A DNA stretch of 37,653 bases, from positions 1-37,653 of the IMG/VR virus record IMGVR_UViG_3300025093_000055; one strand, written 5' to 3'. Below the pieces are notes generated by a model that was given only the letters and a program-made list of their open reading frames with translations, ran no database searches and was not told where the DNA came from. This DNA comes from a virus. This document shows positions 1-37,653 of the stretch, piece after piece; within the stretch, counting starts at the first letter, position 1, and every line of letters starts with the position of its first letter. The position numbers and the translations under genes were made by a program.

Positions 1-1165
1 GTTTAGCTTCTGTAATATCTTTTGCATTTAAATTAGCTCTAGCTTTAGTTTCTATTTGTTCAGGAATAGATTTTTTAGATTTTTTGCTAGGTTTAAAACC
101 ATCAGTAACTAAAGCTATTTCTTTATCTAAAGCACTTTGAAAATTTTTCTTAGCTACATTTTTAAAATGTTCTTTTACACCAGCTTTTTCAATGTCTTTA
201 TCAAATCTCATATAGGTACCTTTACCTGAAAATATATCACCAGTTTCTGCAGTACCTTTAGATACTTGATTTAATGGCGCACCTAAATCTTGTCTAGGTC
301 TACCTATATCACCTTCTTCATATGTTGCATCTTTAGGTTTTCCTCTATCTCCTACAGAGGTTATAGGTAATGTAGATGATTTAGATGTTTTAATCTTTGC
401 TTCTTTGTCTGATAGTTCTGTAGCTAAATGTTTATCAATGTCATCTAAATTCATACCTTTTGTAGCTAAATCATATGCAGCACCTCTAGAAATTTTTTCA
501 TAAGAATCACCCATAACTTGTTTTTCCATTTCAATATCAAGTTCTAAATCTATAATTTTTTCTTCGTAATACGCTCTGTATGTTTTAGCAGTACCATCTG
601 GATTAAAAAATTCAGGATTAGTTATAAGTTCTTTACCTCCACCTGTACGCATATTTTTTTTAGTTTCATATTCAAAATCTAATTGTGCATTTTCTTTTCT
701 AATTTTATCTAATACAGGGTCTCCTGTAGATACAATTGGTTTTGGATTTCTTGATACAGTCATAGGTTCGTCTACTAAACTTGCATCAACATTAGACGCC
801 ATCTTTTTTAATGTGTCTAACTCCATTTGTCTAGAAGATAATTGTTTACTTTGTTCTGTTTCAAAAGCTACACGTTCCCATTCAGCTGGATAATCACTGC
901 TTTCTTTAGGACCATAAGGAATTACTTGACTAAAGTCTTGTCCACCTGAAGAAATACTATTAGGCAATTCATCTAAAAAAGTATTAGGTTTATTGTCAAT
1001 CATATTTAATATCTGACGTTGTCTTTCACTTTTAGTAGCTTTAGCTAAAGGGTCATAGTCTTCACCACCTGTAGGTGTTAAATCAGGACCTTCTTCATAT
1101 CCTTCACCTAAACCACTAACATCATCATAAATACTAGCTGAACCTTTTTTAAATTTACCTATCAT
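1..1165 (-). CDS. Large unknown late protein, 3' part cut by window edge
   Basis: The frame is open from the ATG at 1165 to the window edge, giving at least 388 residues with no stop, so the C-terminus lies outside. The start is well supported: AGGAG lies just upstream, and the ATG overlaps the TGA of the DUF5675 gene (ATGA), so it is probably translationally coupled. The product starts MIGKFKKGSASIYDDVSG and is hydrophilic, rich in Lys, Glu and Asp, with long predicted helices and no signal peptide or membrane segment. I recognise no domain. Its place at the end of the late operon, after the lysis-type genes, would fit a virion or late accessory protein, but this is only inference from position. 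Confidence 0.8.
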   Translation of the reverse strand, partial: MIGKFKKGSASIYDDVSGLGEGYEEGPDLTPTGGEDYDPLAKATKSERQRQILNMIDNKPNTFLDELPNSISSGGQDFSQVIPYGPKESSDYPAEWERVAFETEQSKQLSSRQMELDTLKKMASNVDASLVDEPMTVSRNPKPIVSTGDPVLDKIRKENAQLDFEYETKKNMRTGGGKELITNPEFFNPDGTAKTYRAYYEEKIIDLELDIEMEKQVMGDSYEKISRGAAYDLATKGMNLDDIDKHLATELSDKEAKIKTSKSSTLPITSVGDRGKPKDATYEEGDIGRPRQDLGAPLNQVSKGTAETGDIFSGKGTYMRFDKDIEKAGVKEHFKNVAKKNFQSALDKEIALVTDGFKPSKKSKKSIPEQIETKARANLNAKDITEAK

Positions 1166-1761
1166 GTAATTCTCCTGCGGTCTAGTTTAGCAGACAAAGT
1201 TTGAACTTCGCCACTTATCTCTTGCAATTTTTCCATAACAGTGCTTGTAAGCACTACATCATCAGTAGATTTGTTAGATAATTCTTTAATATTTCCATCA
1301 TAATCTATGTATGTAACTTCAACATCTTGTCCAGATTCTATAGCTGAAGCTACACGTGGATATACAAACTTGTATGCATCAACACTGCTACCAATAAACC
1401 CATCTTTAGCTATACGATTATTAGTTTGTGTGTTACCCAGTATTAAACAACCTGCTGTATGCTCATCAGTATTACCTGTATGCCATAGTATGTATTCAAA
1501 ACCTGGTACATCTTGTACCCATATCATACCTTTATGCATAGAAGCGTATTTAGTTTTATATCTATTATGAAATCCACCTTCAGTACGTAGTTTAAGTTTA
1601 TATGTACCAGCAGGTATACGTGTTTCACCCCAGACTTTTACATCACGTTGTTCGTCTTCTAATGTATATGCTAAAAATGTACGTTTATTATTTACAATTT
1701 CAAATAACATTCCTGATGTAGAGTCTTTACCACTACTAATTCTTAATACTTCATACTTCAT
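1162..1761 (-). CDS. DUF5675 family protein (L,D-transpeptidase-like motif)
   Basis: A 199-aa protein that I recognise as the phage-borne DUF5675 family. An IPAGTYKL motif lies at about residues 49-56, followed by WHTGN at 93-97 and HTAGC at 101-105. The His plus (S/T)-x-G-C pattern resembles the catalytic site of YkuD-type L,D-transpeptidases. A role on peptidoglycan is therefore possible and would fit its neighbours (holin-like and secreted proteins), but this is inference. The last 45 residues form a charged helical tail. Its ATG at 1761 overlaps the end of the HiPIP-like microprotein gene, with GGAAAGGAT upstream, and its TGA overlaps the next start. No classical endolysin was found elsewhere in the window. 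Confidence 0.8.
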   Translation of the reverse strand: MKYEVLRISSGKDSTSGMLFEIVNNKRTFLAYTLEDEQRDVKVWGETRIPAGTYKLKLRTEGGFHNRYKTKYASMHKGMIWVQDVPGFEYILWHTGNTDEHTAGCLILGNTQTNNRIAKDGFIGSSVDAYKFVYPRVASAIESGQDVEVTYIDYDGNIKELSNKSTDDVVLTSTVMEKLQEISGEVQTLSAKLDRRRIT

Positions 1762-1910
1762 ATTTCATATCCTTTCCATACTTTACACCAACCATATGGT
1801 GCTACTTCTTCATTAAATTTAGTACAATAATTATTACTGTAATGCAAACAATTATTGCAGTACTTTCCAGACTCAGGGCTATTGACAACGTATGCTCCAG
1901 GTAACGCCAT
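1758..1910 (-). CDS. HiPIP-like Cys-rich microprotein (50 aa)
   Basis: A 50-aa product beginning MALPGAYVVNSPESG. Four cysteines are spaced C-x2-C-x7-C-x12-C (residues 18, 21, 29, 42), and the last sits in a GWCKVW context. That spacing and the Gly-Trp-Cys ending resemble the C-terminal half of high-potential iron-sulfur proteins. Small phage proteins of this look are familiar, but metal binding is inference; zinc is the alternative. The start is fixed by a TAATG overlap with the gene upstream, and the 3' end overlaps the ATG of the DUF5675 gene, so the gene is embedded in a coupled operon. It has no signal peptide. Confidence 0.7.
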   Translation of the reverse strand: MALPGAYVVNSPESGKYCNNCLHYSNNYCTKFNEEVAPYGWCKVWKGYEI

Positions 1911-2035
1911 TATGTTTTCTTAATCTTTTTAACTTTACCATTGTGTGTTCTAGCAAATATATGAGTTTTAGTAGTTCTAATTACTGTACCCTTATATGTT
2001 TTGCCACCCCACTTCCAACTAACTGTTTTAGCCAT
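1910..2035 (-). CDS. Small basic protein, tudor/DUF2945-like fragment (41 aa)
   Basis: The internal ATG at 2035 is chosen because it follows the previous stop by one base (TAA-A-ATG). The longer open frame starting at 2182 would overlap the upstream gene almost entirely. The product is 41 aa, starts MAKTVSWKWGGKTYKG and ends in a Lys-rich tail. The VSWKWGGKTYKGTVI stretch resembles the first strands of the small tudor-like DUF2945 family, but the protein is shorter than that family. It is highly basic, so nucleic-acid contact is plausible. Its stop overlaps the next ATG (TAATG). Confidence 0.65.
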   Translation of the reverse strand: MAKTVSWKWGGKTYKGTVIRTTKTHIFARTHNGKVKKIKKT

Positions 2036-2036
2036 T

Positions 2037-2324
2037 TTACCACTTAACCTTATCTGCCCAATAAGCTGCAGACATTTTTCCTTTTTTAATATTAGAAGCA
2101 TGTCTAGCTTTAAAAGATTTACGCTTTGCTTTAGATTTAGCATCTTGTTTTTTTCCTGCAGTTTTTGCACCTTGTTCACCAAATCTAATTAATTTAAGTT
2201 CGTGGCCTTCTTGTGCTAATACCATATGTGATTTAGTCTTATGACTAGGTGTACGTTTAGGTTTGTTTACACCGCTAAGTCCATATTTTTTTAACATTGA
2301 TGCTCTTCTAGCTTCGTGTGACAT
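2037..2324 (-). CDS. Conserved basic marine-phage protein of unknown function (95 aa)
   Basis: A 95-aa, very basic protein. The blocks NKPKRTPSHKTKSH, KLIRFGEQGAKTAGKK and KGKMSAAYWADKVKW are, from memory, a strongly conserved pattern in many marine phages and some large viruses. The function is unknown to me. The start overlaps the stop of the 26-aa gene (TAATG), with a good TAAGGAG site. Lys and Arg are spread along the chain, and no membrane segment is visible. Nucleic-acid or capsid-interior binding would suit the composition but is not shown. Confidence 0.8.
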   Translation of the reverse strand: MSHEARRASMLKKYGLSGVNKPKRTPSHKTKSHMVLAQEGHELKLIRFGEQGAKTAGKKQDAKSKAKRKSFKARHASNIKKGKMSAAYWADKVKW

Positions 2325-2404
2325 TATATCTCCTTACAATTACCGTATTTGCAATCACATATTTGTACAAATGAACCGTCTTCTTTAGTTTTAACCATAC
2401 ACAT
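2324..2404 (-). CDS. 26-aa Cys-containing microprotein
   Basis: A very short frame, MCMVKTKEDG followed by a tail with the cysteine pattern C-x-C-x4-C. It fills the space between the holin-like gene and the 95-aa gene exactly: its ATG overlaps the upstream TAA (TAATG), and its own TAA overlaps the next ATG (TAATG). That double fit is the main evidence that it is translated, since its length alone would not be convincing. It may bind a metal ion with a partner protein, or act mainly to keep ribosomes moving between its neighbours. Function unknown. Confidence 0.5.
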   Translation of the reverse strand: MCMVKTKEDGSFVQICDCKYGNCKEI

Positions 2405-2622
2405 TATCTACTAACTTTCTTTGTACCACCTTGTGGTTTATCTTTTCTAAAGCCTATGGTTAATAACCATACAGCTAATGTAATTATAGTAGCTAATCCT
2501 GTAATTTGTTGTGCTGAACCAGTAAGTGTTAACGTAGCAATGACAAGACCTACAAGTGTCCATGACAAATTTAATGTTTCTTTAATTATCTCTATAAACC
2601 AATTCCATATTTTTTTAATCAT
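2404..2622 (-). CDS. Putative holin-like membrane protein (72 aa)
   Basis: A 72-aa product with two hydrophobic segments at about residues 18-36 and 42-60, separated by a short polar turn. It has a short amphipathic N-terminus with Trp and Lys, and a basic C-terminal tail (FRKDKPQGGTKKVSR). This layout matches small two-TM phage holins. It sits in a cluster with other membrane proteins, a secreted protein and a DUF5675 protein, which fits lysis. The start overlaps the stop of the 527-aa gene (ATGA). No homology to a named holin family was established, so another membrane role remains possible. Confidence 0.6.
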   Translation of the reverse strand: MIKKIWNWFIEIIKETLNLSWTLVGLVIATLTLTGSAQQITGLATIITLAVWLLTIGFRKDKPQGGTKKVSR

Positions 2623-4202
2623 AATGTTTTCCTAAATACGAAAGCCGCCATAGTAGCTATTCTAGTCAAAATAACTGGGACTACAACTTCTTGTGCTTTT
2701 TCTCTTTGGTCTTGTGTCATATCATCACCAATAGTTGTAATGTCAATAGTGTCAAAATCTACTAATACTTCTATTGGATTCTCTAAAAAGTTTTCAAATT
2801 GTATTTCTGTAACAACATCAGCTAGGGTGTAATCTTCTACGTCTGCATTTTCTACAGCTCTTTCCACGTATTCTTCTACAGCTTCTGCTACTACAGTATC
2901 TGATTTAACAGCCTCTGCAATAATAGCAACGTCTTCAGTTTCAACTTGTAATACATCAGCAACAACTTCAACTTGCTCCTCTGTAAGTTCTTCAACATTA
3001 GATATTGCATCATTAACTACTTCTTGAACTATCTCTATATCTTCTTCAGTAAATTCCTCTACAGGTTTTTCTTCAATAATTTCCTGTACTGGCTCAACCA
3101 AAATCTCCTCATTAGTTTCAGGTAAAACTTCGGTCTCAACAATATTAATTTCTTCTTCAACTTCCTCCTCTACAACTAATATTATATCATCAGATATATC
3201 TAGCTCAATAACTTCTTCTTCTATTTCAATAACTTCTATAGTTTCTTCAATCTCTTTAATAACTTCAACAAGTTCAATAACTTCTTCTTCAGATAGATTT
3301 TCCACAATAGGAGTATCTTCAAGTTCTAATAAGATTTCTTCTTTTTTTTCAGCATCAAGTTGCTCTTGAAGGAGACGTTCTTCCTCAGCTTTAATTTCTG
3401 CTTCAATAGCAGCTATTTCTTCTTCCGTGAGCTTAGGTACTTCCTCTTCAATGAGAATATCTTCCTCTGTAAGGGTGTCATCTCCAGGTATCTCTTCGTC
3501 CAACTCATCTACAACTTCTTCAGGAACTTCGACCACAATAGGTTTATTGTTACAATCATCAGGAATATAACCAAACCACTTTCCACTTTCTATCGCTTCC
3601 AGATACTGTTTATACGATAACGGATTGTTCGGATGTGGACATCCATATTCGTCCCAAGCAAGATACGTAGTAATGTTATCTTCGACCACATCTTTCGCTT
3701 TAGGTAATGTAGTCGTAGTCGTAGTCGATGTAGTAGTCGTAGACGTGGTGGTAGAGCTTGTTGTCGAACTAGATGTCGTTGAAGTAGGTACATAATCATA
3801 ATCATATAATACACTTTTAACTGGTGTAAAGTCGCTAGTTGTACCATTAGTATCGTGAAATGCTTTAACTTTAGAATATATGTTTTGATTATCTACAGAC
3901 AAATTAGTATATAAATACTCTGCTGTAAATGTATGACTACGCCAAGTTAATGCTTCTGTAAAACCAAACGTAGTTTGTATTGATACATCATCAGCAGATT
4001 CAGTAAGTCCTATATAAACTATATAGTATTCTGGTGGATTATCTTCGTAACCATCACTTTCTTGCCAACTAACTGTAATACTTCCATCATTGGAGTTAAT
4101 AGAAATACTACTATCATAAGGTGTTTGTGTTTCAGTATGATATGCATATGCTGGTAGTGACAGCAACAATAAAAGAAGGACTAAACCTATTTTATATAAC
4201 AC
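2619..4202 (-). CDS. Secreted FN3 / Thr-linker / Glu-rich protein (527 aa)
   Basis: The N-terminus is a clear signal peptide (Lys, a Leu-rich core, then AYA at about residues 18-20). One fibronectin type III-like domain follows (about 30-135), then a Thr/Ser linker ending TTTTTTLPKA, a Cys-containing segment, and about 250 residues dominated by Glu, Val and Ile in helical or strand-like repeats. The last 20 residues are hydrophobic and end FRKTL, so the protein may be held in the membrane at its C-terminus. The Thr-Leu-Pro linker style is typical of secreted proteins of Acidimicrobiia-type actinobacteria, which hints at the host. It lies beside the holin-like gene, so a role in envelope disruption or modification is possible but unproven. 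Confidence 0.75.
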   Translation of the reverse strand: MLYKIGLVLLLLLLSLPAYAYHTETQTPYDSSISINSNDGSITVSWQESDGYEDNPPEYYIVYIGLTESADDVSIQTTFGFTEALTWRSHTFTAEYLYTNLSVDNQNIYSKVKAFHDTNGTTSDFTPVKSVLYDYDYVPTSTTSSSTTSSTTTSTTTTSTTTTTTLPKAKDVVEDNITTYLAWDEYGCPHPNNPLSYKQYLEAIESGKWFGYIPDDCNNKPIVVEVPEEVVDELDEEIPGDDTLTEEDILIEEEVPKLTEEEIAAIEAEIKAEEERLLQEQLDAEKKEEILLELEDTPIVENLSEEEVIELVEVIKEIEETIEVIEIEEEVIELDISDDIILVVEEEVEEEINIVETEVLPETNEEILVEPVQEIIEEKPVEEFTEEDIEIVQEVVNDAISNVEELTEEQVEVVADVLQVETEDVAIIAEAVKSDTVVAEAVEEYVERAVENADVEDYTLADVVTEIQFENFLENPIEVLVDFDTIDITTIGDDMTQDQREKAQEVVVPVILTRIATMAAFVFRKTL

Positions 4203-4383
4203 TGTTGATTAGTACTACTAATGCAGATATAGCAACTAACCACCCAGTTAATTCTTGTCTTGATAATTTCTGATTAACTTTTTCGTGCAGTTCATCAATG
4301 CGTTTATTAATGTCTTGTTGTCCTTCCAATATAAGATTTAACATTTCTTTTTGAGTAAAGCCGTTGCCGTTATGGGAGGTCAT
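4192..4383 (-). CDS. Small coiled-coil protein with C-terminal membrane anchor (63 aa)
   Basis: I chose the ATG at 4383, which overlaps the end of the 46-aa gene. A longer frame from 4419 would lie mostly inside that gene. The product starts MTSHNGNGFTQKEMLNL, continues with a heptad-like helix (about residues 8-42, many Lys, Glu, Gln) and ends in a hydrophobic segment (about 44-62, GWLVAISALVVLINSVI). This is a tail-anchored coiled-coil layout, seen in phage lysis accessory proteins. Its 3' end overlaps the start of the secreted 527-aa gene by 11 bases. Function is inferred from context only. Confidence 0.6.
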   Translation of the reverse strand: MTSHNGNGFTQKEMLNLILEGQQDINKRIDELHEKVNQKLSRQELTGWLVAISALVVLINSVI

Positions 4384-4510
4384 CACCAGTCCATTCTTCA
4401 AACTCAGTGTCCCATTCATAGGTATATTGTTCGTAATTAACTAAATGTTTAATGTAAGACACTATATCTCTTATACAATAACCTAAAATAAATACAACTA
4501 GAAAATCCAT
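4370..4510 (-). CDS. 46-aa membrane protein, apparently leaderless
   Basis: A short frame starting MDFLVVFILGYCIRDIV: a hydrophobic N-terminal segment, then an acidic tail ending GDDLP. No ribosome-binding site precedes the ATG. Instead a TATAAT hexamer preceded by TGC ends exactly 7 nt upstream, which would place the transcription start at the ATG itself. The frame fills the space before the next gene and overlaps its start. It probably opens the lysis-type cassette. The small size and single membrane segment would fit a pinholin- or antiholin-like role, but no family was recognised. Confidence 0.55.
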   Translation of the reverse strand: MDFLVVFILGYCIRDIVSYIKHLVNYEQYTYEWDTEFEEWTGDDLP

Positions 4511-4517
4511 AAATTGG

Positions 4518-4526
4518 ATTATAGCA
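4518..4526 (-). promoter_or_regulatory. Putative extended -10 promoter of lysis-type cassette
   Basis: Read on the minus strand, ATATGCTATAAT gives an extended -10 (TGC then TATAAT), with no convincing -35. It overlaps the stop codon of the 238-aa gene and lies 7 nt before the ATG at 4510, the geometry of leaderless transcripts common in actinobacteria. The same ATATGCTATA string precedes the plus-strand start region at 29328-29337. Overlap with coding sequence makes chance occurrence possible. Confidence 0.4.
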
Positions 4527-5235
4527 TATCATCATGATTTTTTACTACTTGGTCATATCTTTCTGACCTGTAACTTAATAATCTATTACCTTCTATATGC
4601 CAATCATCTCTACTTGTTTGTTCTTCTAAATTTAATTTAACTTTATCTACAGCTACAGGTAGCAAAGTTATTAATGGAGTTCCTTCTTCTATAATTAACA
4701 TATCTCCTATATCTAATCTTGGATATATTTCCATAGGAAAATTTATATTATGATAAACATCTGTTCTAACAACGCCAGGTAATAATCTAAATGGTCTATC
4801 TTTTTCGTTATAGAAAGGGTCAAAGAACATTGTTTGTATATTTTCTTCAGTCTTAATTAACCAAGGACAATTAAGTTTAATTGCACCTCCTATTAATAAT
4901 TCAGTAACACTTGTGTTTTCTATTTGATTTTGTGTATGATGTCCTGTAACTTCCCAACCTTCTATTTGACCATCATGTCCACTTGTTACAACTAAACCAT
5001 TTTTAGTTTGATTAAATTTAATCCATGTCCATGCAGGAACTACAATACCTTGCGTTAATATATCTCTAACAGCAGGACAATTCTTTATATTACCTGCTTC
5101 TTCAGGCATCATAGGGTCATGAAATCTTTTCATTTTCTTCCACCAATCAGGTAGCATTCTATTTGCATTGACTGGTGTATGTGTGTCTAATAAATAATTA
5201 AACTCTGGTGTTAATGGTTTTAAACTAATTTGCAA
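4519..5235 (-). CDS. Halogenase-associated protein, DUF6065-like pattern (238 aa)
   Basis: A 238-aa soluble protein. An N-terminal MLPDWWKKM motif (about residues 27-35) is followed by a CP pair and a series of predicted strands: PAWTWIKF, NCPWLIKT, LLPGVVRTD, INFPMEIYPRL and EEGTPLITLLPV. This run of motifs resembles the beta-rich DUF6065 type, but the match is from memory and distant. The gene overlaps the halogenase gene by 11 bases, so the two are coupled. The 193-aa protein on the other side of the halogenase shares the same motif order, suggesting an ancient paralogue pair. A role in binding or delivering the halogenase substrate is inference. Confidence 0.7.
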   Translation of the reverse strand: MQISLKPLTPEFNYLLDTHTPVNANRMLPDWWKKMKRFHDPMMPEEAGNIKNCPAVRDILTQGIVVPAWTWIKFNQTKNGLVVTSGHDGQIEGWEVTGHHTQNQIENTSVTELLIGGAIKLNCPWLIKTEENIQTMFFDPFYNEKDRPFRLLPGVVRTDVYHNINFPMEIYPRLDIGDMLIIEEGTPLITLLPVAVDKVKLNLEEQTSRDDWHIEGNRLLSYRSERYDQVVKNHDDML

Positions 5236-6388
5236 CTTTAATCCTTTCTATAAGTTTATCGTATATACCTAATCCTATAAGATTTTCTGCTTGGTTTCTT
5301 AAACCCCAACCTGCACCAAATATTCCTAATTCATTAGTACTTATTTGTCTATCAAGATATCTTTGTATATTCTGTACTTGTTCTATAAATGTAATAGGTG
5401 CATTGTCTAAACAATTCCAACCTTTTTTTACAGCATGTTTCCAGAAAGGTGTATCAAACTTACTACCTGCTGCATAATGTAACATAATTATTACATTTGT
5501 TTCATCAAACCACATGTCTAATTTTTGTTGTTCATAATCTATAGAGTGTCCGTTGTATATAAGGTCATATGTTTGTCTGTTAATAAAGTCAATAGTTTCA
5601 ATAGAAGTAGCTTCTAATGGTTCTAAAAAAAATGATGCGTTGCCATTATGTGATTGATACTCACTATAGTTTTGTTTTAATTTATAATTATTAAATGAAA
5701 GATTATTTATTTTACCGTCTGCTTCTTCTTCTAATAGGTTTAGAACTTCTTCTATATCTTTTTTAATTTCATCAACAGTATTAAATTTATCATTATACAT
5801 ATAACCTAATGACAATCTATTAGATAATGGAACACCAAATACCCAACCATAAGGTCTAGCTATAGCTAATGTATATTGTATTTTAGGATAATCCCATGGA
5901 CATTGAACTACATAAGCTGAGTTAATAACCATATCATGTTGTATTGCAAACCTGTCATCCATAGTAGGTTTACCTCTACAATCAATTACATAATCAGTAT
6001 CTAATTCATTTACATTTTTTATATGTTTATCTATGTAATTAACTTTATGTTCAATTTTTTCTTTTATAAAATTTTGTAAGCCTAATGCATTAAAATGCCA
6101 AGCACTTTCAGGTATAGGAAAATTGTGAAAGTAATTATTTGCACCCCAGTTTTGATACATGATACCTTGTTTAGCATTGTAATTTATTTTAGATAACTCA
6201 AGCCAAGATAAATTAAATATGTTTGTTAGTAATTTAGGCAAAGATAATTGTGAACCTTCTCCTACTGCAGCCTCAGGTATATTGCTATCGTATATAACTT
6301 CTATTTCATCTTCTGTATAATGTGAAAAGTGTGCAGCAGCAATACTACCTGCAGTTCCTTTACCTAATATTGTTATCTTTTTTGACAT
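5225..6388 (-). CDS. Flavin-dependent (tryptophan-type) halogenase
   Basis: 387 aa. The N-terminal FAD-binding motif is GKGTAG (residues 9-14) after KKITIL. VGEGS (42-46) and the segment YNAKQGIMYQNWG follow; Lys73 aligns with the catalytic lysine of PrnA-type enzymes. GWVFGVP (181-187) replaces the usual W-x-W-x-I-P motif, and LEPLEATS (255-262) matches the second conserved site with its glutamate. The family uses FADH2, oxygen and halide to halogenate an aromatic or other electron-rich substrate. Marine cyanophage members are known, including an iodinating one. No flavin reductase is seen here, so reduced flavin would come from the host. The gene is coupled by overlaps to both neighbours. 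Slightly short for a tryptophan halogenase; the substrate is unknown. Confidence 0.88.
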   Translation of the reverse strand: MSKKITILGKGTAGSIAAAHFSHYTEDEIEVIYDSNIPEAAVGEGSQLSLPKLLTNIFNLSWLELSKINYNAKQGIMYQNWGANNYFHNFPIPESAWHFNALGLQNFIKEKIEHKVNYIDKHIKNVNELDTDYVIDCRGKPTMDDRFAIQHDMVINSAYVVQCPWDYPKIQYTLAIARPYGWVFGVPLSNRLSLGYMYNDKFNTVDEIKKDIEEVLNLLEEEADGKINNLSFNNYKLKQNYSEYQSHNGNASFFLEPLEATSIETIDFINRQTYDLIYNGHSIDYEQQKLDMWFDETNVIIMLHYAAGSKFDTPFWKHAVKKGWNCLDNAPITFIEQVQNIQRYLDRQISTNELGIFGAGWGLRNQAENLIGLGIYDKLIERIKVAN

Positions 6389-6954
6389 TTATCTAACTCT
6401 TTTCTTGGGTAAGCAATAGAAGTTCTATTAAATATTTTAGTAATATTATTTTTGTAATGGGATATTTGATATGTTGATTGTACAAAATTTAATATACTTT
6501 CATTAGGTACTATATGTATTAATTTTACAGGTTCGTTAAACAACACTTGTATAATAGGGTCACCTTGATTAACTTTGCCACTACCTTTAAATGTATAATT
6601 TATAATTCTAGGATATTTACCTATAGGTATAATGCCTTCTGTCATTTCTAATGTAGATATATTTTGTAAAAATAATTTAATGTTTTTATTTTTTGTAAGA
6701 AAACAATAAGGCATTTGCATTACTTTATGTCCTGTATGCATTATGTCAAACATACGAGGCATTTCTTTTTCTACATATAATTCATTATTTCGTAGCTCAA
6801 ACGATACAGGACTTTCTATATATGCTCTATGTTGATTATATTTAACCATTTGAGGACAGCCAAATGTATCTTCATTATATCTTTGTACAGGTAAATATGT
6901 TTCTGAAGGAGGTAAGTCATTAGCGTTTAAGACAAACCAATAAATTGTTTCCAC
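6373..6954 (-). CDS. Second halogenase-associated protein (193 aa)
   Basis: 193 aa, starting METIYWFVLNANDLPPS. Motif order is FGCPQMVKY, YIESPVSFEL, MPYCFLTKN, PIGKYPRIINYTF and GDPIIQVLFNEPVK, followed by a Lys/Arg-rich tail. These motifs run in parallel with those of the 238-aa protein on the other side of the halogenase (CP pair, a P-x-x-F/W strand, a PRI/PRL strand, a GDP/GTP-type turn before the last strands), so both may share one beta-sandwich fold. It overlaps the halogenase start by 16 bases. Function unknown; partner or substrate-presenting protein is inference. Confidence 0.65.
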   Translation of the reverse strand: METIYWFVLNANDLPPSETYLPVQRYNEDTFGCPQMVKYNQHRAYIESPVSFELRNNELYVEKEMPRMFDIMHTGHKVMQMPYCFLTKNKNIKLFLQNISTLEMTEGIIPIGKYPRIINYTFKGSGKVNQGDPIIQVLFNEPVKLIHIVPNESILNFVQSTYQISHYKNNITKIFNRTSIAYPRKELDKCQKR

Positions 6955-6964
6955 CTAGTTGCTC

Positions 6965-7336
6965 CTACCTATCAGGTTGTGGTATTTCTACGCCTTCTCC
7001 TGCTCTAGTCCAACCTTGTCCACCACCATCATATGCAGCTTCGTCCCAATAATATATATCACCATTTTCTTCAGCTGCTTCTATTGAACCTAAAGGATGG
7101 TCTTGTGGTGCATTCCATGTAATGTAATCATCAGATAATGTCCAGCTAGGAAAAGGTTTAACAGATGAAAATTTTTGTACATCAGGATGCCAAGTATATC
7201 CTGGATTAACAGCATTAGTAGATTCTGTTTCTTGAATACAAGTCATATCAGGAAATGCAGCTTCTGCCGCTTCTACACTATCGTATACTAAAATGTTATC
7301 TACAATGTTATCTGAACCTACGATAGCTATTTTCAT
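6965..7336 (-). CDS. Conserved marine-phage tail-region protein (123 aa)
   Basis: 123 aa, starting MKIAIVGSDNIVDNILVYDS. It is rich in Trp, Asp and Pro in its second half: KPFPSWTLSDDYITWNAP, YYWDEAAYDGGGQGW. The WxxP-style repeats resemble small proteins found beside tail fibres in marine phages, which may act in fibre assembly or decorate the fibre. Its ATG overlaps the stop of the polyglycine adhesin gene (TAATG), so the two are made together. No catalytic motif or membrane segment is visible. Confidence 0.7.
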   Translation of the reverse strand: MKIAIVGSDNIVDNILVYDSVEAAEAAFPDMTCIQETESTNAVNPGYTWHPDVQKFSSVKPFPSWTLSDDYITWNAPQDHPLGSIEAAEENGDIYYWDEAAYDGGGQGWTRAGEGVEIPQPDR

Positions 7337-8088
7337 TACAAACTATCTCCAAGATATTTAACATATACACGACCATTACCACCTGAACCTGGTGAGCTTT
7401 GATGTCTAGCAGAACCACCACCGCCAGAACCATTACCATCTGTAGCAGAGTTACCATTACCATTTTGGCTACCGTTACCTGCATTAGCACCACCTGATGC
7501 GTTTACACCTGGATAATCATTGTAAGCACCTCCACCTCCGCCTCTACCATAACCATATGTAGAACCAAAAGCATTAGTTTCATTAGGGCTAACACTACCT
7601 CCAGAGTTACTTCTATCGTAGTTTATTTGATTACCACCACTACGACCACCGTAAGTATTTTCTATTGTAGTTGTAACTAAACCAACATTTGAACCATTGC
7701 CACCTTCTCCACCCCAACCGCAGCAGCCTCCACCACCACCGCCTCCACCTGCGTTAGAGTTACCAAAAGCAGAAGTACCACCTCTACCTCCTACAGGGTC
7801 AGCACCTGATGAGTTGTTGTTAGCACCGTTACCTATATTGACATTATGACTTTCATTTCTAGTCATTTTAAAAGAACCAAATACACGGCCGCCACCGCCA
7901 CCGCCTCCGCCACCCCATTTACCACCTGAGCCGCCTCCACCTACGACAAGCACAGTGTGTTCTTGGATGCCTAAAGCTCCATTATAAGTACCACTACTAT
8001 TAAATTCTGTAACTACATCTTTAAACCCAATAGAACGTTTAGCTTTACGCCCAGAGTTCAATTGAGAAGATACTCTATATACTCCCAT
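7336..8088 (-). CDS. Glycine-rich tail adhesin / receptor-binding candidate
   Basis: 250 aa. The first 60 residues look like a conserved attachment region (RVSSQLNSGRKAKRSIGF, then a TVLVVGGGGSGG strand). The rest is made of glycine blocks of up to nine residues separated by variable loops rich in Asn, Ser and Tyr, and includes a CCGW segment. It ends in a RVYVKYLG strand, where glycine-rich adhesins often close. Polyglycine stacks of this kind form receptor-binding tips in phages such as T2-type gp38. Its place at the end of the tail gene run fits host recognition. The variable loops between glycine runs are the probable specificity determinants (inference). Confidence 0.72.
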   Translation of the reverse strand: MGVYRVSSQLNSGRKAKRSIGFKDVVTEFNSSGTYNGALGIQEHTVLVVGGGGSGGKWGGGGGGGGGRVFGSFKMTRNESHNVNIGNGANNNSSGADPVGGRGGTSAFGNSNAGGGGGGGGCCGWGGEGGNGSNVGLVTTTIENTYGGRSGGNQINYDRSNSGGSVSPNETNAFGSTYGYGRGGGGGAYNDYPGVNASGGANAGNGSQNGNGNSATDGNGSGGGGSARHQSSPGSGGNGRVYVKYLGDSL

Positions 8089-8095
8089 AGTTACT

Positions 8096-8425
8096 CTATT
8101 CTATTTCAACACCGAATACTGAACAAGCAAGATTTGTATCTGAAGCATAAACTGCAATAACATCACTTGCATCTAATGTAACTCCAACAGTTAAAATAAC
8201 TGAGTCATTAGCTGGAAGCGAACTGTCTTTTGCAAGATATTGTGAATCATCTACTGCTGCACCATCTTCTGCAACTCTTACTCTATAAGTAATAGCTGAG
8301 CCTGATAGATTAGCTAAAGTAATAGATGACACAATAGCTTGTTTTCCTGAACCAACTGTATAAACAGGTGTATCAGTAGTAGCCGCAGGATTAGCTTGTC
8401 CTAGTATCTTATATGTATTAGCCAT
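8096..8425 (-). CDS. Small beta-rich virion/tail protein (109 aa)
   Basis: 109 aa, starting MANTYKILGQANPAATTD. The whole chain looks like a beta-sandwich: alternating strands with Thr, Val and Ala, such as IVSSITLANLSGSAITYRV and DVIAVYASDTNLACSVFG. This pattern resembles small proteins encoded near tail fibres in marine phages, where they may decorate the virion or cap the fibre. A GGAGATATAT site precedes the start. It lies between two tiny structural genes and the adhesin. Specific function unknown. Confidence 0.7.
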   Translation of the reverse strand: MANTYKILGQANPAATTDTPVYTVGSGKQAIVSSITLANLSGSAITYRVRVAEDGAAVDDSQYLAKDSSLPANDSVILTVGVTLDASDVIAVYASDTNLACSVFGVEIE

Positions 8426-8432
8426 ATATCTC

Positions 8433-8621
8433 CTATATATCTGTTAGTAAAAGTGCTTCTTGCTCAAAAGCTAAAGCAATAACCCATGATGCTTTGTTTC
8501 CTGGGTCATCTTCTACTATACCTATCTTAGCACCAAAAAATCTTGTTACAAGAAATGCAAGATTAGGGTCGTATGATTCAACACCGCCACTAAAAGCAAA
8601 TCTTGATGCACCTAAAGGCAT
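8433..8621 (-). CDS. Small tail-region protein (62 aa)
   Basis: 62 aa, MPLGASRFAFSGGVESYD, then a largely apolar sequence ending EALLLTDI. It has no recognisable domain. The start overlaps the stop of the 87-aa gene (TAATG), which supports translation. Its C-terminal part (KASWVIALAFEQEALLLTD) loosely resembles the NNWIHAITFADSTSEQEYGF part of the 87-aa neighbour, so the two may be diverged copies or halves of one structural unit. Confidence 0.6.
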   Translation of the reverse strand: MPLGASRFAFSGGVESYDPNLAFLVTRFFGAKIGIVEDDPGNKASWVIALAFEQEALLLTDI

Positions 8622-8884
8622 TATAAACCTTTATACAAAAATCCATACTCTTGTTCAGAAGTAGAATCTGCAAATGTAATAGCATGTATCCAATTATTAG
8701 TATTGTTTACTTCTTGTTGTGATGCTTGAGTTCCTAAATGTTTTATTAATAATAACAATGAAACACCTGGTTCTGAAGCACCACCAGTATCAGGCAATAA
8801 ATCTATATCTTCATCTATAGGTAAGTTACCAATAGTATCTATACCAAGACTTCCACCTTCTTTAAGTAATAACAACATACTCAT
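8621..8884 (-). CDS. Small tail-region protein (87 aa)
   Basis: 87 aa, starting MSMLLLLKEGGSLGID. Two Leu-rich stretches (MLLLLKEGG and VSLLLLIKHLG) are separated by an acidic loop (PIDEDIDLLPDTGG). The Leu stretches are too short for membrane spans and look like buried strands. Both ends are TAATG overlaps, so it is locked into the coupled tail operon. No family recognised; a minor structural role is inferred from position. Confidence 0.6.
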   Translation of the reverse strand: MSMLLLLKEGGSLGIDTIGNLPIDEDIDLLPDTGGASEPGVSLLLLIKHLGTQASQQEVNNTNNWIHAITFADSTSEQEYGFLYKGL

Positions 8885-9669
8885 TATGCAAATCCTACTA
8901 ATGAATTTAAATACAAATTACCTTCATAACATAAAACACCTACAATATCTGTTCCAGATGCAGTTTGAGTATAACCTGCACCACCAGGAGTTAAAGGTGT
9001 TTTAGCTCCACCATTTATTTGCCAAGATACTGCAGCAGTACCAGTAGTATTATTTAAAATAAATGTAGCACTTTCTAATAAAGCACTATCTACATTTGTC
9101 AAGTTTAATGTTACAGTTCCTTGTATATCAGCTTCAAATACATTGTGAGCTTCTAAATCACAATCTGTAGTACCAGATGTTAATGCACCAAGGTCTGATA
9201 CTTTTTCTTCATATCCAGCAAATTTAGGTTGTGTTACTTCTTGTCCATCAAAATCTACAGTACCTGTCATAGTTCCACCTGCTTTAGGTAATGCTGCATC
9301 AGCTACAGTTTTAGCATTAGCAGCTGTATCATTAGCATCTACAAAATGTTCTGCTAATACAGCCATTCGAACAGTTGTTCCAATTTGATGGTCAGGTGGA
9401 GAAGTATGTCTACCTTCTTTATCTCTTTCACAATTAGTAATAGTTGTTCCACTTGAGTTATCAACTAAAATAACTTCACGATTAGATGAATTATCTGGGT
9501 CAACTACTAAAAAATAATGTGTAGTACTATCACCTGGACTAGCTGATATAGCAGTTGAACCATCTGTTGTAGGTGCAGCTGTTAATGTTGTAGCAAAACT
9601 ACCACTAGCTAAAAGTCCTGCTAGTGTGCTTTCATAAAAGTTGACTATTTTTGTTTGTCTTATTGCCAT
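8884..9669 (-). CDS. Tail fibre / minor structural protein (261 aa)
   Basis: 261 aa, starting MAIRQTKIVNFYESTLAG. The N-terminal half is a Thr/Ser-rich beta domain. In the middle, DAALPKAGGTMTGTVDFDG is the fibre-shaft motif found in many phage tail fibres. The C-terminal third (TLNLTNVDSALLESATFIL and onward) looks like a beta domain of the kind that closes fibres. The gene lies between the large propeller-like protein and small tail proteins, with TAATG overlaps on both sides. It is probably a fibre subunit or an adaptor onto which the adhesin is mounted. Confidence 0.72.
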   Translation of the reverse strand: MAIRQTKIVNFYESTLAGLLASGSFATTLTAAPTTDGSTAISASPGDSTTHYFLVVDPDNSSNREVILVDNSSGTTITNCERDKEGRHTSPPDHQIGTTVRMAVLAEHFVDANDTAANAKTVADAALPKAGGTMTGTVDFDGQEVTQPKFAGYEEKVSDLGALTSGTTDCDLEAHNVFEADIQGTVTLNLTNVDSALLESATFILNNTTGTAAVSWQINGGAKTPLTPGGAGYTQTASGTDIVGVLCYEGNLYLNSLVGFA

Positions 9670-11633
9670 TATGCTCCGTATCTCATTATACCAAATGCTG
9701 CAATACCTGGTACATGTATAGACGTTACATCAGTAAGTGTAGTCTGTCTAGTACCACGCACAGTTATTATAGCAAATGTTGTATCACTTCCTACATTATT
9801 ATTAGAAATAACTGGATAAGTTATCTGTTCAATAACACCACGTATAATTTCTTTAGGTTGAAATAACTCTAATGTAATAGAATCACCTTCTTTGTCACGT
9901 AATGCAGAATATAATGCATCTCCTAAACCTTTAACTGTTATAGGAGTTCTACCAGGTCTTTCTACTCTATCACTAATATTGATAGGTATTTGTGCAACTA
10001 CAAGTTCTGGTCTAGCTAATGCACGAAACTGCACAGATTTTACTTTAGGTGTACTAACACCGTCACTTGATTTTAAAACAACTTTACCAATTATATATCT
10101 AGATACTTCTGCTATTTGTTTTTCTACATCACCAGTACCAGATACTTGTGTAAGAGCTTCAGTATATGTAGCTGTTTCAGGATTATCTAAATCTTCAAAT
10201 TTTGTTGTATATTTTAACTCTACAGAAGTATTAGAATCTAAAGCAATTGTAGATATTTCTGCACCAACAAACTGTTTAGATTCAGCTGTAAAAAAATCTG
10301 CAGCAGATAATACTAAATAACCTTCAGATTCATATGTAGATGTTTCTTTATATGCATCACTACCTGTAACAGAAATTATAAACTTACCATCTCTCTGTAC
10401 TATTCCTTGTACAAAACCATTACCTGTTGTTTGTAAATCTCTAGCTATACCACCTGTTGGTAAATAGTATCGCCACAAATTTACTTCATTATCATCTTCT
10501 TTTACACCTACGTATACACTATCTCTTGATACAAACATTGATTTAGGTGTTGTATCAACAGCTGTTGTCCATTCTTTTATTAATTGTCTATTAGCTAATA
10601 CATACAAATTATCTGCAGCAACAAGTTCTAATCTATATAAACGTCCTACATTTCTAGATACTTCTTTAGTACCAATAAAAACAATACCTTCAGCAGCTGC
10701 TATAGAATGTACTTCTTCAAAAGGTATTTTTGTTTGACCTTGATTAACAAATACTTCTCCAGATAATTTAAAAGAATATATAGTACCATCTGTACTTGAA
10801 GCTAATACTGCAGCACCACCATCAACAATACCTGTAAAACTATGTGTAGGTTCTACTTCTACTATGCTATCTGCATCAGCTAACCAAGCTGAATCCCATG
10901 TATCAAAAGGAGTTTTTTCCCAAATGTATTCAGCTGTACCATCATTACCTGTAATCCATAGTCTATTTTTTACATACCATACACCTGTTAATCCACCAGA
11001 ACTAGATTGAGCAGTAGTTAATACTGTATATGTACTACCATCATATTTAATTAATTGCGAACCAGATGTACCATTTGCAGTAGTAGCATAAAATCCATTA
11101 CCAAATGCAGCTATACCTGTAAAATTATGTGTTGCACCTGATGTTGAATCAGATATAGAAGACCAACTTGTACCATCATATTTGTGTATAGTTGTACCAT
11201 CTGTTATATATACATCACCATTTGTAGTTTGTGTAACATAATTATTTGTTGCAGCAAAAGATAAACTCTGTGCAGCAGTTGTATAAAGTAAATGTAAATT
11301 ATAAGAAGTTTCATCATCACCATGAAATACATCAACACCTTTACTATCCCAAAATCTATTTACATCATCAGGTTGACCATCAGCTCTATGTGCAGTATCT
11401 AATCCTTGTCCTGCACTAAAATTATTTCTTGAATATATACGTCCTAAATTAGATGTAAAGTCTTCAGGATTTTGTTTAACATTAACTTGTTGTCCTGATT
11501 GTACATCAGAGGATTGTATAGTCATTTGTCGTTCAGGTGATACAGCTGTACGTAATAATAAATTATCTATTTTTAAATCATATCCATATCTTCTAGGATT
11601 AGATATTGTTGTAGTGTCTGCAACTCTTGGCAT
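9669..11633 (-). CDS. Large beta-propeller-like tail protein (654 aa)
   Basis: 654 aa. An N-terminal segment (about residues 1-110) is followed by repeated units of the form strand-Asp-Gly-strand, for example VYITDGTTIHKYDGTSW, FYATTANGTSGSQLIKYDG and RLWITGNDGTAEYIWE, spaced by 40-55 residues. This suggests a beta-propeller or similar repeat fold over about residues 120-440. The C-terminal 200 residues are a separate beta-rich domain ending with VTSIHVPGIAAFGIMRYGA. In short-tailed phages such a protein could form the tail nozzle or hub. TAATG overlaps join it to both neighbours. No sequence family was firmly recognised. Confidence 0.68.
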   Translation of the reverse strand: MPRVADTTTISNPRRYGYDLKIDNLLLRTAVSPERQMTIQSSDVQSGQQVNVKQNPEDFTSNLGRIYSRNNFSAGQGLDTAHRADGQPDDVNRFWDSKGVDVFHGDDETSYNLHLLYTTAAQSLSFAATNNYVTQTTNGDVYITDGTTIHKYDGTSWSSISDSTSGATHNFTGIAAFGNGFYATTANGTSGSQLIKYDGSTYTVLTTAQSSSGGLTGVWYVKNRLWITGNDGTAEYIWEKTPFDTWDSAWLADADSIVEVEPTHSFTGIVDGGAAVLASSTDGTIYSFKLSGEVFVNQGQTKIPFEEVHSIAAAEGIVFIGTKEVSRNVGRLYRLELVAADNLYVLANRQLIKEWTTAVDTTPKSMFVSRDSVYVGVKEDDNEVNLWRYYLPTGGIARDLQTTGNGFVQGIVQRDGKFIISVTGSDAYKETSTYESEGYLVLSAADFFTAESKQFVGAEISTIALDSNTSVELKYTTKFEDLDNPETATYTEALTQVSGTGDVEKQIAEVSRYIIGKVVLKSSDGVSTPKVKSVQFRALARPELVVAQIPINISDRVERPGRTPITVKGLGDALYSALRDKEGDSITLELFQPKEIIRGVIEQITYPVISNNNVGSDTTFAIITVRGTRQTTLTDVTSIHVPGIAAFGIMRYGA

Positions 11634-12640
11634 TATGTTGGGTAAAGTATGCTATTAAGTTGTACTGGTTCTGGGTATTTAGACCTTAAATTACTTCTAG
11701 CTTGTTGTATTAATAATTGTTGGTATCTTAATAAACTTTGTCCAATACTATTTGAACTACCTATAGGGTTTGTACTACTTTCTAGTTGTTCTGTTATGTA
11801 TGAAGTATTAAGTTTAGATATATCTTTACCTGCAACTAACTGTGCAGCTACACCTGTCATAACAATTGGTTCATATTCTTCTTCTAATCCTACAGAAGTT
11901 AAAGTATTTGTTTCTGCAGTAGGAGCTATAAATTTCTTTTTAAATGTTACATAAACAGTATGACCTGCTGATATACCTACAAATTGTACTGCGTGTACAA
12001 CATCAGGTCCTGTTGTATATGTTTTAGTTCTTTCTGTTGATGTATCATCTGTATATACAAATGGATTAGGTAAGTCAATCATTTCTATAGCTACACCATT
12101 ATATTTAAGTCCTGTTTGGTCAGAACCTGATTGCCAATCTGTATATTGTGATATAGCTTTTAATGGTGCTACTAAATAGTTATAACTATCTCCATCAGTA
12201 CCGTGTGTACCTAATAGTTTATAACCAGTACTAGCAGTAAGTTCGATAGTTTCTACAGCAAATAATGTAGGATATAAATTTTTAATTTGGTCACATACAG
12301 ACTCATATACATTTTTACGAGGAAATGCAGGTGCTATTTTAATCATAGCTCCAGCAAGATGTTCAGCAGCAGTAGTACCACGTTGACCACGTTTAACTGT
12401 AATGTTATTTTCTACTGTATTAACAGCAGTTGTATACATTAATTCTTGTCCAACTTCTACAATAGCACCAGCTTCTAAAGCATCTTCTTCTTCAACAGAA
12501 AATAAATTATCGTCATAAGCTATTGTTGTATCTGAATCAGATATACCGCCAGTTAAATAAGAATATGATTCTACTTTATCTACAGGTTCTAGGTATTCTC
12601 TATATACCCTATCTACTAGGTCACCTATTGTGTTGCTCAC
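11633..12640 (-). CDS. Head-to-tail connector / tail structural protein (335 aa)
   Basis: 335 aa, starting MSNTIGDLVDRVYREYLEP. The N-terminal helix is followed by a beta domain containing GQELMYTTAV and ITVKRGQRGTTAAEH, where surface and attachment genes often carry such RG-RGT turns. The second half contains VYVTFKKKFIAPTAET and a C-terminal Gln/Leu-rich helix (about 290-325). Its position just after the capsid genes and before the propeller protein fits an adaptor or tail tubular protein. It has a GGAGGC ribosome site upstream. Assignment rests on position and composition, not on a recognised family. Confidence 0.62.
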   Translation of the reverse strand: MSNTIGDLVDRVYREYLEPVDKVESYSYLTGGISDSDTTIAYDDNLFSVEEEDALEAGAIVEVGQELMYTTAVNTVENNITVKRGQRGTTAAEHLAGAMIKIAPAFPRKNVYESVCDQIKNLYPTLFAVETIELTASTGYKLLGTHGTDGDSYNYLVAPLKAISQYTDWQSGSDQTGLKYNGVAIEMIDLPNPFVYTDDTSTERTKTYTTGPDVVHAVQFVGISAGHTVYVTFKKKFIAPTAETNTLTSVGLEEEYEPIVMTGVAAQLVAGKDISKLNTSYITEQLESSTNPIGSSNSIGQSLLRYQQLLIQQARSNLRSKYPEPVQLNSILYPT

Positions 12641-12648
12641 AAGGCCTC

Positions 12649-12981
12649 CTAACTAGCTTTAAATATAAGTTGTATTTTTCTATCAGCTGCTTCAGTTGCA
12701 TCAGATGTAACTCTTAAAGAACCAGTTGTAGCAAAAGCCCAACCACTAGGGTCTACTCTTACTACATCACCAGCAGTAACTGTGTATGATACAGCAGTAC
12801 CATCAGTTTCTACTACATCTACCCAATTACTTCCATCAAATGAGAAATCAAATGATATTGTTGTACCTGTCATAGTTGCAGGAAATACAACACCTGATAG
12901 TAATAAACCATCACATTGTACTCCTGTAGAGTTACTTGCGTCTTCTGAAACGTCTATTAAAACTTGTTTTGATAATTGCAT
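12649..12981 (-). CDS. Small beta-sandwich capsid-decoration-type protein (110 aa)
   Basis: 110 aa, starting MQLSKQVLIDVSEDASNST. The chain reads as a single beta-sandwich: LLLSGVVFPATMTGTTISF, SFDGSNWVDVVETDG, VVRVDPSGWAFATTGSLRV. This motif order (SFDGSNW, then VDPSxW) is common in small virion proteins next to the capsid gene of marine phages and would suit a head fibre or decoration protein. It is separated from the capsid gene by a hairpin that may partly terminate transcription, so it would be made in smaller amounts. Function inferred. Confidence 0.7.
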   Translation of the reverse strand: MQLSKQVLIDVSEDASNSTGVQCDGLLLSGVVFPATMTGTTISFDFSFDGSNWVDVVETDGTAVSYTVTAGDVVRVDPSGWAFATTGSLRVTSDATEAADRKIQLIFKAS

Positions 12982-13007
12982 GTTGTCCTAACTATAGCAG
13001 AAGAAAT

Positions 13008-13029
13008 GGGAGGAAGGTGGATTCCCCCC
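13008..13029 (-). terminator. Weak terminator/attenuator after capsid gene
   Basis: On the minus strand GGGGGGAA (13029-13022) can pair with TTCCTCCC (13015-13008), seven pairs and one mismatch around a 6-nt loop. It is followed by ATTTCTTCT, a broken T-run. It lies between the capsid gene and the 110-aa gene, where partial termination would favour capsid expression. The T-run is imperfect, so strength is uncertain. Confidence 0.45.
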
Positions 13030-13045
13030 AAATCTTCAAATTTAT

Positions 13046-14170
13046 TTAAGCTACGTCTGTAATCTTAAGGTGATAGGAAGGAGGACCGAAGTCATATCCC
13101 ATCTCCATGTAGATTCCTTTAGCAACTTGAGCATTTGCATCTTGGTCAATATCTCTTACGAATACTGTTCCGTATCCAGGGATATTTGTGAAGACTGGCT
13201 GTATGAAAGCAAAGTCTACAATAAATGCAGTATTTGCAGGAATGATATTAGGGTCAATAACCATCATACCAATTTGTCCAAATGGTGTGACAATTACGTC
13301 AATATCAATACCAGCAAGGTTTCTATCTCTAGGAAGGATAGCACCTGTAATACCAACAGAACCAGCTAGCAATTCTTTGTTAAGGTCCAATAATTGTTTT
13401 GGACTTACGCAAAGTACTGGCTGTACCATTGGTGCGTGTGCATCATACAATCTCTTAAGAGAGTTTGCAATAGCATCCCAGGAAAGAACTTGGTCTGTTC
13501 CTGAACCATCTCCAGTTGTATCGTTGTAGTATACGTTACCACCAACAAATGTTGGAGCTGTGTCATTATCTGCGTTAGCATTTAATGCACAATATTCAGA
13601 AAGACCACGCATTTCTCTAGTACCTGAACCAGGTGTAGCATGCGCTCCATCTGCGAAAGTACCGTTGAATGCGAACCATTCTACTTCTCTAGCTACTTTT
13701 TCAAGTGCCAAAGACATTTGCTCTGCAAATTCATCAACAATTGGATTACCGCCAGCTAAGCTGAGTTCAGCTCCTGCTGTACTAGTACCATCTCCATCAG
13801 AACCAGCATAAGCGTCTGCTCCTAATGTAAATGTATTTTGATGTTGGAATGTTGCCATAGCTGTGTAGGTCATCTTTACACCTTTATGGAATATCTGTGT
13901 CACATTAGTATATGCAACTCTATCCCTACCAAGATATTCAGTAGGAGTAGAACCTTCTTGACCTTTAGTAGGTTCAGAAGATACTGTATGTGAATCAGCA
14001 GCTTGGATTTGCCAGAAGGTAGATTGTAAAACCTTACCTCCGTTTAATCCACCTGTTGCAGATAAGAAAGGAGTTCTTTGACCACCCACACGAAAAAGTT
14101 CCCCAGTAAAATTATTAATTTGCTGGGAATAAATTGGAGTAGTTGCGTCTAAACCGCTAATTACTGCCAT
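13046..14170 (-). CDS. Major capsid protein (HK97-fold, SU10-like type)
   Basis: 374 aa, starting MAVISGLDATTPIYSQQIN. The pattern GQRTPFLSATGGLNGGK, then QAADSHTVSSEPTKGQEG, then NVTQIFHKGVKMTYTAMA matches the N-terminal arm and first strands of the SU10-like group of HK97-fold capsid proteins. The central REVEWFAFNGTFADG and C-terminal NTAFIVDFAFIQPVFTNIPGY segments fit the peripheral and axial domains. Length is typical. The gene follows the scaffold gene with a GGAGGTGTAAT ribosome site. Its third codon positions are richer in G and C than in the surrounding genes, as expected for very high expression. It is the strongest structural call together with TerL. Confidence 0.88.
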   Translation of the reverse strand: MAVISGLDATTPIYSQQINNFTGELFRVGGQRTPFLSATGGLNGGKVLQSTFWQIQAADSHTVSSEPTKGQEGSTPTEYLGRDRVAYTNVTQIFHKGVKMTYTAMATFQHQNTFTLGADAYAGSDGDGTSTAGAELSLAGGNPIVDEFAEQMSLALEKVAREVEWFAFNGTFADGAHATPGSGTREMRGLSEYCALNANADNDTAPTFVGGNVYYNDTTGDGSGTDQVLSWDAIANSLKRLYDAHAPMVQPVLCVSPKQLLDLNKELLAGSVGITGAILPRDRNLAGIDIDVIVTPFGQIGMMVIDPNIIPANTAFIVDFAFIQPVFTNIPGYGTVFVRDIDQDANAQVAKGIYMEMGYDFGPPSYHLKITDVA

Positions 14171-14204
14171 AATTACACCTCCGTATGTGTCGTATTAAAT
14201 TCGT

Positions 14205-14684
14205 TTACTTATTGTTTTTAACGTCATCCATAATGTTTAGCTTTGCTCTAAGAGAATCTTTTACTGAAGCTCCTTTTAGAACTTGTGCTAATTGTTCGTT
14301 GACGTTTAAAGGCACATCTGATGTAGAATTTGCATCAAGTGCAGCTACTCTAGACCTAGCATCATCTTGTACTACCTGTTCTGGTTCAGCTTGTGGTGTT
14401 GCTTCAACCATACCAGTAGGTTCAAAACCATACTCATCTTTAGCAAACTGTGCAACGGCTTCTGTATTAACAGGACCGTCATACACTTGTTTTAACGCTT
14501 TACCGAAACCTTTGTCAGTTGATAATCCTAACTTACCAAAGACATTATCTATTTCCTTATCTTTATAAGAAGCTAGTTCTGCCTCAAGTTTTTTGATAGC
14601 ATCATCTTTTCTATCAATTGTTTCTCTCATTTGTTTTACACCATGTTCTCCAGGTGCATCAAATTCTTCCATTTGTACCTCCAC
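14205..14684 (-). CDS. Capsid scaffolding protein
   Basis: 159 aa, starting MEVQMEEFDAPGEHGVKQ. A long charged coiled coil spans about residues 15-50 (MRETIDRKDDAIKKLEAEL and on). An Ala/Gln-rich flexible middle follows, and a basic helical C-terminus (VKDSLRAKLNIMDDVKNNK) resembles the capsid-binding end of scaffolds. Size, composition and position directly before the major capsid gene all fit. It has a strong GGAGGTACAA site. It is the first gene downstream of a promoter and a 190-nt structured leader, so scaffold and capsid are probably transcribed together from there. Confidence 0.78.
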   Translation of the reverse strand: MEVQMEEFDAPGEHGVKQMRETIDRKDDAIKKLEAELASYKDKEIDNVFGKLGLSTDKGFGKALKQVYDGPVNTEAVAQFAKDEYGFEPTGMVEATPQAEPEQVVQDDARSRVAALDANSTSDVPLNVNEQLAQVLKGASVKDSLRAKLNIMDDVKNNK

Positions 14685-14868
14685 TATGTGTTTACCTATC
14701 AGACAAGACCATAGGCATCTTGCCGTGGTGCTACCTTTACCACTTGACTTACGCTCTGGTAGCTAAAAAGCTATAAGTCCATTACTCTACGGTTTTAATA
14801 CGAGCTTTCTACGTAGGCGCTGAAAGCTGAGTGCAGGTCTATTAAGCGGACCACGCAACGCTAAACCT
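14685..14868 (-). ncRNA. Structured 5' leader of scaffold-capsid transcript
   Basis: About 184 nt without an ORF between the promoter and the scaffold start. Five hairpins tile it: 14836-14839 with 14849-14852; 14803-14809 with 14822-14828 (seven pairs, AGCTTTC/GAAAGCT); 14746-14751 with 14774-14779 enclosing TAGCT-AAAA-AGCTA; 14725-14729 with 14739-14743; and 14714-14717 with 14721-14724. Base composition is clearly richer in GC than its surroundings. It may stabilise the mRNA, regulate scaffold translation, or be processed into a small RNA. No known riboswitch or tRNA pattern was recognised. Confidence 0.6.
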
Positions 14869-14896
14869 ATTATACACTAATTCTCAGTAAGTCCAA
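14869..14896 (-). promoter_or_regulatory. Sigma70-type promoter for scaffold and capsid
   Basis: On the minus strand a -35 box TTGGAC (14896-14891), a 16-nt spacer and a perfect -10 box TATAAT (14874-14869) are followed by a likely start near 14862. It sits at the stop codon of the upstream 346-aa gene and just before the structured leader. This is the best promoter inside the late arm. Confidence 0.65.
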
Positions 14897-15917
14897 TAAC
14901 TTCGTCACCTTTTTTTGCAGCTCCTATATTTAGACCACCACTTGATTGTATTTCTGCTTGTATTCTAGCAATTCTTTGTTGTGAACTTGTGTCACCTACT
15001 GTTGCTGATTCTAATGTTGATATGTCAAGGTCTCTTCCTATTGATTTTGCTTGAGATATAAAAGAACCAGCTCCTTCATATAAACCTTTAGCTGCTTCTG
15101 TTGTTAATCCTAAGTTTCTTAATTCTTGGAATCTAGCAAATGATGTAGTAAATCCTCTAGATGTTGCTTGTGCTTGTAATTGTAATGTAGCTATATCACC
15201 AATTAATACTTTATCTTGTATTTTAGGATTAATTAAAGCACCAAAAATAGTAGGTGCATCTAATGATATATTATATCTTTCTCTAAATAATTTTTCTACT
15301 TCAGGTATTTGGTCTTTAACACCAGCATACACCAGGTCAATTCTTGTTTGAAACTCTTCAGCAGATACTGGGTCGTCTGTTCCATACCCTGTAGCCATGT
15401 CATCAAATTCATCTTCAAAATCTGAAAAATCATTTATTCCTACCTCTGATAATGTTTGTTTATATGATGCTTTAACACCTATAAAAGATAACTCATCCAT
15501 AATTAATGTGCCATCATCACGCATTAATTTACCAAAATTATCTTTCCAAGGTTTAGTTTGTCTAGTCATACCCATAGCAACATTAGCGTCACCAGATTTT
15601 ACCCAGTTTTTAGCGTATTCATTAACAACTTCAGGTGGTAAAAAAGAATATAATGATTTAGCAATATCAGTACCTTCATCTATTGTTCTACCATCATTAT
15701 CATCTTTTGGTTTAGGTTTAGTAGAACCTTTTTTATATACATATGCAGTACCATTAGTACCATCTGCTTTTGTACCTGGATTAACATAATCTTGTCCAGA
15801 TACTAATGATACTTGCTCACCATCAACTTCAAATGTAATTTGACCAGGAGGTAATAAAAATACTGTTGAATTATTAACTGCTTCTGTTACTTGTTGTCCT
15901 ACTAAATTAAATGGCAT
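14877..15917 (-). CDS. Putative internal virion protein (346 aa)
   Basis: 346 aa, starting MPFNLVGQQVTEAVNNST. A small N-terminal beta region with FLLPPGQITFEVDGEQVSL is followed by a Lys/Pro/Asp linker (about residues 65-85) and then long helices rich in Glu, Gln and Ala. It is the last of five consecutive genes placed between portal and scaffold. A run of large helical proteins beside a portal in a phage with no visible long-tail genes is typical of ejection (internal virion) proteins, but no family was recognised. Its start overlaps the upstream stop (TAATG). Confidence 0.65.
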   Translation of the reverse strand: MPFNLVGQQVTEAVNNSTVFLLPPGQITFEVDGEQVSLVSGQDYVNPGTKADGTNGTAYVYKKGSTKPKPKDDNDGRTIDEGTDIAKSLYSFLPPEVVNEYAKNWVKSGDANVAMGMTRQTKPWKDNFGKLMRDDGTLIMDELSFIGVKASYKQTLSEVGINDFSDFEDEFDDMATGYGTDDPVSAEEFQTRIDLVYAGVKDQIPEVEKLFRERYNISLDAPTIFGALINPKIQDKVLIGDIATLQLQAQATSRGFTTSFARFQELRNLGLTTEAAKGLYEGAGSFISQAKSIGRDLDISTLESATVGDTSSQQRIARIQAEIQSSGGLNIGAAKKGDEVIGLTEN

Positions 15918-17134
15918 TATCCTGCATAACTCCTACTGCTTGCTATACCTTGTCCAAATGTTCTAAACATTGCATTAGCTATATCAGTTCTTACTTTATT
16001 ATTTCCAGTTTCTAAACCATATTCACGTAAACGTTCAGTTTCTTTACTGTAATCATTTAGTTTTACTATTTCATCAAGTAAAGGGTCATCACTTTCTAAT
16101 TGCATACCTAATATATTATTTGCAAGTGTTTGTTTGTTTGCAATAATACTAGCCCAGTTAATATTTCTATCATACATATCGTAACTAGAATAACGTACAT
16201 CTTTTAATTCTTCTATAAATCGATTTTGAAAAGTAGAATCATTTCTCATTTGTCCAGCAATATAACTTACATCATACTCTCCTTGTAAATGAGAAGGTAA
16301 ATAAGTATCAAGTAAAGTTTGTGCTTCAGATTCCATAGTTGTTGTATATTGTATATCTTCACCATCTAATAAAGCAGTAATACCTTTATGTACAGTAATG
16401 CCTGAGTAAGGGTCAAATATACCTTGTATTTGGTCTGTTGCTTCTTTTTCTGTAAAATATCCACTTCTAGTTTTATCTGCAAGGAAACCAAGTACACTAT
16501 CAGGTAGTACATCTCCATACATTTTTTTTGCAGTTCTTTTAAAAGATTCAAAATATAATTGATAATTTTTTCTATATTGTACAGGGTTAGTATCTACCAT
16601 GTTAAACTTATCAACTTGGTCTTGGGTTAATCCTAATCTTTCTAATACAGCACCATATTCTGCTGTACTTTCATAAGCAACTATAGCTTTTTCTAAATCT
16701 CCACCATTAGATACATAATATCCACCTAGTTCACGTATATATTCAGGGTCATGATATAACTTGTTAACAGTTTCTTCTTGTGCTATTTCTATTTGTTCTA
16801 GAAAATTTTTAGCAGTTTCGTATGCATTACCACCAATTACAAATACATCCATAGGTACACTAACTAATATGTCATTTTTGTAGTAACCTTTTTTAAATTT
16901 ATCTTCACTCATAACAGAACCAGGTCCTAGATATTGAAGCCTAGCCATTACTTCTATTTCATCAGTAGCTTTAGGATTATCACGCATGTCTGAATAATCA
17001 CTTAAATCAGATAAAGTTATGTCTTCTGGTGTGTCTAGTACATATTGAAACTCACCCATGTCAATTAATATTTTATAACCAACACCTTCAACATAAATTA
17101 TTTCTGTACCTTTCCAATCAGATTTTATATCCAT
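15917..17134 (-). CDS. Putative internal virion protein (405 aa)
   Basis: 405 aa, starting MDIKSDWKGTEIIYVEGV. Like the 346-aa neighbour it opens with a short beta segment (GTEIIYVEGVGYKILIDMGEF) and continues with helical, Glu/Tyr-rich sequence, including VSNGGDLEKAIVAYESTAEY and DKTRSGYFTEKEATDQI. The shared layout suggests the two descend from one ancestor or bind the same partner. No catalytic motif was identified. TAATG overlaps join it on both sides. Confidence 0.65.
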   Translation of the reverse strand: MDIKSDWKGTEIIYVEGVGYKILIDMGEFQYVLDTPEDITLSDLSDYSDMRDNPKATDEIEVMARLQYLGPGSVMSEDKFKKGYYKNDILVSVPMDVFVIGGNAYETAKNFLEQIEIAQEETVNKLYHDPEYIRELGGYYVSNGGDLEKAIVAYESTAEYGAVLERLGLTQDQVDKFNMVDTNPVQYRKNYQLYFESFKRTAKKMYGDVLPDSVLGFLADKTRSGYFTEKEATDQIQGIFDPYSGITVHKGITALLDGEDIQYTTTMESEAQTLLDTYLPSHLQGEYDVSYIAGQMRNDSTFQNRFIEELKDVRYSSYDMYDRNINWASIIANKQTLANNILGMQLESDDPLLDEIVKLNDYSKETERLREYGLETGNNKVRTDIANAMFRTFGQGIASSRSYAG

Positions 17135-17823
17135 TAGTAATCAACTCCGTATTGTTTATATTTTCTAGTTTCTTTTTTATTACCAAATAAATATTGTATA
17201 CCTTCCATCCCTTTTTCTATAATAATACCTTGGTCTTTACCAAAAATTGGTTGTAAAATAGTTTTATCAACTATAAAATAAAAAGGGTCATATTCCATTT
17301 GTTTAGTAAACTCTCCAAATCCTTCACCAAGAGATTCTTTCATTGCTTCAGCAGCACTTTTTTCAGGTATTTCACCTGCAAGTATTGCATCTATTGCTTT
17401 AGAAGTATCACCACCGTACTCTTTAGCAAAAGTACCTGCACCTCTTATACCAGCTATTGCTAAGTTAGCTATTGTCATATACACTAATCCTGTTGCTATT
17501 GCACTACCTCCTACTGCTGCAGCACCAGCTAATGCAGTTCCTGCAAATAATTTAGGAATACCTTTTGTTAATGTTGCTATTAATGTTTCATCAACAGGTC
17601 CAGCTAATTTACCTGCCAAATCTAATGCTTTCATACCCATACCAGGCTGACCTGATTGTTTATCTATTTCATTTGCAATATTTTGTTGAACATCTTCAAT
17701 AGGAATATCTCTACCTGGTATATCTTCATATCTTGGTATATCTCTATCTTGTGTTTGTGCGTCATAAGCAGGTCCATCATAGTCTTCTAATGGGTCTTCT
17801 AATGGATTAGGTTTATCTACCAT
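17134..17823 (-). CDS. Putative membrane-active ejection protein (229 aa)
   Basis: 229 aa, starting MVDKPNPLEDPLEDYDGP. An acidic, disordered N-terminus (about residues 1-60) is followed by a hydrophobic Gly/Ala region at about 84-125 (IPKLFAGTALAGAAAVGG and TGLVYMTIANLAIAGI) that could span a membrane twice, and then a soluble helical tail. A virion protein with buried hydrophobic helices is what one expects of an ejection protein that enters the host membrane during DNA delivery. This role is inferred from composition and neighbours. TAATG overlaps on both sides. Confidence 0.62.
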   Translation of the reverse strand: MVDKPNPLEDPLEDYDGPAYDAQTQDRDIPRYEDIPGRDIPIEDVQQNIANEIDKQSGQPGMGMKALDLAGKLAGPVDETLIATLTKGIPKLFAGTALAGAAAVGGSAIATGLVYMTIANLAIAGIRGAGTFAKEYGGDTSKAIDAILAGEIPEKSAAEAMKESLGEGFGEFTKQMEYDPFYFIVDKTILQPIFGKDQGIIIEKGMEGIQYLFGNKKETRKYKQYGVDY

Positions 17824-19310
17824 TAACCTCTCCTTCCTAATAAATGTCTAAACATATCATGTTGTAACTTTTGTTTATCTACAGCTTTTTCAGCAGCATC
17901 TATACCTGCACCAAATTCATCTTCAAACATTTCTTCTTGTATATCTTCTGCTTCTCTAAAACTAAATGCAGATAAATCTACACTACCTGTACCAGGTGCT
18001 TGTGCTTGTGCATCATTACTTATCTGTCCCATTGCACCAATTTCTGGTTGTTGCAATAAAAAGTTGTAACTGTTATACGCTTCAGCTTTAGCTCTTGCTT
18101 CTCTAAAAGACATTGAATAACTTTCAGCAAATTTTGTAGACCATAAATCTAATTCTTCATCTGTAGGTGGTCTATTTAATTTATCTTCAAAATAACCTTC
18201 TACCATATCTTCTAATTTAGCTTGTGTTGGTGGAATAAATTGTGTTCCTATTTCTTTAGCGTATTCAGCTTCTTGGTATGCTTCGTATATCTGTGCATTC
18301 TCAGCCATTTCTTTAAGGCCAAAATTAAACAATTGTCTAGCAAAATTAAAGTCTCCATTTAATTCTTGATTTTTTGTAAAGAATACAGGAGAACCTGTCA
18401 TTTCATTCATAATTTCATCATATAATGCTGTACCTTCTACAGCATAAATATTCATATCAATCCATTTCATAACTTGTGTAATGACTTGTCTTAGTTCTTC
18501 ACTTGGTTCACCACGACTTTGTGCAAAATAATTTTGACTAACTATACCATTTTGTTCTAAATACAATTGAATTTGTTCTATCTCACCACCAGGACCTTGA
18601 CTAGCATAGTTATCAATAATATCTGATAAAGGTACTCCAATAAAATGCCCAGTAAAAGGTACCAGAGAAGTTGTTTCACCATCAGTTTTAGGTCTAAGTG
18701 GTGCATCACCTGCAGCTGCATATAAAAATGCAATTTCTTCTGCTTCTAATCTTCCTTCATTGTCTGCAATATACTGCAATGTTGCAGCTTCATTACCTAA
18801 TATACCAAGTTCTTGTAATCTTTTATAAGTACTTGTATCAAGAGTTTGACCACCTGTAGTAGGTTGTTCAGTAGGAACAATAGGTGTTTCACCTTCTCTA
18901 CGTCTACGTGTAGTTTCACCTACTGTTTGACTTATAGGAGTAGTATCTTTTATTTCTACAGGTGCAGAAACATTACCACCAGTATCTGCTGCAACTTTTT
19001 TAGTATCACTAACAGGTTCTTCATTTGAATTATATCCTGATAAAAATTCTTGTTTAGCATTTTCATAACCCTCATTAGAATATAATTCTTCTAAAGCTTC
19101 TTTTTTTTCTTTTCTTGTTTCAGCAGTTGCTATAAGAGGTGGCGCATCTTTATCAAAATTAAGAAAATCAAAATTTGTAGCAACCCACTCAAAAAAATCT
19201 TTTCTAGTTTCTGTATTATCTAAAGCTTCTGCTACTTGTAAATCTTGTTCAATACTTAGTTGTCTAGTATTAACAAAAGCTCTAAATAATTCTCCTAGTT
19301 TTTTAAACAT
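17823..19310 (-). CDS. Putative internal virion protein (495 aa)
   Basis: 495 aa, starting MFKKLGELFRAFVNTRQL. The protein is mainly helical and acidic. A Thr/Pro-rich region at about residues 115-160 (PISQTVGETTRRRREGETPI) probably links an N-terminal helical domain to a larger one. The NRPPTDEELDLWSTKFAES segment (about 395-413) resembles a short helical repeat seen in large virion proteins. The gene follows the giant 1910-aa gene by only 3 bases. No enzyme motif found; role in the ejection complex is inferred from position. Confidence 0.65.
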   Translation of the reverse strand: MFKKLGELFRAFVNTRQLSIEQDLQVAEALDNTETRKDFFEWVATNFDFLNFDKDAPPLIATAETRKEKKEALEELYSNEGYENAKQEFLSGYNSNEEPVSDTKKVAADTGGNVSAPVEIKDTTPISQTVGETTRRRREGETPIVPTEQPTTGGQTLDTSTYKRLQELGILGNEAATLQYIADNEGRLEAEEIAFLYAAAGDAPLRPKTDGETTSLVPFTGHFIGVPLSDIIDNYASQGPGGEIEQIQLYLEQNGIVSQNYFAQSRGEPSEELRQVITQVMKWIDMNIYAVEGTALYDEIMNEMTGSPVFFTKNQELNGDFNFARQLFNFGLKEMAENAQIYEAYQEAEYAKEIGTQFIPPTQAKLEDMVEGYFEDKLNRPPTDEELDLWSTKFAESYSMSFREARAKAEAYNSYNFLLQQPEIGAMGQISNDAQAQAPGTGSVDLSAFSFREAEDIQEEMFEDEFGAGIDAAEKAVDKQKLQHDMFRHLLGRRG

Positions 19311-19313
19311 TTA

Positions 19314-22300
19314 CTATCCTTCTGGTAAATAATCCAAGTATTCTTGGTCATCTCTATATAACTTTAACATAACTCCATTCCACGCAGGCCAAAACTCTGG
19401 GTATTTTTCTATTACTAGGTTAGCTTTATTATACATCCATATACGTAATCCTTTAGCTTTTGCACTATCAGATGTTAACCACCAATCTTTAGACCTAGAA
19501 GGTGACAATGCTACAGATATTGCTTCTGCTTCTTCCCAATATTTTAATGCTTCAGCAAAACCTTTACCAGCTTCTAATTCCATTACAGCAGGATTTTGTA
19601 TCCATTTAGTTCTCATTTCATTAAATATAGATTCTGTAGATGGTGGTGATAATAAACCATATTCATCTGCTTGAAATCCAGGAAGTATTAATTTAAGGTC
19701 TTCTCTGTACATTCTTTTAAGTAATGTTTTTTGTTGATTAGGTATATCTACTTTGTCAAGATTTTTTGTAAAGGTTTTATATCTAAAAAAACCAATAGTA
19801 TCATTTACATTTCTTCTGTACTGGTCAGGACTTAATAAATTCTTTTCTCTTACAATATCACTATAATTTTTTTCTTCATATGGATTATCTATGTTTAAGT
19901 AGTAACCACTTATTTTTAAACTGTCAAAAATTTCTGGGTTTTCTTTTTGAAATTGTTGTACTCTTTCACTGTAAGGTTGTTTACCTACTTCTGATTGTGA
20001 CCTAGGTGACATCATATAAGGATGTTCTACACCATAAAGTTGGAAAAACTCATTGTATGTAGCTGTATCATTACCATCATTTTTTTCTCTAATTCTTAAA
20101 TACTCTTCATAAAGTACTGCTTGTCCCCATAAATTACCTTGTTTATCATCTACAAAATATTCTGGTTGCATACCAGTAGGACCAAAAAATTGAAATAAAA
20201 ATTGATAAAAGAATAAATCACCAGATTTTACTTTAGCCCACTCTAAATAAGCATCTTCTATGTGTCCTTGATTAACTTCATTTAAAGACATACCAGGATT
20301 TAATTTTTGTATGTAACTATCTAATTTACCTTCTTTGTATAATCTTTCAGGCTCACCAGAAGATACACCCCATCTCCATAAATCAATAGTAGCTTTAGCT
20401 CTCATACGTTCTATTTCAGAACTACTATCGTTTATAACATCAAAACTATCATCACTCTTTAACCAAGCACCTAGTTTTTTATAAACAGGTGATATAGCAA
20501 ATACATCTTGGATTTCTTGTGGAGGTGGGAAATCGCCAAATATTCTTTTTTCTAAATCATTTGCCCAACCATATTTAGCACCCATCTTTGTACTAGCTGT
20601 TTCTATTCTTGGTAAAACTCTACTTAAAGCAAAACCTACCATAGGGTTAGGACCAGGTACAAAACCTTGACCTAATAAGTTAACACCTTGTAAATAACCT
20701 CTAGGTGATATTTTTACATTAGATTCTCCATCTTCTGCATCAAATATCATGTTTGACATATATCCACCAAAAGGCATTACAAACATATCTTCATTAGGGT
20801 CCATAGGACTTGGTGTTATAAATCCATCATTAGAACTACTTCCTAGTGCATTTGCAGAAGAACCACCCCTAACAGATACTTGCGCACCTCTTAAAACATA
20901 AGGACTTTCTGCTAATAACTTACCCCATGTTTGTGCAACCTCAAACCATACTTCAACGAAAGGAAATACATTAACTAACTTATCTGATATTGTATGTCTT
21001 TTCCTTGTGTCATATAAAAGTTCTTTAACTCCAGCTAAACCATAAGCTTTACTTTCTATATTCATAGCTTCGTAATCTTTAATTTTTCCTGGTTTATAAA
21101 AGTTTGCAGCACCTTCTAATTCATCAATAATTCTTTTAGGTATCTTTGCATCTTTAGCTTCTTGTATAAATTGTTTTCTTAAAGCAACACTAAAGTCTTG
21201 AAAACGTTCTCCAATATACATCCATCTAAATTGTTTAAATGTAGTAGAACGGTTAAGAATACCTATAGGTTTAGTCATTAAGTGGTCAAATACAACTTGG
21301 TAAAATACATCTACACCATCTTGTAATTGTCCTAAGAAATTTTTAGTATCTGCATCTGGTCCAAAGTATTTAGGAACAGTCATCATACCAGGGTCTAATC
21401 CATCTGTTTTGTTATAATATTTAGCTAGTTCATCAATAACTGGTTTCTTTTTAAAACTTTTAAGTAAATTAGCTTCAGTACTATAAAACTCTAAAACATC
21501 TTTTTTATTTGTAGGTGAACCACCATATTTAGTTAATTTACCATGTGCAATAGCGTGTCTAATATCTCCACTACCTGTATTAACATTTGCTCTTAATGCA
21601 TATACATAGGTACCATCTGCTTGTTTAAAAATATCTTTACCTTCTACAACTTTGCCACCAGAAGATATACGTATTCTTGATTCTAAATATTGAATATGTT
21701 GGTCTAATGTTTTAGAACCATCTCTTAATATTTCAGAAAATTCACTACCACCATATCTTACTAATTGTAATCTAGCTTCTCTACCTGCAGCACTAACTAA
21801 CCATTCATTTAATTTAGGTGAATTGTATCCATACTCTGCAACTTTTTGTGCAAGAGGGTCATTTCTTAAATGTCTAAGCTCTGCATATATAGATTCTGTA
21901 ATTTCTTCAATAGTAAGTTCTGATTTATTAAATGCTTTATATTCTGTATATTTTTGTTTTTGTCTACTTCTAGGTTCAAAATAATCAGTAGGTCTAAATG
22001 ATTTTTGCATAGCTTCTATTACTTCTTCTTGCATTAAAAACTCTACAGCATCATCATTTTGTTTAGCTCTACTCCATGTACCTAGTGATATTTTTTCTAA
22101 AGCAGCTCCAGCTTTACTATTTGGATTATGTGCAAATACCCATGCTAGATATTCATGTGGTTTGTTATATAAACCTGATAAACCTTTAACAGCAATACGT
22201 GCTTGTTCTTCCATAAATACACGTGTAAAAAAAGCAAATCTCATAAGTACTAAAGGTTTAAATATATTTCTTGTATAAAAAGATGTTAAGTTTGTAATAA

Positions 22301-25046
22301 AGTTTTCTTCTAACCTTTTAACAGGAAATACACCTTTTTCAAATGGATTAGGTACATCGTCACCCCAAGGTTTTAAATATTTAATAAATTGTTTTGTATC
22401 ATATAAAAAACTTTCTTCTTTAAAAACATTTGGACTAAGTTCTTCGTAAGGTCTAAACATTTTACGCATTGCTCTATCTACTAATCTATAATCAAGTAAT
22501 GGTGCTACATTATCTACCATTTCACTAAACAAAGAAGCTGTCATAGCTTGCATATGTCTACCACTAGCAAATACTGCATTACCATCACTTATAATTTCAT
22601 AAGCATTAAAACCATCAGCTGTACTAGGTAGTGTTTTACTACCTGTAGCAGTAGCATAAATTTTCATTTTATCTTGGCCTTCAAAAATTTCTCTAACGGC
22701 TCTTTCAACATATTTCCAGTTACCACCTTTAGCTTTTACAAATGCTAAATCTCTTAAAGATTGTTCACTTGTAAAATCTCTAATAGCTCTTTTGTCCATT
22801 CCGTCTATTTTTGAAAACTCTTTTAATATTTTGTTAGCTTCTAAAGCATCATATCCAAGTATTTGTAAATGAGAAGATAATTGTCTTCTACCTACTTCTA
22901 TGTTATGTAAAGGTACACCCATATCTGGAACAACACCTAACATTTTTCTAAACCATGGATTATAACTAGAGTTAAAGTTAGAACTAAAACCTAAGTATCT
23001 TTCAAACTCTGGTAGTTCCATATCTGGCATACCTGCTTCTTTGTATGAATATTTAAGTTGTCTCATACGTCCAACACTATCCATTTTGTCTATAATAGGT
23101 TCTGTTAACTCATCTACCCTAACTAATCTTTTTGGTGACCTTTTACCTTTTCTAACAGGAAATATATTTTGTCTTACTCTTCTTAAATTTTCACCAGCAA
23201 AACTACCAAACGTTCTATAAGCAGCATTTGGATTAATTCCTGTTTGCCTAAGTATTTTGTTTAATGTTAAAGAACCTGTCTTAGGTAACAAACGACCTGG
23301 TAGTGTATAAGGAATAACTTGTCCAATTTCGTTTTTAATTGCATAACCACTTGAACTAATCATATCTCCAAATATACTTTGTACTTGTTTCCAGTCATCT
23401 ACCTCTGCTAACTCATCTCTAATTTGCATAGGTAAATCTCTAGTTACTGTATTAGTATCAAGTAAAAATACATTATCTTCGTCAGCTATTGCTTTAAAAA
23501 AATTTATATTTTCTGGTTTATTAAGTATTTCATCTGCAGTTTCTTGATAAAACTTAGGAACTCTACCAAATAAAGTAGCTTCTCTTTTTTGTTTTTTAAG
23601 AAACTTTTTAGTTTGTCTGTAATCTTTTTTATATTCTTTACCTTTAATAAATCTTCCATCTTCATCTACGTATTTAGACATGTTACCTGTACCAGTAACA
23701 CCATCTATTTCATCACCTACTGATTTAAGTATTTCATCAGCTTGCGCTCTTGGAGATATTTTTATACTTTTACCAGTTTGTTTAATTCTACCTAACTCTA
23801 CTGACTCTAATGCTGGATTAATTCCTCTTAATCCTCTGCCTAAATTCTTAAAACCTTTTACACCTTTAGCAGCAAATAACTCAGGTACTAACTGATAACT
23901 AGCATCTACAAGACCAGACATAATATTAAAAGCTTTTGTTCCAGGTTCATAAACTTCTGCTGCAGTTATTTTACCTGGAGAGTATTCCATTAATATATTT
24001 TTATTAGCCCATTCAGGTCTGTAATAATCTTGTTTTGTTTGTCCTGCCCAAAAATACCTTTGTCTTGCTCTACCTGCATAAAAATTTATTTTGTTAGGAT
24101 TTTGTTTTGATGTGTAATGTATTTCACCATTTTCATCAAATTCTTTAATAGGTTCTCCTATATTTTTATATATAAAAGCAGATGCTTCTTCAGGTGACAT
24201 ACCATATTTTGTTGTTAAATCTACATAGTAAGGAGTGTTTTCTGCTTTAACAGCTTCTAAAGTAAACTTAGTAGCTCTATCAAAGTTTAATGGTTTACCT
24301 TGTACAACATTACGCCACATAGCAGCAAGTACAGGTTCACCACCCATTTTGTGTGCTTCGCCAACCATGTCTATATATTTTTTAATATTATCTACTCCAC
24401 CTAGTTCTTCACCTAAACCTTTAACATTTGTATTAGACAAATCAATTTGTAATAAACTTTGTGCTTTTTGTTCTGAGTATCCTTGTTTAAGTAATTTATC
24501 GTATTCACGTATGTCTCTTAAATATGCTTGTGACCTACCTACTTTCATAGGTTGTCCAGGTGCTAAAGCATTTACAGCAGAACTTATAACAGACCATTTA
24601 CCTGATGGACCCACTGTTTGAAATAATGCATCCAAACCAGCCATAAGCCACACACCGTATTGTACATCTCCTGGTTTAGCTCCTCCTGGTGCAAACCCAC
24701 CAGTAACTAAATCCCATACAGTCATCTTCATATTGTTTTCTATAGATTCATAACTGTATGTATCTTGTAATTCATTCCATAATTTGACTTCATCATAAAT
24801 ACGTGTATTAACTACTTCTTGTGCAATTTCTTTATTAGCTTCATAATCAACATTTATATCTTGCATAGCCATAGGTACTGCCATATCAGCAGGTATCTCT
24901 GGAAATGTTTCTACTAAATCAGTTAGATTCTTTTCTATATTCGTATCTTGTAATAAAGGTTTATATTGATTTTTTTGGTTTTCGTCTCTTTTTGTACCTT
25001 TTAAATAGTCATAGTAAGAGTTACGGTCATATGTAAAGAAACCCAT
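19314..25046 (-). CDS. Giant virion protein, candidate ejection protein (1910 aa)
   Basis: 1910 aa, the largest gene here, starting MGFFTYDRNSYYDYLKGT. It is soluble-looking over most of its length, with amphipathic helices such as NIFKPLVLMRFAFFTRVF and VRGGSSANALGSSSNDGF before a Gly/Pro-rich stretch (MDPNEDMFVMPFGGYMSN). The C-terminal 400 residues are helical with many aromatic residues. T7 gp16 and similar proteins are the nearest functional analogues by size and position, but I saw no confident lytic transglycosylase motif. Its start overlaps the stop of the 129-aa gene (TAATG). It lies two small genes after the portal, consistent with an inner core or DNA-delivery role. Confidence 0.68.
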   Translation of the reverse strand: MGFFTYDRNSYYDYLKGTKRDENQKNQYKPLLQDTNIEKNLTDLVETFPEIPADMAVPMAMQDINVDYEANKEIAQEVVNTRIYDEVKLWNELQDTYSYESIENNMKMTVWDLVTGGFAPGGAKPGDVQYGVWLMAGLDALFQTVGPSGKWSVISSAVNALAPGQPMKVGRSQAYLRDIREYDKLLKQGYSEQKAQSLLQIDLSNTNVKGLGEELGGVDNIKKYIDMVGEAHKMGGEPVLAAMWRNVVQGKPLNFDRATKFTLEAVKAENTPYYVDLTTKYGMSPEEASAFIYKNIGEPIKEFDENGEIHYTSKQNPNKINFYAGRARQRYFWAGQTKQDYYRPEWANKNILMEYSPGKITAAEVYEPGTKAFNIMSGLVDASYQLVPELFAAKGVKGFKNLGRGLRGINPALESVELGRIKQTGKSIKISPRAQADEILKSVGDEIDGVTGTGNMSKYVDEDGRFIKGKEYKKDYRQTKKFLKKQKREATLFGRVPKFYQETADEILNKPENINFFKAIADEDNVFLLDTNTVTRDLPMQIRDELAEVDDWKQVQSIFGDMISSSGYAIKNEIGQVIPYTLPGRLLPKTGSLTLNKILRQTGINPNAAYRTFGSFAGENLRRVRQNIFPVRKGKRSPKRLVRVDELTEPIIDKMDSVGRMRQLKYSYKEAGMPDMELPEFERYLGFSSNFNSSYNPWFRKMLGVVPDMGVPLHNIEVGRRQLSSHLQILGYDALEANKILKEFSKIDGMDKRAIRDFTSEQSLRDLAFVKAKGGNWKYVERAVREIFEGQDKMKIYATATGSKTLPSTADGFNAYEIISDGNAVFASGRHMQAMTASLFSEMVDNVAPLLDYRLVDRAMRKMFRPYEELSPNVFKEESFLYDTKQFIKYLKPWGDDVPNPFEKGVFPVKRLEENFITNLTSFYTRNIFKPLVLMRFAFFTRVFMEEQARIAVKGLSGLYNKPHEYLAWVFAHNPNSKAGAALEKISLGTWSRAKQNDDAVEFLMQEEVIEAMQKSFRPTDYFEPRSRQKQKYTEYKAFNKSELTIEEITESIYAELRHLRNDPLAQKVAEYGYNSPKLNEWLVSAAGREARLQLVRYGGSEFSEILRDGSKTLDQHIQYLESRIRISSGGKVVEGKDIFKQADGTYVYALRANVNTGSGDIRHAIAHGKLTKYGGSPTNKKDVLEFYSTEANLLKSFKKKPVIDELAKYYNKTDGLDPGMMTVPKYFGPDADTKNFLGQLQDGVDVFYQVVFDHLMTKPIGILNRSTTFKQFRWMYIGERFQDFSVALRKQFIQEAKDAKIPKRIIDELEGAANFYKPGKIKDYEAMNIESKAYGLAGVKELLYDTRKRHTISDKLVNVFPFVEVWFEVAQTWGKLLAESPYVLRGAQVSVRGGSSANALGSSSNDGFITPSPMDPNEDMFVMPFGGYMSNMIFDAEDGESNVKISPRGYLQGVNLLGQGFVPGPNPMVGFALSRVLPRIETASTKMGAKYGWANDLEKRIFGDFPPPQEIQDVFAISPVYKKLGAWLKSDDSFDVINDSSSEIERMRAKATIDLWRWGVSSGEPERLYKEGKLDSYIQKLNPGMSLNEVNQGHIEDAYLEWAKVKSGDLFFYQFLFQFFGPTGMQPEYFVDDKQGNLWGQAVLYEEYLRIREKNDGNDTATYNEFFQLYGVEHPYMMSPRSQSEVGKQPYSERVQQFQKENPEIFDSLKISGYYLNIDNPYEEKNYSDIVREKNLLSPDQYRRNVNDTIGFFRYKTFTKNLDKVDIPNQQKTLLKRMYREDLKLILPGFQADEYGLLSPPSTESIFNEMRTKWIQNPAVMELEAGKGFAEALKYWEEAEAISVALSPSRSKDWWLTSDSAKAKGLRIWMYNKANLVIEKYPEFWPAWNGVMLKLYRDDQEYLDYLPEG

Positions 25047-25435
25047 TAGTTGTTCCTATTGTTTATTATTTCTAAAACAACAGGAGATGGGTTTAATTCG
25101 TATATTGCATTCAATACTGCATCTACATTATCTTGTACTTTATTAGGACCAGGTCCTTCACCAAAAGGAACTCCTGCTGTAGCAGGTTCTCCTGGTCTTT
25201 CTGTAGGTACAAACACGTTAGGAGACGCATCCATAGTTTGTGCAACAGGTAATGGTGCTGCTTGTTGTTGTTCTACAAATGCTTTATTTTGTCCATAATC
25301 AGCATCAGGTAATCTTCTAAGAGGTTGTTTACTGCTTCCTGGTCCACCATCAGTTCTTTGCCCACCTTGTGGTGTAGCTACTGCAGCTGGTTTATTTGGT
25401 TGCCTGTATCCGCCTCTATTACGATTCTTTGCCAT
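25046..25435 (-). CDS. Disordered Pro/Gly/Gln-rich small protein (129 aa)
   Basis: 129 aa, starting MAKNRNRGGYRQPNKPAA. The N-terminal 90 residues are low complexity and rich in Gly, Pro, Gln and Arg. Only the last 30 (VQDNVDAVLNAIYELNPSPV and on) look folded. A basic, disordered N-terminus next to portal genes could bind packaged DNA or a scaffold, but this is not shown. The gene overlaps the 54-aa gene by 17 bases and is joined to the giant gene by TAATG. Confidence 0.65.
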   Translation of the reverse strand: MAKNRNRGGYRQPNKPAAVATPQGGQRTDGGPGSSKQPLRRLPDADYGQNKAFVEQQQAAPLPVAQTMDASPNVFVPTERPGEPATAGVPFGEGPGPNKVQDNVDAVLNAIYELNPSPVVLEIINNRNN

Positions 25436-25583
25436 TATGAAATTCCTTTGTTATTAAAACAATTACTCCAGGCATAGGAGTTATTATCTCTAATACATTC
25501 TCTGAAAGTATATCCATTTCATCTGTTACACCGTACTCTTCATGCACGATATCCCAAAACTCTACATCAAAATAATCTTGCAT
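25419..25583 (-). CDS. Small acidic protein after portal (54 aa)
   Basis: I chose the ATG at 25583, four bases after the portal stop; the longer frame from 25625 would overlap the portal. The product starts MQDYFDVEFWDIVHEEYG, is acidic and ends ITKEFHNGKES. No family was recognised. It may be a connector subunit or portal accessory factor, judged only from its neighbours. Confidence 0.55.
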   Translation of the reverse strand: MQDYFDVEFWDIVHEEYGVTDEMDILSENVLEIITPMPGVIVLITKEFHNGKES

Positions 25584-25587
25584 TCTT

Positions 25588-27372
25588 TTATATTCCAAAT
25601 GCCTGTGCCATAGTTGGTAATCCACCTTGTCCTCCTAATTGCTGTTGCATCATTTGTTGTTGTATCATAGCTTCTTCCTCTGGTGACATCTGTGGCTCTT
25701 GTGGAGTATAGAACTGTTTCATAATTTCTGTTACAGCTCCAGGATACTCATAAATAGCTATTGCAGCCATAGTAGCTGCAGCATCACCTTGTGCAGACCT
25801 AGCTAATATACTGTCAAATAATACTGATTCAGCTTTGTTTTTACGTATACGTTCTTGTACTTTTGCTATATTTTCTAAACCATCAATATTATCTTGTAAG
25901 GTTTCTACGTCTATAACACCTGCTTGTAATAATTGCAACCCAGTTACAATTTTTTGTGGTTCATCAAAACCAGCCATAACACCATAGATACGTCTTGTTT
26001 TGTAGTCACCACCAATATCAGCAAGTGGTTGGTAGTTTTCTGCAAATGCAGAACCATTAAGAAAACCTGCCATAGGTTTTTTAGTAACACCTGTAGTGTA
26101 AGATAATACAACATCCATTTCTAAACGTTTCTCATCCATTTGAACCATAGCATTTTTAATAACATCTCTATATTCAGATATCATTAATGACATAGTGCTA
26201 TTAAGTTCTGACAAACCAGCACCAGTAACAAAAGAGTTAGGTGACTGTGAGTCATCTGTAACAGGGTAACCACCTACCATACGCAACTGTCTTTCCAACC
26301 TATCTATTTGTTGAAACAATTGATATGGCATATTGTTCATTGGTTTAGAAACTTGTGTACCTGGAGCTAGATAATTAACAGCAAATCGACCTTTTCTATA
26401 TTGTCCTGATTCTATCTCTCCAGATATGTTAGTTTCTGTAAATACAGAATCTTCCATTGCAATTGCAGACATTATGTTAATCTTTGCCATCATAGCCATT
26501 AATCCTATGACATGGTCGTATTGACCTTTTAGTTGGTCAAAAGAAACTTTCTTCATAAATACAAAAGGTGGTGTAGATAATACATTAGGTATAAAGTCAA
26601 GTATCATGTTACGTTCTGGGAATACAACATAAGTACCACCCATGTCGTAATATTCAATAATTCTTACACCAGAATATGTATTGTCTTCCCAACCTTGTTC
26701 TCTATTGTTTTCATAAGATAAAAATGGTGTAGCAGTATCAGGTGTTGCTTCTTCAGCATCTTCATCTTTTTTTAATATTTCATTTGCAAACTCTGGATAT
26801 ATCTGTGCTAGTTTATATCTAGGTACACGTCTTAATACTGCCATTTCTCTAGGTTGTTGGTCAGGACCAAAGTTACCTGGAAATGTATCATAAGGGTCTC
26901 TTAGTTCAGCACTAGGATAAAAGAAACCATTCTTATCTCTTTTAGTTGTAATAACCCATGCAGCAAATCCATAACCAGGTAGCCATCTTGCAGCTTGTTG
27001 TATTTGTGCTAATAAATTTTGTTTATCATCATAGTTAGAAACAATACGTTCTAATTTTTCTGCACGTATTTTACTTCTATTTGAATCATTATCGTTAGGT
27101 ACATCTACTCTAACTTGAGGTATTCCAGATATTTTTTGTGCAAGTCGGTCAATACCAGATTGCAACATGTTAGGAGCTGGTAATAAATCAGCATCACTTG
27201 TTTCCATTGTATTACCTAGTAAAGCTTTTATACCATCTGCACCACCATTAAGAATTGCTTTTATTCTAGATTTCTGTACTTGTCGTTCTTGTACTAATTT
27301 ACCTGATACAAGTTCAGCTGCATTTTTAACTATTTCATCATAGTTTTTTATATCTAGATTTTCTATCCCCAA
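25588..27372 (-). CDS. Portal protein
   Basis: 594 aa, starting MGIENLDIKNYDEIVKNA. Portal-like features are the N-terminal helical region, LPAPNMLQSGIDRLAQKI (about residues 64-81), then ARWLPGYGFAAWVIT and SAELRDPYDTFPGNF, where the Asp-Pro-Tyr-Asp-x-Phe-Pro pattern is typical of portals of marine short-tailed phages. A long helix with LNSTMSLMISEYRDVIKNAM fits the channel-lining part, and the C-terminus is Gln/Met-rich (EEAMIQQQMMQQQLGGQGG). Size and position right after TerL fit. The start overlaps the TerL end by 10 bases. Confidence 0.85.
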   Translation of the reverse strand: MGIENLDIKNYDEIVKNAAELVSGKLVQERQVQKSRIKAILNGGADGIKALLGNTMETSDADLLPAPNMLQSGIDRLAQKISGIPQVRVDVPNDNDSNRSKIRAEKLERIVSNYDDKQNLLAQIQQAARWLPGYGFAAWVITTKRDKNGFFYPSAELRDPYDTFPGNFGPDQQPREMAVLRRVPRYKLAQIYPEFANEILKKDEDAEEATPDTATPFLSYENNREQGWEDNTYSGVRIIEYYDMGGTYVVFPERNMILDFIPNVLSTPPFVFMKKVSFDQLKGQYDHVIGLMAMMAKINIMSAIAMEDSVFTETNISGEIESGQYRKGRFAVNYLAPGTQVSKPMNNMPYQLFQQIDRLERQLRMVGGYPVTDDSQSPNSFVTGAGLSELNSTMSLMISEYRDVIKNAMVQMDEKRLEMDVVLSYTTGVTKKPMAGFLNGSAFAENYQPLADIGGDYKTRRIYGVMAGFDEPQKIVTGLQLLQAGVIDVETLQDNIDGLENIAKVQERIRKNKAESVLFDSILARSAQGDAAATMAAIAIYEYPGAVTEIMKQFYTPQEPQMSPEEEAMIQQQMMQQQLGGQGGLPTMAQAFGI

Positions 27373-29285
27373 GGTGCCTCATTTATTTTTGTCATCTTAT
27401 AATCTCCATAACTAGGATTGTAGTCTAACCCTATATCAGCAGCATGCTCTTTTTGCATACGTCTAAAAACTTTCATTGGAAACCAACTAGCCATAACTAT
27501 ATCGGTCTTCTCTTTGTTTCTTTTAGAAACAGGTTTTCCATCAAAGTATAACAGTTGTTGCCTATATTTCTGTACTTTTGCATTAGATTCTCCATCACCA
27601 GTAGGTAAATGTATTCTTCTATTTTCAAACAAATCAGCCATAGCTCCAACACCATACAATGGGTCATGTTTATTTTTACCTGTCATATGTCCTTGTATTG
27701 TTATACCTGTACGTAAAGTAAATTCTTTTATAGATGCGTCTTGTCGTATAGCAGTTTGAAATCCGTTTTCTTCTACTATCCAATGTCTACAATCGTATTC
27801 ATGTAACCATATAGCCATTTGGTCTAATGCAGCTCTTACACCACCGCCACGTTTATTTTCTAAATCAACTAAATATAATTCACCTCTGTACTGGTCTATA
27901 CCCCACAATACACTTGCTTGGTAACCACTAGATGCAGGGTCAAGTCCAGCAACTAAATATAAATTTTTATATACTTGTCCTAGTACTAAGTCAGGTCGCA
28001 TACATTGGTCAATCATGTTCATAGTAAATATTTGCGTACCTTCTACATATGCTTGATTGTAATAAACCATTTCAAATGTTTGTCTACCACCTGTAGATTC
28101 AGCAGAATGTAATCTAGACATTAACCATTTGTGTGTACGTTTACTTGGCCATAACATACAATCAATATGTTCCTCAGTTAAATGTTCTGGTATATCACAA
28201 TCTAATGCGTGTGCAGATTCAACAATAGTTGTAAAGTTATCTGATTCAAGTAAATGATTATACAAATCATCAGGATGTTGTCTTGAACCAATAACTACTA
28301 TTGCAGTATGTTCCTCTTTACGACTTGATAATGTTGTAGTCCACCATTGTCTTGTACTTTCTCTTGCACCAGGTTGCATAGTTGTTTGATGGTCTTCAAT
28401 GTCGTCAGCAATAATAATATCGCAGTCTCTTGATAATATCTTTCCACCTTTACCTACAGCAACCATAGTAGGTGACTTAATACCTGCAACAGTTCTAGTA
28501 CCTACAGTAAATTGATTTTGTGACCAGTTCTTACCTGACCTATTGTCTGGTTTAAAGTTTGTACCAGGCATACAATATGCTTCTCTTAATTCTTCATTAG
28601 TATCTAATACATCAAGTACAGCAGATAATGCGTTCTTAGCAATGTCTTCGTTACCACCTACCCACATAATACGTACGTTAGGGTTTTTGCATATTTGATA
28701 AACAGCAAAGTGTATTAATAATTCAGTCTTTCCATGTCGTGGGGGTGACAGTATTAATAACTCTTTACCGTTTTCTATACTATCTATAATGTTATTAATC
28801 CATTCAGTATGAAAATCTGCGGTGTCGTATACTTCTCCTAGTTCTGTTCTAAAGTATCTTTGTCGGAAGTCGGAAAAATTTTCTAATGCAGACTTAGCAT
28901 CCTCTGATAACTCCCAATCTTCTGCTGCTATTTCGTTTCTACTATCTACTTTAAATGCACCAAGCATGCGACTGACAGTAGCAGGTGTGCAACCAAGGAG
29001 GGAAGCTGCGTGTGCCACTGTCATGTCGCCAGTTGCAACTTCATCAGCTATACCTTCGCTTACGAAAGCTTGGTAATACTGCCCTCTTCTGATAGAGGCG
29101 TAGTCGCCTTCATCAGACTTACGTTCTATATTAATAGGTTTTACGTCATCTTGCGTGTTATAATACTTGTCTCTTGCAAACTGTCGTTTTTGGCAGGTAG
29201 GGGAACAAAATTTACGTTGTTTACCCTTTAATCTCTTCCTGCAACCCTCTGCTATACAGACTACATTCTTGGGTGTATCGACCAT
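27363..29285 (-). CDS. terL: Terminase large subunit with N-terminal zinc finger and HTH
   Basis: 640 aa. A Cys4 zinc-finger-like start has C10, C15, C27 and C31 (C-x4-C-x11-C-x3-C, with KFCSPTCQKRQF). A helix-turn-helix follows at about 88-112 (TVAHAASLLGCTPATVSRML). Then comes a standard ATPase, with Walker A SPPRHGKTE (180-188) and Walker B DIIIADDIED (289-298), and an RNase H-like nuclease with GLDPASSG and the IVEENGFQ strand. The family cuts and pumps DNA through the portal. The N-terminal extension resembles a DNA-recognising small terminase fused to the motor; no separate small terminase gene is visible in the window. The start follows a GAAAG site downstream of a minus-strand promoter. 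Confidence 0.9.
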   Translation of the reverse strand: MVDTPKNVVCIAEGCRKRLKGKQRKFCSPTCQKRQFARDKYYNTQDDVKPINIERKSDEGDYASIRRGQYYQAFVSEGIADEVATGDMTVAHAASLLGCTPATVSRMLGAFKVDSRNEIAAEDWELSEDAKSALENFSDFRQRYFRTELGEVYDTADFHTEWINNIIDSIENGKELLILSPPRHGKTELLIHFAVYQICKNPNVRIMWVGGNEDIAKNALSAVLDVLDTNEELREAYCMPGTNFKPDNRSGKNWSQNQFTVGTRTVAGIKSPTMVAVGKGGKILSRDCDIIIADDIEDHQTTMQPGARESTRQWWTTTLSSRKEEHTAIVVIGSRQHPDDLYNHLLESDNFTTIVESAHALDCDIPEHLTEEHIDCMLWPSKRTHKWLMSRLHSAESTGGRQTFEMVYYNQAYVEGTQIFTMNMIDQCMRPDLVLGQVYKNLYLVAGLDPASSGYQASVLWGIDQYRGELYLVDLENKRGGGVRAALDQMAIWLHEYDCRHWIVEENGFQTAIRQDASIKEFTLRTGITIQGHMTGKNKHDPLYGVGAMADLFENRRIHLPTGDGESNAKVQKYRQQLLYFDGKPVSKRNKEKTDIVMASWFPMKVFRRMQKEHAADIGLDYNPSYGDYKMTKINEAPWG

Positions 29286-29310
29286 TATTTAACTATCTTT
29301 CATTAGATGT

Positions 29311-29338
29311 TTGTATAGTGAGAATTATATGCTATAGT
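29311..29338 (+). promoter_or_regulatory. Plus-strand promoter of early arm
   Basis: TTGTAT (29311-29316), a 16-nt spacer ending TGC, and TATAGT (29333-29338) give a sigma70-type promoter with an extended -10 and a start near 29345. It faces the right-hand genes. Its ATATGCTATA core is also found before the lysis-type cassette at 4518-4526. Confidence 0.5.
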
Positions 29339-29341
29339 CAA
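29312..29341 (-). promoter_or_regulatory. Minus-strand promoter upstream of terL
   Basis: Read on the minus strand, TTGACT (29341-29336), an 18-nt spacer and TATACA (29317-29312) form a sigma70-type promoter with a start near 29305, about 20 nt before the terminase ATG. It overlaps the plus-strand promoter almost base for base, so the two arms may compete for polymerase. Confidence 0.5.
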
Positions 29342-29344
29342 CTT

Positions 29345-29548
29345 AATTACAAACACTAAACACAAGTAATTTGTTACAGGTGAAGGTGCAATCGGGATGC
29401 AGAAAGCTGCTGACTGGCAAGACAGTACACTAGAAAGACAAAAGCAGTACCCAAGGACTTAAGAAAAGGTTTAGTTAGCTTCAATAACGTCTATGCCCGC
29501 TAACGCCCTTTCTTACTGGGTTTCTACTGAATTACCAGTATATTTTTT
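29345..29548 (+). ncRNA. Candidate short terminated RNA at start of early arm
   Basis: From the promoter start near 29345 to the T-run at 29548 there is no convincing ORF. Helices visible are CTGCT/AGCAG with GGG/CCC outside it and ACTG/CAGT inside it (about 29395-29451), and GTTAGC (29474-29479) with GCTAAC (29499-29504). The stretch ends in a terminator-like hairpin. It could be a small RNA of about 200 nt or an attenuated leader that controls entry into the early operon. No known riboswitch class was recognised. Confidence 0.4.
29514..29548 (+). terminator. Terminator-like hairpin with T6 run
   Basis: TACTGG (29514-29519) pairs with CCAGTA (29535-29540) around a 15-nt loop and is followed by TATTTTTT. 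The stem is short for the loop, so termination may be partial, but no gene ends here, which suggests an attenuator. Confidence 0.4.
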
Positions 29549-29646
29549 AGACCTTACGTACTATAAGAGAGACGTCAAGGTTGACATATGGTAGTCAATG
29601 TAAGACTGTACATAAGAACTAAAGTACCTAATGTAAAATATATACT
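29549..29646 (+). promoter_or_regulatory. Gene-free stretch with consensus -35 box and inverted repeat
   Basis: TTGACA (29581-29586) is a perfect -35 box but has no good -10 at the right distance. It is part of an inverted repeat, TTGAC-N8-GTCAA (29581-29598), which could be an operator. An AT-rich stretch with TATACT follows at 29641-29646. No ORF seen. Confidence 0.3.
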
Positions 29647-29703
29647 ATATAGTATCCATATCCTTCTGCTGTCTCTTGAGACAGAAGGATACAGATACTA
29701 TAT
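29647..29703 (+). promoter_or_regulatory. Bulged intergenic hairpin 1
   Basis: Lower stem ATATAGTATC/GATACTATAT, a CA/CA internal loop, middle stem TATCCTT/AAGGATA, a 3-nt CTG bulge on the 5' side, then CTGTCTC-TT-GAGACAG. It belongs to the four-member family described under findings. Confidence 0.75.
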
Positions 29704-29737
29704 GTTTTAATATAGAGGGATATATAGTTTAAATGTA

Positions 29738-29767
29738 ATCCTTTAGTCTCAGATGAAATGAAAGGAT
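29738..29767 (+). promoter_or_regulatory. Hairpin burying the ribosome site of the 46-aa gene
   Basis: ATCCTTT (29738-29744) pairs perfectly with AAAGGAT (29761-29767), which contains the ribosome-binding site of the gene starting at 29773. Translation may thus depend on opening this helix. Confidence 0.45.
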
Positions 29768-29772
29768 GTACT

Positions 29773-29913
29773 ATGATTAATAAATTACGTTGGTACGTAT
29801 TTACAATAGAGTGTACGTTTAAAAGATATAGATTTCGTATACGAAAATATATCTGGTTTAAACGTAACGATAATCCACCGCCACCAAATGTTTGGCTGGA
29901 GATGATGAATTAA
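29773..29913 (+). CDS. Small basic early protein (46 aa)
   Basis: A 46-aa frame starting MINKLRWYVFTIECTFKR with a GAAAGGA site at good spacing. It is very rich in Arg, Lys and aromatic residues in the middle (KRYRFRIRKYIWFKR) and ends with PPPPNVWLEMMN. The first gene of the early arm in a phage is often a host-takeover factor, and its basic-aromatic character would suit nucleic-acid or membrane-surface binding, but no family is recognised. It lies between hairpins 1 and 2. Confidence 0.6.
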   Translation: MINKLRWYVFTIECTFKRYRFRIRKYIWFKRNDNPPPPNVWLEMMN

Positions 29914-29928
29914 ACATTAGATAACATA

Positions 29929-29977
29929 ACTATCTGTAGGATACAGCAGACTTAAAAGTCTGTATCCGACAGATAGT
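29929..29977 (+). promoter_or_regulatory. Bulged intergenic hairpin 2
   Basis: Lower stem ACTATCTGT/ACAGATAGT, an A/G mismatch, middle stem GGATACAG/CTGTATCC, a 3-nt CAG duplication bulged on the 5' side, and the ACTT-AA-AAGT tip. Lies between the 46-aa and 77-aa genes. Confidence 0.75.
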
Positions 29978-30000
29978 AATAAGTTATAGAAAGGAAACTA

Positions 30001-30234
30001 ATGAATAACTTAGACCAATGGAAACATAAGAAAACATGTAACGTTTGCTTATATCCTATTGTATTCAAAAGAGATACACATTTTGAGCGTAATGCGAAAA
30101 ATGGTATTAGTTACCCACTTAACATACACAAAGGGCAATGCCATACAAAAGTGTTGTTGAGTGACGAAACTGTATGGGAAGTCTCAAAGAGACAACCGAA
30201 TACAATACAACAGTTAAAATTACTATTTAGATAA
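30001..30234 (+). CDS. Small early protein with C-x2-C motif (77 aa)
   Basis: 77 aa, starting MNNLDQWKHKKTCNVCLY, with AGAAAGGA upstream. A C-x2-C pair at residues 13 and 16, a His-rich middle (FKRDTHFERNAKNG) and a later HKGQCH give five or six possible zinc ligands, so a small zinc-binding fold such as a DNA-binding or adaptor domain is plausible. No family recognised. It is flanked by hairpins 2 and 3. Confidence 0.68.
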   Translation: MNNLDQWKHKKTCNVCLYPIVFKRDTHFERNAKNGISYPLNIHKGQCHTKVLLSDETVWEVSKRQPNTIQQLKLLFR

Positions 30235-30235
30235 C

Positions 30236-30282
30236 TATCTAACAGCACTCTGCTGACTCTTGAGTCAGAGTGCTGATAGATA
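30236..30282 (+). promoter_or_regulatory. Bulged intergenic hairpin 3
   Basis: Lower stem TATCTA/TAGATA, A/A mismatch, middle stem CAGCACTCTG/CAGAGTGCTG, 3-nt CTG bulge on the 5' side, and tip ACTC-TT-GAGT (a CTTG tetraloop). It begins at the stop codon of the 77-aa gene. Confidence 0.75.
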
Positions 30283-30306
30283 TTTATATATAGAAAGGAA
30301 TAAAAT

Positions 30307-30417
30307 ATGTGTGAATATTGTAATAATACTATAGATGATAACATCAAAGCATGGAGCAATTTATGCGAACCATGCGCAGTAGAACAAATGTATACTGGTA
30401 AAGCGTTAGCTTTATAG
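30307..30417 (+). CDS. 36-aa zinc-ribbon-like microprotein
   Basis: A 36-aa frame, MCEYCNNTIDDNIKAWSN followed by LCEPCAVEQ, with two C-x2-C pairs (residues 2/5 and 20/23). That is a classical four-cysteine zinc-ribbon or knuckle layout in miniature. A strong AGAAAGGA site precedes it, and bulged hairpins lie on both sides, which mark it as a real unit of the early operon. Function unknown; binding to host RNA polymerase or nucleic acid would be a reasonable guess only. Confidence 0.62.
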   Translation: MCEYCNNTIDDNIKAWSNLCEPCAVEQMYTGKALAL

Positions 30418-30472
30418 TATATATCTGACAGCTTTCTGCTGACTTAAAAGTCAGAAAGCTGACAGATATATA
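30418..30472 (+). promoter_or_regulatory. Bulged intergenic hairpin 4
   Basis: Lower stem TATATATCTG/CAGATATATA, A/A mismatch, middle stem CAGCTTTCTG/CAGAAAGCTG, 3-nt CTG bulge on the 5' side, tip ACTT-AA-AAGT. It starts at the base after the stop of the 36-aa gene. Confidence 0.75.
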
Positions 30473-30517
30473 TAATATATCACCATTGTATAAGATAACG
30501 TAAGAAAGGATAATATA

Positions 30518-30841
30518 ATGGCACAATTAATATACGAAGTAATTTGCGGGGTAACTGGCAAGTTAATAACTGACGGTTCACAACAACCACGCATTCATTA
30601 CTTCTCTAAAAACAAGGGCGGAGCTAAAACTACATGGTTACATCTAGATAAAGATGAACCACAAGTAGCTGAGTTAATGAAAGCTAAGAAAGAAATAGAG
30701 GACAAATTATGGGCATTACATAATCAAAGTCCTACAGCATTCGTTAATCAAAACAAAACTGAGGCTACGCCAGTAGCTGAAGTAGTAACTGAAGTAACTG
30801 AGGAAGTTACTGAAGTTATGGAGGAAGTTGCACCTTACTAG
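30518..30841 (+). CDS. Early protein with acidic Val-Glu-Thr tail (107 aa)
   Basis: 107 aa, starting MAQLIYEVICGVTGKLIT, with GAAAGGAT upstream. The folded part (residues 1-70) ends in a charged helix (ELMKAKKEIEDKLWAL). The tail is a repeat of Val, Thr and Glu (VTEVTEEVTEVMEEV), giving a strongly acidic end that could mimic DNA, as several early phage proteins do. This idea rests on composition only. No family was recognised. Confidence 0.68.
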   Translation: MAQLIYEVICGVTGKLITDGSQQPRIHYFSKNKGGAKTTWLHLDKDEPQVAELMKAKKEIEDKLWALHNQSPTAFVNQNKTEATPVAEVVTEVTEEVTEVMEEVAPY

Positions 30842-30847
30842 GTAGAT

Positions 30848-30911
30848 TTCACACACCCTATGCGATATGTGTAGGGTGAGTGAAGTTTATATAAGTATGT
30901 TTTATATAAAC
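30848..30911 (+). promoter_or_regulatory. Two back-to-back hairpins
   Basis: TTCAC-A-CACCCTA (30848-30860) pairs with TAGGGTG-A-GTGAA (30872-30884), 12 pairs with one A/A mismatch. Immediately after, GTTTATATAA (30885-30894) pairs with TTATATAAAC (30902-30911). The second helix can grow into the first by two pairs, so they may compete as alternative structures. They lie between the 107-aa and 72-aa genes. Confidence 0.6.
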
Positions 30912-30940
30912 TTTATTAACAAAATGAAAGGGAATAACAT

Positions 30941-31159
30941 ATGAAATATGTACAAGTAGAGGAAGTTAGTAAAGCGTTAGACACGCTAAGTAAATTCCTA
31001 AGTGTTGACGACATGAGTTTCATTAACAAACGATTGGCGCAAGGAATTACTGACTTCTATGACAACCAAAGTACTGACTTAGGTAACGCTGACTGTAAAG
31101 CGTTAGGAATAGCTAATGACAATATGTTAAACGAAAGTGCGTTCGATAACGCATTCTAA
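30941..31159 (+). CDS. Small early protein (72 aa)
   Basis: 72 aa, starting MKYVQVEEVSKALDTLSK, with AAAGGGAAT upstream. Largely helical and acidic (FLSVDDMSFINKRLAQG, DNQSTDLGNADCKALG). No motif that I recognise. It sits between the double hairpin and the next intergenic hairpin, in the same operon arrangement as its neighbours. Confidence 0.65.
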   Translation: MKYVQVEEVSKALDTLSKFLSVDDMSFINKRLAQGITDFYDNQSTDLGNADCKALGIANDNMLNESAFDNAF

Positions 31160-31160
31160 T

Positions 31161-31212
31161 ATTCTGTCTCTGTCTGCTGGTAAGCTTATATATCCAGCAG
31201 ACAGAACCAGAA
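31161..31212 (+). promoter_or_regulatory. Intergenic hairpin (TGTCTGCTGG stem)
   Basis: TGTCTGCTGG (31171-31180) pairs with CCAGCAGACA (31194-31203), with ATTCT/AGAAT as an outer stem and a 13-nt AT-rich loop. It shares the CTGCTG string with the four bulged hairpins but not the bulge. Confidence 0.6.
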
Positions 31213-31228
31213 TAAAGAAAGGGAAATT

Positions 31229-31567
31229 ATGAGACAATATACTGATAGTGCTGACGCTATCAAAGCATATATGGAAATTGTTGACTTTGATTTTGACAAT
31301 GCACATCTAACAGATATAGACGAAAGCAGTGAAAGCAGAGGCGGACTTAGAATAGTTATAGATAATTATTATAAAAAACCAATGTCAATAACAGTACATC
31401 ATACATGGTTTGACACATTCAATATAACATTTGATAGTGTTGAAAAAGGAAGTGATACTGTTAAAGATGTATATGCTGAAGACTTAATTGGTTTATTCAA
31501 AGGTTTACAATTAGCCATGACTGGCATGTCAAAAGAACAATGGGATAAGGAAGTAAACAAATGGTAG
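31229..31567 (+). CDS. Early protein of unknown function (112 aa)
   Basis: 112 aa, starting MRQYTDSADAIKAYMEIV, with AAAGGGAAA upstream. It looks like a small alpha/beta protein (GGLRIVIDNYYKKPMSITV, FDTFNITFDSVEKG). No catalytic motif is visible. Its end overlaps the next short gene by 7 bases. It belongs to the same operon as the other early small proteins. No family recognised. Confidence 0.68.
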   Translation: MRQYTDSADAIKAYMEIVDFDFDNAHLTDIDESSESRGGLRIVIDNYYKKPMSITVHHTWFDTFNITFDSVEKGSDTVKDVYAEDLIGLFKGLQLAMTGMSKEQWDKEVNKW

Positions 31568-31668
31568 CATGTCCTTATAACGAATGTACTAAGCATCTAA
31601 TGTGTGATGAATGTTACATAGATGAACAAATGGAATTTAGATTTAAGAAAGAGAGGAAGAATGCCTAA
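31561..31668 (+). CDS. 35-aa Cys-rich microprotein
   Basis: A 35-aa frame, MVACPYNECTKHLMCDEC, followed by a charged helix (YIDEQMEFRFKKERKNA). Four cysteines in the pattern C-x4-C-x5-C-x2-C plus a histidine suggest zinc binding. It has an AAGGAAG site inside the end of the previous gene and its 3' end overlaps the next start by 8 bases. The gapless fit between two real genes is the best evidence that it is translated. Confidence 0.55.
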   Translation: MVACPYNECTKHLMCDECYIDEQMEFRFKKERKNA

Positions 31669-32254
31669 TTGGACAAATAATGTTATAGAAATTACAGGTA
31701 ATATTGATGACGTCAATAAACTTATGAATGATATAACTACTAATGACGACAACGAAATAACATATAAACTAACAAAAACAAAACCAATACCAGATGAACT
31801 ACAAAAGATACGTGAAGGTAGACGTACTATTGACGACATATCTTATGACGTATGGTATGAAGATGATGATGGTACAGTACGACCAATGATGGATATAACT
31901 AAACAAGAGTTAATTGATAAGTATGGCACATACAAATCACTTGACTGGCAGTATCGTAATTGGGGTACTAAATGGGGTGACTGTGATACGCAAGTATTAG
32001 AAGACACAACAAAAGATAATAAAAGAGAAGTCAAGCTTGCCTTTGACAGTGCATGGGGTGAACCATTCATGTTACTTAATGACATAGCAAGAGACTACAA
32101 ATTAAATATTATTAACACACATTTAACTGAGTTTGAATACGACTCAGAACAAACTAATTATCCATGGACTGATGATAAAACAACTGATGTCTATGATGAT
32201 TTCAGAGACGCTTTATCATCTACAAAAAAAATGATAGATGATATGGTAAGATAA
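31661..32254 (+). CDS. Api92/YubB-like protein (DUF1281 type)
   Basis: I chose the ATG at 31661 (MPNWTNNVIEITGNIDD), preceded by GAGGAAG; a longer frame from 31622 lies inside the upstream gene. The product is 197 aa. The MPNW-x-x-N-x-I-x-I-T-G start is the hallmark of the Api92/YubB ferredoxin-like family found on plasmids and phages, although the usual Cys after Trp is Thr here. Two alpha/beta units follow, with YKSLDWQYRNWGTKWGDCD in the middle, another family feature. The family has no settled function. The gene ends before a 247-nt stretch without an ORF. Confidence 0.8.
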   Translation: MPNWTNNVIEITGNIDDVNKLMNDITTNDDNEITYKLTKTKPIPDELQKIREGRRTIDDISYDVWYEDDDGTVRPMMDITKQELIDKYGTYKSLDWQYRNWGTKWGDCDTQVLEDTTKDNKREVKLAFDSAWGEPFMLLNDIARDYKLNIINTHLTEFEYDSEQTNYPWTDDKTTDVYDDFRDALSSTKKMIDDMVR

Positions 32255-32454
32255 CGCAAAGCTATTTACATTCTTGTACCCCCTTATACAAGTGTCACGC
32301 AAGTGATAACCATAATGTAGGTAGCTTGTAGCACATAGACCTATCGCTTAGAGTACTCAAAGTATGATAACGAACCAAGGCATACACGAAGTTTGTGTGT
32401 TACAAGCTACTTATGACAGAGAGGAACTATCATATCGATACATTGCAACCCTGC
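32255..32454 (+). ncRNA. Structured non-coding stretch with 15-bp long-range helix
   Basis: CTTGTA pairs with TACAAG and TCAC-GCAA-GTGA forms a hairpin with a GNRA loop (both within about 32274-32308). Further on, GTAGCTTGTAGCACA pairs with TGTGTTACAAGCTAC, 15 pairs including one G-T wobble, across about 59 nt (about 32321-32408). No credible ORF with a ribosome site lies here. The RNA could be a regulatory leader of the next gene or a processed small RNA; it is not a class I recognise. Confidence 0.55.
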
Positions 32455-32497
32455 TTCCTTTCTGTCTGAGTAGCTTTTATATTCAGACAGAAAGGAA
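32455..32497 (+). promoter_or_regulatory. 15-bp hairpin burying a ribosome site
   Basis: TTCCTTTCTGTCTGA (32455-32469) pairs perfectly with TCAGACAGAAAGGAA (32483-32497). The 3' arm contains the AGAAAGGA ribosome site of the gene at 32502. CTG/CAG pairs extend the helix outward past one mismatch. The gene should be silent unless the helix is opened or cleaved. Confidence 0.65.
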
Positions 32498-32501
32498 TCA
32501 G

Positions 32502-32963
32502 ATGAATAAGATAGAAGAAGTTGACGCATTAGAACGTAAACAATATACAGTCACGTTTGCTTACGCTGGTTTTGATAGTCATAATGACAAGTCATCAGCG
32601 TTTGACGAAGAACCTGACGTATGGGTTATACAAGTATGGGCAATATCTACAATGGACAGTATCGTTAGAGCTAAACAAATATTAGACATTGAAAGAGGTG
32701 AAATTGCTACAGACTGGCATTCACATAATCCAGAAATGCGTGAAGGTATGAGTACACAAGAACTTGACAGAGTATATAAAGGGTTTCTTGATAGACATGT
32801 ATTTAAACATTGGATGTTAATGGAACCTACATCTATACAAGCGCATCTAACTGTTGACGATAATGCATTACGTAATATGACTATCGATAACATAATTAAC
32901 ATCACTGAAAATATTGGTAACGAAGTAGAAAATTACTTGAAAGGAGATGATGATGTTACCTGA
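32502..32963 (+). CDS. Early protein of unknown function (153 aa)
   Basis: Start at 32502 (MNKIEEVDALERKQYTVT), chosen because AGAAAGGA lies 4-11 bases upstream; a longer frame from 32364 would run through the structured stretch. 153 aa, soluble, with an alpha/beta N-terminal half (YTVTFAYAGFDSHND, VWVIQVWAISTMDS) and a long helical C-terminal half. No family recognised. Its end overlaps the next gene by 11 bases. Its ribosome site is inside a perfect 15-bp hairpin, so it is probably regulated after transcription. Confidence 0.7.
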   Translation: MNKIEEVDALERKQYTVTFAYAGFDSHNDKSSAFDEEPDVWVIQVWAISTMDSIVRAKQILDIERGEIATDWHSHNPEMREGMSTQELDRVYKGFLDRHVFKHWMLMEPTSIQAHLTVDDNALRNMTIDNIINITENIGNEVENYLKGDDDVT

Positions 32964-33264
32964 TGATATGTACGCAGCTACACCACCTAAGCCTGATAAC
33001 GCAGGTAAAGGTAGAGCGCCACGGTTACTTACTGACGATAAAGTAAAAGTGTTGTTAGCTACACCTAATACATGGTATGTAATAGGTACTAGTGAGAAAT
33101 GGATTAGCGGTACAGCTAAAAACATAATGTCCTTTGGACAGAATAACATAAGCCACCTAAAAGATTTAGGTAGGTTTGACGTACTACAAAGAAAAGATAA
33201 AGAAACTTCTGTAATTAATATCTATTGTAGATGGGTATCAAATGCAGATATGGAACAAGAATAG
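32953..33264 (+). CDS. Small early protein (103 aa)
   Basis: Three ATGs occur in a row (32947, 32950, 32953). The last has the best distance to AAGGAG and is used here. 103 aa, starting MLPDDMYAATPPKPDNAG, with a Pro-rich N-terminus and a strand-rich core (VKVLLATPNTWYVIGTS, DVLQRKDKETSVINIYCRW). The small domain has the look of a phage HTH-like or OB-like fold, but I cannot assign it. It precedes the AAA+ gene by 11 bases. Confidence 0.68.
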   Translation: MLPDDMYAATPPKPDNAGKGRAPRLLTDDKVKVLLATPNTWYVIGTSEKWISGTAKNIMSFGQNNISHLKDLGRFDVLQRKDKETSVINIYCRWVSNADMEQE

Positions 33265-33275
33265 AAAGGATAATC

Positions 33276-33992
33276 ATGGATAATAATAATGATTGTTGGA
33301 AAATGATAGCATCAGTGCTAGGTAAATCACGTAGAGTATTACTCTATGGGCCACCAGGTACTGGTAAAACATACAGTGCAGTAAAACAAAGCACACCTAT
33401 TACATTAGAAGGACAACCTAATGTATATCAAATAACTATGACAGAAGACACTGCGTCTGCTAATTTAGAGGGTTTTTATATGCCTTCAGCGGACGGTGGA
33501 TTTCAATGGCATGATGGTATTGCAATACAAGCATGGCGTAAAGGTGCTAGATTGGTTATCAATGAGATAGACCACGCTAGTCCTGACGCTATGACATTCT
33601 TGCATGCTATATTGGATGACCCAGACATAGCACAGTTGACACTAAACAATGAATCTAAAGAAACTGTAAAACCTGCTGAAGGTTTTCAAGTAGTTGCTAC
33701 TACTAACAGTCCACCTGAATCATTGCCACTTGCGTTAAAGGATAGATTTCCTGTAAAAATATATGTCGATACGATACATCCAAAAGCAATGGAACAATTT
33801 CCAGATGAATGGCATCAAGTTATTACTGACACTACATTAATTACTGACCCTGAAGAACGTGTATCAGTACGTTCATGGAAAGAGTTCTTTGACTTACAAG
33901 ACAAAGGATTTACTCCAGAAACTGCAGGTAAATTAGTATTCGGTGATAAAGCTGAAGAACTTATTGACGCAATTACTTTAAGCAATGCATAG
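33276..33992 (+). CDS. MoxR/AAA_5-type AAA+ ATPase
   Basis: Start at 33276 (MDNNNDCWKMIASVLGKS), with AGAAAGGA at good spacing; a longer frame from 33231 lies in the upstream gene. 238 aa. Walker A is GPPGTGKT (25-32). Walker B is LVINEID after a conserved TASANLEGFY segment. Sensor 1 is ATTNS and the arginine finger lies in LKDRF. This is the MoxR/CobS-like AAA_5 family, which normally works with a VWA-domain protein to remodel or insert metal into a target. The next gene, overlapping by 8 bases, encodes just such a VWA protein. The pair is probably a chaperone-like module; its target in this phage is unknown. Confidence 0.85.
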   Translation: MDNNNDCWKMIASVLGKSRRVLLYGPPGTGKTYSAVKQSTPITLEGQPNVYQITMTEDTASANLEGFYMPSADGGFQWHDGIAIQAWRKGARLVINEIDHASPDAMTFLHAILDDPDIAQLTLNNESKETVKPAEGFQVVATTNSPPESLPLALKDRFPVKIYVDTIHPKAMEQFPDEWHQVITDTTLITDPEERVSVRSWKEFFDLQDKGFTPETAGKLVFGDKAEELIDAITLSNA

Positions 33993-35409
33993 TCAGAAAG
34001 CATATCCATATCCACAGATTGTAACTGGTGATGATTGGCATGTTCTAGAAACAACAGAAGGTGACAATCAACCACGTACAGATAATCTTAATAGGCAAAT
34101 GTATGTGCCTATGGATAGGGAATGCGACTACTGCGGTATTAATCATGGCAGAATGATTAGACGTCATGAGTTAGGACATGCTAAATGGTCACCTAAAACT
34201 ATGGGTAAACTCATGAGAGGCACACGTTCTGATGCTATTGAAGCGTTAGAAGAAGTACGTGTTAACTATTTATTAGGTGCTAAAGCTAAACTACCTGTGC
34301 ATGAATACTTAAAATGTAAAGATGAATTTACTAATGACGTATTAAGGTTAGTTAAAACTGGTAGTGTTGCTGACATTATATTATATTTGTTAGCTGCGTG
34401 GAGTTCAAAAAACAGAGGTAGCGCATATGATAAATCAGAACAATTTGAATACGTAGAAGGTTTATTTAAAGTAGCTATTAATGATGAATCATTTCATCCT
34501 GTTAGACGTAGTGAACTAGAGTTTGCACATAACACAGCACAATTCTTTCAACGTAAAGTATGTGAACATAGGTGGAATCAATGGCCATCATATAGAAAAG
34601 TACAAAGACTAGCAGAAAAGTTATCAGTAATACTGAATGACTTTATAGACAAACCTAATCCTGATGAAATCATGGCACCACCACCACAACCTGGCGAAGG
34701 TGAAGGTGAAGGTGAAGATGAAAATGATGAAACAGAAACACAAGGTTATCTTGACGGTAACAGTGAATTAGAAAAACGTATGCGTACTGATTTACAACAT
34801 GACATGTTGTACAGAACGTCACAAGGTCATGGTACATGGGGTAAAATGGAAATAATGACACCACCTATGTCAGTTAATTTACGTTCACGTATTAATCATG
34901 GACGTGCATACAGACCTATGGAATATGGTTACAATCCTAAATATATTAATCGTTACTTAGTGGATAAGAAAATATTCAAACAAAAGCAACGTGTTAAGGG
35001 TGGTACTATTCTTATTGACGCTTCAGGTTCTATGTCATTTAGTGGACAAGACATCTTGGAAATAATGATGATGTTACCTGCAGTTAATATAGCTATGTAC
35101 AATGGTAACTGGGAAAAAGGTTGGTTACATATCATAGCTAAGAATGGTATGCGTGTTGATGATAAATATCTAGACGAATACACTGGTGGTGGTAACGTTG
35201 TTGACGGCCCTGCATTACGTTGGTTAGCAGAAATGCCAGAACGTAGAATATGGGTATCAGATATGAAAGTCTTTGGTACAGGTGAACACTCTAACGGTTA
35301 CAATTTGCTTAGAGATTGTTACGATATATGTACACAAAATAAAATTATTAACTTAAAAGATATAGAAGAAGTAAAGGAACATGCACTTAAATTAAATCAA
35401 GTGCTATAG
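33985..35409 (+). CDS. VWA-domain protein with HELGH metallopeptidase-like motif
   Basis: 474 aa. C47/C50 form a C-x2-C pair. RRHELGHAKW follows at 59-68, with ALEEVRVNYLL about 25 residues later; HExxH plus a downstream Glu is the layout of zinc metallopeptidases and also of CobT-like proteins. An acidic linker rich in Gly-Glu lies at about 236-253. The VWA domain carries the MIDAS start LIDASGSMS at about 343-351 and later a Thr-Gly-Gly region (DEYTGGGNVVDGPALRW). The start overlaps the stop of the AAA+ gene and has no good ribosome site of its own, so it is probably coupled. Function together with the ATPase is inferred from cellular MoxR-VWA pairs. Confidence 0.8.
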   Translation: MHSQKAYPYPQIVTGDDWHVLETTEGDNQPRTDNLNRQMYVPMDRECDYCGINHGRMIRRHELGHAKWSPKTMGKLMRGTRSDAIEALEEVRVNYLLGAKAKLPVHEYLKCKDEFTNDVLRLVKTGSVADIILYLLAAWSSKNRGSAYDKSEQFEYVEGLFKVAINDESFHPVRRSELEFAHNTAQFFQRKVCEHRWNQWPSYRKVQRLAEKLSVILNDFIDKPNPDEIMAPPPQPGEGEGEGEDENDETETQGYLDGNSELEKRMRTDLQHDMLYRTSQGHGTWGKMEIMTPPMSVNLRSRINHGRAYRPMEYGYNPKYINRYLVDKKIFKQKQRVKGGTILIDASGSMSFSGQDILEIMMMLPAVNIAMYNGNWEKGWLHIIAKNGMRVDDKYLDEYTGGGNVVDGPALRWLAEMPERRIWVSDMKVFGTGEHSNGYNLLRDCYDICTQNKIINLKDIEEVKEHALKLNQVL

Positions 35410-35900
35410 TGGTATGGAATACAGTAATCCCGCAAGGGAGTTGGTGTTCCTTTCCACTAATCAAAGCTGTATCATGTAGCAGAATAGAGTGCAAGGAGAA
35501 CTTGCAACGGGTAATACCTCATTAATGTCAACAATCAACCTATAGTGAACACTGCTACACGTACCATTTTAGAAGGTGGGTTAGCAGACCGAAGTGAGGG
35601 AGCCTGCGATAGGCGAACCGAATCTGAGGTTCTGCGGTCCGACCTTCTAAATGTAACATTTGAATACACATAATGTAAGGAGTTATTTGTAAGAGACATT
35701 GTACAGTACAGTGCCAAAGTATAACTGGCATAGCTGCGATAATAAATATAAACGTTAGTATCGGGGTAGGTCAATCACTATCAATAGAGAAAGCTATAGT
35801 ATATTTAACACCTGACTATGCAACCGATTGAAATGCGGTAAGTAGAATACATTCACACTGTACTGTTACGTAAGTCCTTGTATTAATAACAAATGACTAT
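35407..35900 (+). ncRNA. Large structured non-coding region after VWA gene
   Basis: About 490 nt without a credible gene. Visible helices: 35407-35412 with 35454-35459; GGAATAC (35416-35422) with GTGTTCC (35444-35450); TCCC-GCAA-GGGA (35428-35439, GNRA loop); TGTAGCAG (35475-35482) with CTGCTACA (35552-35559) enclosing TGCAAG/CTTGCA; TTTAGAAGGT (35568-35577) with ACCTTCTAAA (35642-35651) enclosing GACCG/CGGTC, GCCT/AGGC and GAACC/GGTTC; and ACAGTACAGTG (35703-35713) with CACTGTACTGT (35856-35866). GC content is higher than in the flanks around 35580-35645. It could be a phage structural or regulatory RNA. No known class matched. Confidence 0.65.
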
Positions 35901-35903
35901 ATA

Positions 35904-36149
35904 ATGAAAGGTATGAAAGACATAGACAAACTGCTGAAAGAAGCAGAAACTGGTAAAACAAGTAGCGTATTAGAACGAATCACGGACGAAGCTACTCCAT
36001 TCTGGAGTGGCATAGAAGACATGGTTGTATCAGGTAAGAAACCTAGACCTTATGTAGTATCTAGGTTATTACGTGATGAGTATGATATTAAAATAAGTGA
36101 GACTGCAATACGTAATCACTTTAGAAACATGCTTGAACATGCCAAATAA
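35904..36149 (+). CDS. Small HTH-like protein (81 aa)
   Basis: 81 aa, starting MKGMKDIDKLLKEAETGK. The C-terminal half (KPRPYVVSRLLRDEYDIK, then SETAIRNHFRNMLEH) reads as a helix-turn-helix of the type that pairs with DNA. The start is uncertain: the ATG at 35904 has no clear ribosome site, and the second one at 35913 has GAAAGG too close. It overlaps the next gene by 11 bases and is probably co-translated with it. A role as DNA-binding partner of the phosphoesterase is possible. Confidence 0.68.
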   Translation: MKGMKDIDKLLKEAETGKTSSVLERITDEATPFWSGIEDMVVSGKKPRPYVVSRLLRDEYDIKISETAIRNHFRNMLEHAK

Positions 36150-37194
36150 AAAAAAGGTAGAAGAGTTATTAGCTGAGGTTGAATCTACTAAGATACAAGA
36201 ACTCAAAGCTGATAACCTTAAACTACTTAAGCAATTAGAAAAAGCCAAACGTAAAAAAGAAGATATGATAGAAGCAGTCTATCAAGCAGTATCTACTAAT
36301 TTACGTACATGGAACAAACCTAATATACCTAAGCCTAAGTTACATAAGCGAACTAAAAACGAAGAGGTAGCTGTTGCTGTACTCTCTGACATACAGTTAG
36401 CTAAAGTAACTCCTGACTATAACACTGAGGTAGCTGAAGAACGTGTAGTTCAGTATGCTAATAAGATAGTAGAACTAACTAACGTACAACGTTCAGCACA
36501 TCCTGTTAACAAATGCGTAGTGTTAGCAGCTGGTGACATAGTAGAAGGTGAGCTTATATTCCCAGGTCAAACACATCTTATTGACGCTAGTCTATACAAT
36601 CAAGTTACGATTGACGGTCCTAGAATATTGACAAAGTTCTTTGACATATTACTAGCAAATTTTAACGAAGTAGATGTACATTGGGTTATAGGTAATCACG
36701 GTAGTTTAGGTGGACGTGCTAGAAAAGACTATCACCCTGACAGTAACGCTGACAGAATGTTAGGAAAAATAATAAGTATGACGTATGAAAAAGATAACAG
36801 AATACAATTTACTATTCCTGATAGTACAGGTGATAACCATTGGTTCGACATTGCGGATGTAGGCGAAGGATGTAAGTTCTTTGTATGGCACGGTGATAAT
36901 GTCAGGGGACACTCAGGATTCCCATGGTATGGCTTTGGTAAGAAGCTACTAGGTTGGAAAGCACTAGCTAGTAGAGGTCTGATGCCAGACTTTGACTATG
37001 CTATAGCTGGACATTTTCATACACCTACAACAATGTACGTTAATGACGTACGGTTATGGGTTAATGGAAGCACAGAAAGTTACAACACTTATGCACTAGA
37101 ACAGCTTGCAAGTATGGGAAGGCCATGTCAATGGCTGCTATTTGCTAAGCCAGGCACGGGTGTTACTGCAGAGTATTTAGTAAATTTAAGATAG
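36139..37194 (+). CDS. Calcineurin-like metallophosphoesterase
   Basis: I chose the ATG at 36139 (MPNKKKVEELLAEVES), which overlaps the previous stop; a longer frame from 36097 would lie inside that gene. 351 aa. An N-terminal coiled coil (about 5-50) precedes the metallophosphoesterase core: VLSDIQ (82-86, D-x-Q in place of the usual D-x-H), GDIVEG (132-137), GNHG (185-188, in place of GNHD/E), WHGDN (250-254) and GHFHTPT (291-297). Two metal ions would cleave a phosphodiester or phosphomonoester. Phage members are often nucleases or nucleotidases; the substrate is not clear here. The variant first and third motifs may change metal use. Confidence 0.83.
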   Translation: MPNKKKVEELLAEVESTKIQELKADNLKLLKQLEKAKRKKEDMIEAVYQAVSTNLRTWNKPNIPKPKLHKRTKNEEVAVAVLSDIQLAKVTPDYNTEVAEERVVQYANKIVELTNVQRSAHPVNKCVVLAAGDIVEGELIFPGQTHLIDASLYNQVTIDGPRILTKFFDILLANFNEVDVHWVIGNHGSLGGRARKDYHPDSNADRMLGKIISMTYEKDNRIQFTIPDSTGDNHWFDIADVGEGCKFFVWHGDNVRGHSGFPWYGFGKKLLGWKALASRGLMPDFDYAIAGHFHTPTTMYVNDVRLWVNGSTESYNTYALEQLASMGRPCQWLLFAKPGTGVTAEYLVNLR

Positions 37195-37210
37195 ATTAAA
37201 TATATATAGG

Positions 37211-37216
37211 TATAAT
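37211..37216 (+). promoter_or_regulatory. Putative -10 box for leaderless gene
   Basis: TATAAT ends exactly 7 nt before the ATG at 37224, so the transcript would start at the start codon. No clear -35 is seen. The geometry repeats that at 4518-4526. Confidence 0.4.
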
Positions 37217-37223
37217 GTATAAT

Positions 37224-37394
37224 ATGAATGACTTAATTGTCAAGTCTAAATGGAGACTTAGCAGTATAGAGTACAGTGGACTAGGTGATAGACCATACTT
37301 TATATTAACTAATGACCAAGGTGATACTAAGTTAGTACCAGTTGAACGTGGTGTACATAACTTACGTAACCTATTAGACTTAGAAGAAGAATAG
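37224..37394 (+). CDS. Small protein, apparently leaderless (56 aa)
   Basis: 56 aa, MNDLIVKSKWRLSSIEYS to RNLLDLEEE. The ATG at 37224 is preferred because a TATAAT box ends 7 nt before it; the upstream in-frame ATG at 37215 has only a weak AGG near it. The sequence looks like a small all-beta domain (WRLSSIEYSGLGDRPYFIL) with an acidic end. No family recognised. It is followed by another intergenic hairpin. Confidence 0.6.
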   Translation: MNDLIVKSKWRLSSIEYSGLGDRPYFILTNDQGDTKLVPVERGVHNLRNLLDLEEE

Positions 37395-37397
37395 ATT

Positions 37398-37446
37398 AGT
37401 TCTAGTCAAGTTGTTCTTTCCTTTGGGAAACAACTTTCCTAGAACT
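37398..37446 (+). promoter_or_regulatory. Intergenic hairpin before last gene
   Basis: AGTTCTAG (37398-37405) pairs with CTAGAACT (37439-37446); inside, AAGTTGTT (37408-37415) pairs with AACAACTT (37429-37436), with a short TCC/GGA tip. It lies right after the 56-aa gene and before an AAAGAAAGGA ribosome site. It has the same position as the hairpins of the small early genes but a different design. Confidence 0.65.
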
Positions 37447-37466
37447 TATATAAAGAAAGGAATGTT

Positions 37467-37653
37467 ATGACTAATAACGTTGACTTGCTATCTCCTTTTC
37501 CACAGGAGTTAGTTCGTAAAGCACCAGCTGGTAAGTTTGGTGATTATGTTCCACACGCACATTATGTTGAGCGTTTAAGGGACAGTGGAGTTAAGTACAC
37601 ATGGCAGTGTGAAGCTGTATATGGTACATACAATGGCGAAAAAAGAATAGTAG
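37467..37653 (+). CDS. Partial protein, possible recombination/ssDNA-binding type
   Basis: Only the first 62 residues are inside the window, starting MTNNVDLLSPFPQELVRK and continuing KFGDYVPHAHYVERL, then YTWQCEAVYGTYNGEKRIV. A strong AAGAAAGGA site precedes it. The pattern of an FP start, a PHAHYVERL segment and a YTWQ strand faintly recalls Rad52/Sak-like phage ssDNA-annealing proteins, but this is a weak resemblance. The C-terminus is outside. Confidence 0.6.
   Translation, partial: MTNNVDLLSPFPQELVRKAPAGKFGDYVPHAHYVERLRDSGVKYTWQCEAVYGTYNGEKRIV

Follow-up and report, generated by a model that had tools for sequence, protein, structure and literature searches.

A maintained family of bulged hairpins between the early genes of an uncultured virus clade, with a candidate role in RNA processing or protection

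The early region of an uncultured virus carries four hairpins that share one architecture and differ in sequence, and these belong to a family of bulged hairpins that is real and evolutionarily maintained. We propose that they are T7-like signals by which RNA is processed or its 3' ends are protected, with host RNase III as the probable nuclease; this reading, which we infer from the sequences, is given a probability of roughly 0.45. The initial annotation of this region had suggested either RNase III-like processing sites or binding sites for one protein, a candidate role that is plausible and the best available.

Genomic setting and structure of the four hairpins

The window, that is, the whole stretch of DNA that was analysed, is an uncultured virus record of 37.7 kb (37,653 nucleotides; 34% GC) from a virus that infects bacteria. 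The late genes lie on the minus strand (terminase, 27363-29285), and the early genes occupy the plus strand from approximately 29.7 kb (Table 1). The ~340 nt between the divergent terminase and early genes (29300-29640) are non-coding, contain TTGACATATGG, which is common to the relatives L025 and L028, and probably hold the early promoter. A nucleotide search of the region against cultured phages gave no match, and a pattern scan with the 107-aa early protein as query found no relatives. The search for a host through genome contigs led to two metagenome-assembled genomes, one assigned to the Gammaproteobacteria and one to the Actinomycetota; because these fall in different phyla, the binning was distrusted.

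Table 1. Hairpins and early genes of the window (R1, covariance model of the bulged hairpins)
Feature	Position	Strand	Folding energy (kcal/mol)	R1 score (bits)	Remarks
Hairpin 1	29647..29703	+	-27.4	37.9	early-transcript leader; bulge GCT; 2x2 internal loop
Small early gene, 46 aa	29773..29913	+			missing from nearest relative, L005
Hairpin 2	29929..29977	+	-24.4	37.7	after 46-aa gene; bulge GCA (AAA in L005)
Early gene g30001, 77 aa	30001..30234	+			Cys/His-rich; kept across clade
Hairpin 3	30236..30282	+	-24.8	68.4	after g30001; bulge GCT; A.A mismatch
Small early gene, 36 aa	30307..30417	+			four cysteines; other genes in its place in L005, flanking hairpins identical
Hairpin 4	30418..30472	+	-28.3	71.1	after 36-aa gene; bulge GCT; A.A mismatch
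Early gene g30518, 107 aa	30518..30841	+			conserved
Unbulged post-stop hairpin	30842..30890	+			1x1 A.A mismatch; large loop; wider class
Early gene g30941, 72 aa	30941..31159	+			conserved
Unbulged post-stop hairpin	31160..31214	+			2x2 internal loop; 13-nt loop; wider class
Possible outlying member	37398..37447	+		10.6 only	after gene 37215-37394; can be drawn with 5' bulge TCT and 2x2 internal loop

Folding confirmed the position and the structure of each of the four hairpins that the initial annotation had described (-24.4 to -28.3 kcal/mol). A strict detector, which demands a 5' bulge of 3-4 nt, a tip of at least 4 bp and a middle stem of at least 7 bp, found four hairpins in 29600-30599, as against a mean of 0.001 and a maximum of 1 in 1000 dinucleotide shuffles, and exactly four on the whole plus strand of the window. 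The same detector found no hairpin in 29600-30599 with the bulge on the 3' arm. A first detector had returned 3'-side bulges that were mostly alternative readings of the same hairpins; its side counts were dropped, and the strict count and the covariance model were used in their place.

Hairpin 1 lies ~70 nt upstream of the first ATG (29773), and it is assigned to the leader of the early transcript because its upstream neighbour is the divergent terminase gene. For hairpins 2, 3 and 4, the distance from the preceding stop codon is 15, 1 and 0 nt, respectively, and that to the following ATG is 23, 24 and 45 nt; the position between stop codon and ribosome site that had been proposed for the whole set therefore applies to these three and not to the leader copy. 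Similarly, the proposed tip types, ACTT-AA-AAGT and ACTC-TT-GAGT, do not extend to hairpin 1, whose tip is TCTC-TT-GAGA. The 2-nt loops, when read as RNA, correspond to tetraloops CUUG and UAAA, and the bulge of hairpin 2 can be placed in more than one register. The possible outlying member (Table 1) is weaker than the four bulged hairpins. Within the coding sequence of the 46-aa gene, a near-palindrome, TACGTTTAAAAGATATAG..ATATATCTGGTTTAAACGTA, is present at 29814-29866 on the plus strand.

A shared architecture on different sequences

In total, 80 related virus contigs were gathered via their AAA ATPase gene and scanned for hairpins. In the window, the stretch 33231-35409 (+) holds an AAA ATPase of the MoxR/CobS kind beside a second gene that was labelled VWA-like by position, for which Pfam gave no match and the only match was to phrog_33218. 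The relatives carry many hairpins of the same architecture with different sequences, which yielded 52 distinct copies after correction of the register. The copies consist of a lower stem, a middle stem of 9-10 bp, a bulge on the 5' arm, a tip of 4-6 bp and a loop of 2-7 nt; in this set the bulge is present by construction, and GA/GT above the bulge was among the collection criteria. Bulges of 3 nt follow a U-A pair or, in some copies, an A-U pair, and those of 4 nt mostly follow C-G.

Sequence is kept in the core next to the bulge (consensus UCY[UUCC / UCC / GCU]GACY...RGUCRGA), and the middle and lower stems are variable. The core pairs are G-C, A-U and C-G above the bulge, all three invariant in an alignment of 14 copies, and U-A, C-G and Y-R below it, where pair -2 is C-G in 45 and pair -3 is T-A in 44 of the 52 copies. 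Part of this conservation stems from the way the copies were chosen, because GA/GT above the bulge was required when they were collected. The letters of the bulge vary within the family (TCC, TTCC, TCA, TCT, GCA, GTA and AAA), and the bulge persists through changes such as GCA to AAA and GCT to GTA. The duplicated CTG that had been taken as part of the design is only the bulge of the window's own lineage, since relatives possess TCC, TTCC, TCA, AAA or GTA at this place. Half of the copies (26 of 52) have a clean 1x1 mismatch 8-13 pairs below the bulge, in 22 cases at pair 10-11, and most often C.C or A.A. In some viruses (L025, L037 and L038) the bulged hairpin overlaps the ribosome site of the next gene. 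The longest T-run near the stem end is at most 4 in 51 of the 52 copies, and no plus-strand terminator was called, in agreement with the initial view that these hairpins, which have no T-run, are not ordinary terminators.

The covariance model R1 scored the four window copies at 38-71 bits, while the next best plus-strand site, a different hairpin that covers a ribosome site, reached 20.7 bits. Over 83 loci, the R1 matches lay almost wholly in the early region, and nearly all minus-strand matches were weaker mirror images of those on the plus strand. Three exact-pattern scans of IMG/VR revealed that the tip pattern alone has matches all over the virus world. Counted as matches on partly overlapping loci, rather than as independent genomes, the first two scans gave 52 with at least 5 further outer pairs, all on clade contigs, and the third gave 33 of 34 clade matches with at least 5 pairs and a maximum of 4 for non-clade matches. 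The ten best of the remaining contigs from the first two scans carried no clade genes. Because all checked tip matches with an outer stem of at least 5 bp fall in the clade, the bulged element appears, from these sequences, to be confined to one virus clade, in which terminases are 85-96% identical and early genes are fast-changing. No family of Rfam 15 matched at the gathering score, the only matches being sub-threshold ones to microRNA-like hairpins.

Evidence that the pairing is selected

In the alignment of 14 in-register copies, 92% of cells pair and both sides change at 19 of the 22 pairs; none of 500 shuffles reached any of the observed pairing measures, and pairing fell to 28-39% when the partners were slid by 1-3 columns. 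These copies had been collected by middle-stem pairing, and evidence that is free of this selection therefore weighs more. The lower stem, which was not used in selection, is ~70-80% paired at most positions across the 52 copies. Furthermore, the 70 nt following the stop codons of the g30001, g30518 and g30941 homologues, which were picked by the upstream protein only and hence without circular selection, showed median folding z-scores of -3.4, -4.6 and -5.1, as against 0.4 and -0.2 behind two control genes that have no gap. The post-stop sequences are wholly different between viruses, yet the hairpin is retained. At closer range, hairpin 2 and its counterpart in L005 differ by a compensated change from C-G to T-A in the lower stem, along with the replacement of the bulge GCA by AAA.

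Paired changes in the arms with retention of the bulge, together with the shuffled and slid controls, bear out the proposal of the initial annotation that this is a selected RNA structure, and both the covariation and the conserved bulge that it called for in related genomes were looked for and found. G-U pairs are scarce (16 of 794 outer pairs; in the middle stem the detector itself limited them), and given this scarcity the hairpins may act as DNA.

A wider habit at early gene ends

In nearly all members of the clade, the stop codon of g30001 is followed at a distance of 1-15 nt by a hairpin, which is bulged in some subgroups and unbulged in others; for one subgroup a drawing with a 3'-arm bulge is possible, and another subgroup no longer has the hairpin. 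Behind g30518 and g30941, most hairpins of clade members lack a bulge, and the 1x1 mismatch described above is often present. A minority of sister viruses (L040, L047, L051, L064, L065 and L069) carry a hairpin followed by 6-8 T behind some of the same early genes, that is, intrinsic terminators. Since unbulged hairpins and a few true terminators occupy these gene ends as well, the bulged hairpins are one form of a wider habit, in which every early gene followed by a gap has a hairpin downstream.

The hairpins form modules, with stem-loops at the borders of exchanged genes. Comparison of the window with L005 shows different gene(s) between hairpins 3 and 4 and 100% identity in both hairpins, and in three virus pairs (L005/L006, L005/L011 and L004/L042) hairpins that are 88-89% identical stand between flanks near random identity (baseline mean 0.61, maximum 0.67). 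The bulged core could conceivably be an address label in a dedicated RNA-protein system by which many early genes of this widespread virus clade are co-ordinated, with labelled hairpins travelling between genes and plugging newly acquired ones into the same control, an idea that we regard as unlikely.

Proposed role and rival explanations

The early RNase III sites of phage T7 (R0.3 to R1.3) include a copy in the leader and copies between genes. The hairpins described here resemble them as irregular hairpins of ~50-60 nt, in the leader and between genes of what is probably one transcript, with an internal loop or bulge and no U-tract. The leader or between-gene position in an early operon was found in the window and in relatives, and the maintained, irregular double-stranded stem spans about two helical turns. 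The T7 hairpin R1.1, which measures 60 nt and lies between T7 genes 1.0 and 1.1, contains an asymmetric 4/5-nt internal loop (PMC6121014). In the present hairpins the 5' arm instead bulges by 3-4 nt close to the tip, an internal loop of 1x1 or 2x2 sits further down the stem, and the core is conserved.

Both in the window and in relatives, the next ATG is often only 10-25 nt beyond the hairpin, which makes a promoter between the hairpin and the next gene unlikely. Promoter-like sites were fewer than in shuffles: gaps 2 and 4 contained no site with the sigma-70 consensus and gap 3 a single weak candidate, as judged by a consensus that may not be that of the host. Given the short distance to the ATG after hairpins 2 and 3, the lack of a called terminator and the lack of a convincing promoter, the early genes are probably transcribed together. 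A phage-type RNA polymerase gene would hint at hairpin promoters of the N4 type; PF00940 (phage RNA polymerase) had no match in 13 clade records, nor in control genomes, and no phage RNA polymerase PHROG was found among the window proteins scanned. Free stem sequence, combined with a recurring helix length and small internal loop, is what would be expected of an enzyme that acts on double-stranded RNA.

Under the proposed reading, the four hairpins would be clade-specific cis-acting RNA elements of a single early transcript, with a copy in its leader and further copies downstream of the stop codons of most early genes that are followed by a gap. As at the T7 early sites, a host nuclease of the RNase III type would recognise each hairpin as double-stranded RNA. 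Cleavage within the hairpin or close to it would divide the polycistronic early message into single-gene messages, which would keep a 3' stem and expose the next ribosome site at their 5' end, and the small internal loop and the 5' bulge may restrict the cleavage or set its place. Joint transcription, cleavage, the identity of the enzyme and the effects on stability and translation are elements that we infer. The intrinsic terminators at the same gene ends in some sister viruses argue against an RNase III role, as does the possible role as DNA for which the few G-U pairs leave room. Moreover, RNase III needs no conserved core like that around the bulge, which looks like a specific binding site and is poorly explained by cleavage with this enzyme.

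The core leads to the main rival explanation, a site for one sequence- and structure-specific RNA-binding protein of host or virus that would dock on the bulge and its flanking pairs and thereby stabilise the message or control several early genes jointly. TAR has a 3-nt pyrimidine-rich bulge on its 5' arm, below a G-C and then an A-U pair; a pyrimidine-rich 3-nt bulge below such pairs recurs here, as a resemblance of secondary structure only, and approximately half of the 3-nt bulges here do not start with U. A docking protein would explain why the core is kept while the middle and lower stems differ and why the bulge outlasts its letters, and the copies that overlap the next ribosome site are consistent with control by binding. 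However, the same gene ends carry hairpins without a bulge in other members, the bulge can be drawn on the 3' arm in one subgroup, and part of the core conservation stems from the GA/GT criterion. In addition, among the early-region protein families, none was at once frequent in the bulge-bearing viruses and limited to them, which points to a host factor; a specific binding protein, if any, would be a host one or a generally conserved early protein. We consider protein binding possible, though on the doubtful side.

The exchange of genes between preserved hairpins raises the question as to whether these are recombination joints, that is, islands of shared sequence between exchangeable small genes, with regulation being secondary. 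The promoter early stem-loops (PeSLs) of T4-type phages, composite promoter-terminator motifs, have been proposed as such joints (Arbiol et al. 2010, as cited in PMC4503421). Like the PeSLs as summarised there, the present stem-loops lie between small variable early genes and are linked to gene shuffling, but they have a conserved bulge and neither a recognisable promoter nor a U-tract. Integron attC sites, bulged hairpins located after cassettes, are another conceivable parallel. The identical hairpins around the genes replaced in L005, and the similar ones between near-random flanks, favour joints. An island of homology, however, requires neither pairing nor a bulge, and the arms here co-change at fixed sites; PeSLs also join an early promoter to the stem-loop, and here the ATG follows hairpins 2 and 3 after only 23-24 nt. 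As a primary role this is improbable, and a PeSL-like function is compatible with either processing or protein binding. Terminators or attenuators that act without a U-tract and allow graded read-through are quite improbable: the hairpins do resemble Rho-independent terminators in following a stop codon, and six sister viruses have true terminators there, but a bulged arm and a near-complete lack of T-runs set them apart, a leader copy would halt the operon ahead of its first gene, and little space is left for a new promoter ahead of the next gene. The scarcity of G-U pairs would also suit a functionless by-product of mutation, in which near-palindromes are corrected by DNA template switching, a process that would make the arms co-change. 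Such correction would nevertheless erase the bulge and the 1x1 mismatches, yet both are kept at fixed places, and the hairpins are strongly biased to positions directly after stop codons; we hold this origin to be very improbable.

To our knowledge, processing hairpins between genes have been described chiefly in T7 and related phages. What is new here, compared with known phage intercistronic hairpins, is the bulge, the core and the clade-wide turnover of sequence. An architecture kept through complete sequence turnover would show how modular early regions stay expressible. The family represents a natural library of compensated variants for tests with RNase III or RNA-binding proteins, and the alignment and covariance model can be used to find more members.

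Other features of the window

The non-coding stretch 35410-35900, which follows gene 33985-35409, contains a second structured RNA, so far undescribed, at 35470-35562 (+). This RNA has a closing stem (GTAGCAG/CTGCTAC), an inner hairpin (TGCAAGG..CTTGCA) and near-invariant single strands, GAATAGAG and AUAGUGAACAC. Among 22 distinct relatives, 99% of cells pair, with changes on both sides at 11 of 13 pairs (0 of 500 shuffles), and Rfam gave no match for this RNA. The protein encoded at 5225-6388 on the minus strand matches the tryptophan halogenase family phrog_2928 (E 3e-59).

The leader of gene 32502-32963 (32318-32503, +) contains a long-range stem, GGTAGCTTGTAGCAC / GTGTTACAAGCTAC, that is recurrent in the clade, followed by a hairpin at 32451-32501 that buries the ribosome site AGAAAGGA. 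The AAGCTAC at 32404 could alternatively pair with GTAGCTTT at 32470, an arrangement that would look like a switch.
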